In this document: positions 1-45,178 of the stretch, piece by piece
Layout: each line of letters begins with the position of its first letter
Position numbering within the stretch: the first letter of the stretch is position 1
Made by a program: the position numbers and the translations under genes
Notes under the pieces: generated by a model
Seen by the model: the letters and a program-made list of their open reading frames with translations, nothing else
Told to the model about the DNA's origin: nothing
Databases searched by the model: none
DNA from: Halorubrum coriense DSM 10284
Lineage (GTDB): Archaea; Halobacteriota; Halobacteria; Halobacteriales; Haloferacaceae
Length of the DNA: 45,178 bases
Assembly (NCBI RefSeq): GCF_000337035.1
Contig: NZ_AOJL01000060.1
Coordinates: 367,073-412,250 of the forward strand
Direction: 5' to 3'

Positions 1-120
1 GACTGAAGCGCGTGGTTCGAGAGAGCTCCGCTCTCTCGTCATCACGAGACGCCGAAGGCGTCTCGAACGACAGCGAGCGTGCGCCCGCCTCCCGGCTGGG
101 GCTTTGGAGGTAGTCTCCGT
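1..120. repeat. Palindromic intergenic repeat, copy A (left end possibly cut by the window)
   Basis: Two adjacent hairpins are visible. The first has 9-bp arms at 18-26 and 30-38 around a TCC loop. The second has 9-bp arms at 45-53 and 57-65 around a GAA loop. Between them lies TCATCA. After the second hairpin comes GAACGACAGCGAG and a GC-rich tail ending near 120. The same layout, with different arm sequences, occurs at 28606-28720. Similarity to that copy is already present at base 1, so this copy probably extends to the left of the window. No protein with haloarchaeal composition is encoded here. Bases 120-245 show no further recognisable feature. Confidence 0.8.
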
Positions 121-249
121 CGATCCTCGGTTACTTGCTTCGGCTCGGTGAGATCCTGTTAGTTGGACGCGTTCTCGCCTGAGACAGCTAATCACCGACT
201 GGTAGAGACGGGACAGTTCGGGGACCGACACGCACCCTCCGCGAGTGGG

Positions 250-257
250 TTTTTATT
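250..257 (+). promoter_or_regulatory. TATA-like box of the lipoprotein gene
   Basis: The A/T run TTTTTATT lies 23-30 bases before the ATG at 280. That spacing is typical of haloarchaeal leaderless promoters. It supports the downstream ATG over an upstream in-frame start at 163. Confidence 0.55.
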
Positions 258-279
258 CACTCGAAAACGGACAGAGACG

Positions 280-687
280 ATGCCCTCCACTCGCCGCGGG
301 TTCGCGTGCGTTGCCGCCGCCCTCGCCGTCGGGATGGGCGGTTGTAGCGGTCGGCTGGATACCGAACGACTACGGACGGTACACCTCGATCTGTCGAATC
401 AGACGGAGACGTCTCTCACGTTTCACTTCGTGTTGGAGTCGGAGGGAGGCCTCGGTCGATGGCGGAAGTTCGCCCTCGACGCCGGCGATCGCCGTCAGGT
501 CAGCTTCCAGCCGGAGAGCGACAGAAGGTGGTCCGGGTACCACGCCGTAGCGGGCGACAGACAGGTGTCCGGATCGCTTCTCGGTCAGGGTGACGAGCGG
601 TCGTGTCTTCAGCACGACTACGAGATATGCGACGACGAGGTCGCGGCGATGCTGTCGACGGAGCAGCCGTTGTGCCAAGACGAATAG
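280..687 (+). CDS. Predicted secreted lipoprotein, Tat-type signal
   Basis: A 135-residue protein of unknown function. The N-terminus has a twin-arginine sequence (STRRGF, near residues 3-8), a short hydrophobic stretch and a lipobox ending in GGCSG. This fits Tat export followed by lipid anchoring of the cysteine, as is common for haloarchaeal lipoproteins. The rest is a small beta-rich-looking domain with two more cysteine-containing stretches near the C-terminus (RSCLQHDYEICDDE and PLCQDE). The three C-terminal cysteines could bind metal or form a disulfide. The ATG at 280 was chosen over 163 because it puts the signal peptide at the N-terminus and lies correctly behind a TATA-like box. 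No family is recognised. Confidence 0.75.
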   Translation: MPSTRRGFACVAAALAVGMGGCSGRLDTERLRTVHLDLSNQTETSLTFHFVLESEGGLGRWRKFALDAGDRRQVSFQPESDRRWSGYHAVAGDRQVSGSLLGQGDERSCLQHDYEICDDEVAAMLSTEQPLCQDE

Positions 688-755
688 GAACCCCGGTACC
701 GAGCCGTCAGAGGCGGGGGACAGCAATCGCCTCGGAGTTCGAACCGAGTCACGAA

Positions 756-763
756 TTTATAAA
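756..763 (+). promoter_or_regulatory. TATA box of thpR
   Basis: TTTATAAA lies 27-34 bases before the ATG at 790. This is the standard position for a leaderless haloarchaeal transcript. Confidence 0.65.
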
Positions 764-789
764 CGAACGCGATCGATCCGTATCCGACC

Positions 790-1374
790 ATGCGAGCGTT
801 CTTCGCCGTCGACCTCCCGGACTCGCTCGCGCCGGCTGTCGCGGACGCGCAGGCCCCCTTCGCGGACGCGCCCGGCGTCAACCCGGTCGATCCCGAACAG
901 GCGCACGTGACGCTGAAGTTCCTCGTCGATATCGGCGAAGGGGACGAGGACGACCCCGGAGACGCCCCCACCGTCGACGACGCCATCGCCGCCGGCGAGC
1001 GCGCCGTCGACCGCGCCGCCGTCGGCCCGTTTACCTGTACCGTCGCCGGCCGCGGCGTCTTCCCGGACCGCGAGTACGTCTCGGTCGTCTGGGCCGGCGT
1101 CGACCGCGGCGGCGACGACCTCGCGGCGCTCCGCGAGGCGCTCGAAGCGGAGACGACCGCGCTCGGCGTCGATCCAGCCGACCACGCCTTCACGCCGCAC
1201 GTGACGCTGGCGCGGGTGGAGAACGCGACCGGGGCCGACGCGGTCCGAGACGCGCTCGACGGCGAGGGGCCCGAAGTCGGGTCGTTCTCAGTCGACGAGA
1301 TTCGGCTCGTCGAGTCGACGCTCACCGCGTCCGGGCCGGAGTACGACGTAGTTCGGGAGTTCGGACTGAAGTAA
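790..1374 (+). CDS. thpR: RNA 2',3'-cyclic phosphodiesterase (LigT/ThpR family)
   Basis: A 194-residue member of the 2H phosphoesterase superfamily. The two signature motifs are HVTL at residues 39-42 and HVTL at 137-140, giving the two catalytic His and two Thr of the bilobal fold. The length matches the family (about 180-190 residues). Family members open 2',3'-cyclic phosphate ends of RNA to a 2'-phosphate and some ligate RNA 2'-5' in vitro; in archaea the cellular substrate is not settled. An acidic insertion (about residues 50-62) is typical of halophilic versions. The gene has its own leaderless promoter and is followed by a short gap before the HEAT-repeat gene. Confidence 0.93.
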   Translation: MRAFFAVDLPDSLAPAVADAQAPFADAPGVNPVDPEQAHVTLKFLVDIGEGDEDDPGDAPTVDDAIAAGERAVDRAAVGPFTCTVAGRGVFPDREYVSVVWAGVDRGGDDLAALREALEAETTALGVDPADHAFTPHVTLARVENATGADAVRDALDGEGPEVGSFSVDEIRLVESTLTASGPEYDVVREFGLK

Positions 1375-1463
1375 TGCGACGCCGGCCGTGCGTCGTGTCC
1401 GTTTCTCACTAGTGATATCCGAAGGCGTACGTTTAACCTACCGGATCGGTGAGAAGTGTACAG

Positions 1464-2864
1464 ATGGGCGACAGGTCGCGACCGGGCAGAGCCGAGGGAT
1501 CGGCGGAGAGCGGCAGCGCCGGGCGCGACGGGCGGCCGGCCGACGGCGATCCCCCGGCGTTGGCGCGGCTCGACCGGCGGTTCGAGGCGTCGACGCGGCG
1601 CGAGGCGGCCGAGGCGCTCGGCAACCCGTCCAGTTCGATGAGCGCCGCCGCGGGCAGGATCGTGGAGGGGCTGTTCGAGGCGGCGCTCGGCGACCCCGAT
1701 GAGGCCGTCCGGGCGGCGGCGATCGAGTCGCTGTACTTCCACGGCGACGACCACGTCGACCGACTGGCGCGGCGGATCGCCGAGCGGCGGGGCGGCGACG
1801 ACGCCGGGGACGGGGCCAGGGAGGCGGGCCGCGGCGCCGCGGAGACGTTCTCGCGGTGGCTGGAGCACGACCGGGCCGCGTATCGGATGCTGGGGGCGAC
1901 CGGGCTGTCGGCCGTCGGCGACGAGGACGCCGCGCCTCGGCTCCGCGAGGCGTTCGACGACGGCGACGCGCGGGTCCGCGCTCGGGCCGTCAGGGGGTAC
2001 GCGCGGGTCGGCGGGGAGGCGGTCGAGGCGGTCCGGCCCCTCGTGAACGCGCGGAACGACCTCGTGCGCGGCGCGGCGGTCGACGCGCTCGTCGCGATGG
2101 ACAGCGACGACGCGGTCGAACTGCTCGCGCGCGCGGCGCGGCGCGGCAACGAGCGACTCAGGCTCACCGTCGTGCGTCGGCTCGGGGCGCTCGACCGACG
2201 GGACGCGACGGGCGTGTTGCTCGGCTCGCTGCGGGACCCCTCGGAGTCGGTTCGCCGAGCGGCCGCGCGGTCCGTCGCCGGAGTGATCGCCGGGGCGGAC
2301 GCCGTCCCGGCGGGCGACGTCCGCGACCGGCTCCTCGCCGAGCGACCCTTCGAGGCCGACGGGCTGCTCGCGGTTTTCCGGGCGGTCGCCGCGGAGCGAG
2401 CCGAGGGGGACCGGACGGGAGCGTCCGCCGGCGCGGCGGCGGGCTCGCGAGGACGCGTCGACGCCGAGACCGAGCGGTACGCGGCGTGGCTGTACTGCGA
2501 ACTCCTCGAAGCCGCGGACCCGACCGCGGCCGACCGGTCGACCGCGGTCGAGTGGCTGATCGACGCGCTCGACCACCGTGACCGACTGGTGGCGGACCTC
2601 GCCGCGGCGTACCTGCCGCGGATCGCCTCGGCGGACGCGGCGGCGGATCGAGGCGACGGGGGCGAGCCCCCGCTCGGCGTCGACGTCGAGCGGAACCTCC
2701 GCGCGCTCGCGAGCGACGAGACCGCCTCGGAGGCCGCGCGGGAGCGCGCCAGAGCGGTGTTGCGCCGGTTCAAACGGGCGGTCGTCGAGGCGGCCGCGGA
2801 CCGGGACGTGGAGTACGTCTACGTCCGCTGGCCGGCGGACTACACGGAGAGCTACAACGAGTGA
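1464..2864 (+). CDS. HEAT-repeat protein
   Basis: A 466-residue soluble protein built mostly from alpha-helical HEAT or PBS-lyase-type repeats. Recurring units of about 30 residues have the pattern D-P-x-E-x-V-R-x-A-A (for example DPDEAVRAAAIESL, DGDARVRARAVRGY, DPSESVRRAAARSV). Such repeats act as protein-protein scaffolds. Nothing shows what this one binds. The start is placed at ATG 1464; an in-frame GTG at 1449 would add five residues. The C-terminus (EYVYVRWPADYTESYNE) is not repeat-like and may be a conserved tail. No operon partner is evident: the next gene points the other way. Confidence 0.8.
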   Translation: MGDRSRPGRAEGSAESGSAGRDGRPADGDPPALARLDRRFEASTRREAAEALGNPSSSMSAAAGRIVEGLFEAALGDPDEAVRAAAIESLYFHGDDHVDRLARRIAERRGGDDAGDGAREAGRGAAETFSRWLEHDRAAYRMLGATGLSAVGDEDAAPRLREAFDDGDARVRARAVRGYARVGGEAVEAVRPLVNARNDLVRGAAVDALVAMDSDDAVELLARAARRGNERLRLTVVRRLGALDRRDATGVLLGSLRDPSESVRRAAARSVAGVIAGADAVPAGDVRDRLLAERPFEADGLLAVFRAVAAERAEGDRTGASAGAAAGSRGRVDAETERYAAWLYCELLEAADPTAADRSTAVEWLIDALDHRDRLVADLAAAYLPRIASADAAADRGDGGEPPLGVDVERNLRALASDETASEAARERARAVLRRFKRAVVEAAADRDVEYVYVRWPADYTESYNE

Positions 2865-2919
2865 GACGCGGCTACGACGAGTGACTGGGCGCGACGGAAC
2901 CGAGGGGGCGTGCCCGCGG

Positions 2920-3750
2920 TCACGGCCGGCGAACGAATCGCCCGTCGTCGACCGCGACCGTCAGATCGATCGTGTCGTCGAGGAGGTTCAGCACGGTGGC
3001 GACGTTGCGGTCCGCGTCGGCGTCGACGTACAGCTGTAAGACGCCCCCGGCGTCGTCGAGGCGCGCGGCGAGCATGCGGACGAACGCCACCGCCCGTTCG
3101 ACGTCGAAAGAGGCGACGATCTGGTGGAAGACGCTCACCTCCAGCGAGACGCGCTCGCCGGGCTCGCGGTTGTCGTCGAGGATCCGCGAGACGGTCTCGC
3201 CGACCTCGGCCGGGGAGAGCCGCGGGTCGAGCTCGACCATCTCGACGTTGCGGCCCTCGAAGTCGACGTCGGCCGTCGCCTCGAAGTCGTACTCGCCGGT
3301 GCTGACGATCACCGCCCGTCGGGGCCACGCGTCGAGGGCCTCGTCGAGCGCGCGCACCAGTCGCTCCGGCGTGGGAGTCACGGCCACCACGAGCCCCGCG
3401 GCGTCGTGGAAGTGCGTCCGGAGCGCGTCGGCCTCGTCGCCGGCCGCCGACGCGTCGACGCGGACCACCCCGTCCCAGTCGACTCGCTCGGCCACGTGCG
3501 CCCCGTCGGCGATCCGGTCGGTCACGTGTCCGTGGAGGTGACGCTTGAACTCGGCGACGACACCGTCGCCGTCGTAGGCGGTCTTGGCCGCGGCGCAGTA
3601 CGGGCAGTCCCAGCTCACGCGGAAGTCGGACGTCGAGAGCGCGTCGGAGTGGTGCGCGAGCAGGTGCGAGCCGGTCACGTCGGCCATCTCCGAGCGGTCC
3701 CGCGTCCACGCGACGAACCCGCACCGGTCACACGTCCAGCGGCTCACCAT
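2920..3750 (-). CDS. Haloarchaeal zinc-ribbon protein with a RecA/KaiC-like C-terminal region (DUF7504-like)
   Basis: A 276-residue protein. The N-terminal 70 residues contain two CxxC pairs (CDRC at the start, CPYC further on) with histidines between and after them, which suggests zinc binding. From about residue 85 the sequence resembles the degenerate P-loop or KaiC-like proteins common in Halobacteria, sometimes called HTR-like. A predicted strand, AGLVVAVTPTPERLV, is followed by helices and the strand RRAVIVSTGEYDF. No Walker A motif is present, so ATPase activity is unlikely. The DUF7504 assignment is from memory of the sequence style and is only moderately sure. It is transcribed alone, opposite to the HEAT gene. 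Confidence 0.6.
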   Translation of the reverse strand: MVSRWTCDRCGFVAWTRDRSEMADVTGSHLLAHHSDALSTSDFRVSWDCPYCAAAKTAYDGDGVVAEFKRHLHGHVTDRIADGAHVAERVDWDGVVRVDASAAGDEADALRTHFHDAAGLVVAVTPTPERLVRALDEALDAWPRRAVIVSTGEYDFEATADVDFEGRNVEMVELDPRLSPAEVGETVSRILDDNREPGERVSLEVSVFHQIVASFDVERAVAFVRMLAARLDDAGGVLQLYVDADADRNVATVLNLLDDTIDLTVAVDDGRFVRRP

Positions 3751-3843
3751 TATCGAGAACGTTTCCCAAGATCCGTCGGAGGTACATGTATGTTGTGTTA
3801 TGTGTAGTCCGCCGCCGCGCGCGCGTCGACGCGCCGGCGCGGA

Positions 3844-5145
3844 TCACGCCGCGTCGACCCCCTCGCGGTCGGTCGTCTCGGCCGCGGCGAACCCGTCCTC
3901 GTCGGCGTGTTCGACCCGCACGCGGGTGACCCGGGTCGCGGTCGCGCCGGTGACGGCGAGCGTGACGGCGCCGACCGCGACGCGGTCGCCCTCCCTCGGG
4001 AGTCGGCCGAGCTGACGGGTGACGAGCCCCGCGACCGTCTCGGCGCCCGCGTCCGCGGGCAGCGAGAGCCCGAGCGTCTCGTTGAGGTGGGCGACCGTCG
4101 TCCACCCCCGGACGACGGCGGCGTCGGACGCGACGACGTCGACCGCGTCCGTCTCCCACCGCCCGACCAGCTCGCCGACGACCTCCTCGAAGAGGTCCTC
4201 CAAGGTCGCGATGCCGACGACCGCGCCGTGTTCGTCGACGACGACGACCAGCCGCGCCTCGGTCGCGCGCATCTCCGCGAACAGCTCGTCGAGCGGCTTC
4301 GTCTCGGGGACGAACGCCGGCTCGCTGAGCGCGCTCGCGAGGTCCGCACCCGACTCGTCCGCGCGGATCGCGTCGCGGACGTCGAGGATGCCGACCACGT
4401 CGTCGCGGTTCTCACCGTAGACGGGCATCCGAGTGACGCCCTCGCTCGCGGCGCGCGAGAGCGCGTCCGCCGGCGTCGCCGTGCTCGGGAGCGCGACCAC
4501 GTCGGTCCGGGGGACCATCACCGCGGCGACGGTGGTGGTCTCCAGATCGAGGACGCCGCGGATCATCGCGCCCTCGTCCGGGTCGAGCGCGCCCGCCGCC
4601 TCGCCGGAGCGCACGAGCGTCGCGATCTCCTCGCGCGTGAGGTACGACTCGATGTCCGACTCGCCGCCGGTGAATCGGTTGACGACGCCCGAGAGCGCCT
4701 CGAACACGTACAGGACGGGCCGGAGGACGCGCTGGATCGCGACGACGGGCCGGGAGACGCGGAGCGCGTGCGCCTCGGCGTTGGCGACCGCGTACGACTT
4801 CGGCGCGATCTCGCCGAACACGATGACGAACACCGAGGTGACGAGCGTCGACCCCGTGGCCGCCTGCCCGCCGGAGAAGCCGAACCGGACGAACACCGCG
4901 GTCGCGACCGACGCGGCGGCGATGTTGGCGACGTTGTTGCTCACCAGCGCCGTGACGAGGAAGCGGTGCGAGTCGTCGCGCAGCGCGGACAGCGCCCGAG
5001 CGCCCGGGGCGTCGGTCGCGACGAGCGAATCGATCCGGTGGGCCGGCACGGAGAACACCGCGAGCTCCGAACTGGAGAAGAAGGCGCTCACCCCGGTCAA
5101 CGCGACGATTGCGCCGACGCCGACGAACGCGATCGTGAAGTCCAT
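3844..5145 (-). CDS. CNNM/CorC-family membrane protein with CBS domains (hemolysin-like)
   Basis: A 433-residue protein with the full CNNM-CBS-CorC layout. Residues 1 to about 190 form the DUF21/CNNM transmembrane domain, including the signature FFSSSELAVFS and a later FGEIAPKSYA. Two CBS motifs follow (MVPRTDVVALP... and ...MRATEARLVVVVDEHG). The last 90 residues are a CorC/HlyC transporter-associated domain (VVRGWTTVAHLNETLGL). Family members are linked to Mg2+ or Co2+ efflux and resistance; older 'hemolysin' names are misleading. The ATG at 5145 puts the first hydrophobic helix at the N-terminus. An upstream in-frame extension to 5394 would run into the serA region and lacks coding character. 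Confidence 0.88.
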   Translation of the reverse strand: MDFTIAFVGVGAIVALTGVSAFFSSSELAVFSVPAHRIDSLVATDAPGARALSALRDDSHRFLVTALVSNNVANIAAASVATAVFVRFGFSGGQAATGSTLVTSVFVIVFGEIAPKSYAVANAEAHALRVSRPVVAIQRVLRPVLYVFEALSGVVNRFTGGESDIESYLTREEIATLVRSGEAAGALDPDEGAMIRGVLDLETTTVAAVMVPRTDVVALPSTATPADALSRAASEGVTRMPVYGENRDDVVGILDVRDAIRADESGADLASALSEPAFVPETKPLDELFAEMRATEARLVVVVDEHGAVVGIATLEDLFEEVVGELVGRWETDAVDVVASDAAVVRGWTTVAHLNETLGLSLPADAGAETVAGLVTRQLGRLPREGDRVAVGAVTLAVTGATATRVTRVRVEHADEDGFAAAETTDREGVDAA

Positions 5146-5207
5146 GCGCGGAACGTACGGCCCCATATAAAAGGGAGTACCGACGGCAAGGATACCCACG
5201 AACGCGC

Positions 5208-5234
5208 ATTCTCCAGTCGAAACGAGGGGGATCG
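5208..5234 (+). promoter_or_regulatory. ORB-like sequence, intergenic
   Basis: TCTCCAGTCGAAACGAGGGG matches the origin recognition box pattern TYCCASYYGAAACRRRGGGG seen at the Orc1-linked origin in this window (38781-39044). It lies between the divergent CNNM/CorC gene and serA, 63 bases or more from either start codon. No AT-rich unwinding region and no initiator gene are nearby. It may bind Orc1 without being an origin, or may affect transcription. Confidence 0.6.
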
Positions 5235-5317
5235 ATATCCACGAGCGCGGATCCGATCGGGTGGCAAAACGGCGCGGTGAGGAAAGCGTTAACCCCGCGC
5301 CGCGGGTGCCTTTCCAC

Positions 5318-6922
5318 ATGAAGGTACTCGTGACCGACCCCATCGCGGACGCGGGGTTGGACCGACTCCGAGACGCCGGCCACGACGTCGTCATCGACTA
5401 CGAGGCCGAGGGGGAGGCGCTGCTCGACGCGGTCTCCGACGCCAACGCGCTGATCGTTCGGTCGGGGACCGACGTGAACGAGGCCGTCTTCGACGCCGCC
5501 GCCGACCTCGTCATCGTCGGCCGCGCGGGCATCGGCGTCGACAACATCGACATCGAGGCCGCGACCGACCACGGCGTCATCGTCGCGAACGCGCCCGAGG
5601 GGAACGTCCGCGCCGCCGCCGAGCACACCGTCGCGATGACGTTCGCCGTCGCGCGCTCGATCCCGCAGGCGCACGGCCGCCTGATCGGCGGGGAGTGGGC
5701 CAAAGGCGAGTTCCTCGGCACCGAAGTGAACAACAAGACGCTCACCATCGTCGGCCTCGGCCGCGTCGGGCAGGAGGTCGCCAAGCGGCTCGACTCGCTC
5801 GGGATGGACCTCGTCGTCTACGACCCGTACATCTCCGAGGAGCGCGCGGACCGGATGGGCGCGGAGCTCGTCGAGGACCTCCACGACGCGCTCGCGGCGG
5901 GCGACTTCGCGACGATCCACACCCCCCTCCTCCCCGAGACGGAGGGGATGATCGGCGAGGACGAACTGGCCCAGCTCGAGGGCGGCTACCTCGTCAACTG
6001 CGCCCGCGGCGGCATCGTCGACGAGGACGCGCTCGCCGAGGCGGTCGAGGACGGCGTCCTCGCGGGCGCGGCGCTCGACTCCTTCGCCGAGGAGCCGCTT
6101 CCGAAGGACTCGCCGCTGCTCGACGTCGAGGAGATCGTCTTGACCCCGCACCTCGGCGCGTCGACGGAGGCCGCCCAAGAGAACGTCGCGGTCGACACCG
6201 CCGAGGCCGTCCTCGCGGCGTTCGAGGACGAGCCGGTCCTGACCGCGCTCAACGCGCCCTCGGTCGACGAGAGCGCCTTCCCGCGGATCGAGCCGTACAT
6301 CGACGTGGCGGAGACCGCCGGCAAGGTGGCCGCGCAGCTGCTCGACGGCCGGATCACCGAGGTCGAGGCGACCTACGAGGGCGACATCGCCGCGGAGGAC
6401 GTCGACCTCGTCACCGCGAGCGCGCTGAAGGGCGTCTTCGAGCCGCTGGAGTGGCAGGTGAACGCGGTGAACGCGCCGCGGCTCGCCGAGGAGCGCGGCA
6501 TCGAGGTGACCGAGTCGAAGACCCGGCAGACCGACGACTTCCAGAGCCTCGTCCGCGTCACCGTCCGCAACGGCGACGGCGAGATCTCGGTCGAGGGGAC
6601 GCTGTTCGCCGGCGAGGACGCCCGCATCGTCCGGATCGACGGGTTCCGCGTCGACGCAGTCCCGTACGGCCACATGCTCGTCGCGCGCAACACCGACGAG
6701 CCGGGCGTCATCGGGCTCATCGGGACCGTCCTCGGCGACCACGACGTGAACATCGCCGGGATGTTCAACGGCCGCGAGACGCAGGGCGGGGAGGCCCTCA
6801 CCGTCTACAACCTCGACTCGGCCGTCCCCGACGCCGCAATCGAGGAGCTGCTCGCGGACGACCGCGTCGTCGAGATCACCGAGATCACCCTGGACGGCGC
6901 CGACGGGCGCGCCGACGAGTAA
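5318..6922 (+). CDS. serA: D-3-phosphoglycerate dehydrogenase
   Basis: A 534-residue long-form PGDH that oxidises 3-phosphoglycerate to 3-phosphohydroxypyruvate, the first step of serine synthesis. The Rossmann motif GLGRVG is at residues 146-151. The substrate/active-site stretches NCARGGIVDEDAL and LTPHLGASTEAAQ carry the conserved Arg and His of the D-2-hydroxyacid dehydrogenases. The allosteric substrate-binding (ASB) domain and a C-terminal ACT domain (from about residue 455, HMLVARNTDEPGVIGLIGTV) complete the long form, so serine feedback is plausible. The ATG at 5318 gives the canonical start MKVLVTDPIA and lies about 25-30 bases behind a TATA-like GTTAA at 5287-5291. Confidence 0.96.
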   Translation: MKVLVTDPIADAGLDRLRDAGHDVVIDYEAEGEALLDAVSDANALIVRSGTDVNEAVFDAAADLVIVGRAGIGVDNIDIEAATDHGVIVANAPEGNVRAAAEHTVAMTFAVARSIPQAHGRLIGGEWAKGEFLGTEVNNKTLTIVGLGRVGQEVAKRLDSLGMDLVVYDPYISEERADRMGAELVEDLHDALAAGDFATIHTPLLPETEGMIGEDELAQLEGGYLVNCARGGIVDEDALAEAVEDGVLAGAALDSFAEEPLPKDSPLLDVEEIVLTPHLGASTEAAQENVAVDTAEAVLAAFEDEPVLTALNAPSVDESAFPRIEPYIDVAETAGKVAAQLLDGRITEVEATYEGDIAAEDVDLVTASALKGVFEPLEWQVNAVNAPRLAEERGIEVTESKTRQTDDFQSLVRVTVRNGDGEISVEGTLFAGEDARIVRIDGFRVDAVPYGHMLVARNTDEPGVIGLIGTVLGDHDVNIAGMFNGRETQGGEALTVYNLDSAVPDAAIEELLADDRVVEITEITLDGADGRADE

Positions 6923-6962
6923 CGCGGGGACGAACCGGTGGGGCGGACCGTCGCCGAGCGGG

Positions 6963-8713
6963 CTACGACTCCGGCGCGGGCGGTTCCGAGACCGTGACGA
7001 GCGCGTCGGCGTCGGCGATCACGGGCGACGCGACGGCCTCGGCCGGCCGATCGCCGAAGGCGACGACGAACGCCGCGCCGTCGCCGACCGCCGTGGCCGA
7101 AGCACGGGCTTCTCCTTCTGCGGTCCCGCGGCCCGGGCCGACGCCGACGGTCCACCCGTGCGACGCGGCGAGCGTCGCGACGGACGCGAGACCGATCCCG
7201 GTCCCCGCGTCCGCGGTCGTGTAGCCGCGGTCGAACACCCGGTCGCGCTCCGCCGGCGGGACTCCGGGCCCGTCGTCGACGACCGCGAACCCCCCGTCGA
7301 GCGCGACGGCCGCGACGGCCGGGTCGGTCCCGGCGTGGACCGCCGCGTTTCGGAAGAGGTTCTCCAAGACGCTCCGAACCGCGGTCTCGTCCGCGACGAA
7401 CGACTCGTCTCCCGCGACCGTCAGCGTCGCGTCCGGCTGTCGGCGGTCCGCCACGCGTCCTCGGCCGCCGTCGCGAACGAGAACGACTCGGCGTCGGCGT
7501 GGGGGTCCGGGTGGTCGACGGCCGCGAGCGTCTCGTCGACGATCTCGAATATCCGGTCGTGAGCGCTCTCGACCCGCTCGATAGCCGCCTCGTCGCCGGC
7601 GCTCGCGAGCTCCGTGAACCCGTCCGCGACCGTCAGCGGGTTCTTGATGTCGTGTGCCAGCGCGTGCGTCAGCGTCTGGAGCCGGTCGTTCGCCACTTCG
7701 AGGTCCCGGCGGTTCCGCTCCGACTCCGTGACGTCCCGCAGGAGCAGCACCGTCCCCTGCGAGCGGTTGCCGAGCGACGGGAGCGAGACGGCCGAGAGCG
7801 AGACGAAGCGGGGCGCGCCGGCGACGTCGACGCGGAGGGGTTCGTCGGGGGCCTCCCCGCGCCGGTACGCGGCGCGGACCTCCGGGGCGTCCGCGAGCGC
7901 GTCCGCGACCGGGACGCCGACCGCGACGCCCTCGCCGAGCCACGCGCGGGCCGCCGGGTTCGCGTCCGCGATCCGACCGCTCCGGTCGACGACGACGATC
8001 GGGTCGGGGACCGCCTCCAGGGTCACTCGGCGGGCGACCGGCGTCACGCTCAGCGTCCGCCCCCGCCGGACCGCGACCGTGAAGGCGACGCCCGTGAGCA
8101 CGAACAGGAGCTCCGGGCGGAACGCCGGGCCGCCCCCGAGGACGACGAACTGCGCGATCCACGGCGCGCCGGAGCCGACGAGCAGCAGTCCCGCGGACGC
8201 GCGGAACGCGGGCGCCGAGTCGTACACGCCGTACGCGAGCGTCGCGAACGTCGCGACGAGCAGGACCTGCGAGTAGAGCCAGCCGGCCCACCACGCCGGC
8301 CCGAGCTCCCGGACGAGCACCGTCCCCGAGCCGAACGCGACGAGGTCGGTCCCGGTCCGGACCAGCCCGTGGAGGTCGTTCGTCCAGCTCAGCAGGGTCA
8401 ACGCGGCGAGCGGGGCGATCAGCGCGAGCAGTCGCCGCCGCGAGATCCACGCGTCGTAGCCGAGGTACGCCGCGACGAACGCGAAGGCGGCGACCGGGAC
8501 GACGGCGGTCGCGGGGTACTGGACGTTGAGCCAGAACAGCTTCCCGGCCGCCGTCGTCGCGACGGCCTCGCCGAACAGCCCCGCGGACCACCAAGCGATC
8601 GCGCTCAAGAACGCGACCGCGGCGGGGCCGCCCGGCTCGTCGCGGGACTCGAACGCGACGGCGGTCGCACCGACCGCCACGACCGCGGCGAGCGCGGCGA
8701 GCGGTGCGGTCAT
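6963..8713 (-). pseudogene. Sensor histidine kinase broken by a frameshift near 7435
   Basis: The N-terminal half reads from 8713 in one frame: about six or seven hydrophobic helices (histidine kinase N-terminal 7TM type), a PAS domain, and a HisKA dimerisation helix with the phospho-acceptor His near residue 354 (ALAHDIKNPL). That frame stops at 7421-7423 just after EDAWRTADSR. The catalytic ATPase half continues in another frame with PDATLTV, the N-box ENLFRNAAVHAG, the G1 box DDGPGVP and GTGIGLA, ending at 6963. Joining them needs a -1 shift between about 7430 and 7445, consistent with one missing base. Joined, it would be about 583 residues. It may be a true pseudogene, a sequencing error, or (less likely) two polypeptides. 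An upstream TTG at 8728 is an alternative start that would be leaderless behind the TATA-like box at 8752-8760. Confidence 0.8.
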
Positions 8714-8751
8714 CGAGACGTCTATCAACTCGTTTCTTCCTCAACAGTTCA

Positions 8752-8760
8752 CTATTTAAT
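8752..8760 (-). promoter_or_regulatory. TATA-like box of the histidine kinase gene
   Basis: The A/T run TATTTAATA is about 40 bases before the ATG at 8713 and about 27 before a TTG at 8728. The transcript therefore either begins at the TTG or has a leader of about 15 bases. Confidence 0.5.
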
Positions 8761-8849
8761 ACAAACTGTCGGGGCGACAGGTACGGCTATCGGTGACCGC
8801 GTGCGCTGAGGTCGCTGAGAGCGACAACGACGGGACGCACGACCGCCGC

Positions 8850-9251
8850 TCAGTACGTGTCGACCGAGACGAACGGCTCGAAGTCGTCCGCGTTTCGGGT
8901 GACGACGGTCATCCCCTCGGCGTCGGCGACCCCGGCGATCAGCAGGTCCGCGGTGGCGGCGTCGACGGCCCGTCTCGTGTGGTCGTCCGAGCGGTACAGC
9001 GAGGCCTCGAAAGCGCTCGCGGCGAGGGCGTGGTCGGCCGCGATCGGCACGACGTCGAGCCACTCGAACGCGGCCGCGAGACGCGCCGGGTTGAACTCGT
9101 CGTCGAGGCGGAGACCGACCGCGACCTCCTTGTAGTTCATCGCGGTCGTCGCGAACTCGGCTTCCTCGTGTGACTCGAGGAACCGGCGAACGCCGTCGTC
9201 ACCGGCGAGGTAATCGATCAGAAACGTGGTGTCGAGCAGGTACCGAGTCAC
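8850..9251 (-). CDS. vapC: PIN-domain ribonuclease toxin, VapC-type
   Basis: A 133-residue PIN-domain protein. The first conserved acidic residue is D7 in YLLDTTFLIDYL. Further acidic positions sit in NYKEVAVGL and in AATADLLIAGVA, and the C-terminal strand VVTRNADDFEPF is the classic PIN ending. These residues coordinate Mg2+ or Mn2+ for endoribonuclease activity in VapC toxins, which usually cut tRNA or rRNA. It overlaps the end of the antitoxin-like gene by four bases (ATGA), so the two are co-translated, as is usual for toxin-antitoxin pairs. The RNA target cannot be read from the sequence. Confidence 0.88.
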   Translation of the reverse strand: MTRYLLDTTFLIDYLAGDDGVRRFLESHEEAEFATTAMNYKEVAVGLRLDDEFNPARLAAAFEWLDVVPIAADHALAASAFEASLYRSDDHTRRAVDAATADLLIAGVADAEGMTVVTRNADDFEPFVSVDTY

Positions 9252-9574
9252 GCCGACTCCCCGGTGTCGCCGTCGCCGTCGTCGGTGTCAGTGCCGTCGT
9301 CCGACCGACCGCAGTCGTCCGGGTCAGCCAACCGATCGATCGCCGCAGTCTGCCGGTCGCCCGCCGACTCGTCGAAGCGCTCTCGCGAGGCGGCCGCGCC
9401 CTCCCGAAGCGAGTCGGCCGCCTCGGGCGACAGCGAGCCGAACCCCTCGCGCCAGCCGCCCTCGCTCTCGTCGATCAGCCGGTCGATGAGGTCGGTAAAG
9501 CTCTCGTCGTCGCGCTTCCGAGCGCGGAGGCGCTCGTACACCTCCTCGCGCACGCCGATCGTCTTGGTTGGCAT
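9248..9574 (-). CDS. vapB: VapB-type antitoxin
   Basis: A 108-residue protein whose N-terminus (MPTKTIGVREEVYERLRARK, then DDESFTDLIDRLI) matches the haloarchaeal VapB-like antitoxins. A short beta strand and two helices form the DNA-binding and dimerisation part. The longer acidic C-terminal tail (residues about 45-108) would wrap and block the PIN toxin. It precedes vapC with a 4-base overlap. A TATA-like run at 9601-9606 lies 27-32 bases upstream, so the pair is probably a leaderless two-gene operon repressed by its own products. Confidence 0.82.
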   Translation of the reverse strand: MPTKTIGVREEVYERLRARKRDDESFTDLIDRLIDESEGGWREGFGSLSPEAADSLREGAAASRERFDESAGDRQTAAIDRLADPDDCGRSDDGTDTDDGDGDTGESA

Positions 9575-9600
9575 CTCGTTTGTGTATGTGTTTGTGCGTG

Positions 9601-9606
9601 TAAAAA
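9601..9606 (-). promoter_or_regulatory. TATA-like box of vapBC
   Basis: On the coding strand the A/T run reads TTTTTA, 27-32 bases before the vapB ATG at 9574. This is the expected position for a leaderless mRNA. Confidence 0.55.
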
Positions 9607-9668
9607 TGGTCGAGAACGGTGCGGATCGAGTGGCGTCCGCGGCCGCACCGATCGGCCGCGTCGACCGA

Positions 9669-10952
9669 TCAGTCGTGGAGGTGGTCGACGACTGCGTCGG
9701 CGTCGTTCGGGACCGGTTCGGGGTCGCCGCCGGCCTCGTAGGCGGCGTCGGGGTCCTTGAGGAGGTGGCCGGTCGTCAGGCAGACCACCCGCTCGTCGTC
9801 GTCGACGACGCCCTCGCGGCGGAGCTTCTTGAGGCCCGCGAGGCTCGCGGCGGAGGCGGGCTCGACGCCGACGCCCTCGCTTGCGAGGTGGCGCTGCGCG
9901 GCGGTGATCTCCGGGTCGCTCACGGCGACGGCGGTCCCGCCGGTGTTGCGGATGCCGGGGAGCGCCTTCGGCGCGTTGACGGGGTTGCCGATGCGGATCG
10001 CGGTCGCGCGCGTCTCGACGTCCTCCCAGCGTCGGATCTCGTCGTTCCCCTCCTCGACCGCCTCGACCATCGGCGCGGCGCCCTCCGCCTGGACGCCGGT
10101 GAGCTTGGGGACCTCGTCGGGATCGAGTGCGCCCGACTGGACGAGCTCGCGGAACCCCTTATAAAGCGCCGAGGTGTTCCCGGCGTTGCCGACGGGGAGG
10201 ACGATGCGGTCCGGGAAGACGCCGTAGTCGGCGTAGAACTCCTCTAAGATCTCGAAGCCGATCGTCTTCTGGCCCTCCAGCCGGAACGGGTTCAGCGAGT
10301 TGAGCAGGTACGCCTCGCCGCGGGCGGCCAGCTCCTGAACGATGTCGAGGCACGCGTCGAAGTTGCCGTCGACCTCTAAGATGCGCGCGCCGTGGAGGCT
10401 CGCCTGCGCGATCTTCCCGGCGGCGACCTTCCCCTCCGGGAGGAGGACGAGCGTCTGCATCCCGCCGCGGCCGCCGTAGGCCGCGAGCGCGGCCGAGGTG
10501 TTCCCGGTGGAGGCGCACGCGAGCGCGCCGACGCCCAGCTCTTTCGCGACCCGGACGCCGACGGTCATCCCACGGTCTTTGAACGAGCCGGTGGGGTTCA
10601 TCCCCTCGTGTTTGAACCGGAGCGCGTCGACGCCGACCGCCTCCTCGATGCGTGGGACGCGGTGGAGCGGGGTGTCGCCCTCGGGCAGCGTGACGCCGAG
10701 GTCGAAGGGGAGCCCCTCGCGGTAGCGCCAGACGCCGCGGTCGGGGCCGTCCGTGGACGCGCCCGACCCGAACTCGTCGAACGTCGGCGGGTCGGCGTAC
10801 CGGACTTCGAGGAGACCGTCGCACTCGTCGCAGGTGTACCGGACCGCCTCGAACGGGGCGAACGTCTCGTCGCACGCGATACACGCGAGCCACGTCCCGT
10901 CGTCGGCGCAGTCGGGCACCGCCGGGGCCGCGGCGTCGATGGCAAAATCCAT
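9669..10952 (-). CDS. thrC: Threonine synthase
   Basis: A 427-residue PLP enzyme that converts O-phosphohomoserine to threonine. The PLP lysine is K125 in NPTGSFKDRGM. ACASTGNTSAALAAYGG and the glycine-rich PVGNAGNTSALYKGF supply the phosphate-binding loops. An N-terminal zinc ribbon with CxxC pairs at residues 24/27 and 41/44 is a feature of many archaeal threonine synthases. The length fits the family. It is transcribed on its own strand downstream of a short GC-rich gap. With serA and the aspartate kinase at 33.7 kb it shows a free-living amino-acid biosynthetic capacity. Confidence 0.95.
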   Translation of the reverse strand: MDFAIDAAAPAVPDCADDGTWLACIACDETFAPFEAVRYTCDECDGLLEVRYADPPTFDEFGSGASTDGPDRGVWRYREGLPFDLGVTLPEGDTPLHRVPRIEEAVGVDALRFKHEGMNPTGSFKDRGMTVGVRVAKELGVGALACASTGNTSAALAAYGGRGGMQTLVLLPEGKVAAGKIAQASLHGARILEVDGNFDACLDIVQELAARGEAYLLNSLNPFRLEGQKTIGFEILEEFYADYGVFPDRIVLPVGNAGNTSALYKGFRELVQSGALDPDEVPKLTGVQAEGAAPMVEAVEEGNDEIRRWEDVETRATAIRIGNPVNAPKALPGIRNTGGTAVAVSDPEITAAQRHLASEGVGVEPASAASLAGLKKLRREGVVDDDERVVCLTTGHLLKDPDAAYEAGGDPEPVPNDADAVVDHLHD

Positions 10953-11031
10953 TACGTCGGCGTCGGTACCGACGGGGCTTAAGACGGGCGGTCGGAACGG
11001 ACGTTGCCGCCCGAAGCGAACGCGTTCGGCC

Positions 11032-11247
11032 TCAGTCGACGATGATCTCGGAGCTCTCGTCGCCCCCGTCGTCGCCGGAGCCGAGGCGGTCCTGATAGCG
11101 CTGGATCCAGTCGGCGAAGCAGTCGGGGCAGAGCCGCTGGGTGTCGATGTTCGCCCGGTCGACGCTCAGCCGGACGGTGCGCGCGAGCGCGTCCGTGGTG
11201 GGGTCGCCGCAGGCGTCGCAGGGCTCGGTCGTCGGCGCGTCGCTCAT
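11032..11247 (-). CDS. Small haloarchaeal zinc-finger protein
   Basis: A 71-residue protein with two CxxC pairs, CDAC near residue 10 and CPDC near residue 41, which should bind one zinc ion. Short proteins of this kind are abundant and conserved in Halobacteria (DUF7569-like, from memory), but their roles are mostly unknown. The C-terminal third is acidic. It sits between thrC and upp, all on the minus strand with separate gaps. Confidence 0.72.
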   Translation of the reverse strand: MSDAPTTEPCDACGDPTTDALARTVRLSVDRANIDTQRLCPDCFADWIQRYQDRLGSGDDGGDESSEIIVD

Positions 11248-11324
11248 GTCCTACCGGTCGCGGCGGCAGCTCTTAAAAGTACGTCGGCGGACCGGGGAAC
11301 GGCGGCGGGGGCGACGGGACGGCG

Positions 11325-12002
11325 TCAGACCGTCCGGAACGCTCGGTCGCCGGCGTCGCCGAGGCCGGGGACGATGAACCCGTCGTCGTCGAGGCGGTCG
11401 TCGATGGCGACCGTCAGCAGGTCCGCCTCGGGGACAGCCTCGCTCACGCGGACGAGGCCGGCGGGCGCGGAGACCGCGGAGAGGACGAACAGGTCCTCGA
11501 AGTCGTCGGCCTCGTCGAGGACGTGGTCGAGGACGGCGGCCATCGTCGACCCGGTCGCGAGCATCGGGTCCGCGACGATGACGGTGTCGTCCGGCCGGAT
11601 CTCGGGGAGCTTCACGTAGTCGATAGTGATCGGGAACTCGCCGTCCTCGGTCATCCCGGCCGCCTCGTCGCGGCCGGCGGAGATGACGCCCTGCTTCGCG
11701 CGGGGGAACGCCTTCAGGAGCCCCTCGACGAAGGGCGTGGCTGCGCGGAGGACGTTGATGATCACCACGTCGTCGAGGCCCTTCACGCGCTCGCCGGTGG
11801 TCTCCGCGAGCGGGGTCTCGACCGGGACGTACTCGGTCTCCATCGCGCCGTCGATGATCTCGTAGCCGCAGATGCGGCCGAGCTTCACCAGTCCCTTGCG
11901 GAACGCGACCTGCTCGGTGTCGACGTCGCGCAGCCGCGAGAGGGTGTCCGTCGCCAGCGCGTGCGTGATGAGGTACGCGTCGTCTCGGTCTTCGATCGTC
12001 AT
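11325..12002 (-). CDS. upp: Uracil phosphoribosyltransferase
   Basis: A 225-residue enzyme of pyrimidine salvage that makes UMP from uracil and PRPP. The PRPP-binding loop is [20 protein letters not shown], and the C-terminal uracil-binding stretch is [15 protein letters not shown]. Both match bacterial and archaeal UPRT. The length is normal. The gene starts 27-33 bases downstream of a TATA-like TTAAAAC at 12029-12035, so it is probably leaderless and has its own promoter. Confidence 0.96.
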
Positions 12003-12028
12003 CGTTCGGAACCGCGCCCGGAACGGTC

Positions 12029-12035
12029 TTAAAAC
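12029..12035 (-). promoter_or_regulatory. TATA-like box of upp
   Basis: The run TTAAAAC on the plus strand (GTTTTAA on the coding strand) is 27-33 bases before the upp ATG at 12002. Confidence 0.55.
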
Positions 12036-12093
12036 GTGGCAAATCGGGCGCTCGCCGGGTCGCGTCCGGGGGGCGACCGCCCCCGCGAGGGGC

Positions 12094-12324
12094 CTAGCGG
12101 AGCGCGACGACGTACGTCACCGCGAAGAGGATCACGGCGAGCGTCGCGACGTTCCGGAGCGACAGCGTCGCCGTCCCAACGAAGTCGAGCCCCCAGACGA
12201 TCATCCAGGCGAACCACGCCGAGAGCACGGCGTTCATGACGAGCAGCACCTTGGGGTCGCCCGAGGAGCGCTCGACGCCCTCGCGGATCCCGCCCTCGTC
12301 GCCCGCGTCACCGTCGGCGCTCAT
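12094..12324 (-). CDS. Small two-helix membrane protein
   Basis: A 76-residue protein with a charged N-terminal third and two hydrophobic segments ([20 protein letters not shown] and [17 protein letters not shown]). It is conserved-looking for Halobacteria, but no function is recognised. The start at 12324 gives MSADGD, which suits the acidic N-terminus; upstream in-frame codons to 12408 are arginine-rich and non-coding in character. It is divergent from the membrane protein starting at 12383. Confidence 0.65.
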
Positions 12325-12382
12325 ACGCCGACTCGCGGCTGTGCGCCACTTAGCTCTTGTCCGTCCGGGTCGTACGGCGCCC

Positions 12383-12709
12383 ATGGTCGACCCGGTCCGC
12401 CTCCGCAACCGACGCGGGGAGTCCGTCGACGCGGTCCCCTTCCTCGTGACGACGGGGCTCGCGTTCGCGCTGGTCTTCTCGTTCGGGCCGCTGTACGGGC
12501 TCGCCTACGGGCTGTCGCTGTCTGTCGCGCTGGTCCTCTCGGCGGCCGCGTTCGGCGTCGCGGCGTGGGTGGCGTACCGGCAGCTCGTCCGGTGCGCGCC
12601 GCCGGTCGACGCCGGACCGCTCCCCTCCGGCCCGCGGTTCGAGCGACTGCTGTACGCGGGGATCGGGCTGGGGCTCGCCTTCCTCGCGCTCACGCTGCCG
12701 CTGCTGTGA
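12383..12709 (+). CDS. Three-helix membrane protein, unknown function
   Basis: A 108-residue protein with three clear hydrophobic segments: about residues 18-36, 42-65 and 88-108. The start MVDPVRLRNRRGESVDAVPF gives a basic cytoplasmic N-terminus. No family is recognised. It diverges from the small membrane protein at 12094-12324, with only 58 bases between the two starts, so their promoters overlap and may be co-regulated. Confidence 0.65.
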   Translation: MVDPVRLRNRRGESVDAVPFLVTTGLAFALVFSFGPLYGLAYGLSLSVALVLSAAAFGVAAWVAYRQLVRCAPPVDAGPLPSGPRFERLLYAGIGLGLAFLALTLPLL

Positions 12710-12810
12710 CGAGGCGTCGGGGGCGCGGACCGGCGACCTCCGCGGGTCACCTGTGCGAACGGCTCGCACGACACCGGGGAACTAACAGGAACGATGCGAA
12801 TAGTTATTAT

Positions 12811-13050
12811 ATGGGCATCTTCGAGACGGTGACCGACGCGCTGGCGGGGTCGACGGGGACGGCACCGGGGGCCGCCGGCGACGACGGCTCCGAGGGGGCG
12901 TACTGGTGCGACGACTGCGGCGTCCGCGTCCGCGACGTCGACGTCGACGACGAGGGGCTCGACCGCGACGCGGAGGGGACGCCGACGTGTCCCGACTGCG
13001 GCGACGCGATGCGGTTCGAGCGCGCGACCGGCGGCGGCTGCGCCTGCTGA
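12811..13050 (+). CDS. Small zinc-finger protein
   Basis: A 79-residue protein. A glycine/alanine-rich N-terminus leads into a CxxC pair (CDDC) and a second pair (CPDC) about 30 residues later, followed by MRFERATGGGCAC. The two pairs should form a zinc ribbon. A TATA-like TTATTAT ends directly before the ATG at 12811, so the true promoter position is unclear; the protein start is supported by its acidic composition. Confidence 0.7.
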   Translation: MGIFETVTDALAGSTGTAPGAAGDDGSEGAYWCDDCGVRVRDVDVDDEGLDRDAEGTPTCPDCGDAMRFERATGGGCAC

Positions 13051-13110
13051 CCCGGCCGGCGGGAGACGGCTGCGCCCGCCGAACCGGCCGATCCCGGTCG
13101 GGCCGACGGA

Positions 13111-14370
13111 CTACGGCTCTCGGAGCGCGACCTCGTCGCCCTGCTCGGTCGGAAACGGGGCGGGGTCGGCGTCGGCGGGGTCGTCGCCGATCCCCGGGTC
13201 GCCGAGCTCCGCGACTTCGGCGTCGGTGACGAGCGCGTCGTCGAGCCGCGAGGCGAGGGCGTCCTCGTCGACGCGGGTGCCGATGACGACGTACTCGGTC
13301 AGCCGGTCGCCGCGCTCGGCGTCCCAGTCGAGGTTCGGGCGATTGGAGCGAAGCATGTCGCGCTCGACCGACGGGAGCCCGGCGATCCACGGGCCGAGCG
13401 CGGTGACGCGGACCGACCGCGCCGCCTGCCCGACCTGCTGGCGCTGGTCGGTGCCCGCGACCCACAGCGTCCCCTTCGACCGGACCACGTCCGGGGGGAG
13501 GTCGCGGAGGACGGCCGCGATCCGGTCGGGGTGGAACGGCCGCCGCCGGCGGTAGGTGAAGGAGTCGACGCCGTACTCGGCCTCCGGATGGCGGTGGCCG
13601 TGGTCGTCACCGTCGTGGTCGTCCCGTTCGTCGTCGTCGCTGTGGCCGTGACCACGGTCTTCGTCGAGCGCGCGCTTCCAGCCGGGGAGGTCGCCGAGTT
13701 CGCCCGCGTCGAACAGGCCGACGCCGAGGAGGCGGTCGGGGTCGACCGCGGAGAACTCCGTGACGACCGTCTCCGCGTCGGGCTGGAGCGCGCCGACGAG
13801 CGCGGTCGCCTCGTCGACCTCGGCGTCGGTACAGAGGTCCGCCTTGTTACAGACGACGAGGTTCGACACCTCGATCTGCTCGACGAGGAGGTCCGAGAGC
13901 GGCCGGTCCGCGTCGCCGGGCGCACCGCGTCGCTCGGGTGTCGACTCCCCGCCGAAGGCGTCGAGGAACTGCCGGGTGTCGACGACGGTCACGAGGGCGT
14001 CGACCCGGTACCGCGCCGCCGCGCGCGACTCGGTCGTGAACAGCCGGGCGACCGGGGCGGGCTCGGATATCCCCGACGACTCGACGACCAGCGCGTCGAA
14101 CGAGCGCTCGTTCGCGAGCCGCACCACGGCGCTCTCGAGGTCGTCCTGAAGCTCGCAGCAGATACAGCCGTTCGACAGCTCCGTGACGCCCTCGACGTCG
14201 ACCGCCGACTCCTCGGCGATCAGGTCCGCGTCGACGTTCACGTCCCCCATGTCGTTGACGAGCACGGCGATATCGCGGTCGCCGGCGTTCCGGAGGAGGT
14301 GGTTCAGGAGCGTCGTCTTGCCGGCTCCGAGGCTCCCCGAGAGCACGGTGACCGGGATCCGGTCGTCCAT
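13111..14370 (-). CDS. CobW/COG0523-family GTPase, putative zinc metallochaperone
   Basis: A 419-residue G3E GTPase. The P-loop GSLGAGKTT is at residues 12-20, the metal-binding CICC motif (family pattern CxCC) at 69-72, and the guanine-specificity motif is CNKADL. A histidine/aspartate-rich loop ([15 protein letters not shown], then HGHRH) joins the GTPase to the CobW C-terminal domain, which starts near [18 protein letters not shown]. Family members deliver zinc or other metals to client enzymes, using the His-rich loop to hold metal. No metal-regulated neighbour or Zur-like site is visible. The ATG at 14370 was chosen because the P-loop normally lies within the first 20 residues. Confidence 0.9.
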
Positions 14371-14505
14371 GGGCGTGGGTGTTCGGGGAGCGACTTCAAC
14401 GCCCCGGCGCTCGCGGCGACGCCGACGCGGGCCGGGGACGAACGACCCGGACGCCCGTCGTCCCGAGCCGATACGTTGATACGCCGGGGTCGTCGAACTC
14501 GCGCC

Positions 14506-14715
14506 ATGGTTCTGTCCGCCTCCGCCGTGTCGCTGGTCAGCGTCACGGTGACCGTGCTGATGATCGCCGCGATGCTGTACCTCGTCTGGGGATCGCTCGA
14601 CAGCGACATCCACTCGCCGAGCCCCGGCGACGAGGACCGTCCCGAAATCGACGACGCCGAGGACGCCGACGCCGACGACGCCGCGGGCGAACTCTCCGAC
14701 GGACGCTCCGCCTGA
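14506..14715 (+). CDS. Small single-pass membrane protein with acidic tail
   Basis: A 69-residue protein. One hydrophobic helix spans about residues 5-28 ([22 protein letters not shown]); the rest is a very acidic tail rich in Asp and Ala. This shape is common among small conserved haloarchaeal proteins of unknown role. The intergenic region to the divergent CobW-type gene is 135 bases. Confidence 0.62.
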
Positions 14716-14802
14716 GGCCCCGCGAACCGAGAGGGAGGCCGCGCCGCGGACAGCGGCGACCGGACCGCGACAAGTTTTAACACGGGAGGAGTGTCATGAG
14801 AG

Positions 14803-15102
14803 ATGATGACAGTAGCCGACCGGATCGAGAGGTTTCGGGCGGTCCTCGAGGAGTGGGTCCGGGGCCTGTACCACGGGATGGTCACGCACCCGGCCTACGA
14901 GAAGATCGAGAAGGAAGCGGAGGACACCGAAGACGAGTTCCTGCTCGCGTGCTTCCCCGACGCGTTCGGTATCCCCTCGCCGGTCTCGTACTACACCGCC
15001 GAGCTGCTCCCCTACCTCGAAGACGAGTTCGAAGCGTGGGAGCGGCGGCTGTGGGACCGCGAGAGCCTCATCGAGCGGAAGGGCCAGCAGTACCACTTCT
15101 GA
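14803..15102 (+). CDS. Conserved small protein upstream of a Get3/ArsA-type ATPase
   Basis: A 99-residue acidic, mostly helical protein rich in Trp, Tyr and Phe (WVRGLYHGMVTHPAYEKIEK; PSPVSYYTAELLPYLEDEF). It has no transmembrane helix and no recognised domain. A TATA-like TTTTAA at 14775-14780 lies 23-28 bases upstream. The gene ends 28 bases before the ATPase gene on the same strand, so the two are probably one operon. A role as partner or regulator of the ATPase is inference from position alone. The gene begins ATGATG; the second ATG at 14806 is an equally possible start. Confidence 0.75.
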   Translation: MMTVADRIERFRAVLEEWVRGLYHGMVTHPAYEKIEKEAEDTEDEFLLACFPDAFGIPSPVSYYTAELLPYLEDEFEAWERRLWDRESLIERKGQQYHF

Positions 15103-15130
15103 TGACGGACCGCACCTCACGCCCCGAGTG

Positions 15131-16084
15131 ATGGAGCGGTTCGTCTTCTTCGGCGGCAAGGGCGGGGTCGGGAAGACCACCGTCTCGTGCGCGTACGCCC
15201 ACCGCTGCGCGCGCGACGGTCTCCGAACGCTCGTCGTCTCGACCGACCCGGCCCACTCGGTGTCGGACGTGTTCGACCAGCGGTTCGGGGACGAGCCCGA
15301 GTCGGTCGCGGGCGTCGATGGGCTCGACGCGCTGGAGATCGACCCCGAAGACGAGATGCAGCGCCACCTCGACGAGATCCGCGAGTCGCTCTCTGAGCAG
15401 GTGTCGGCGGCGATGGTGTCGGAGATCAACCGCCAGCTGGAGATGTCCCACGGGACGCCCGGCGCGTACGAGTCCGCGCTCTTCGACGCGTTCGTCGACG
15501 TGATGCGGTCGGAGAGCGAGCCGTACGACCGGGTCGTGTTCGACACCGCGCCCACGGGGTCGACGCTGCGGCTGCTCGGGCTGCCGGAGTTCCTCGGCGA
15601 CTGGATCGACCGGCTGCTGTACAAGCGGAAGCAGTCGATCGACCTGTTCGAGAAGGCCGCGATCGGCGACATGGAGCCGCGACGCCTGCTGGAGGGCGAC
15701 CCCGTGATCGAGCGGCTCCAGGAGCGCAAGGAGTTCTTCGAGTACGCCGGGGAGACGATGCGGTCCGACGCCGCCTTCTTCCTCGTGTTCAACCCCGACC
15801 AGCTGTCGGTCAACGAGACGGCGCGCGCCATCGAGGGGTTCACCGAGCGCGACCTGCGCGTCCGCGGGCTCGTGGCGAACAAGCTCACGCCGCTCCCCGA
15901 CGACGACGAGGCCGGGAAGGGGGCTCGCTACCTCCGCGAGAAGGTCGCGACCGAGCGCGACCGGCTCGCGCAGGTCCGCGACGAGTTCGACCCGCCGCTC
16001 GTCGCCGAGATCGAGTCCCGAACCACGGAGGTCCGCGGCGACGTGCTCGCCGACGTGGCCGCGTCGCTCGACGTGGAGCCGTAG
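15131..16084 (+). CDS. Get3/ArsA-family ATPase
   Basis: A 317-residue P-loop ATPase of the ArsA/TRC40/Get3 group. The deviant Walker A motif KGGVGKTT is at residues 10-17. The switch I-like stretch STDPAHSVSDVFDQ and the switch II-like DTAPTGSTLRLL are both typical. It is a single-domain protein like Get3, not the fused double-domain bacterial ArsA. The zinc-binding CxxC of eukaryotic Get3 is absent. No arsenite pump or ArsR gene is nearby. Delivery of tail-anchored membrane proteins is therefore more likely than arsenite export, but unproven for haloarchaea. An in-frame GTG at 15128 would add one residue. Confidence 0.9.
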   Translation: MERFVFFGGKGGVGKTTVSCAYAHRCARDGLRTLVVSTDPAHSVSDVFDQRFGDEPESVAGVDGLDALEIDPEDEMQRHLDEIRESLSEQVSAAMVSEINRQLEMSHGTPGAYESALFDAFVDVMRSESEPYDRVVFDTAPTGSTLRLLGLPEFLGDWIDRLLYKRKQSIDLFEKAAIGDMEPRRLLEGDPVIERLQERKEFFEYAGETMRSDAAFFLVFNPDQLSVNETARAIEGFTERDLRVRGLVANKLTPLPDDDEAGKGARYLREKVATERDRLAQVRDEFDPPLVAEIESRTTEVRGDVLADVAASLDVEP

Positions 16085-16358
16085 GTTCCTCGGAGCCGAG
16101 CGCGCGGCTGCGGGCCGCGGGCCGGAACCGCGCACAGCGACGACCGGAACCGCGGGTGGTGGGGATGTGCGACCGCGTCCGGGTGCGCGCGAGGCGGGTC
16201 GGCGGCCGTTTGGCGCGAATTTTACCGGTCCATCAGAAAAATTAAGTTCGTTTCGACGGTGAGTACGGTCTCTCTATCGAGCGAAATCGGAGATCATCAT
16301 GAACGAAGATAACGTTTAAGTTGAACATAGTGAATCGATACCACGAGGCAGGGACCCT

Positions 16359-18245
16359 ATGACAAGTGTAATCTGGATCGTCGTCGCCGTGCTCAGTACG
16401 TTCACCGTGGGCTACGTGGGGTACTCGCGGTACCTCTCTCGGTTCGTCGACCTCGACGACGAACGGGAGACGCCGGCACACAAGTACGAGGACGGCCAAG
16501 AGTACGTACCGGCGAAGAAGCCGGTGCTGTTGGGGCATCACTTCTCGAGTATCGCGGGCGGCGCGCCGATCGTCGGACCGATCACCGCGGGGGCCATCTG
16601 GGGCTGGGTGCCGGCGCTGCTGTGGGTCGCCATCGGCAACCCGCTGATGGGCGCGGTCCACGACTTCATCTCGCTGTCGGGGTCGATGCGACACGAGGGG
16701 AAGTCGATCGGCTACATCATCGGCGAGTACGTCGGCGAGCGCGGCAAGGACATGCTGCTGTGGTTCGCGTTCCTCACCATCATCCTCGTGGTGGCGGTGT
16801 TCGCGCTCGTCGTCGGTATCGTGTTGAACGCGTTCCCCTCGGCCGCGACGGCGAGCCTCGTGTACATCGCGCTGGCGTTCGGGTTCGGCGTCTACCTGTA
16901 CCAGCTCGACGGCCCGTTCCTCCCGGGGACGGTAGTGTTCGTCGCGGGCGTGTTCGCGGGCGTCTGGCTCGGTATCCAGTACCCAATGGCGCTGTTCCCG
17001 GCCGTGGAGACCGGCGCGTACCCCGCGGGGACCATCGTCCTCTTGGAGTTCCTCGGGAACGGCGCGTGGCTGCCCGGCGCGGTGGTGAGCGCGGACGCCA
17101 TCCTCCAGCCGAACGTCGCGGCGTGGGTGCCGGTCATCCTCGTCTACGCGTCGCTGGCGAGCGCGCTCCCGGTGTGGGTGCTGCTCCAGCCCCGCGACTA
17201 CCTGTCGTCGTTCCTCCTCTACTCGGGGGTCGGCGGCGCGCTGCTCGCGATCATCGTCGGGACGCTCCTCGGCACCTCGGCCCAGCCGCTGACCGTCGAT
17301 CCCTCGATCGGCGCGTACATGGGCTTCTTCGGCAGCGACCTGGCGATCGGGGAGCGCGGGATCACGCCGCTGTTCCCGCTGCTGTTCGTCACCATCGCCT
17401 GCGGGACGATCAGCGGGTTCCACTCGCTGGTGTCGTCGGGGACGACGGCGAAACAGCTGAACAAGGAGAGCGACGCCCGCCTCATCGGCTACGGCGGCAT
17501 GCTCGGCGAGGGGCTGCTCGCGTCCGTCGCCATCTCGACGCTCGCCGTGGCCGGGGCGACCACCGCGGCCGCGGGCGGCGGCATCGGGGGTGCGCTGCCG
17601 AACTTCGCGACCGGCGGCGGGATCATCCTCACCAGCCTCGGGATCCCGCAGAGCTTCGGCGCGCCGTTCATGGCGCTCGTCCTGGTGAGCTTCCTGCTCA
17701 CCTCGACCGACACCGCGGCGCGGCTCGGGCGGTACATGATGGAGGAGATCGTCGGGACGACCGGGAGCGGAACGACGACAGGCTTCTCCGCCGACCTCGG
17801 CAGCGTCGCCAAGGGCCGGTACACGAACCCGGCCGTCCAGTCGCTCGTCGCGTACCTGCTCGTCATCTCCGGCGAGTGGGTGACGCTGTGGGCGCTGTTC
17901 GGCGGTGCGAACCAGCTCCTCGCGGCGTTGGCGCTGCTCGCCGGCACCGTCTGGCTCGCGAACTGGGACGAGTCCAAACAGCTCGCCTCCACCGGCGTCC
18001 CGATGACGATCATGGTGACGATAACCGTCCTCGGGCTGTCGTGGGTGGCGCTGTGGGACAACCTCTACCAGAAGCTCATCCTCGGGAACGTGGCCGGGCT
18101 CAGCGGACAGATATCGGCGGTGGTCCAGATGGGGCTCGCGTTCGTCCTCATCTACCTGGCGCTGTCGCTGGTGCGGATCGGCTACGACAACATCACGACC
18201 GTGCGGGGCGGCAGCGGCGCGACGGCCGAACCGAGCGACGACTGA
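16359..18245 (+). CDS. cstA: Carbon starvation protein CstA family, peptide or pyruvate transporter
   Basis: A 628-residue protein with many hydrophobic helices. The N-terminal CstA signature is present: GYSRYLSRFVDLDDERETPA, then GHHFSSIAGGAPIVGPI, and NPLMGAVHDFISLSGSMRHEG. The conserved GFHSLVSSGTTAKQLNKESDA and SFLLTSTDTAARLGRYM are also there. Bacterial CstA and its paralogues import peptides or pyruvate during carbon limitation. The haloarchaeal substrate is unknown. The gene stands alone behind a 274-base gap with an A/T-rich TTTAAGTT at 16316-16323 as likely promoter and a leader of about 10 bases or more. Confidence 0.93.
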   Translation: MTSVIWIVVAVLSTFTVGYVGYSRYLSRFVDLDDERETPAHKYEDGQEYVPAKKPVLLGHHFSSIAGGAPIVGPITAGAIWGWVPALLWVAIGNPLMGAVHDFISLSGSMRHEGKSIGYIIGEYVGERGKDMLLWFAFLTIILVVAVFALVVGIVLNAFPSAATASLVYIALAFGFGVYLYQLDGPFLPGTVVFVAGVFAGVWLGIQYPMALFPAVETGAYPAGTIVLLEFLGNGAWLPGAVVSADAILQPNVAAWVPVILVYASLASALPVWVLLQPRDYLSSFLLYSGVGGALLAIIVGTLLGTSAQPLTVDPSIGAYMGFFGSDLAIGERGITPLFPLLFVTIACGTISGFHSLVSSGTTAKQLNKESDARLIGYGGMLGEGLLASVAISTLAVAGATTAAAGGGIGGALPNFATGGGIILTSLGIPQSFGAPFMALVLVSFLLTSTDTAARLGRYMMEEIVGTTGSGTTTGFSADLGSVAKGRYTNPAVQSLVAYLLVISGEWVTLWALFGGANQLLAALALLAGTVWLANWDESKQLASTGVPMTIMVTITVLGLSWVALWDNLYQKLILGNVAGLSGQISAVVQMGLAFVLIYLALSLVRIGYDNITTVRGGSGATAEPSDD

Positions 18246-18285
18246 CCCCGGTTCGACGCGGCTTTTTCGAAACGACCGGTGACGC

Positions 18286-18918
18286 TCAGCGCCAGAAGCG
18301 CTTCGCGAACCGCGAGAAGAACCCCTCGTCCGGCTGGTCGACCCGCTCCCACAGCCGGAACGCGGCGGCGGCGTCGGCGTTCTCGCTGGCGACGAGCGCC
18401 TCGCGGTCGGGGGCGACCGCGACGAGGTTCACCTCGTAGTGGCCGTAGTAGCCGAACTTCAGCAGCGTGCGGTCGCGGAACCCGGCGACGAAGTCGGCGA
18501 CGTCGTCCGGGATGCGGTCGGCGACGACCGCGACGGTGACGTCCGTCCCGTAGTGTTCCTCGTGTCCGTCGACGCGGTCGTCGGCGACGCCGTGCGCGAA
18601 CTCGACGAGGCGCTCCAGCTCTCCGACGCTCGGGGTCGACACCCGACGGACGTACACGAACTCCCGCATGTCGTGGTCCGCGTAGCTCAGGGCCGGGTGG
18701 AGGAACTGCTTCTGGTTCCGCACCCGCATCTCCGCGGTCATCTCGAACCGCTCGCCGTCGACGGCGACGTCGCGGTCGAGGTCGTAGCTGTACATCAGCC
18801 GGTCGGAGACGCGGTCGAGGTACTCGTCGTCGTAGTCGGGGACGGCCTCGCGGATCTCCGCCGGTAGCTCCTCCGGGTTCCGGCGCTCCCCCTCGCCCGG
18901 CGTCGCGTTCTCACTCAT
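18286..18918 (-). CDS. Conserved haloarchaeal protein of unknown function
   Basis: A 210-residue acidic, soluble protein (ELPAEIREAVPDYDDEYLDR near the N-terminus; REFVYVRRVSTPSVGELERL in the middle; VTVAVVADRIPDDVADFVAG later). The mix of predicted strands and helices looks like a full globular domain, but no motif is recognised. It overlaps the cupin gene by eight bases and lies downstream of it, so the two are very likely one operon and may work together. Confidence 0.75.
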   Translation of the reverse strand: MSENATPGEGERRNPEELPAEIREAVPDYDDEYLDRVSDRLMYSYDLDRDVAVDGERFEMTAEMRVRNQKQFLHPALSYADHDMREFVYVRRVSTPSVGELERLVEFAHGVADDRVDGHEEHYGTDVTVAVVADRIPDDVADFVAGFRDRTLLKFGYYGHYEVNLVAVAPDREALVASENADAAAAFRLWERVDQPDEGFFSRFAKRFWR

Positions 18919-19291
18919 CGTCGGGGTCGTACGGGACGGCGTCGCCGGAGACCGGCGGCGCGCCGATCGCCAGCACCGTCACCGGCTCGTCGGCGTCCGC
19001 CGGGTTGTACGCCCGCTGCGGGCTGCCGGGGTCGACGACGAACAGGTCGTCGGCCGGGACCTCGTAGGTGCGGTCGGGGGTCTCGACCGCGAGCGTCCCG
19101 TCGAGGACGTAGAACGCCTCCTCCTGCGTCTCGTGGGCGTGGTAGGCGAGTGGGAGCTGCTCGCCCGGCGCGGCCCTGAACCGGTTGATCGCCGCGGCGT
19201 CGAGCCCGCCGGGGTCGGACAGCTTCCGACACTCGCAGGGCCGGTCCGGCTCCGGGTCGACCGAGTCGACGTCGACGACACGATATCCCAT
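18911..19291 (-). CDS. Cupin-domain protein
   Basis: A 126-residue single-domain cupin. The first metal motif reads HAHETQEEAFYVLDGTLAVE (H, H, E pattern) and the second is about PADDLFVVDPGSPQRAYNP, where the usual second histidine is replaced, so metal binding may be incomplete. The N-terminus contains CECRKLSD. Cupins of this size are often small-molecule isomerases, dioxygenases or sensors; the substrate is unknown. The ATG at 19291 was chosen for its family-like N-terminus. It overlaps the downstream unknown gene. Confidence 0.85.
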   Translation of the reverse strand: MGYRVVDVDSVDPEPDRPCECRKLSDPGGLDAAAINRFRAAPGEQLPLAYHAHETQEEAFYVLDGTLAVETPDRTYEVPADDLFVVDPGSPQRAYNPADADEPVTVLAIGAPPVSGDAVPYDPDDE

Positions 19292-19433
19292 GGGAACACA
19301 TTCCACGGAGCGGCTAAAAAGGGCGTCGGGAGCGGACGGTCCCCGAGCGTCGAACCCCACGCGGGGCGACGACGGAGCGAGCCCGACAGTCCGGCACGGG
19401 CGCGAGCATGCTTGAGGCGGCCCTTTTGCGACG

Positions 19434-20123
19434 GTGTTCAGATAAGGTTTGAAAGGTGAGGCGGTGCGTTTTCAAAGTGATTCATGCCCGAAAACGACCG
19501 CCTCAGCGGCTGTTTAGACGATATCAACTTAGAGTTTGTGGAGCGAGAGGCAACACCGAAGTTGTTGATGAAGCTCAGTATTCAGCTCCACCTTGCTGGA
19601 TTATCGCTTTCGAATACTGTTTCATTTCTTGAGGTGTTTGGTGTTGATCGGGTTCGATCCACTGTTCACAACTGGGTTCACAAGGCCGAGCTACAGCCGG
19701 AATCTGGTCGCAGCCCGAATCACATTGCGGTCGATGAAACTGTGATTCAGCTTGACGATGAACAGTATTGGCTGTACGCCGCCGTCGATCCTGACTCAAA
19801 CAATTTGCTCCACACGAAGCTTGAACCGACAAGAACGAACGTGATCGCGGATCAGTTTTTCGCGGAACTCCGCGACAAACACGACGTGGACGACGCGATC
19901 TTTCTCGTTGATGGTGCGGTTCCACTTCACCGAGCATGTGAAAAACACGGCCTCGATTTTAGATGCGAACGACATGGAAATCGGAACAGCGTCGAACGTA
20001 TATTTCGTGAACTAAAACGCAGAACTACCAGTTTCTCAAACTGTTTCAGCAACGCCAAAGCAGAAACTGCTGACGAGTGGCTGAGATCGTTCGCTTTCGC
20101 ATGGAATCAGCTTATCTGAACAC
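19434..20123 (+). mobile_element. IS6-type insertion sequence, about 690 bp, apparently complete
   Basis: Perfect 13-bp inverted repeats, GTGTTCAGATAAG at 19434-19446 and its reverse complement at 20111-20123, enclose a single transposase gene. The element is clearly more A/T-rich than its surroundings, which marks it as foreign. A 10-base sequence CCTTTTGCGA occurs at 19422-19431 and again at 20128-20137. It sits two bases outside the left repeat and four bases outside the right one, so it is either an imprecise target duplication or chance. The element sits between the cupin promoter and a small gene at 20184 and interrupts no recognisable gene. Confidence 0.88.
19484..20119 (+). CDS. IS6-family transposase
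   Basis: A 211-residue DDE transposase, close to the usual length for haloarchaeal IS6 elements. Acidic catalytic candidates are D84 (HIAVDETVIQ), D143 (IFLVDGAV) and E171 (NSVERIFRELKRR). An N-terminal helix-turn-helix region (LSLSNTVSFLEVFGVDRVRS) would bind the ends. It reads without interruption, and its stop codon lies inside the right terminal repeat, so the element could still be active. Codon use is less G/C-biased than that of its neighbours. Confidence 0.93.
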   Translation: MPENDRLSGCLDDINLEFVEREATPKLLMKLSIQLHLAGLSLSNTVSFLEVFGVDRVRSTVHNWVHKAELQPESGRSPNHIAVDETVIQLDDEQYWLYAAVDPDSNNLLHTKLEPTRTNVIADQFFAELRDKHDVDDAIFLVDGAVPLHRACEKHGLDFRCERHGNRNSVERIFRELKRRTTSFSNCFSNAKAETADEWLRSFAFAWNQLI

Positions 20124-20183
20124 GAGGCCTTTTGCGAGGCGGAGTTTTAACCGGAAGGACCACGTTGTATGTCGTGAGGAACC

Positions 20184-20435
20184 ATGACAGACGAGGGAGA
20201 CGAAGCGGACGGCGCGGTCGAGGCCGAGGCCTGCGGTCGCTGCTCGATGTCGACGGTGGTGGGAGCGGTGGCGGAAGACCAGTCCCCCGAGGAGCACGCC
20301 GAGCGCGACCCGTTCCGGGGCGAGCGGATCGAGGTCGACGAGTCCGCCGTCCGCCGCGCGTCGCCGGCCGGCTACCTCGGTGACCTCAAAGAGCGGCTCG
20401 ACGCGGTCGCGCGCCGGATCGCGTACGGCGAGTAG
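20184..20435 (+). CDS. Small acidic protein, unknown function
   Basis: An 83-residue protein with strongly acidic composition typical of haloarchaeal coding regions. The N-terminal part has one CGRC pair (EACGRCSMSTVVG), too little for a full zinc site on its own. The C-terminal half, ASPAGYLGDLKERLDAVARR, looks like an amphipathic helix. A TATA-like TTTTAA at 20145-20150 lies about 35 bases upstream, just outside the insertion sequence. The insertion may have changed its upstream region. Confidence 0.6.
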   Translation: MTDEGDEADGAVEAEACGRCSMSTVVGAVAEDQSPEEHAERDPFRGERIEVDESAVRRASPAGYLGDLKERLDAVARRIAYGE

Positions 20436-20567
20436 GCGTCGGCCGGGGTCTCCGGGCCGGGTCGCGCTCGGCGAACCGATGGCGGTGTCGAGCCCGGCAG
20501 ACGGGGTCGGCGACTCACGTCAGTTCGGGGAGACTTATACGCCTCCGTGCCGTAGCGGGAGCAACCG

Positions 20568-21254
20568 ATGGAAGAGAGCATCTCCGGTTTCAAGGTGCGC
20601 GGCGACTGGGGCGACGTCGTCGAACACGGAGAGCGAATCTCGCTGGCGCTCCGCGAGGTCGGCGTCGACGAGGACGCCTACTACGAGTTCGACGAGTGGC
20701 GTCCCAAGACCCACGAGCGCATCGACGAGGACGTCTCGGAGAAGACCGCGGCGCAGGCGTCCGTCGACGAGGGCGAGGGCGAGCGCGCGGGGCAGTCGCC
20801 GGGCGACGACCTCCAGACGGCCGGCGAGAAGCTCACGGAGTCCTACGAGCAGGTCGAGGAGAACGACACCGAGAGCGCCCGCGAGAGCTGGGGCGAGTCG
20901 ATCGAGCACGTCGCCCGCGCGGCCGACTCGGCGAGCCGGAAGGCGCTCCGGCGGGTGGAGGACGCCGTCTACCGGAACGTCATGACCCAGATGGCCCCGT
21001 ACTACTTCGACAACGAGCTCGTCAGCGCCAACGTCCAAGAGGTCGCTCGCGCCGAGGACGGCGAGACGTTCGTCTTCGAGGTGAACGTCAACGACGACGA
21101 GCTGAAGGCGGAGGTCTCCGGGGTCCTCGACGAGTACGAGTCGGAGATCGACCGCTGGCACGTCGAGACGGAGAAGCGGACCGACGACGTCGCGGCCGCC
21201 GAGGGCGTCGAGCCGCCGGTCGAGGAGGGCGGCCCGGACTCGACGACGACGTGA
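20568..21254 (+). CDS. Haloarchaeal conserved protein (DUF5828-like)
   Basis: A 228-residue acidic soluble protein. The N-terminus (SGFKVRGDWGDVVEHGERIS) and the middle (YRNVMTQMAPYYFDNELVSA) read as a compact conserved domain, joined by a helical, highly charged linker at about residues 55-110 that may form a coiled coil. The DUF5828 label is from memory of this family's appearance. A TATA-like TTATAC at 20535-20540 lies 28-33 bases before the ATG. No functional hint comes from the neighbours. Confidence 0.72.
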   Translation: MEESISGFKVRGDWGDVVEHGERISLALREVGVDEDAYYEFDEWRPKTHERIDEDVSEKTAAQASVDEGEGERAGQSPGDDLQTAGEKLTESYEQVEENDTESARESWGESIEHVARAADSASRKALRRVEDAVYRNVMTQMAPYYFDNELVSANVQEVARAEDGETFVFEVNVNDDELKAEVSGVLDEYESEIDRWHVETEKRTDDVAAAEGVEPPVEEGGPDSTTT

Positions 21255-21342
21255 GCCGACCCGACGACCGCGCCGACGCGTCGGCCGGCCTCCGTCGAGA
21301 CACATCGGTCGCTTTTAATTCGCCGACCGCCGAATCACGCCC

Positions 21343-21582
21343 ATGAGCGAGGTACTTCGGGTCGAGGCGGGAGAGCTGTCCGTCGACGAACTCATCGACG
21401 CGCTCAACGACGGACAGCGGATCCTCCTCGACGTCGAGGTCGCCGGCGCGAGCCACGAGGTCGCCCTCCGGTACGACGGGGAGACGTACCACTGCGACAC
21501 GCCGACGAACCTCCACCGGCACGCCGACGAGTCGGGCATGCGGGGCTGTATCGACCAGATGGGCTACGCGTCTCGGGAGTGA
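21343..21582 (+). CDS. Small conserved haloarchaeal protein
   Basis: A 79-residue acidic protein. DELIDALNDGQRILLDVEVA is a helix-strand unit; the C-terminal half contains YHCDTPTNLHRHADESGMRG, with one Cys and two His that could bind metal. A TATA-like TTTTAA at 21313-21318 is 25-30 bases before the ATG, giving a leaderless start. No function is recognised. Confidence 0.68.
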   Translation: MSEVLRVEAGELSVDELIDALNDGQRILLDVEVAGASHEVALRYDGETYHCDTPTNLHRHADESGMRGCIDQMGYASRE

Positions 21583-21637
21583 CGCCCTCGCGTCGGGGAA
21601 ACCGACATTTAACGTCGCCGCGCGCGAATCGAGTCGT

Positions 21638-22012
21638 ATGAGCGACCCCGAGATCGAGGACCTCGTCGGCGACCGCTCGCCGTCGTTCGAGCACGTCCTC
21701 TCCTGCGTCTTCGGCGTGCGAGACCACGAGAGCCGGGCGTACCTCGCGCTGTTAGAGTACCCGGGCAGCACCGTCGCCGAACTCGCCGACGCGCTGGACC
21801 GGGACCGGTCGAACGTGAACCGCTCGCTGTCGACGCTACGGGAGAAGGGACTCGTCGAGCGGCGGCGTCGCCTCCTCGACTCCGGGGGGTACGTCTACCA
21901 GTACACCGCGACGCCCGTGCCGGAGGCCAAGCGCCGCCTCCACGACGCGCTCGACGAGTGGGTCGCCGACGTCCACGACGCCATCGACGGGTTCGACCCG
22001 GACGAGCGCTGA
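21638..22012 (+). CDS. Winged helix-turn-helix regulator, TrmB-like
   Basis: A 124-residue single-domain DNA-binding protein. The sequence EYPGSTVAELADALDRDRSN forms the helix-turn-helix, followed by NRSLSTLREKGLVERRRRLL as recognition helix and wing. This matches the N-terminal domain of TrmB and of the many short haloarchaeal regulators. The usual TrmB sugar-binding domain is missing, so any ligand must act through the N-terminal 35 residues or the short C-terminal helix. A TATA-like TTTAA at 21608-21612 lies about 27 bases upstream. Its targets are unknown; the S9 peptidase gene converges on it from the other strand. Confidence 0.85.
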   Translation: MSDPEIEDLVGDRSPSFEHVLSCVFGVRDHESRAYLALLEYPGSTVAELADALDRDRSNVNRSLSTLREKGLVERRRRLLDSGGYVYQYTATPVPEAKRRLHDALDEWVADVHDAIDGFDPDER

Positions 22013-22033
22013 CCCCGTCGCCCGCGGCGGCGA

Positions 22034-24169
22034 CTACGCTTCCGATTCCTTCGACTCCTCCGACTCCTCCCCGGCGCTCAGCCCGTCGTCCTCGGGGCGG
22101 TCGAGCGCGCGCTCGGCGTCGTGGTACTCGGAGTAGCCGTCGAACCAGCGGGCGATCCGCTCGATGCGGTCGACGACGTGCGCGGGCTCGCCGGACCGCG
22201 AGAGCTCGTGGCCCTCGCGGGGGTACCTGACGAACCGCGTGTCGACGCCGTTCTTCCGTAAGAGTCGGTGGTACAGCTCCGCCGTACAGATCGGCGTGCG
22301 CGTGTCGTCCTCGGAGTGGATCAGCAGCGTCGGCGTGTCGACCGCGTCGGCGTGGCCCGTCGGCGACTGCTCCCAGAGCCACTCCGGCTCCGCCGAGGGC
22401 ACCGTATCGAAGTCGCCCTCGACGAGCTTGTAGGCCGCGTCGGTCGAGCCGTAGAAGCCGGTGAGGTCGTAGACGCCGCGCTGGGAGACGGCCGCGCGGA
22501 AGTAGTCCGTCTGGCCGACCGCCCACGCGGTCATGAAGCCGCCGAAGGAGCCGCCGGTGACGAACGCGTTCGAGTCGTCGATCTCCGGGCGGTCGGCGAC
22601 CGTCTCGACGCCGGCCATCACGTCGCGGAGCGTGACCGCGCCCCAGTCGCGCTCGATCGCCTTGGTGAACTCCTCGCCGTAGCCGGTGGAGCCGCGCGGG
22701 TTCGACCAGAAGACGGCGTAGCCGCGGGCCGCGAGCGTCTGGAACTCGTGCCACATCGTCCCGGCCGTCGACCACATCGCGTGCGGGCCGCCGTGGATCT
22801 CGACCGCGAGCGGGTACTGCCCGTCCGCGTCGGCGGACTCGCCGTCCGCGTCGCCGACGTCCGCCGGCGGCGTCAACAGCCAGCCCTGAATCTCGACGCC
22901 GTCGGACTCGAAGCGGATCTCCTCGGGCTCGGCGACCGCGCGCTCGTCGAGGTAGTCGGCGTTCAACTCGGTCAGGCGGGTCGTCTCGTCGGTCGCGGCG
23001 TCGTAGGCGAACGCGTCGCCCGGGTGGTCCCACTCGCTGGCGGCGTACGCGACGGTGATCGACTCGGGCCCCGCGTCGGCGTCGCCCCCGACGGTCGCGC
23101 CCGAGACGGTGCCCGGACGGAGCAGGCGCTCGGGGTCCGCGCTCCCGTCGGCGGGGACGCGCCACAGCGCCGTCTTCCCCTCGTCGGGCGTCGCGAAGTA
23201 CAGCGTCTCGTCGGCGGGCCCCCACTGCGGGGTCGTCCCCCGGCCGAGACCGCGGTCGATACCGCCGGTGAGGTCGGTGACCGCGCCCGACTCGGCGTCG
23301 AGGACGCGGAGGTCCGTCGGCTGCATCGACACCTGCTCCGGCTCGGCGTGCGTGAACGCGACGCGGCCGTCCGCGGTCGCCGCGAGGTCGGCACCCCAGC
23401 CCGTCGTGGTGTGGACGCGCTCGGCCTCGCCCGCGTCGAGGTCGCGGGCGTGGATCGCGATCTCGACGGAGTCGTCGGGGTCGTCACCGACCGCCTCGGT
23501 GTAGTACAGCGTGTTGGCGTCGCCCCACGAGGGCGCGGCGAAGTCGGCGTCGCGGTCGGTCACCCGGCCGACCGCGCCCGACTCGGCCGGGTCGGGGTCG
23601 GTGACGCCCCCGACGGTCGCGTCCGCGTCGACGACGTACACGCCGGGGCGGCGGCCGTCGAAGTGACGCTCGGCGGCCCGGTAGACCGTCCGGTCGATGA
23701 CGCGGGGGTCCGGGTGCTCCTCGGGCTCGTAGTCGTCCGGCACCGCGAGGTCGCGGTCGGCCTCGCGGTCGTCGGCGGTCACGGACTGGACGAACGCGAT
23801 CCGCTCGCCGTCGGGCGACCACGCGATCGACGAGACGCCGCCGACCACGTCGGTGACGCGGCGGGCCTCGCCGCCGTCGAGCGGGAGGACCCACAGCTGC
23901 TGGCGGTCGTCGGCCGCGCCGCGGGTGGAGGTGAACGCGATGCGGTCGCCGGAGGGGCTCCAGCGCGGCTCGGCGTCGGAGCCCTCGGCGAGCGTGAGCC
24001 GACGGGGGTCGGCCTCGCCCGCGGTATCGACGACGTACACCGTCGTCTCGTAGCTGTCGTCGTCGTCCGGCTGTCGGCGCACGAAGGCGACGCGCTCGCC
24101 GTCCGGCGATATCCGGGGGTCGGACGGGACCGCGATGTCGTGGTAGTCTGCGGCGGTGATCGGCTCCAT
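22034..24169 (-). CDS. S9 family serine peptidase (prolyl oligopeptidase / acylaminoacyl peptidase type)
   Basis: A 711-residue enzyme. Residues 1 to about 420 form a beta-propeller of WD40-like/TolB-like blades (repeats such as RWSPSGDRIAFTS and AWSPDGERIAFVQ). The C-terminal alpha/beta-hydrolase carries the catalytic triad: S541 in GGSFGG, D622 in SEDDTRTP and H654 in EGHELSRSG. Family members cleave short peptides or remove acylated N-terminal residues. No signal peptide is seen, so it acts in the cytoplasm. A Ser/Glu-rich tail (EESEESKESEA) is encoded by a short TCC/GGA-type repeat and looks like a recent expansion. Confidence 0.93.
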   Translation of the reverse strand: MEPITAADYHDIAVPSDPRISPDGERVAFVRRQPDDDDSYETTVYVVDTAGEADPRRLTLAEGSDAEPRWSPSGDRIAFTSTRGAADDRQQLWVLPLDGGEARRVTDVVGGVSSIAWSPDGERIAFVQSVTADDREADRDLAVPDDYEPEEHPDPRVIDRTVYRAAERHFDGRRPGVYVVDADATVGGVTDPDPAESGAVGRVTDRDADFAAPSWGDANTLYYTEAVGDDPDDSVEIAIHARDLDAGEAERVHTTTGWGADLAATADGRVAFTHAEPEQVSMQPTDLRVLDAESGAVTDLTGGIDRGLGRGTTPQWGPADETLYFATPDEGKTALWRVPADGSADPERLLRPGTVSGATVGGDADAGPESITVAYAASEWDHPGDAFAYDAATDETTRLTELNADYLDERAVAEPEEIRFESDGVEIQGWLLTPPADVGDADGESADADGQYPLAVEIHGGPHAMWSTAGTMWHEFQTLAARGYAVFWSNPRGSTGYGEEFTKAIERDWGAVTLRDVMAGVETVADRPEIDDSNAFVTGGSFGGFMTAWAVGQTDYFRAAVSQRGVYDLTGFYGSTDAAYKLVEGDFDTVPSAEPEWLWEQSPTGHADAVDTPTLLIHSEDDTRTPICTAELYHRLLRKNGVDTRFVRYPREGHELSRSGEPAHVVDRIERIARWFDGYSEYHDAERALDRPEDDGLSAGEESEESKESEA

Positions 24170-24283
24170 GCGTGTGGGTCGGACGGGGGAGGCAAAAGGC
24201 GTCGGGAGGCGGAAAGGCGGTCGGCCGCGCGGGCGACGCGGCCGCCGGGCCGGAGCCGCGGCCCGCGCGCGGTCTTCCGCCGC

Positions 24284-24877
24284 TCAGTCGTCGCCGTTGT
24301 CGAACGCGAGCGAGACGCCGTCGTCGTCGACGGTCGCGCCCGCGGCGCAGACCGGGTGTTCGAGGTCGGCGTCGAGCAGTTCGGTCGCGACGGACGCCGC
24401 GTCGGTCGCCGTGAGGTCGTACGGCTCGGGAGAGTCGGTCTCGTAGGTCGCGACCACGGTGGGCTCCTCGACGGCCTCGACGAGCAGCGCGTCGCGCCGG
24501 ACCGCGCCGATCGTCGCCGACTCCGCGCCGACGACGCCGGCGACGCGGGGGGTGTCGTAGTCGTCCTTCTCGTAATCGAGCGCGAGCAGGGCCGACGCGA
24601 GCGCGTCGCGGGCGGGGTAGCCGCGCTCCAGCTTCTCGGCGATCGGGTCGACGTGCGAGCCGTTTCCGAGGACTGCCAGCGGCTCGTCCGCGGGAGTCTC
24701 GACCGCCCGCGCGCAGTTGTACGAGACGTAGGGGTTGTCCGTCTCAGGCGCGTTCGCGGTCGGGCCGACGGTGAGCGTTCCGTCGCGGTCGCGGACGCGG
24801 CGGTTCGGGAACGAGCGCGAGGAGACGCGGTAGCCGCCGATGCCGGGCGCGACGACGACGAATCGTCCGACGTACAT
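24284..24877 (-). CDS. purO: IMP cyclohydrolase, archaeal type
   Basis: A 197-residue PurO-type enzyme that closes the ring of FAICAR to give IMP, the last step of purine synthesis in many archaea. The N-terminus [12 protein letters not shown] and the stretch [12 protein letters not shown] are typical. [12 protein letters not shown] and [20 protein letters not shown] are also family signatures. Length is normal. A TATA-like TTAAAAC at 24901-24907 lies 24-30 bases upstream of the ATG, so the mRNA is probably leaderless. Confidence 0.92.
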
Positions 24878-25062
24878 ACAGCTTCGTGCGGATTGTGCCG
24901 GTTAAAACGCGTCGATGTGCGCACGAACGCGATCTGAGCGAGATCCGAACGCGACTCGTACCGGGGCGGCGCTCGTCGCGGTCGCGGCGGCCGTGACGGC
25001 GACGGACGCCGACGCTGGGCGATCTCGTCAAGCGATCGCACGGCGACCGTAACGCGCAACGC

Positions 25063-25071
25063 TTACAAACA
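25063..25071 (+). promoter_or_regulatory. TATA-like box of tRNA-Gln
   Basis: CTTACAAAC lies 25-33 bases before the first base of the tRNA, the normal position for an archaeal promoter. Confidence 0.5.
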
Positions 25072-25095
25072 CGTACTGGCTATCGGTAAATGCGC

Positions 25096-25168
25096 AGTCC
25101 ATTGGGGTAGTGGCCAATCCTGTTGCCTTCTGGGGGCAACGACCCTGGTTCGAATCCAGGATGGACTA
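25096..25168 (+). tRNA. tRNA-Gln (anticodon CUG)
   Basis: A 73-base cloverleaf. The acceptor stem AGTCCAT pairs with ATGGACT, discriminator A. The anticodon stem TTGCC/GGCAA holds the loop TTCTGGG with anticodon CTG, reading CAG codons. The T arm is CCTGG-TTCGAAT-CCAGG. No intron is present and the CCA end is not encoded, as is usual in archaea. Confidence 0.95.
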
Positions 25169-25179
25169 TTTCTCCGCGT

Positions 25180-25242
25180 CTCGTTTCGACTGGAACCGAG
25201 AGGTATCCCCGTCCCGGGGTTTCCAGTCGAAACGAAGGGGTT
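25180..25242. repeat. Inverted pair of ORB-like sequences after tRNA-Gln
   Basis: A minus-strand copy at 25180-25197 (GGTTCCAGTCGAAACGAG on its strand) and a plus-strand copy at 25219-25242 (TTTCCAGTCGAAACGAAGGG in the centre) face each other with their TTCCA sides inward, separated by a GC-rich spacer of about 20 bases. The right copy fits the ORB pattern fully including the G run; the left copy lacks a clear G run. The pair could bind Orc1, or act as a stem-loop that ends transcription from the tRNA and the convergent cgi121. Confidence 0.65.
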
Positions 25243-25265
25243 GACAGCGGCGTTCGGACGCGCGC

Positions 25266-25859
25266 TCACTTCTCGACGTCCAGCAGCGCGACCCGCTCGC
25301 GGACGGCGTCGGCGAGGTCGCCGTTCGTCGCGGCGAGCTCGCGGTCGGTGACCCCGTAGAACTCGCGGACGCGCTCCTCGTCGGCCCCGGCCGAGAGGTC
25401 TTCTCCGTCGGGGATCTCGGTCGAGTCGGTCGCGAGCGACCGGAGAGAGTCGACGGCCCCGTCGAGGTCGGCGGCGGAGCGCTCGACGCCGGGGACCGCG
25501 CCGAAGTCCGCGGCGAGGACGACGGCGCGCCGCTCGCCCTCGGAGATCCCGAGTTCGAGCGCGCGGTCGATCTGCCTGCGGCCGGCCGCGTACAGCAGGA
25601 CCTCGACGCCGGGGTCGCGCGCGACCGCCTCGCCGCGGGCGATCGCCCGCGCCGCGAGCCGCGCCGCCTCGCTGAGCTGCGTCGCGGAGACGACGAGGCC
25701 GGCGTCGAACGCCTGGACGACCGCGCCGGTCTCGGCGGCGGTCGCGTCGAGGTCCGCGAGGAACGCGTCGAGGTCACCGATCGCGAAGGTGCCGGCGACG
25801 AGGCGGACCGCGGGGTCGGGCGCCGGTTCCCCGTCGCCGCCGGCCGCGGAGTCGGTCAT
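25266..25859 (-). CDS. cgi121: KEOPS complex subunit Cgi121
   Basis: A 197-residue protein matching archaeal Cgi121. This KEOPS subunit binds the tRNA 3' end and helps the Kae1-Bud32 core make the t6A modification at position 37 of tRNAs. Recognisable parts are [20 protein letters not shown], the helix [20 protein letters not shown], and [17 protein letters not shown]. The last two form the conserved helix-strand region. It overlaps the hel308 stop by four bases (ATGA), so both are in one operon, an arrangement known from many haloarchaea. The C-terminus ends in acidic residues, with no truncation. Confidence 0.9.
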
Positions 25860-28300
25860 CCGAAATCACCCAGACTGGCCTGTCCGTCGCCGTCGCCGTC
25901 GGCGTCCGCGCCCGCGGTCGCCGCCGCGGAGGCCGAGCTGTCGGGGTCGACGCCGTCGAGCGAGGGATCCTCGCGGCCGGCGTTCTCCAAGATGCGCTCG
26001 GCGGTGCGCTCGCGGCCGCGGAGCGCGCCGAGGACGACCGCCTTGTCCGCCTCGCGGAGGTCGGCGCGGCTCTCGATGCCGGCCTCGTAGAGGCGGCGGG
26101 CGCGCTTCCGGCCGACGTTGCGGACGCCCGCGAGGTCGAGCAGCTCCTCGCGGACCCCGTACTCCAGCCGCTTGCGGGCCTCGCGCACTTGGACGACGGT
26201 GTCGCCGTCGATCCCCTCGACGTCGCGCGCGAGCGTCTCCGCGGCCCGAAGCAGCCACTCGGCGGTGTCGACCTTCCCGCGGATGTCACCGGGGCCCACG
26301 CCGTACCGCTCCGCGATCCGGTCTTCGTCCACCTCGTTCGCCCAGTCCTCCAGCAGGCGGGCCGTCTTCAGCGCGGCGAGCCAGTCCTCGAATCGCACGT
26401 CCTCGTACTCGGAGGGGACGTCGCCGAGCAGCTCCGCCTCGCGCTCGTAGCAGACCTCGGTGTACTGCTCGCGGTCGCCCGACTTGAGGTACAGCTCGTA
26501 GGTGTCGGGAGTCCGGCTAACGAGGTGGTAGAGGCCGAGCGGCGTGACCGCGGGTGCGGGGTCGTCGTCGGCCGCCGACTCGGAGGCGGTGGCGTCCGCC
26601 GCGTTGTCCTCGCCGGCGCGGGTGTACGTCGTGAAACCGGCGTCGTCGGCGTCGGGGGCCGGCTCGTCGGCCGCGACGAACTCGTCGCCCTCCCCCGTCG
26701 CCCCGTCGTCCGCGACGGTCCGGAGCCCGTCGAGGATCTCGGCCGCGCTCATCGGGTCGAGGTAGAGCCGCGAGACGGTGTGGCCGATCCCGGTCGCGGC
26801 GAGGCCCTCGCTCCCGCCGTCGCGGTCGCGCTCGACGAACCCGTTGACTTCGAGGTAGTCGAGGACGGTGTCGGTGACCGCGGCGAGCCGTCCCTCGTCG
26901 TCGGTCTGCGTGGCGTAGAGGGTGTTGTCGAGGAAGGAGAGCAGGCCGTCGCGGGTGGCGGCGAAGCCCGAGGCGACCGTCGCGAGGACGTGGGTGCGGA
27001 GGGCGGGCTCGGCCGCGAGCTTCGAGCGGACCGGCTCGGCCTCGGCCCAGACGTACCGCTCGAAGAGCTCTTCTTGCGTGTCGGCGTCGTTCGCGAGCAG
27101 CACCGCCTCGCCGTAGGGGTCGAGCCCGGGGCGACCCGCGCGGCCGCACATCTGGTGGACTTCGAGCACGTCGAGCGGTTTCATCCCGCCGAACTCCCCG
27201 TCGTAGCGCCGCCAGTCGCGGACGATCACGCGGCGCGCGGGGGTGTTGACGCCGGCCGCGAGCGTCGGGGTCGCGGAGACGCACTTGATCAGGCGGTCGC
27301 GGAAGGCGTCCTCGACGAGGCCCCGGTGTTCGCTCGCGAGGCCGGCGTGGTGGAACGCCGACCCCTCCTCGACCGCGTCGGCGAGGTCCTCGGAGGTGTC
27401 GGTGTCGGAGACGCCGCGGATCTCCTCGGCCAGCTCGCGGAGGCGGTCGCGCTCGTCCCCGGTGAGCCGCGGGCCGGTCACGTCGGTGAGCTTTCGAGCC
27501 GACGACTCGGCGTTGCGCCGGGAGTTGACGAAGACGAGCGAGGAGCCGCCCTGTCCGTCCTCCTCGGTGTCTAAGGCGTCGCCGACGAGCTTCGCGGTCT
27601 GGTCCTCGCCGCGCTCGACGGGGACCTCGCGCTGGCGCCCGTCGTCGAAGTTGATCGCGCTGCCGAAGTGGACGCCGGTGTGGAGCTCGATGGGTCGCCA
27701 GTCGGATTCGACGAGTTCGGCGTCGAGCCAGTCCGCGATGACATCCGCGTTACCGACGGTCGCCGAGAGCGCGACCGTCTGGAGGCCGGGGTTCACCTTG
27801 CGGAGCTTCGCGAGGGTCACTTCGAGGGTCGGACCGCGGTGCGAGTCGTCGACGAGGTGGACCTCGTCGCTGACGACGCAGGTGAGGTCGTCGATCCACG
27901 GCGCGCCGTTGCGGATGAGGGAGTCGACCTTCTCCGAGGTGGCGACGATGATATCGCGGCTGGCGAGCCACTCGCCGTCGGAGTCGTAGTTGCCCGTGGA
28001 GACCCCCACGGTGACGTCGAACTCCTCCCAGCGCTCGAACTCGGCCTTCTTCTCGCTGGCGAGCGCGCGCAGCGGGACGATATATAGGGCCTTGCCGCCG
28101 CGCTCGACGGACGACAGCATCGCTAACTCGGCGATCAGCGTCTTGCCGGACGCGGTCGGCACGGCCGCGACGAGGCTCTCGCCGTCGACGACGCCGGCGT
28201 CGACCGACGCTTCTTGGGGCGGGTACAGCTCCGCGACGCCCTCCGCTTCGAGCGCCTCGCCGACGCCCGCGGGGAGCCCGGAGAGCGAACTCGGTTCCAT
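25856..28300 (-). CDS. hel308: ATP-dependent DNA helicase Hel308
   Basis: An 814-residue superfamily 2 helicase. Walker A PTASGKT is at residues 48-54 and the DEVH box at 145-148. Motif IV-VI parts include [33 protein letters not shown] and [11 protein letters not shown] winged helix, ratchet domain and C-terminal helix-hairpin-helix ([20 protein letters not shown]) follow. Hel308 unwinds lagging-strand fork structures with 3'-5' polarity and takes part in replication restart and recombination. An acidic insertion near residues 545-600 makes it longer than the usual 700-750 residues. A TATA-like box is at 28324-28331. Confidence 0.95.
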
Positions 28301-28323
28301 TACCGGAGTCTGGGCCCCGGCTC

Positions 28324-28331
28324 GATTTAAA
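28324..28331 (-). promoter_or_regulatory. TATA-like box of the hel308-cgi121 operon
   Basis: GATTTAAA on the plus strand is 24-31 bases before the hel308 ATG at 28300, giving a leaderless transcript. Only 22 bases away is a second box pointing the other way (28354-28361). Confidence 0.55.
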
Positions 28332-28353
28332 CCGTCGGAAGGCGCTTCTGCGC

Positions 28354-28361
28354 GTTTTTAA
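28354..28361 (+). promoter_or_regulatory. TATA-like box facing the structured repeat
   Basis: GTTTTTAA lies about 23-30 bases before 28384, where the structured repeat begins and where an ATG occurs. The open frame after that ATG is arginine-rich and unlike haloarchaeal proteins. If the box is active, the product would more likely be an RNA than a protein. Confidence 0.4.
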
Positions 28362-28383
28362 GCGAGAGACGTAGACGACACAG

Positions 28384-28735
28384 ATGTCAGCGGTCGGCGC
28401 GCGCCTGCGAGCGGCCGCCCCTGGCGGCCGCGAGTCAGCGCCGTGCGAGGGAGTCAGTCGCCCGAAGCAGCGCGAAGGGCGACTGACGAGGCTGGGGAGG
28501 CGCGAGGTGCTGTGCGGTGCTGGGCGGGGCGGGACTCGAAGGGGCGGCCGCGAGGCGGGCGGAGACGACGCAAGCACCGCAGGGAGCGAGCAATGCGAGC
28601 GACCGAGGAGCGTGGTTCGAGACGCCTCCGGCGTCGCGTCATCACGAAAGGCGCGAAGCGCCTTTCGAACGACAGCGAGTGTCCGCCCGCCTCGCGGCCG
28701 GGGCTTCGGAGGTGTTCGCCGCCGACCCGTAGACA
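28384..28735. repeat. Palindromic intergenic repeat, copy B (full length, about 350 bp)
   Basis: A non-coding stretch between hel308 and a methyltransferase gene, packed with stems. Arms are at 28411-28419/28423-28431 (9 bp, loop CCT), 28453-28463/28477-28487 (11 bp), 28513-28521/28573-28581 (9 bp), 28621-28626/28630-28635 (6 bp, loop TCC) and 28645-28654/28658-28667 (10 bp, loop GAA). The last two hairpins and the tail to about 28720 correspond to copy A at 1-120, with the same loops and flanks but other arms. Bases 28736-28807 are A/T-rich with no gene. Confidence 0.82.
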
Positions 28736-28807
28736 GCCACCTATAATCATTCATTCAAAAATACGGAGACTGCTACCGAACCGCAGTTGGGCGATTATAA
28801 TTCCGAG

Positions 28808-29485
28808 TCAGGGGGCGACGCCGACCGTCAGCAGCGTCCCCCACGTCCGGTACCGGTCGATCATCGCCTCGCGGGTCTCGTAGCCGTCGACCGGGAACTC
28901 CGACGCCGCCGGAATCTCGACCTCGCGGTCCGGGATCGCGTCCTGCTCGGCGACGTACAGGCCGGCCTCGCGGAACGCCGTGCGGTACTCGTCGCGCGAC
29001 CAGAGCGTCATCTCGACCGAGATGTTCTCCTGCCACGCGTGGGTCGTCTCGCTCTCAGCGAAGTAGTTGACCGCGCAGTAGAAGGTGCCGCCCGGCTTCA
29101 GCACGCGGCGGACCTCTTCGAGCGTGTGGACCGGGTCGGCCGCGTAGTAAAAAGCCTCCATCGAGAAGACGTGGTCGAACGAGTCGTCGGCGAAGGGGAG
29201 GTCGTCGAAGTCGCCGACGAGGTAGCCCACCGCGTCGTCGTCGGTGTACTCGCTTGCGTTGCGAGCCATCTCCGGCGCGCCGTCGAGGCCGTACCCCCTA
29301 CCGATGCCGCGCTCGCGGAGCGCGCGGAGCGCGTAGCCGGATCCGGTGCCCAGATCGAGGACCGCGTCGCCCGCCTCGGCCGGCAGCCGCGCTAAGACGT
29401 GTTTCGCGGTGTGCCAGTGTCTGTCCTCCATCCCGCGGTCCTTGCCCGTCGCCGCCCACTCGTCGAACTCCTCGCGAACGCTCAT
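28808..29485 (-). CDS. Class I SAM-dependent methyltransferase
   Basis: A 225-residue methyltransferase with Rossmann motif I at about residues 43-50 (LDLGTGSG), then the acidic motif II region YGLDGAPEMARNASEY, and post-motif II VGDFDDLPFADDSFDHVFSM. The middle reads VRRVLKPGGTFYCAVNYF, typical of UbiE/Coq5-like small-molecule methyltransferases. The substrate cannot be told from sequence. It is transcribed alone, towards the palindromic repeat. Confidence 0.9.
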   Translation of the reverse strand: MSVREEFDEWAATGKDRGMEDRHWHTAKHVLARLPAEAGDAVLDLGTGSGYALRALRERGIGRGYGLDGAPEMARNASEYTDDDAVGYLVGDFDDLPFADDSFDHVFSMEAFYYAADPVHTLEEVRRVLKPGGTFYCAVNYFAESETTHAWQENISVEMTLWSRDEYRTAFREAGLYVAEQDAIPDREVEIPAASEFPVDGYETREAMIDRYRTWGTLLTVGVAP

Positions 29486-29551
29486 ACCGGTCCGACGGGG
29501 AGGGCGGTGAAAAACGGCGGTGTTTTACCGGCTCCGCTCCGGGACGTGGGT

Positions 29552-29995
29552 ATGAAACGACCGCGAGCGCTCCGCCGACCGCGATTCCGGGTGGCCGACA
29601 TCGCCCAGCAGTCAGTCGGCGGCTTCCTGCTCGCGGGGCCGTTCGTCGTCACCGCGGAGGTGTGGGAGCTCGCGGCGGGGATGAACTGGATTCAGGCCGC
29701 TCTGACCGCGGGGCTCGTCGGACTGATCGGGTACGCCGCGCTGTACCGGGCGGACACCGGGCGCGACGTCGACGAGGAGCCGGAGCTGGCCGGGATCCCG
29801 ACCCGCTTCGTCTCGCTGATGACGGTGGCGTTCGGGTCCGTGCTCCTGCTCGCGCTGATCTTCGACGCGCCCCACACCTTCCTCGTCGAGGGCGGGATCG
29901 GCGACGGCGCGGTGGTGGCGACGACCGGGAAGGCCGTCGCCGTCGGCGCGGTGTTCAGCGTCGTCGGCGCGGCGACCGCCGACAGCGTGTTCTGA
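29552..29995 (+). CDS. DUF2391 (TIGR02587-like) integral membrane protein
   Basis: A 147-residue membrane protein with about four hydrophobic helices. The N-terminus RVADIAQQSVGGFLLAGPFV matches this family, as does the stretch between helices with the conserved charged residues (GMNWIQAALTAGLVGLIGYA). The function of the family is unknown. A TATA-like GTTTTA at 29522-29527 lies about 25-30 bases before the ATG at 29552; the upstream in-frame ORF to 29399 is an antisense shadow of the methyltransferase. Confidence 0.75.
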   Translation: MKRPRALRRPRFRVADIAQQSVGGFLLAGPFVVTAEVWELAAGMNWIQAALTAGLVGLIGYAALYRADTGRDVDEEPELAGIPTRFVSLMTVAFGSVLLLALIFDAPHTFLVEGGIGDGAVVATTGKAVAVGAVFSVVGAATADSVF

Positions 29996-30050
29996 GGCGG
30001 CGGAGTCGCGCGGCTGCGGCCCCGGGCACCACCACGGTATCAGACCGCCC

Positions 30051-30626
30051 TCACACCACGACCGAGACGACGGCGAAGAGGATCAACACGCCGGCGATGT
30101 CACAGAGATTCGTCACCACGGGGATCGTCGTGTCGTCGGGGTTGAGCCCGACGCGGTAGGACACCTCGACGGCGGCGACGCTGGCGACCACGACGAGGAC
30201 CGCGAGACACAGGCCGGAGACGAGCGAGATCAACAGCACCCGGCCGAGCGCGAGCGACCCGCCGAGCGCGAGCCCGATCCCCCACGCGGCGATCCCGACG
30301 GCGCCGAAGACGGTCGCCGCGAGGCCGAACACCGCCCCCGCGTTCGCCCGGAGGGCCGGGTTCGACGGGCTGAGCTCGTAGGTCCCCAGGTACAGCTGCG
30401 TCGTGAGCCGCGAGCAGGTGATCGACGCGAGGTTGCCGGCCGTCCCGATCTGGACGGGCACCAGGACGAGCAGCGCCGGGTATCGGAGGAGGACCGCCTC
30501 GTACGTCTCCAGTACGGTCCCCGAGACGAGTTGGAGCACCGACAGCGCGGCGAGGAGGGGGACCATCGTCCGGACGATCCGCCGGACCGACCACTCGTCG
30601 ACCGGGGTCGGCGCGGGGTCGGTCAC
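30051..30626 (-). CDS. MgtE-type divalent cation transporter, second half-protein
   Basis: A 191-residue protein consisting only of an MgtE transmembrane domain, with about five hydrophobic helices. The signature VQIGTAGNLASITCSRLTTQ and the ion-pathway motif NPDDTTIPVVTNLCDIAGVL are present. The cytoplasmic N-domain and CBS domains of bacterial MgtE are missing. It starts with GTG at 30626, overlapping the stop of the preceding MgtE half-gene by four bases (GTGA), so the two are translationally coupled. Because bacterial MgtE is a homodimer of such domains, the two products probably form a heterodimer. Confidence 0.88.
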   Translation of the reverse strand: MTDPAPTPVDEWSVRRIVRTMVPLLAALSVLQLVSGTVLETYEAVLLRYPALLVLVPVQIGTAGNLASITCSRLTTQLYLGTYELSPSNPALRANAGAVFGLAATVFGAVGIAAWGIGLALGGSLALGRVLLISLVSGLCLAVLVVVASVAAVEVSYRVGLNPDDTTIPVVTNLCDIAGVLILFAVVSVVV

Positions 30627-31195
30627 GACACCGCCCCCACGGCGGCGACGCCGACGAGGAGGAAGAACACGCCGAACACGTCGCCGAGCGTCGTGACCAC
30701 CGGCCCGATGACGTTGTCGGGGTCGAGCCCGCGGCGGTAGCCGAGGAAGATGACCGCGATGAGCACCGTGATCATCAGCACGGCCGAGAGGAAGCCGGCG
30801 ACGACCATCACGCCGACCAGCTGGAAGAGGCTCCCGCCGTCGCCGAACAGGACGAGCGTCGCGTAGGTGACGACCGCGATGAACACGGAGACGGTCATGC
30901 CGTTCAGGAAGGAGGCGACGACCGCGTTCGTGAGGCGGCGGTCGAGCCGGAACCGCGGTTCGATGATCCCTTGGTGGAGACCGGTCGAGAGCCGGGCGCC
31001 GAGCGATCCGTACACCCCGCCGCGGGTGGCGAGGAACGCCGGGAGCAGCAGGAGGAGGCCAGGGACCTCCGCGATGTTCGCGCGCATGGTCTCGGAGGCG
31101 AGTATCGTCCCCGCGAACAGCCCGGCGATGAGGCTGACCGATATCACCGGGAGGGCCTGCCGGTAGATGTCGCGCGCCGAGTCGTGACCGGGCAT
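30623..31195 (-). CDS. MgtE-type divalent cation transporter, first half-protein
   Basis: A 190-residue MgtE transmembrane domain with about five helices. Key stretches are PAFLATRGGVYGSLGARLST and DPDNVIGPVVTTLGDVFGVF, the latter carrying the conserved Asp residues of the ion path. As with its partner, it lacks the regulatory N- and CBS domains, so Mg2+ sensing would have to come from elsewhere. The ATG at 31195 was chosen because a T-run at 31221-31227 (plus strand A-run) lies at the right distance for a leaderless promoter; an in-frame start at 31222 would fall on that promoter. Confidence 0.88.
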   Translation of the reverse strand: MPGHDSARDIYRQALPVISVSLIAGLFAGTILASETMRANIAEVPGLLLLLPAFLATRGGVYGSLGARLSTGLHQGIIEPRFRLDRRLTNAVVASFLNGMTVSVFIAVVTYATLVLFGDGGSLFQLVGVMVVAGFLSAVLMITVLIAVIFLGYRRGLDPDNVIGPVVTTLGDVFGVFFLLVGVAAVGAVS

Positions 31196-31254
31196 CGAAC
31201 GCACCGACGGCGGGCGGGGCAAAAAAACCGACCGGCGGCCGGGCGGCCGTCGCG

Positions 31255-31280
31255 ATCTCCACTTGAAACGAAGGGGGCAG
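31255..31280 (+). promoter_or_regulatory. ORB-like sequence, intergenic
   Basis: TCTCCACTTGAAACGAAGGG, followed by more G, fits the ORB pattern. It lies between the divergent MgtE operon (start 31195) and the gene at 31410. No A/T-rich region follows, so it is not an obvious origin. Confidence 0.6.
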
Positions 31281-31409
31281 AGGAGTGCCGGGCGGGAAGC
31301 GATGGACGGCGAGCGGCGGCGGGAACGCGGGGGAGCGACCCGGTCGGGTCCGACGGTCTCGGACTGCGCCGGCCCGCACCGTTAAGTCGGTCCGGCGAGT
31401 GCCGATCGC

Positions 31410-31988
31410 ATGGACTACTCCCTCGCCGTCGAGAACGGGCCGGAAACGATACCGGGCGGGACGGGGCTTCTGCTCGTCCACCCGAGCATCGGCGAGACGG
31501 ACCGGATCGACACCGACTTCCTGAAGACCGACACGGACGCGTTCCTCGTCGTCTCCACGCGGACCACCGCGCGCGAGGTCGAACAGAAGCTGGAGTACTA
31601 CGACGTCGACGAGACGAAGGCGACCATCCTCGACACCCTCTCCGTGGAGCGCGGGTACTCGCGGCGCACCGCCGACGACGTGTACTACGTCTCCGCGCCG
31701 GACGACCTCGACGGCGTGGTCGACCGCGTCGAGCGGTTCCTCACCGAGAACGAGGGGAAGCGCCGCGTCTCCGTCGACTCGCTCACCGAGATGGCCTACT
31801 ACGCCGACGACGACGCGGTGTACGGGGCCGCCGCCGAGATCCTCGACCTCCTCGACGAGCACGACGCGGTCGGCATCTTCCACCTCTCCGAGGAGGTCCA
31901 CGAGGTCGCGACGCTCGATCGGTTCCGGGAGCTGTTCGACGGCGTCATCGACCTCGACGGCGAGGGCACCGTCACCGTCGACCTCTGA
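31410..31988 (+). CDS. Haloarchaeal HTR-like protein (DUF7090-like)
   Basis: A 192-residue acidic protein resembling the degenerate RecA/KaiC-like family widespread in Halobacteria. The start ENGPETIPGGTGLLLVHPSI sits where a KaiC domain has its P-loop (G-x-x-G-x-G), but no Lys-Thr/Ser follows, so nucleotide binding is doubtful. KATILDTLSVERGYSRRTAD and HDAVGIFHLSEEVHE are later conserved-looking parts. A TATA-like TTAAG at 31382-31386 is about 25-28 bases before the ATG. The DUF7090 label is from memory. It converges on the DUF7089-like gene. Confidence 0.68.
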   Translation: MDYSLAVENGPETIPGGTGLLLVHPSIGETDRIDTDFLKTDTDAFLVVSTRTTAREVEQKLEYYDVDETKATILDTLSVERGYSRRTADDVYYVSAPDDLDGVVDRVERFLTENEGKRRVSVDSLTEMAYYADDDAVYGAAAEILDLLDEHDAVGIFHLSEEVHEVATLDRFRELFDGVIDLDGEGTVTVDL

Positions 31989-32009
31989 GCGAGAGCGGGC
32001 CGCGGTCGC

Positions 32010-32067
32010 CGGTTCACTGTCGTCGGCTCACTGTCGCCGGCTCGCTCGTCGCCGACTCACTCCTCGT
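32010..32067. repeat. Short imperfect tandem repeat at converging gene ends
   Basis: About four units of 14-15 bases (CGGTTCACTGTCGT, CGGCTCACTGTCGC and two weaker copies) lie between the stops of the converging genes at 31988 and 32057, the last one running into the end of the second gene. Probably a slippage product. Confidence 0.6.
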
Positions 32068-32920
32068 CGACGAGCGCCGCGAACGTCTTCTCCGCCCACG
32101 CGACCGCGTAGGGCGCGCCCCGGTCCCTGTAGGCGGTCGTGTCGAGCGCCCCGTACGGGGCCGGGAGGTCGAGGTCGTGTTTGACCGCCGAGCAGGCGTA
32201 CTCGATCGCGCTCGGGAACTCGGTGTCGCCGCGCGCGACCTCGGCGGAGAGGTCGTCGAGCCGGCCGGCGAGCCGGTCGCCGGCGTCGTCCCACGCGTCG
32301 TACAGCCGGGGGTACTCCGACTCCCACGACGCGAACGCGTCGCGGGTGTGGAGGCCGACCCATGCGTCGAACAGCGCGTTCGCTACCTGGAAGACGTCGG
32401 TCGGACCGAAGCCCGTCGTGGACGCGCCCGTCTCCGGGTCGGGACGGCGGATCGCCGCGTCGAGGTCGCGGTAGCGCTCGCCGAAGAAGGGGAGGAACGT
32501 CTCCGGGAGACCGTCGGAATCGCCGCCGCTCACCGCGCCCGGAGCCGGTTCGCAGTCGATCTGGACCAAGCGCTCGGCGACGAGGAAGGCGAGGAAGTCG
32601 TCCGGCGTCCCCTCCGCGCGCCGCTTGACGAGGGCGGCGGGCGGGTCGGTCTGCGCGGTTCTGACGACCGTCCCGTCACCGGGGAGGCCGACGGTGAACG
32701 CCGGCCCCGCGTGCTTTCCGAGCAAGTCCGGAACGGCGTCCGGGAGCCACCCGGTCGGGTACGACGCGGGGTCGAGCCCGTCGACGAAGAGGCCGAGGTC
32801 CTCGGCGACGGCGGGCGGGAGCGTCTCGAAGTCGGACTCGACGTCGAGCACGGGCGATCCCGGCGCGTAGCGGTCGCGGACCGCGGCGAGGTCGTCGTCG
32901 AGCGGCCGGGGCGAGAACAT
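32057..32920 (-). CDS. Haloarchaeal conserved protein (DUF7089-like)
   Basis: A 287-residue acidic soluble protein. Recognisable conserved-looking parts are PLDDDLAAVRDRYAPGSPVL at the N-terminus, TDVFQVANALFDAWVGLHTR and SAIEYACSAVKHDLDLPAPY towards the C-terminus; the Trp/Tyr-rich helices suggest one globular domain. Function is unknown and the DUF label is from memory. Its ATG overlaps the TGA of the 29-residue membrane protein gene upstream (TGATG), so translation of the two is coupled. Confidence 0.7.
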   Translation of the reverse strand: MFSPRPLDDDLAAVRDRYAPGSPVLDVESDFETLPPAVAEDLGLFVDGLDPASYPTGWLPDAVPDLLGKHAGPAFTVGLPGDGTVVRTAQTDPPAALVKRRAEGTPDDFLAFLVAERLVQIDCEPAPGAVSGGDSDGLPETFLPFFGERYRDLDAAIRRPDPETGASTTGFGPTDVFQVANALFDAWVGLHTRDAFASWESEYPRLYDAWDDAGDRLAGRLDDLSAEVARGDTEFPSAIEYACSAVKHDLDLPAPYGALDTTAYRDRGAPYAVAWAEKTFAALVDEE

Positions 32921-33009
32921 CAGCCGAGGACGTACGAGAGGATGATGAGCACCGAGAGGACGGCCGAGATGCCGACCGTTCCAACCACGATCTGGGTCGA
33001 TTTGGTCAT
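32920..33009 (-). CDS. 29-residue single-helix membrane protein, coupled to the DUF7089-like gene
   Basis: A very short gene. It reads MTKSTQIVVG, then TVGISAVLSV and LIILSYVLG: a short polar basic N-terminus followed by one hydrophobic helix of about 22 residues. Its stop codon overlaps the next start as TGATG. A TATA-like TTTTAAC (plus strand GTTAAAA at 33034-33040) lies 25-31 bases before its ATG, which fits a leaderless start. The good promoter spacing, clean membrane helix and coupling make it likely to be real despite its length. It may help target or anchor the product of the downstream gene. Confidence 0.72.
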   Translation of the reverse strand: MTKSTQIVVGTVGISAVLSVLIILSYVLG

Positions 33010-33098
33010 GCGGGACACTGCGTCCGCCGGTCGTTAAAATCATCCGGTCGGCGCCAACTGTGCGGCGATTTTATGCCGTCGGACGAGAGTACGCACGT

Positions 33099-33635
33099 AT
33101 GCGAGTTCGTGACGCGGTCGAGGCCGACGCCGCGGCCATCGGGTCGATGACGGACCGGCCCCGCGGCGTCGTCCGGAACATGATCCACGACCGGTCGGTT
33201 CGCGTCGCCGTGACGGACGACGGCGCGACGGGAGCCGAGGGAGCGGCCTCGCCGTCGAACCGGAACGGCGACGGAGACGGCGGCGACGATCACGACGGCG
33301 ACAGAGACGGCGGCATCGACCCGGACGACGGCGATGGTGATGGCGGCGGCGACACCCCGGTCGACGCGGTCGCCGGGTTCGTCGCGTTCGACGTGCGCGA
33401 CGGGACGGTCCACGTGACGAACTTCGAGGGCACCGCGACCGCGGTCGAGCGGCTGTTCGAGGAGCCGGTCGGCTTCGCGAAACGAGAGGGGATGCCGGTC
33501 GAGGCCATCGTCCCGACTGACGGGGTCGGCCCGGACGTGGCCGAGGCGTTCGGGTTCGAGGCGGCGGGCTCGGGGCCGCGGATCGAGGGCTCGCCGACGA
33601 CGCGATACCGGTTCGATCCGGAGGGAGACGACTGA
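33099..33635 (+). CDS. GNAT-like acetyltransferase domain protein with acidic insertion
   Basis: A 178-residue protein. The N-terminus MRVRDAVEADAAAIGSM is typical of the first strand and helix of GNAT acetyltransferases; later parts VDAVAGFVAFDVRDGTVHVT and TATAVERLFEEPVGFAKREG suit the central strands and the CoA-side helix, though the classic Q/RxxGxG/A loop is not clear. Residues about 47-88 are a low-complexity Asn/Asp/Gly run (repeated GDGDGGD-type units), absent from ordinary GNAT proteins. The acceptor substrate is unknown. The ATG at 33099 lies about 27 bases behind TTTTAT at 33069-33074. Confidence 0.68.
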   Translation: MRVRDAVEADAAAIGSMTDRPRGVVRNMIHDRSVRVAVTDDGATGAEGAASPSNRNGDGDGGDDHDGDRDGGIDPDDGDGDGGGDTPVDAVAGFVAFDVRDGTVHVTNFEGTATAVERLFEEPVGFAKREGMPVEAIVPTDGVGPDVAEAFGFEAAGSGPRIEGSPTTRYRFDPEGDD

Positions 33636-33670
33636 GCCCGCGGGACCGAGGTCGACGGGCCCAGAGACGC

Positions 33671-34852
33671 TCAGTCGAAGCGGTCTTGGACGATTTCGAG
33701 CGCCTCTTCGCGGTCGTCCCAGTCGACGAACACCGCGACGGAGGTGGCGCTCGTTATGAGGTCGATGATGTTGATTCCGGCGTCCGCGATGGGCGCGATG
33801 ATGTCCTGGATGACCCCCGACTGGTTGGGGAGTTCGCCGCCCGTGACGCGGATCACAGCGATGGGGTCGGCGACGGTGACGGAGGAGAGCGCCTCGTCGG
33901 TGACGACCGCCTCGTGGAGCAGCGCCTCCGCGGTCTCGGCGACGTCGACGTCGACGTAGAAGGTGACAGAGTCCATCCCGGAGGCGACCGCGTCGATGTT
34001 GATCTCCTCGGCGCGGAGCGCGCTCGCCAGTTCCGAGAGGATCCCGGGGCGGTTGCGGATCGCCCGCCCGGCGATGGTGAGACACGCCAGCGGCTCCTCG
34101 CGCATGTCGATCAGGCTCTCGAACTCGCCTTCGATCCGGGTCCCGCCGCGGAGGAGGTCGCCGTGCTGGTAGTGGACGACCCGAACCGCGAGTCCCTCGT
34201 CCTTGTACGAGAGCGCGGACGGCGCGACTACTTCGGCGCCGCGGAACGAGAGGTTCCGCAGCTCGTCGACGGTGATCTCGCCCACGTTGCGCGCCCCCTC
34301 GACGACCCGGGGATCGCCGGTCATCACGCCCTCCACGTCGGTGACGATCACGACCTCGTCCGCGTCCATGTAGTTGCCGAGCATGACGGCGGTCGTGTCC
34401 GACCCGCCGCGTCCGAGCGTGGTGACGTTGCCCTCGTGGTCCTCGGCGAGGAACCCCGTGACGATGGGGACGAGCCCGTCCATGTCGGCCGCGATCTCCC
34501 GCGCCCGCCGCTTCGTCTCCGCCACGTCGACCTCGCCGAGCTCGTTGGTGACGACCGGCCAGTCCGGGTGCCCCGGTTCGAGGAAGACGGCGTCGACGTC
34601 GCGGACGGAGAGCGCGGCCTTCAGCATGCGGACGCTGGTTCGCTCGCCCATCGAGACGATCTCCGCGCGGTCGGCGTCGTCGGTCTCGAAGGTGATGTCC
34701 TCGAGGAGGTCGTCCGTCGTCGACCCCATCGCGCTCGCGACGACCGCGATCTCGTGGCCGGCCGCGACGGCGCTCGCGACGGAGTCGGCCGCGCGCTCGA
34801 TCCGGTCGCCGCTGCCGAGGCTCGTCCCCCCGAACTTCGCGACTACGCGCAT
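33671..34852 (-). CDS. Aspartate kinase
   Basis: A 393-residue monofunctional aspartokinase, which phosphorylates aspartate at the start of the Lys, Thr and Met pathway. The kinase signature KFGGTS is at residues 6-11; the substrate region VTGFLAEDHEGNVTTLGRGG and SDTTAVMLGNYMDADEVVIV follow. Two C-terminal ACT domains (ACLTIAGRAIRNRPGILSEL and VIRVTGGELPNQSGVIQDII) allow feedback control by threonine or lysine. Together with thrC at 9.7 kb it covers both ends of threonine synthesis, but the genes are not linked. Confidence 0.95.
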   Translation of the reverse strand: MRVVAKFGGTSLGSGDRIERAADSVASAVAAGHEIAVVASAMGSTTDDLLEDITFETDDADRAEIVSMGERTSVRMLKAALSVRDVDAVFLEPGHPDWPVVTNELGEVDVAETKRRAREIAADMDGLVPIVTGFLAEDHEGNVTTLGRGGSDTTAVMLGNYMDADEVVIVTDVEGVMTGDPRVVEGARNVGEITVDELRNLSFRGAEVVAPSALSYKDEGLAVRVVHYQHGDLLRGGTRIEGEFESLIDMREEPLACLTIAGRAIRNRPGILSELASALRAEEINIDAVASGMDSVTFYVDVDVAETAEALLHEAVVTDEALSSVTVADPIAVIRVTGGELPNQSGVIQDIIAPIADAGINIIDLITSATSVAVFVDWDDREEALEIVQDRFD

Positions 34853-35178
34853 CCGGCTACCCCGTGGCGGGTCCGAGACGGTCGGTCTCCGACGGGCGGT
34901 CGACGCCGGACGATCGGGGCGGCACGGCCCGGAGCGGGACCGGAATTCCGGCCCGGTCGGCGGGAGCGATCGGTAAACATGCGACTCCGTAGCGGAGGAA
35001 GCCGGATAACAGTATCTTCTTCGACAAGGGTCGCCCGAATCGCCGAATCGCCCGAAGGGACGGACTATATGGAGCGGAAACGGGACGATCGATCACCGGA
35101 ATCGGCGACCATGAGTACAGCGGACAAAAGCGTGACGGCGCTCGCCTCGCGTGGCGGGGTTCATCTGGTGTGGCGGCG

Positions 35179-35871
35179 CTACTCGTCTTGGATGCCCCAG
35201 GCGTCGGGCATCTCGATGACGTATCGGCCGTCCTCCTGAAGGGAGATGATGTACTCCTGTCTGTCGTACAGCTCCATCAGGTTGAGTTCGTACTGTCCGG
35301 GGCTGACGATCCGGATGCTCTCGAACTGGTCGTTGAGCTCGTCGCGGAGGGCGTCGATGCCCGGCTGCGACTCCGACTCGGCCGGCGGCGTCTCGGCGGC
35401 GTCGACGTCGCGGCTCGCGCGGTCGAGTTCGTCCGGCGACACCACCTCGGAGCGCGCGCTCGCCTGAGCGGTGTCCTCGTCGCTCCGGTCCGCGATCTGC
35501 TCGGTGCCGTCGGGTTCGGCGGAGGCGCCGGCGCTCGCGCCGGGATCGGCCGGCGTCGCGCCCGCGGAATCGGTCGACCGACGGTCGGCGGGGTCGTCGG
35601 TCGAAGTCGACGCCGGCTCGTCGGTCGGGGCCGACGCGGTGCCGTCATCGGGGGTCGACCGGCGCTCCTCACCCGGTGTGGATTGCGCCCGGTCGGCCGG
35701 TTCGGCGGTGGAGTTTGGCGTCCCGTCCGTCTCGCCGCCGGATCCGGGGTCGTCGGTCGCGCCGGCGGGCTTGAACTGGAACTTGTTCCCGCCGCAGTCG
35801 GGACAGCCCGACAGCATCTCCTTGGAGCCGTCGGGGAACGTCCGCCCGCAGGAGGTGCACTGGTGGGGCAT
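35179..35871 (-). CDS. oapC: Origin-associated protein OapC, zinc-ribbon type
   Basis: A 230-residue protein. An N-terminal zinc ribbon has CxxC pairs CTSC and CPDC (residues 5-8 and about 23-26). A long Ser/Thr/Asp/Ala-rich disordered linker (about residues 35-150) leads to a conserved C-terminal domain: IDALRDELNDQFESIRIVSP and QYELNLMELYDRQEYIISLQ. This layout, directly downstream of the oapB- and oapA-type genes and next to an orc1-linked origin, matches the haloarchaeal OapC genes. Its molecular role is not known. Its ATG directly abuts the oapB stop codon, so the three genes form one operon. Confidence 0.85.
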   Translation of the reverse strand: MPHQCTSCGRTFPDGSKEMLSGCPDCGGNKFQFKPAGATDDPGSGGETDGTPNSTAEPADRAQSTPGEERRSTPDDGTASAPTDEPASTSTDDPADRRSTDSAGATPADPGASAGASAEPDGTEQIADRSDEDTAQASARSEVVSPDELDRASRDVDAAETPPAESESQPGIDALRDELNDQFESIRIVSPGQYELNLMELYDRQEYIISLQEDGRYVIEMPDAWGIQDE

Positions 35872-36285
35872 CTACTTGCGGGAGACGAGCGTGCTGATGA
35901 GGTTCTCGTCTTTGTGGAGTGTCTCGATGCGGTTCGCCGGGCCGATCACCGTGAGCTTCTGGGTCGACTCGCGGCCCATCAGCTTGTCGAGGAAGCTCTG
36001 GTCGCCCGCCTCGGCCTTCGGGTACGTTTCGATCTCGATGCCGGTGAAGTCGTCGGGGCTGATCTCGGTCATCGTCACCTCGATGAGCTTCGACTCCTCG
36101 TCGGGGGAGAGCCCCTCTTCGAGGATGACGATGTTGCCCTCGCGGACGCCGTCGAGGATGAGCCGGATCTTCTCCATGCCCGTGAGCCCCTCCATCCGCG
36201 CGCCGCTTATCATGTCGATCCGGACGCCGTCGTCGCCGTCGTCCGGGTCGTCCGCGGCGTCGACGTTGGCTTTCGGGCCGGGCAT
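35872..36285 (-). CDS. oapB: Origin-associated protein OapB, DUF2073 family
   Basis: A 137-residue protein matching DUF2073. VRIDMISGARMEGLTGMEKI and LILDGVREGNIVILEEGLSP are the family's core, followed by TEISPDDFTGIEIETYPK. In archaea this family is almost always next to an Era-like GTPase, as here. Its start overlaps the stop of oapA by one base (TGATG). A role linked to replication is suggested by its constant position at haloarchaeal origins, not by any enzyme motif. Confidence 0.9.
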   Translation of the reverse strand: MPGPKANVDAADDPDDGDDGVRIDMISGARMEGLTGMEKIRLILDGVREGNIVILEEGLSPDEESKLIEVTMTEISPDDFTGIEIETYPKAEAGDQSFLDKLMGRESTQKLTVIGPANRIETLHKDENLISTLVSRK

Positions 36286-36926
36286 CAGCCGAAGTACTCC
36301 GCGATTTTCGTGTACACTTCGTCCATGTTGTCGCCCTCCAGCGCCGACAGCGGAATCGTCTCGTGTTGCGGGAAGGCGTTCGCGATCTGCTGGACGTCCG
36401 ACCCCTCCAAGTCCGTCTTGTTCGCGAGGATGAGCGCAGGGAGGTCCTGCGACTCGATGATCCCGATCAGCATCGTGTTCACCTGCGTGAACGGGTCCGT
36501 CGTCGAGTCGAGCACGTAGATGACGCCGTCGACGTCCTCGCGGAGCCAGTGCATCGCCTCCGCGACGCCCTCGGTCGCCTCGCGCGACCGGCGGACGGCG
36601 TCGTCCTTCTCCATGTCGTGGTCCAAGAACTCCTTGTAGTCGACTTTCGTCGTCACGCCGGGCGTGTCGACGATGTCGATGGTGACCTTGCGCCCGTTGC
36701 GCTCGATCTCCACGTTCTCCTTCCGGCGGGCCCGGCGAGTCTCGTGGGGGATGTGGCTCTCGGGCCCGACGGCGTCACCCGTCCAGTCGCGTGCGATCCG
36801 GTTTGCGAGGGTCGTTTTGCCGGCGTTCGGCGGTCCGTAGATCCCGATCCGCTTGGGCTCGTCGGCCGCGAACAGGCCGTCCGTGACCCGCGATATGCTG
36901 TCTCTGAGATTCGTGAGCAGTCCCAT
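36285..36926 (-). CDS. oapA: Origin-associated protein OapA, Era-like GTPase
   Basis: A 213-residue small GTPase. G1 GPPNAGKTT is at residues 31-39, G3 DTPG at 87-90, G4 NKTD at 169-172, and G5 is about SALEGDN. It lacks the KH RNA-binding domain of bacterial Era. It is the first gene of the oapA-oapB-oapC operon, which runs away from the origin. A Shine-Dalgarno-like GGAGGT precedes the ATG by four bases, unlike most leaderless genes in this window, so the transcript has a 5' leader. Confidence 0.92.
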   Translation of the reverse strand: MGLLTNLRDSISRVTDGLFAADEPKRIGIYGPPNAGKTTLANRIARDWTGDAVGPESHIPHETRRARRKENVEIERNGRKVTIDIVDTPGVTTKVDYKEFLDHDMEKDDAVRRSREATEGVAEAMHWLREDVDGVIYVLDSTTDPFTQVNTMLIGIIESQDLPALILANKTDLEGSDVQQIANAFPQHETIPLSALEGDNMDEVYTKIAEYFG

Positions 36927-37150
36927 CCTGACCTCCTGTCCGTGGGTTGTTTACCCGAACACCGCGGTCGTTTCGCGACGCCGTTCGATCCGAGCACTCG
37001 ACGCCCGTTCGGGGAATTACGGTAGAATGCTCGCCGCTCTCACTTAAGAACTGCGTCAGACATCCCCGATCCGGAGCGTCGACGCCGGACGAACCCGAAA
37101 TTCGGTATCGGGGGTGAGAATCACCCGGTGAAGAGGCGCGGTCGCGGGCG

Positions 37151-37197
37151 GCGTCCCGACGGAGACGGCATCCCGACGGAGACGGCGTCCCGGCGGG
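37151..37197. repeat. 17-bp tandem repeat, about 2.7 units
   Basis: GCGTCCCGACGGAGACG (37151-37167), GCATCCCGACGGAGACG (37168-37184) and a partial third unit. It lies in the 554-base gap between the divergent oapA and tetR-type genes, which otherwise holds the oapA leader and the regulator's promoter region; no gene is supported in it. Confidence 0.75.
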
Positions 37198-37448
37198 AAA
37201 GTCGTCGGGCGCGCTCGCGGCCACCCGCGGAGGCTGCCAGAGGGCGGTGCCGAGGGTGCTGACCGGAAGTATCTCGGTGACGGACGGGGCGAGGGGATCG
37301 GGCGTCGAGACGTCCGTCTCGTCGAACTCCCCACGTCCGGGTCGAGAGAGACGACGGTTCTGTTCCGTACGATATTATGTCATAATTCCTATGATAAGGT
37401 TTGATTACGAGGTCGAAACCTGCCCAGCGGTAAGCGCCGAGGAGCAAC

Positions 37449-37468
37449 CGTATTATGTCCCTCATACG
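37449..37468 (+). promoter_or_regulatory. Imperfect palindrome at the TetR-type gene promoter, candidate operator
   Basis: CGTATTATGTCCCTCATACG ends 12 bases before the ATG at 37481 and includes the likely TATA element (TATTATG, 24-30 bases upstream). The half-site TATTATGTC recurs at 37373-37381, where it forms part of TTATGTCATAA. A TetR dimer binding both would block its own promoter. Confidence 0.45.
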
Positions 37469-37480
37469 TAGTGTGTCGGC

Positions 37481-38263
37481 ATGAGCGAATCACGGGGTGA
37501 GCCGGCGAGCGACTCCGTCGAGTCCCCGGCTGAAGACGCCGACGCCGGGGGCTCGGACGGGAGCCCTGCCGAGGAGCGTTCCTCCGGCGGCTCCGCCGGT
37601 TCCGAGGGCTCCGCCGGTTCCGGGGGCTCCGCCGGTTCCGACGACACGGGCGAGTCCGGCGGAGAGACGGTGTCCTCGAAGGACACCAAAGAGGTCATCA
37701 TGGAGGCGACGTTCCGGGCACTGAGCAAACACGGGTACAAGGACCTCCGGATGCGAGACATCGGCGAGGAGATGGACCTCACGCGGCAGGTGATCCACTA
37801 CCACTTCGACGGGAAGTACGACCTCATGTCCTCGTTCCTCGAATACGTCATCGATCAGTACGAGGGTAGCGTGGTCGTCGAGGGCGACGAGGACCCGCGG
37901 ACCGAACTCCGAGCCCGCGTCGATCAGTGCCTGTTCGGTCCCGAGTTCGAGGAGTTCGGCCACTGGGACCGCATGAAGGTGTACCACGAGCTGTACACGC
38001 AGGCGCAAAACGACGGCGAGCACCGAGCGGTGTTCGACGAGCACTACGAGCGCATCCGCGGCAGCATCGTCGAGGTCGTCGAGGAGGGCATCGAGAAGGG
38101 CGTCTTCCGCGACGTCGACGCCGAGCGCACGGGCCAGCTGGTGACCGACGTGATCCACGCCGCCCGGGGTCGCCGCATCTCGCTCGGTCACGAGGACGCC
38201 CCCGAGGAGGCGCGGAAGGCGATCGACGAGTTCGTTCTGGCGTCGCTCGAACGGACCGAGTAG
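37481..38263 (+). CDS. TetR/AcrR-family transcriptional regulator
   Basis: A 260-residue regulator. The helix-turn-helix is at about residues 70-117 (VIMEATFRALSKHGYKDLRM then RDIGEEMDLTRQVIHYHFDG). The C-terminal ligand domain follows, with acidic helices (FEEFGHWDRMKVYHELYTQA). The first 65 residues are unusual: a Ser/Gly/Glu-rich tail with three GGS-AGS-type repeats encoded by an 18-bp tandem repeat. No drug-efflux gene lies beside it, so the target may be elsewhere or the gene itself. The adjacent palindrome suggests autoregulation. Confidence 0.88.
   Translation: MSESRGEPASDSVESPAEDADAGGSDGSPAEERSSGGSAGSEGSAGSGGSAGSDDTGESGGETVSSKDTKEVIMEATFRALSKHGYKDLRMRDIGEEMDLTRQVIHYHFDGKYDLMSSFLEYVIDQYEGSVVVEGDEDPRTELRARVDQCLFGPEFEEFGHWDRMKVYHELYTQAQNDGEHRAVFDEHYERIRGSIVEVVEEGIEKGVFRDVDAERTGQLVTDVIHAARGRRISLGHEDAPEEARKAIDEFVLASLERTE
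37589..37642 (+). repeat. 18-bp in-frame tandem repeat in the TetR-type gene
   Basis: Three units of GGCTCCGCCGGTTCCGAG (last two or three bases vary: GAG, GGG, GAC) encode GSAGSE/G/D. It lies in the disordered N-terminal tail and would change length by slippage without breaking the frame. Confidence 0.85.
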
Positions 38264-38318
38264 GTCGCGAGGACCGGAGACGGCCCGAGCGAGACACCCC
38301 GCGGCGTTTTTCCGACCG

Positions 38319-38591
38319 CTACGACTCGTCGACCGCGACGAGCCCCGAGTCGGTCCCATCGCGACCGTCGCGGAGCCGGTGGAAACCTGCGAATCGGACG
38401 CGGTCGCCCGGCGAAAGGTCGGACGCTGCCACCTGCGCGACTAGTTGGACCCCGCGAACCTGACCGGCGCGAGGGGAGTGGGGGCGCGGACATCCGGCGG
38501 CGCGGTCTCGACGGTCGTCGTCGCGACGACCGCCCCGTTTCGAGTCGAACCGCCGGGGGAGTGGCCGGACGGTCGGATCGCTCGTGCTCAA
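38319..38591 (-). CDS. Possible small OB-fold-like protein or gene remnant beside the origin
   Basis: An open frame of 90 codons. The C-terminal half (VQLVAQVAASDLSPGDRVRF, then AGFHRLRD, ending DES) resembles an OB-fold strand pattern, similar in style to the 'L-x-PGDRV-x-x-G' stretch of MCM proteins. The N-terminal half is arginine-rich and does not look haloarchaeal, so the true start may be lower or the gene may be a fragment. It reads away from the origin, between the TetR-type gene and the tandem repeats. Confidence 0.3.
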   Translation of the reverse strand: MSTSDPTVRPLPRRFDSKRGGRRDDDRRDRAAGCPRPHSPRAGQVRGVQLVAQVAASDLSPGDRVRFAGFHRLRDGRDGTDSGLVAVDES

Positions 38592-38606
38592 GGCGTCGGC
38601 GTCGTC

Positions 38607-38706
38607 AGTGCGGGTCCTCGGATCCGTCGTCGATGCGAGTCCTCGGATCCGTCATCAGTGTAAGTCCTCAGATCCGTCGTCAGTGACCTTGCTCGGATCT
38701 ACCCTC
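38607..38706. repeat. Four imperfect tandem repeats of about 25 bp beside the origin
   Basis: Units start at 38607, 38633, 38657 and 38682. Each has the core GTCCTCGGATCCGTCGTC with a few changes; the fourth is the most diverged. They lie 75 bases left of the left ORB. They may be iteron-like protein-binding sites or simple slippage products. Confidence 0.75.
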
Positions 38707-38780
38707 GAGTGAGACGTGCCGTCGACCCTCGTTGCTATCGCAGACGGTTCGTCTGCTACGAATGGCCAGTCCGAAGCCCC

Positions 38781-38804
38781 CCACCCCTTCGTTTCGACTG
38801 GAAC
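38781..38804 (-). promoter_or_regulatory. Origin recognition box, left, minus orientation
   Basis: On its own strand: GTTCCAGTCGAAACGAAGGG followed by GTGG and more G. It fits the archaeal ORB pattern with a downstream G run and forms an inverted pair with the box at 39019-39044 across the A/T-rich core. Confidence 0.85.
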
Positions 38805-39018
38805 GGCAGATATGGCGTGGGGGCGTGGTGGGTGGTCGGGGTCGATGTCGTCTCGATCCGTGCCAACCATAATATACAGCACTTTCGAAACATAAAATAA
38901 CACCAACAAACACAATATAATATGAGGGGGATTGTCGAGGGTACTATTCTAAACAGTGTATAATAAAACCACCGTTATATAATAACCGCTCACAACCCCC
39001 CCACCCCACCTATTCCGC

Positions 39019-39044
39019 GTTCCACCCGAAACAAAGGGGTGTGG
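39019..39044 (+). promoter_or_regulatory. Origin recognition box, right, with G-string
   Basis: GTTCCACCCGAAACAAAGGG and then GTGTGGGGGTGG. The extra G-rich tail (39041-39050) resembles the haloarchaea-specific G-string reported next to ORBs. It faces the box at 38781-38804. Confidence 0.85.
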
Positions 39045-39486
39045 GGGTGGCCCTTCATTTCCCGTCCAAACGGTGGGGACGATTATCGGCCAACGCCGAC
39101 GAGACGCGACCGGCGACCCGAAATACCGCTCTACTTACATACGCGCACGACGGTGGTGAGCGTGCCGCAGTCTCCGGTCGACCGACGGTGGCCGCTGTGG
39201 ACCCGAAAACCGAATTCAACTCTCGGGTCACCTCCCTACTGACACCTACTGGGCGGCGATCGTATCGACTTTCCGACTGGTGTGTACGCCCCGCTGCCCG
39301 GTTCGAACCGGATCTAGCTCACCCCAACTACGACGGAGAGGGGGCCGTTTCAACTCCAGAGAGGAACACTTTTGTACCGTCTCTTCATCTGGTTCGACTG
39401 TATCAACTGGACGTGGTCGGTATCGGATCCGACCACAAATCCGCATTTCGGGCCGGAGACGACGTCTAACGCGTCTTCCCTGATCG

Positions 39487-39510
39487 TCTCCACCCGAAAC
39501 GGAGGGGTTC
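39487..39510 (+). promoter_or_regulatory. Third origin recognition box, ending two bases before the orc1 start codon
   Basis: TCTCCACCCGAAACGGAGGG then GTTC. It shares CCACCCGAAAC with the right-hand origin box. Its position over the orc1 translation start and probable promoter suggests that Orc1 can repress its own gene. Confidence 0.8.
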
Positions 39511-39512
39511 AC

Positions 39513-41384
39513 ATGGACGAAGGCGACAACACACCGCGGGCCGACGGCGGCATCGACCCGGACGACGGCGACGACTCGGATCGTAGTAGCGACTCCGCGG
39601 AGGCCCCGTCGGCCGGAGGTCCGGCTCACGACACCGACGACTCCGCGGCCGAAGTTGAGGAGGCGGAAGCCGCCGGCTCCGACGCGAAGGAGTTCGATCC
39701 CGACGTTCCGATCGAAACGAACCCCGATCCTGCCGAGACGGACCTCGACTCCGCCGAGACGGACATCGATTCCGATCCCGACGCAGACACGGGATCGAGC
39801 CCCGGCTCTCCGGGGACGAGCCCTTCCGAATCGGAACTCGACCTCGGCGAGTCCCAGACCGGCGAAGACTCGCTGTCGACCGATGCCGGGTCCGAGACGG
39901 CGGGGCTGGACAACGGCGGCCGCGACCGGTCGTCGCCGGACGTCGACTTCGACGGCGTCGTCCTCGACGACGACGACGACAACCAAGGCCTGTTCGACGA
40001 CCTCCTCTCGGGCGAACCGATCTTCGAGAACAAGGAGGTGCTGCGGCCCTCCTACACCCCGCACGAACTCCCGCACCGCAACGACCAGATCAACCGGATG
40101 GCGACCATCCTCGTCTCCGCGCTACGCGGCGAGACCCCCTCAAATATCCTCATCTACGGGAAGACGGGGACGGGGAAGACCGCCTCGGCGAAGTTCGTCT
40201 CCCAGGAGCTCGAATCCACCTCGCAGAAGTACGACGTCCCCTGCGAGGTCGAGTACATCAACTGCGAGGTGACCGACACCCAGTACCGCGTCCTCGCCCA
40301 GCTCGCGAACACGTTCATCGAGGAGAACCAGGCGGTGATCGCCGATCGCCTGGAGCGCCTCGAAGGCATCCGCGCCGACGCGACGGACGCCGAGGCCGCC
40401 GGTCGCGACGCGGCCGCCGTCCTCGCCGACACGGAGTTCGACTCGGTCAACGACCTCGACGGCCGTATCGAGGCGCTGGAGGACGACGCCGACGAGATGG
40501 AGGAGGTCCCGATGACGGGGTGGCCGACCGACCGCGTCTACTCGACGTTCTTCGAGGCGGTGGACTATCACGAGCGCGTGGTCGTGATCATGCTCGACGA
40601 GATCGACAAGCTCGTCGAGAAGAGCGGCGACGACACCCTCTATAACCTCTCGCGGATGAACTCCGAGCTCGACCGCTCGCGCATCTCCATCATGGGGATC
40701 TCGAACGACCTGAAGTTCACCGACTTCCTCGACCCCCGCGTCAAGTCGAGCCTCGGCGAGGAGGAGATAGTCTTCCCGCCGTACGACGCCAACCAGCTCC
40801 GCGACATCCTCCAGCACCGCGCCGACACCGCGTTCAAACCTGACGCTCTCACCGACGACGTGATCCCCCTCTGCGCGGCGTTCGCGGCGCAGGAACACGG
40901 CGACGCCCGCCGCGCGCTCGACCTCCTCCGCACCGCGGGCGAACTCGCCGAGCGCTCGCAGGCCGAGATCGTCGCGGAAAAACACGTCCGGCAGGCGCAG
41001 GACAAGATCGAACTCGACCGCGTCGTCGAGGTCGTCCGCACCCTCCCGACCCAGAGCAAGATAGTCTTATTCGCCGTGATTCTTCTCGAAAAGAACGGTG
41101 TTCACAACATCAACACCGGCGAGGTGTTCAACATCTACAAGCGGCTCTGCGAGGAGATCGACGCCGACGTCCTGACCCAGCGACGGGTCACCGACCTCAT
41201 CAGCGAACTCGACATGCTCGGGATCGTCAACGCCGTCGTCGTCTCCAAGGGCCGCTACGGGCGCACGAAAGAGATGGGACTCTCCGTCCCGGTCGAAGAG
41301 ACCGAGGCGGTCCTCCTGTCGGACTCGCGGCTCGGCGACATCGAGAACGCCCAGCCGTTCGTTCAGGCGCGGTTCGACAACTGA
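39513..41384 (+). CDS. orc1: Orc1/Cdc6-family replication initiator
   Basis: A 623-residue AAA+ initiator that binds ORBs and loads the MCM helicase. Walker A GKTGTGKT is at residues 216-223 and Walker B DEID at 362-365; sensor 1 is about ISIMGISNDL. The C-terminal winged helix includes INTGEVFNIYKRLCEEIDAD. The conserved domain begins near residue 176 (VLRPSYTPHELPHR). Before it lie about 170 residues of very acidic, Ser/Glu/Asp-rich, repeat-like sequence (DLDSAETDIDSD and similar), and an acidic insertion also sits between Walker A and B. This makes it far longer than the usual 400 residues. The ATG at 39513 was chosen; an upstream TTG at 39372 would add non-acidic sequence. Confidence 0.95.
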   Translation: MDEGDNTPRADGGIDPDDGDDSDRSSDSAEAPSAGGPAHDTDDSAAEVEEAEAAGSDAKEFDPDVPIETNPDPAETDLDSAETDIDSDPDADTGSSPGSPGTSPSESELDLGESQTGEDSLSTDAGSETAGLDNGGRDRSSPDVDFDGVVLDDDDDNQGLFDDLLSGEPIFENKEVLRPSYTPHELPHRNDQINRMATILVSALRGETPSNILIYGKTGTGKTASAKFVSQELESTSQKYDVPCEVEYINCEVTDTQYRVLAQLANTFIEENQAVIADRLERLEGIRADATDAEAAGRDAAAVLADTEFDSVNDLDGRIEALEDDADEMEEVPMTGWPTDRVYSTFFEAVDYHERVVVIMLDEIDKLVEKSGDDTLYNLSRMNSELDRSRISIMGISNDLKFTDFLDPRVKSSLGEEEIVFPPYDANQLRDILQHRADTAFKPDALTDDVIPLCAAFAAQEHGDARRALDLLRTAGELAERSQAEIVAEKHVRQAQDKIELDRVVEVVRTLPTQSKIVLFAVILLEKNGVHNINTGEVFNIYKRLCEEIDADVLTQRRVTDLISELDMLGIVNAVVVSKGRYGRTKEMGLSVPVEETEAVLLSDSRLGDIENAQPFVQARFDN

Positions 41385-41400
41385 CGCCGCGCGTCGGTCG

Positions 41401-42489
41401 TTACGCCCCGGCCTCCGCGGCTGGGGTCGCTGAGATCGACGACGCCGGCGGAAGGGCGCTCCCGATCGTCCGCGCGATCGCCTCGTTCAACTCCACCTGT
41501 CCGGTCGCGATCAGGCGGATGTATCCGAGGTACGGGACTCGAACCCGCGCGACGCCGCTCACCCACTCGGCTTTCACCGGAGGCGAGAGACCGCTGGCCT
41601 GGTCGTAGGCCTGATTGTTGTCGCCGAGCGTGACGAACCCGTCGTGCGGTGCCGGGCAGTGGGCCAGCGACTCGCAGTCGACCGCGCTGTGATACCGCTC
41701 GTCGGCGCGGTCGTACCAGTTCTCGCCCTCGGTCACGTGGAACATGGCGCGGTGGATGATCGGCGATCCGGACCGCCCCGGCGGCGCGTATATCACGACC
41801 GACCCGTAGGAGTCGAACGTCCGATAGTCGGCGGTCTCTCCAACCTCGTGGGTGACGACGCCGACGTCGTTGTCGGCCGCGTCCGGCGCGAACTGACCGG
41901 GCTCGGTGACGAACACTAGGTCTCCGACCTGCATGTTCGGCTCCATGCTCCCGGACTCGACGGCGACCATCGGCGGCCACACGCCGCTGACGCCGAACAG
42001 GAGCAACCCCACCAAGAGGACGACCCCGACGCTCGTCAGCATCTCCCGGATCCACATCAGCGCGCCCTCCCGGTCGTGACGGAACCGGTACAACAGCGAC
42101 TCCTCCGTCTCGGGGTCCGTCTCTCCAGTCGATGCGGACTCGCCACGGATCCGGTCGCCGACAGTGTCTCCCTCCGCGTCGGAGCGGACGCCGTCGACGT
42201 CGGCGGGCGCGTCGTCGCCCTCCGGCTCGGGAACGCCGGGCGTCGGCGAAGGGGGTCCCGTCGATTCCGACTCCGCCCCCTCGACCGTCGACTCCGACTC
42301 CGCCCCCTCGACCGTCGACTCCGACTCCGCCCCCTCGATCGCCGACTCCCGCTCCTCTCCGTCCGCAGCGCCCGGTTCGTCGTCAATCTCGTCAGGAACG
42401 GCGTCGTCCGACCCGTCGGACTCCCGTCCGGTCCGCTCGTCTCGATCGGCCGACTCGTCGGCGTCCGTCGGCCGATCCCCTTCGTCCAT
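41401..42489 (-). CDS. sec11: Signal peptidase I, Sec11 type
   Basis: A 362-residue membrane peptidase that removes Sec signal peptides. One N-terminal transmembrane helix (SVGVVLLVGLLLFGVSGVWP) is followed by the catalytic Ser at about residue 181 in SGSMEP, a conserved His in IIHRAMF (His replaces the bacterial Lys), and the Asp motif in LGDNNQAYDQ. The first 140 residues are a cytoplasmic acidic tail with three 9-residue repeats (EGAESESTV type) absent from ordinary Sec11 proteins. The gene converges on orc1 with a 16-base gap, and diverges from polD1. Confidence 0.92.
   Translation of the reverse strand: MDEGDRPTDADESADRDERTGRESDGSDDAVPDEIDDEPGAADGEERESAIEGAESESTVEGAESESTVEGAESESTGPPSPTPGVPEPEGDDAPADVDGVRSDAEGDTVGDRIRGESASTGETDPETEESLLYRFRHDREGALMWIREMLTSVGVVLLVGLLLFGVSGVWPPMVAVESGSMEPNMQVGDLVFVTEPGQFAPDAADNDVGVVTHEVGETADYRTFDSYGSVVIYAPPGRSGSPIIHRAMFHVTEGENWYDRADERYHSAVDCESLAHCPAPHDGFVTLGDNNQAYDQASGLSPPVKAEWVSGVARVRVPYLGYIRLIATGQVELNEAIARTIGSALPPASSISATPAAEAGA
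42269..42349 (-). repeat. 27-bp in-frame tandem repeat in sec11
   Basis: Three units, 42269-42295, 42296-42322 and 42323-42349; the first two are identical and the third differs at two positions. They encode the EGAESESTV-type repeats of the acidic N-terminal tail. Confidence 0.9.
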
Positions 42490-42618
42490 TACGTCGGCCT
42501 TGGAGGGTTTCGTTCATAAGCTTCCGGGTCCTCGGGTCTCCGGGCCCCGTGCGTCCGCTCGTCGGTTTCGGCCGACCGCTCCGGAACGGTTTTGCCCGAG
42601 ACTCTCCTTTCGGGTAGC

Positions 42619-44337
42619 GTGCCGCTGGAGTCGAACGCGCGGATCGCGAAAGCCCTCGCCGAGCGCGGCTACAACGCCGAGCGCGAGGCGGTGACCCTCC
42701 TCGCCGGCGCGACGGACCCGGCCGCCGCGGTCTCGGCCGCCGTCGACCGCGCCCCGGACGACGCCCTCCGGATCACCGCGGACCACGTTCGCGAGGCGAT
42801 CGCCGACTCGAACAGATCGGCCGCTTCCACCGACGAGACCGGATATTCTCCAGTTGAAACGAAGGGGTCCGGAACCGCAGACCCCCCGGATACCGAACCG
42901 ACTTCCGACCCGCCGACCGACGCCGGCCCGGCCGCCGCCGCGGACGCGGCGACCGCCGACGCCTCCGCGACCGGCGGCTCCGGTGCCGCCGACCCTCCAA
43001 CCGACGACCTCTCCGCTACTGACGCTTCCGTCGCCGACTCCTCCGCTACTGACGCTTCCGTCGCCGACTCTTCCGCTACCGACGCCGCCGGGACGTCGGA
43101 CGCCGGACGCTCCCCCTCTCGCGACCCCGACCTGCGAGACCTAGCGGTCGGCAACGACATGACCGGCCGCAGCACGGGGACCGGCGAGTACAGCGACTTC
43201 GTCACGACGTTCCGCGACCGCTACGAGCGGCTCTCGAAGATCCTCCGCGGCCGCGTCAACCACCGACCCGCCGAGGCGATCGCGAACATGCCCGGCGGCA
43301 GTGACGCCGCGATGATCGGCCTCGTCAACGACGTGCGCTCCACGAAGTCGGGCCACTGGCTGGTCGAACTGGAGGACACGACCGGGACCTTCCCCGCCCT
43401 CGTGATGAAGGACAAGGGCCTCGCCGACGTCGTCGACGAGATCCTCTTAGACGAGTGCGTCGCGGTCGAGGGGACGCTCGCCGACGACGCGGGGATCCTC
43501 TTCGCCGACTCGCTCCACTTCCCGGACGTCCCCCGAACGCACGACCCCGGCGGGGCCGACCGCCACGTTCAGGCCGCGCTGATCTCCGACGTCCACGTCG
43601 GCAGCGACGAGTTCATGACCGACGCGTGGCACGGATTCACCGACTGGCTCCACACGCCCGAGGCCGACCCCGTCGAGTACCTGCTGCTCGCGGGCGACAT
43701 GGTCGAGGGCGTCGGCGTCTACCCGAACCAAGACGAGGAGCTCGACATCGTCGACATCTACGAGCAGTACGAGGTCTTCGCCGAACACCTCAAGGAGATT
43801 CCCGCGGACACCGAGATCGTGATGATCCCGGGCAACCACGACGCGGTCCGGCTCGCGGAGCCGCAGCCCGGGTTCAACGACGAGATCCGCGAGATCATGG
43901 ACGTCCACGACGCGCGGATCGTCTCGAACCCGGCGACGGTCTCCGTCGAGGGCGTCGAGGTGCTGATGTACCACGGCGTCTCGCTCGACGAGGTGATCGC
44001 GGAGCTGCCCGAGGAGAAGGCGAGCTACGACGAGCCGCACAAGGCGATGTACCAGCTGCTGAAGAAGCGCCACGTCGCGCCGCAGTTCGGCGGGCACACC
44101 CGCGTCGCGCCGGAGGAGCGCGACTACCTCGTCATCGAGGACGTGCCGGACGTGTTCCACACCGGCCACGTCCACAAGCTCGGCTGGGGGAAGTACCACA
44201 ACGTCCTCGCCGTCAACTCCGGCTGCTGGCAGGCCCAGACCGACTTCCAGAAGTCCGTCAACATCGACCCCGACGCCGGCTACGCGCCGATACTCGACCT
44301 CGACACCCTCGACATGACCGTCCGGAAGTTCTCGTAA
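42619..44337 (+). CDS. polD1: DNA polymerase II (PolD) small subunit, exonuclease
   Basis: A 572-residue DP1 subunit of the archaeal D-family replicative polymerase, which provides 3'-5' proofreading. The C-terminal calcineurin-like phosphoesterase carries the metal-binding motifs SDVHVGSDEF, LAGDMVEGVG, IPGNHDAVR and HTGHVHKLGWGKYHN. An OB-fold precedes it (about residues 225-310). Residues about 70-180 are a low-complexity Ala/Ser/Thr/Asp insert with a 10-residue tandem repeat and an ORB-like DNA sequence. The GTG at 42619 gives the family-like start PLESNARIAKALAERGYNAE; an upstream TTG at 42592 would add nine residues. Confidence 0.94.
   Translation: MPLESNARIAKALAERGYNAEREAVTLLAGATDPAAAVSAAVDRAPDDALRITADHVREAIADSNRSAASTDETGYSPVETKGSGTADPPDTEPTSDPPTDAGPAAAADAATADASATGGSGAADPPTDDLSATDASVADSSATDASVADSSATDAAGTSDAGRSPSRDPDLRDLAVGNDMTGRSTGTGEYSDFVTTFRDRYERLSKILRGRVNHRPAEAIANMPGGSDAAMIGLVNDVRSTKSGHWLVELEDTTGTFPALVMKDKGLADVVDEILLDECVAVEGTLADDAGILFADSLHFPDVPRTHDPGGADRHVQAALISDVHVGSDEFMTDAWHGFTDWLHTPEADPVEYLLLAGDMVEGVGVYPNQDEELDIVDIYEQYEVFAEHLKEIPADTEIVMIPGNHDAVRLAEPQPGFNDEIREIMDVHDARIVSNPATVSVEGVEVLMYHGVSLDEVIAELPEEKASYDEPHKAMYQLLKKRHVAPQFGGHTRVAPEERDYLVIEDVPDVFHTGHVHKLGWGKYHNVLAVNSGCWQAQTDFQKSVNIDPDAGYAPILDLDTLDMTVRKFS
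42846..42868 (+). promoter_or_regulatory. ORB-like sequence inside polD1
   Basis: TCTCCAGTTGAAACGAAGGG then GT, encoding YSPVETKGS within the variable insert of the polymerase subunit. It fits the full ORB pattern and has the same orientation as the box before orc1, 3.4 kb away. Confidence 0.65.
43012..43071 (+). repeat. 30-bp in-frame tandem repeat in polD1
   Basis: Two nearly identical units, 43012-43041 and 43042-43071 (one base different, at the end), followed by a partial third. They encode ATDASVADSS-type repeats in the variable insert. Confidence 0.9.
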
Positions 44338-44341
44338 GCGC

Positions 44342-44974
44342 CTACTCTTCGATCTCTACCCGCCCGCTCGTCGCGTCGTTGAGCCGCTCGCGGAGCGCGT
44401 CGACCTCCAGGACCGGCACCCGGAGGTCGAACCGGACGCGCTCGCCGTAGTCGGCGTCGAACTCGACGCCCGTCGACTCGATCACCCCGCGGACCGTCCC
44501 CGAGTCGTCGTACTCGGTCTCGACGACGAGCGTGCGGTGCGGGCGTTCCTCGACCACTCCCGCCGCGTCGACGCCGTCCTTCACCGCGCGCGAGTAGGCG
44601 CGCGCGAGTCCGCCGACGCCGAGGTTCGTCCCCCCGTAGTACCGGGTCACCACCGCGACGACGTTTCGGATCTCGCGCTGCTGGAGCACGTTCAGGGCCG
44701 GCTTCCCGGCGGAGCCGGTCGGCTCGCCGTCGTCCGACGAGTACTCCCTGAGCATCGGTTCCGACCCCGGCGTTCGCTCGGTGGGCTCGCCCGCCGGGAC
44801 CCGGTACGCGGGCACGTTGTGGGTCGCGTCGGCGTACTCGCTCCGGACCGCCTCGACGAACGACTCGGCCCCCTCGACCGCGTCGACGGGCGCGACGTGG
44901 CCGAGGAACTCCGACCCCTGTACCTCGAACCGCGCGGTCGCGCGCTCGGCCACCGTCCGGTACGCGTCGGTCAC
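44342..44974 (-). CDS. IMPACT/YigZ-family protein
   Basis: A 210-residue two-domain protein. The N-terminal UPF0029 (Impact) domain includes FEVQGSEFLGHVAPVDAVEG, YADATHNVPAYRV and YSSDDGEPTGSAGKPALNVL, then VVAVVTRYYGGTNLGVGGLA; the last stretch is the family signature. The C-terminal DUF1949-like domain follows (RTLVVETEYDDSGTVRGVIE). Eukaryotic IMPACT regulates the GCN2 kinase; the archaeal role is unknown. It starts with GTG at 44974, overlapping the upstream gene's stop (GTGA), and converges on polD1 with a four-base gap. Confidence 0.92.
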   Translation of the reverse strand: MTDAYRTVAERATARFEVQGSEFLGHVAPVDAVEGAESFVEAVRSEYADATHNVPAYRVPAGEPTERTPGSEPMLREYSSDDGEPTGSAGKPALNVLQQREIRNVVAVVTRYYGGTNLGVGGLARAYSRAVKDGVDAAGVVEERPHRTLVVETEYDDSGTVRGVIESTGVEFDADYGERVRFDLRVPVLEVDALRERLNDATSGRVEIEE

Positions 44975-45178
44975 GGCGCTCGGTCCTCCGGTTCGACCTC
45001 CTCCTCGCGTCGGCGCTCGACGACGACGCTCGTCGGCGGCGCGAGGCGGAACAGCGCGAGGTAGGCGACGACCCCGACGACCTCGACGACCGCCGCCACG
45101 ACCGCCAGCGGCTCCGCCGCGAACGCCGCCGGCGCGCCCGTCCCGTGCCACGCGAGGAACCCGCCGAGGAACGCGCCA
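44971..45178 (-). CDS. Partial membrane-protein gene, 5' part outside the window
   Basis: The last 68 codons of a gene that enters from the right. The visible part has hydrophobic helices (FLGGFLAWHG; AVVAAVVEVVGVVAYLALF) and a charged C-terminal tail rich in Arg and Glu (VVVERRREEEVEPEDRAP). Its stop overlaps the start of the IMPACT-family gene by four bases, so the two are co-translated. The family cannot be identified from this piece. Confidence 0.7.
   Translation of the reverse strand, partial: GAFLGGFLAWHGTGAPAAFAAEPLAVVAAVVEVVGVVAYLALFRLAPPTSVVVERRREEEVEPEDRAP

Follow-up and report, generated by a model that had tools for sequence, protein, structure and literature searches.

A unit of two hairpins, 61-70 bases long and of the form GTGGTT-[CGA hairpin 1 TCG]-TCATCA-[CGA hairpin 2 TCG]-AACGACA, recurs in Halorubrum and more widely in the class Halobacteria. 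From one copy to another entire stems are different, and stems are exchanged at a fixed locus, yet pairing within them is retained. This unit (the module below) has boundaries of its own: in Halorubrum it lies at a precise site within a larger structured repeat (the host element), and elsewhere it is found in other contexts. We give a little better than an even chance to its being an archaeal paired palindrome resembling the REP/BIME elements, in which pairing is maintained and stems are exchanged as cassettes.

The module in the window and across the class

Two copies lie in the window, meaning here the whole stretch of Halorubrum coriense DSM 10284 DNA that was analyzed (45,178 nucleotides), both on the + strand. 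Copy 1 (12..72; boundaries from class-wide conservation and from empty sites as well as from its sequence) consists of GTGGTT (12-17), hairpin 1 CGA-GAGAGC-TCC-GCTCTC-TCG (18-38), the linker TCATCA (39-44), hairpin 2 CGA-GACGCC-GAA-GGCGTC-TCG (45-65), and AACGACA (66-72). Copy 2 (28612..28674, located by sequence) has the same order: GTGGTT (28612-28617), hairpin 1 CGA-GACGCC-TCC-GGCGTC-GCG (28618-28638), TCATCA (28639-28644), hairpin 2 CGA-AAGGCGC-GAA-GCGCCTT-TCG (28645-28667), and AACGACA (28668-28674). A first-pass annotation of this DNA had described both copies, and its two hairpins, linker and right flank are all present as it gave them. It had also reported that the arms differ between the copies yet remain self-complementary, which holds (the one broken pair, A28620 with G28636, is in a foot of copy 2), and that the GACGCC arm pair serves in hairpin 2 of copy 1 and in hairpin 1 of copy 2, which is correct.

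The window begins at an assembly feature: its base 1 is the first base after a single-N scaffold join (N at G000:C60:367072), with an identical 83 bases on either side of that N (G000:C60:366989-367155). A second single-N join in the same assembly (C15:24364-24530) again has 83 bases duplicated across the N. Because the 83 bases are written twice across the N, here as at C15, what looks like a tandem copy upstream is most likely an overlap left at the repeat by the assembly; a true tandem duplication at the window start was rejected, the same 83 bases having been placed at two points of the assembly. Contigs of this draft end inside the repeat, and copy counts for G000 are therefore too low.

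A pattern that fixed only the joints was searched for in 52 Halorubrum genomes, of which 31 together yielded about 120 copies; class-wide, the module was found in 121 genomes out of 341, and in 42 genera out of 81. The reversed pattern, used as a control, had no matches in either the Halorubrum or the class-wide genomes. This is far beyond chance. Neither the copies of one species nor those of different species are independent of each other, and the conservation of the joints is partly a matter of ascertainment, because the pattern fixed them. Carriers besides Halorubrum include Haloterrigena, Natrinema, Natronolimnohabitans, Halobiforma, Halomicroarcula and Halobellus, among others. Plasmid records of ten genera match, and outside Halorubrum and Halobaculum most matching genera align only over query positions 227-297, which are the module; in the annotated plasmid records examined, the unit is intergenic in four of four. 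A further search, for modules with an inverted linker, was uninformative because, the linker excepted, its pattern reads the same on both strands, and most of its matches were known modules on the opposite strand.

Filled and empty sites can be compared in genome G021. The empty site is GAGGAGC-GCA-GCGAGC (31 copies, plus variants), and the filled site has GAGGAGC, then the insert running from GTGGTTCGA to CGAACGACA, then GCGAGC; no clear target duplication was seen in this comparison. In other genera the ends of the module are identical and its surroundings different, and at three Haloarcula-type loci it lies within P3-like domains (P3 being a stem of the host element described below).

Several single cases may be recorded here. 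In Natrialbales (L318, L325, L326) the module lies in a different repeated hairpin cluster, bounded by ATCAACSTTTTGC and GCAAAAGGTTGAT. On plasmids of Halolamina, Haladaptatus and Natrinema (L343, L344, L345) it adjoins what appear by eye to be remnants of a TnpB C-terminus or right end. At L132 another two-hairpin module is nested in the TCATCA-linker region, with CATC duplicated on both sides. Related two-hairpin units with the arms GAGACGGC and AAACTCC occur at G003:C2:53723-53934 and in G005:C14, G007:C2 and C4, and G036:C22; they have TTCGA/TCGAA feet as in the module and lack its usual right flank, and two of them lie about 150 bases apart.

Arms, loops and same-arm units

In Halorubrum, the arms of hairpin 1 are nearly always GAGAGC, GACGCC or AACGGC, and those of hairpin 2 AAGGCGC, GACGCC or GACGGC. 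They are free of mismatches in 229 of 246 hairpins. Neither of the outcomes that the first-pass annotation had named as fatal to a structural reading is therefore what was found, namely that the arms of other copies do not pair, or that the two window copies are the only ones. It had also proposed a covariation analysis, and paired columns of the module do covary: among 23 ungapped sequences, nine pairs have two-sided changes, and the covariation score is 0.253, against 0.092 +/- 0.011 after shuffling (none of 500 shuffles as high) and far lower values in every slid register.

The loops are another matter. The first-pass annotation had called the loops TCC and GAA conserved, which is true of the two window copies only: among 103 copies unique within their genomes, six triplets (GAA, GGA, AAA, TTC, TCC, and TTT) make up 87% of loops. 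These are GAA, GGA and AAA with their reverse complements, and both orientations are found on the same arms, in a ratio of 21:20 for AAGGCGC and of 14:13 for GACGCC in hairpin 1. The ratio of G-U to A-C pairs in the module, 5:7, gives no strand signature. Two alternatives had been offered for the exchange of arms, that the structure is selected or that recombination swaps arms while keeping loops; the maintained pairing and the replacement of arms as wholes stand, and the keeping of the loops does not.

Identical arms can be used in either hairpin position throughout the class. GAGAGC alone is found at position 1 in 27, and at position 2 in 29, of 86 class-wide copies. Units with the same arm in both positions are nevertheless absent, from all 123 Halorubrum copies (13.2 expected) and from all 86 class-wide copies (10.7 expected). 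With identical arms set aside, there is no avoidance of partial similarity or of partial cross-pairing between the two hairpins.

The host element in Halorubrum

Both window copies of the module sit in a larger multi-stem intergenic element of about 240-330 bases, with the order P1 (containing a hairpin, P1a), P2, an invariant core AGGCTGGGGAGG, P3 enclosing the module, and then GGGGCTTTGGAGG. Around copy 1 only a remnant is in the window (+ strand), comprising the 3′ arm of P3 (80-97) and the conserved 3′ motif GGGGCTTTGG (98-107); the 5′ part lies to the left, beyond the scaffold N. The element around copy 2 extends over 28392..28712, also on the + strand, where the P1a hairpin within P1 is GCGGCCGCC-CCT-GGCGGCCGC (28411..28431), P2 is formed by GTCAGTCGCCC and GGGCGACTGAC (28453..28487), the core AGGCTGGGGAGG is at 28489..28500, and P3 (28546..28699) pairs GGCCGCGAGGCGGGCGGA (28546-28563) with TCCGCCCGCCTCGCGGCC (28682-28699) around the module, followed by the conserved 3′ motif GGGGCTTCGGAGG (28700..28712). 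A TATA-like sequence on the same strand, TTTTTAA (28355..28361), lies at a greater distance upstream than it does in the majority of copies.

Exact copies of the core number 9-171 per genome in all 30 Halorubrum genomes sampled; beyond this genus, some occur in a small number of genera belonging to the family, and most genera have none. In G021, 148 host elements were found in the 2.4 Mb examined. Their P2 stems comprise dozens of sequences, with 1260 of 1272 pairs Watson-Crick, and 98 of 122 elements have a TATA-like box no more than 60 bases upstream of where they start, mostly at -17 to -14 (such a box is found in 1.4% of random 60-mers). Host elements are intergenic and have all orientations relative to genes. 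Paired columns covary in both P2 and P3; the automatic fold of the 5′ domain alignment (A1) understates P2, because two P2 types are off register in it by one base. The orientation of the P3 interior is preserved in 248 of 250 scorable copies, and at L074 and L172 the entire interior runs in the opposite direction to the remainder of the element.

Other repeats accompany the host element, among them further two-hairpin modules that have joints of their own and sit elsewhere in it. Tandem tail repeats of 57 bases, TTTATAAGCGAGCGGCTGGGGCTTTGGAGGTGTTCGCCGTCGATC, lie downstream of most G021 elements and occur also at L032, L042, and L043; each has a TATA-like box (102 tail-like copies have one) and contains GGAGGTG, resembling a Shine-Dalgarno sequence. 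A second two-hairpin module, TCGCCGGC..GCCGGCTGCCAGAGG..CCTCGCTG, is found in the host element at L040, L041, L066, L067 and, reversed, at L060 and L078, occupying several host positions in both orientations.

From species to species the host element is found at syntenic positions, but with different stems. In the clearest example, the loci L065 and L336, both flanks are about 95% identical, and P2 and the core are identical; hairpin 1 of the module is of GAGATC type in one and AACGGC in the other, and P1a and the inner P3 stem differ as well.

Like the structured RNAs collected in Rfam, the host element combines a conserved core with covarying stems, but neither it nor the module has an Rfam match, and a known RNA family was rejected on this ground. 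An origin in a virus or phage was also rejected: viral contigs contain neither core nor module, and phage records have no match to the host element. The halovirus HF2 has two classes of intergenic repeats (I and II), 58-bp and 29-bp, with AT-rich promoter motifs (PMC8707807); these too are haloarchaeal intergenic repeats with such motifs, but they belong to a virus. Searches of openly accessible papers by name, sequence and property turned up no account of either the module or the host element. The latter is apparently a very numerous, undescribed structured element of Halorubrum.

The host element might be a structured noncoding RNA and the module no more than a two-hairpin arm that is optional in it, with stems that evolve by compensatory mutation under RNA selection. 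A TATA-like box at 80% of host copies would suit this, although the usual archaeal TATA spacing would put the start inside P1. The unpaired invariant core, the very variable yet paired P2 stems and the retained orientation of the P3 interior are also as expected. Counted over P2 together with the outer stem of P3, G-U pairs exceed A-C pairs in the host by 22:6. This excess points the same way, but it is weak, being 21:25 in another P3 registration (16 pairs) and drawn from copies that are not independent. For the module, the lack of a comparable excess or strand signature, the discrete arms with few intermediates, and its presence outside the host make such an origin rather unlikely. Judged from these ratios, selection at the RNA level is plausible in the host element, while for the module they speak neither for it nor against it.

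Known repeat systems and the source of new stems

The closest likeness to a known system is to REP palindromes. In tagged REP families (GTAG and CGTC) and their dimers, many show a preference for heterodimers, for which no obvious explanation was given (PMC3733652). The module too consists of short intergenic palindromes, paired in a fixed arrangement and present in many copies. As for the terminal unpaired tag of REPs (GTAG or CGTC), inspection by eye shows GTGG before hairpin 1 and CGTC across the end of that hairpin, an uncertain correspondence. In REP dimers, however, the stems are conserved, whereas in the module they vary and only the CGA/TCG feet and the joints are fixed. The module is further distinguished by its occurrence in the class Halobacteria and by its nesting, in Halorubrum, in a larger structured repeat. 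In addition, none of 209 copies pairs two identical hairpins, and no transposase association could be found. A text search of the same paper (PMC3733652) found no haloarchaeal REP family. Because it has neither conserved stems nor a transposase association, the module is not filed as a member of REP/BIME.

In the favored reading, as a REP/BIME-like palindrome with exchangeable stems, pairing would be kept because folding, of a host transcript or of DNA in single-stranded form, has a function or shields the unit. Other copies, of the same or another lineage, would supply new stems as complete palindromic cassettes; alternatively, one arm could be copied from the other inside a hairpin, a process that would flip the loops too. 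Either route would be favored over stepwise compensatory mutation. Same-arm units would be lost, and the simplest ways for this to happen are that the direct repeats recombine and delete what lies between them, or that a single long hairpin forms.

Arm sharing tells against the cassette proposal. For hairpin 1 there is no excess of sharing within genomes over that between them (P = 0.47), and for hairpin 2 the excess is weak (P = 0.03), so that a donor copy for the stems is not demonstrated. Since sharing is not clearly higher within than between genomes, homogenizing conversion inside one genome is unsupported, and concerted evolution of the arms within genomes, absent for hairpin 1 and weak for hairpin 2, was rejected. 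The candidate routes are then exchange between lineages and copying inside the hairpin, rather than within-genome homogenization.

It is also conceivable that pairing is under no selection, and that template switching during replication of the palindromes matches the arms and flips the loops. Loops in both orientations, near-perfect arms without strand bias, and inverted P3 interiors at two loci are all consistent with this, but the small inventory of arms common to many genera, the swapped positions, the absence of same-arm dimers and the class-wide fixed joints would be left unexplained, and such a process appears quite unlikely to be the whole cause.

REPINs, the partners of RAYTs, are like the module in being two-hairpin replicating units without a gene of their own (PMC3116915, PMC2817692), but the module shows no link to the presence of Y1_Tnp. 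The least likely reading is that the module is a REPIN-like unit, mobilized as single-stranded hairpins by a transposase of the Y1 class (IS200/IS605, RAYT-type): the dimer of palindromes, the filled and empty sites without clear target duplication, the many contexts and genera and the three plasmid copies beside putative TnpB remnants (judged by eye) would fit, but Y1_Tnp is absent from module-rich G028 and G066 and present in module-free G009, G024, and G039, the stems are not conserved although such transposases recognize specific hairpins, and Y1-driven mobility was rejected because the transposase genes do not track the module across genomes.

The module offers hundreds of natural copies with fixed joints, a small stem inventory and identical hairpins excluded. 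They bring two questions within reach of a test: how the two arms of a palindromic repeat come to change in step, and why identical partners are avoided in REP dimers. The analysis also exposes a high-copy structured element of Halorubrum without an Rfam family. More tentatively, and with well under an even chance of being right, a haloarchaeal process, dedicated or at least frequent, may replace whole stems in place with ready-made palindromes across the class. If so, it would act on many intergenic elements, on the stems of the module and of the host element alike, so that structure would persist while stem sequence is reshuffled.

Follow-up and report, generated by a model that had tools for sequence, protein, structure and literature searches.

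A dispersed intergenic repeat of the Halobacteria, with a fold selected on its plus strand, lies beside hel308 in Halorubrum coriense

The window, by which we mean the whole 45,178 nucleotide stretch of Halorubrum coriense DSM 10284 DNA that was analysed, contains a stretch rich in GC that holds several perfect inverted repeats and separates hel308 from a methyltransferase gene (Table 1). An earlier note on this DNA had read the stretch as a structured RNA transcribed from its own promoter; the idea of an RNA was right in kind, and what it described is one copy of something much larger. The TATA-like GTTTTTAA is present as read, as are the perfect arms of 9 bp (28411-28419/28423-28431), 11 bp (28453-28463/28477-28487), 9 bp (28513-28521/28573-28581) and 10 bp (28645-28654/28658-28667), and the 6-bp arm GACGCC/GGCGTC (28621-28626/28630-28635). 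However, these arms, described as nested perfect stems, are mostly arranged in series, and the conserved element begins at 28395 (R1 match) instead of at 28384, where the start of the structure had been placed. For the 28513/28573 stem, another pairing is conserved in the family, and the outer stem GGTCGGCG/CGCCGACC is not preserved in copies at the same locus. Several open frames cross the stretch, which had been credited with one; a coding gene was rejected, because the overlapping arginine-rich frames lie in several frames and the variation tracks the stems instead.

Table 1 Features of the window that bear on the repeat element.
Feature	Position	Strand	Basis or remark
tRNA-Gln (CTG) gene	25096-25168	plus	
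hel308	25856-28300	minus	
TTTAAA, probable own promoter box of hel308, apart from the element	28326-28331	minus	same in 14/14 aligned loci
GTTTTTAA, weak TATA-like box, putative promoter	28354-28361	plus	34-41 bp before the conserved core
5' domain of the window copy	28395-28507	plus	R1 match, 96.5 bits, E 1.3e-15; covariation
G-rich linker between the domains, GTGCTGTGCGGTGCTGGGCGGGG-type, variable length	28508-28530	plus	alignment A1
3' domain, the class-wide core	28531-28712	plus	R2 match, 79.1 bits, E 8.5e-13; covariation
Twin-hairpin arm, 61 nt, optional nested module	28612-28672	plus	
Degenerate tail with TATAAT-like box (28742-28747)	28713-28750	plus	3' flanks compared by eye
Methyltransferase gene	28808-29485	minus	Pfam
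Second copy, cut: 3' end with twin arm	1-126	plus	R2, 20.9 bits, 5' part cut off; BLAST 71-126

The 5' domain consists of the stem P1, a hairpin at 28411-28431, the variable hairpin P2 (28453-28487) and the conserved GAGGCTGGGGAGG. The 3' domain is organised around a long helix, in which a GGG/GGG internal loop is conserved, and has purine-rich inner loops, and in the window copy it carries the twin arm; its main long-range helix joins 28537-28566 to 28679-28708. By eye, the tail of the window copy corresponds to the tail unit of the family, which ends in TTTATAA. The second copy, at the left edge of the window, extends leftward beyond it. The TTTAAA box of hel308 lies about 28 bp from the start codon, a spacing that would fit a leaderless start. 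When folded, the plus strand of 28384-28735 reached -217.6 kcal/mol (z = -6.1), a value equalled by none of 100 dinucleotide shuffles, and the minus strand of the same stretch likewise outdid all 100 shuffles (z = -5.2). The window has no Rfam match at the gathering score, and at E up to 10 it gives a single 13-bit chance match on the minus strand; 16 further loci are likewise devoid of Rfam matches at the gathering score.

The stretch between hel308 and the methyltransferase gene belongs to a large repeat family. As a query it matches 65 places in its own genome (E up to 0.001), where the covariance model of the 3' domain, R2, finds 43 matches, and it matches 51 of 59 relatives, including all 34 congeners, this query having included the twin arm, which also exists by itself. 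Our starting set comprised 121 nhmmer hits in 108 loci, from which the 99 hits of at least 70 bits were used for gene context and 77 nearly full copies from the own and related genomes for folding. Alignment A1 holds 68 of these 77 copies, and A2 (59 copies) and A3 (42 copies without the twin arm) derive from 74 trimmed copies. The copies within the own genome are diverged, the best match being 84% over 222 bp, and hence lend no support to recent activity in Halorubrum. Across the class, R2 has matches in 217 of the 292 genomes, which represent 61 of the 77 genera. In a sample of the phylum it matches 30 of 246 genomes, every one from the order of the window; among the 20 listed genomes lacking a match (the other 196 are unlisted), 13 belong to that order and 7 lie outside it. 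Twelve genomes searched more deeply yielded 93, 86, 61, 56, 38, 30, 7, 5, 4, 4, 4 and 3 matches, and plasmid-borne relatives include those of Halobaculum, Halorussus, Haloarcula, Natrinema, Salinigranum and Halorientalis. It is the 3' domain that is widespread, the model of the 5' domain being detectable in just 3 of 68 distant loci (L255-L324, 70 in all, with L275 and L282 left out). The core is made up of GGGACTGAAAGGGGC, then a variable helix, GACGAA...GACGCAAGCACCGCAG...GAGGAGCGCAGCGAG, the returning helix strand and GGGGCTTTC. Outside Halorubrum it often starts with GTGGGACTGAA (L258, L259, L272), which resembles the 3' end of CRISPR repeats in haloarchaea, a likeness that may be due to chance.

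The element is confined to intergenic DNA. By gene calls from a codon-usage script, which are not an annotation, none of 99 copies in Halorubrum and none of 68 clusters in other genera overlaps a called gene. Multicopy and restricted to the spaces between genes, the element is a dispersed intergenic repeat of the ERIC/REP kind. Outside Halorubrum, 27 of the 68 clusters are pairs, 23 of them head-to-head and 4 tail-to-tail; the head-to-head pairs (L257-L324) often sit between divergent promoters and form near-palindromes of about 280 bp. Among the 40 single copies outside Halorubrum whose downstream gene is known, 31 precede that gene in the sense orientation (31 to 9), with a distance to the gene start of 87-117 bp in 24 of them. 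Such an arrangement would be expected if the element acted in cis on the gene behind it, as a leader or riboswitch, but we consider this explanation very improbable, since the ten downstream genes tested (10 of 36) have ten unrelated functions, ranging from biotin synthase to tRNA endonuclease, what looks like the downstream gene's own and probably leaderless promoter lies between the element and the start codon, and the copies of Halorubrum often face a convergent gene. A riboswitch regulon was rejected on the same ten functions. In the pooled Halorubrum set, a convergent gene is faced in 53 of 75 loci (downstream gene known, one copy per locus, hel308 loci excluded), a bias on which we do not rely, because in the own genome alone the orientation is even (15 to 12) and many of the pooled loci are seemingly orthologous.

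The fold of the 3' domain is maintained by selection. In 42 Halorubrum copies, 98.4% of the cells of its 34 pairs hold standard pairs, against 86.1% after shuffling; two-sided changes occur in 19 pairs, and structures slid along the alignment drop to 26-42%. Among 95 matches from 12 other genera, 95.3% of cells are paired against 72.3% in shuffles, counts which lean toward the tested structure because finding and aligning these distant matches relied on a model of that same structure. Here 28 of 34 pairs show two-sided changes, with 685 such cells against 183 in shuffles, and slid structures reach 32-39%; the conserved sequence around the helices fixes the register, to a good extent, independently of the structure model. 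In hairpin P2 the stem is preserved although its letters are often wholly swapped. The covariation analysis of homologous copies that the earlier note had suggested thus gave compensatory changes above both shuffled and slid controls, in Halorubrum and in the 12 other genera alike, and compensatory changes above chance on the plus strand are the mark of a structured RNA family.

The variation also distinguishes the two strands. Where one RNA strand tolerates G.U, the opposite strand shows A.C. On alignment A4, G.T outnumbers A.C by 98 to 18, a count that excludes the column-6 pair (30 U.G), and the ratio is 21:5 on A3 and 11:2 on A2 (pairs predicted from both strands and varying on both sides). 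In unpaired columns, C-to-T changes number 14/378 and G-to-A changes 68/1172 on A3, and 39/825 and 128/2361, respectively, on A4; without an excess of C-to-T in these columns, mutation bias does not explain the surplus of G.U over A.C. As the sequences share ancestry, nominal p-values for this surplus are overstated. The folded strand is therefore the plus strand, the one that had been named, and selection acts on it in the form of RNA or, with lower probability, of single-stranded DNA. The claim that the repeat is more than passive DNA is borne out at the level of selection only. Passive palindromic DNA, whether an insulator, a terminator or debris, in which the folding of a single strand is not under selection, would account for the degenerate remnants found at L057 and L070 and, by eye, at L042; this explanation is already disfavoured and we give it very little credence, as the covariation stands far above the shuffled and slid controls and the strand asymmetry persists with the mutation control.

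Whether the element brings its own promoter differs between genera. Of 87 Halorubrum copies, 36 have a strict TATA hexamer in the 30 bp immediately upstream of the core, most commonly starting at -17/-18, and in the other upstream 30-bp bins it occurs in 0-5 of the 87. Within 45 bp it is equally common with co-directional (18/45) and divergent (18/41) upstream genes. Downstream, 40 of 89 Halorubrum copies have a similar box no more than 30 bp past the core, often in tandem tail units; these units, of about 57 bp and ending in TTTATAA (L033, L077, L084, L085, L110), are sometimes nearly identical within one locus. At the hel308 locus, GTTTTTAA recurs in L043, L044 and L051 and CTTTTAAA in L045 and L052, and in other congeners, boxes resembling TTATAAAT lie some 19 bp ahead of the core. 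The genus Halorubrum is thus characterised by an AT box at either end of the element, and the upstream box is a putative promoter. The proposal of an own promoter stands to this extent, since the hexamer is frequent and AT-rich boxes persist at the hel308 locus. It stands less well for the window copy, which lacks a box at the position usual in the family and keeps a weaker one about 20 bp further out, and it does not extend beyond the genus: all 41 single copies of other genera are without the hexamer. In addition, head-to-head copies lie 27-36 bp apart, leaving no room for a box, and transcription from a TATA at -17 would begin about 10 nt into the core and so truncate stem P1.

Comparison of orthologous sites indicates that the element has moved. 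G304 has 368 bp filled by a head-to-head pair at a site where its congener G175 has 14 bp between two divergent promoters, and the flanks of the two are 90-91% identical on both sides. The L272 pair of G063 is also present in G067, whereas the same site holds 54-64 bp instead of 357 in G112, G084, G137 and G260, and 162-259 bp of other sequence in G271, G075 and G167. Taken alone, each filled and empty pair may reflect precise loss rather than gain. No target duplication is visible in one such pair, in which 15 bp of the empty site are unmatched. At the hel308 site, 11 of the 30 loci carry the element in one and the same position and orientation; the copies in L045 and L070 are partial or cut. 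Ten of these copies do not form a group in a tree built from 77 copies, their mean distance being 0.60 against 0.58 for random sets; it follows that the site was re-filled or converted, and a single conserved ncRNA gene at hel308 was rejected on this ground. Copies of different Halorubrum species have an upstream-gene end in common in their 5' flanks (L030/L034, L037/L107, L090/L110), so some insertions are old and common to several species.

These observations also bear on the suggestion that the copies are resident functional ncRNA genes, acting in trans as sRNAs from their own promoters and multiplied by duplication. The selection on fold and strand, the TATA hexamer upstream of 36/87 Halorubrum copies and the constant position and orientation at hel308 agree with it, but site polymorphism between congeners, the lack of TATA boxes in other genera (0/41), the closely spaced head-to-head pairs and the fact that the copies at hel308 are no closer to one another than random copies make it rather improbable. 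We propose instead, with a probability of roughly 0.55, that the stretch in the window is one of the copies of an ERIC-like element that is mobile but not autonomous, occupies intergenic sites in the Halobacteria and is under selection for the folding of its plus strand as RNA. This proposal is based on a class-wide repeat family, its intergenic placement, the covariation, the strand asymmetry and the filled and empty sites, and on matches that are specific to the order, downstream genes that are unrelated and hence form no dedicated regulon, and same-site copies that do not group.

We envisage a series of steps by which such an element might persist. The plus strand would be transcribed, in Halorubrum partly from the element's AT box and elsewhere by read-through, and the folded RNA may be bound by some protein through its conserved purine-rich internal loops. 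The RNA or RNP could then serve as the signal for trans-acting machinery, which would place new copies of the element at further intergenic sites. Once inserted, a copy would be tolerated between genes, could be exchanged or replaced where it stands, and would slowly decay. In its fullest form, a speculative extension that we hold to be less likely than not, the picture would be one of class-wide mobile elements that need no reverse transcriptase, Y1 transposase or TnpB and spread via the folded RNA of their plus strand or an RNP of it, have an AT-box promoter of their own in Halorubrum and harbour a nested, site-specific twin-hairpin element of 61 nt.

The enzymes encoded by copy-rich genomes limit what this machinery could be. 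The reverse transcriptase domain PF00078 has no match in any of six copy-rich genomes, the control matching 3 of 14 known genomes, and a retroelement, group II intron or retron was rejected accordingly. The Y1 transposase PF01797 is present in four of the six, with none in G058 (86 copies) or G283 (56 copies), and the TnpB zinc domain PF07282 is likewise without a match in G058; a transposase may since have been lost from these genomes. A phage origin was rejected after two queries gave no match in 50,697 phage records and no exact pattern match was found in viral contigs. Movement of the element through a single-stranded DNA fold that serves a HuH-type enzyme as its recognition signal, as in IS200/IS605, PATEs and REPs, is in our judgement unlikely. 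Folding of one DNA strand would fit the strand asymmetry too, and the one filled and empty pair without target duplication agrees with it; yet a fold of more than 100 nt with conserved inner loops exceeds a transposase hairpin, which is smaller. The Y1 transposases of four copy-rich genomes speak for such an enzyme, as does the abundance of PATEs in Haloquadratum reported in PMC3119063, while the two genomes with 86 and 56 copies and no Y1 match speak against it.

The mobile element that we propose resembles several known systems by kind. Like ERIC and REP-BIME sequences of bacteria, it is short, non-coding, palindromic, multicopy, exclusively intergenic and variable among relatives, and its head-to-head pairs recall BIMEs; in contrast to them it is archaeal and has a much longer conserved fold with a strand bias, the likeness being one of kind, with no relation in sequence expected. 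A REP/RAYT element as such was rejected, since in two copy-rich genomes the element occurs without any RAYT/Y1 (PF01797) gene. The MITEs, PATEs and SMRs of Haloquadratum walsbyi are also transposase-free mobile repeats of a haloarchaeon (PMC3119063), but no terminal inverted repeats were seen on single copies of our element, which has a fold of more than 100 nt and occurs in most genera of the class. Omega-RNAs or sotRNAs of IS200/IS605, represented by RF02656 and RF02657 (named in PMC12558985), are structured RNAs tied to mobile DNA in haloarchaea, whereas the element has no Rfam match at the gathering score in the window and 16 loci and reaches 86 copies in a genome with no match to the TnpB zinc domain; a solo omega-RNA was rejected for these reasons. 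As an analogy only, Alu and other SINE-like sequences are multicopy and non-coding with one strand selected for its fold, but the six copy-rich genomes have no reverse transcriptase. The element is undescribed in Rfam and in the open-licence literature searched, including by sequence strings, a search that could miss an account in a subscription journal; the excerpts of PMC6749651, PMC12306157, PMC5018182, PMC9067536, PMC2841640, PMC3404096, PMC3119063, PMC10927574, PMC12558985 and PMC10969869 that were consulted contain no description of it.

If our proposal is right, a fold conserved through most of an archaeal class has gone unannotated despite 30 to 93 copies per genome in some of its members, and the archaea gain a large ERIC-like family of their own, with a signal at the RNA level. 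The direct questions would then be what binds the element and what moves it, and genetically tractable haloarchaea carry copies, which makes the element testable there. The element also accounts for GC-rich intergenic sequence that gives spurious open frames.

The twin arm behaves like a second, site-specific small element nested in the larger one. It is present at one identical point in 31 of 77 copies, and is exactly absent from L048, which is the nearest copy to that of the window in the tree and comes from the same locus. SMR-A elements nest in a similar way inside PATEs in Haloquadratum, according to PMC3119063. Apart from the core, the twin arm occurs on plasmids of Haloferax, Natribaculum, Natrinema, Haladaptatus and Halolamina. 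Loci of the module are L111-L118 and L261, and in L111 the twin arm adjoins a putative tnpB remnant, read as such by its motif.
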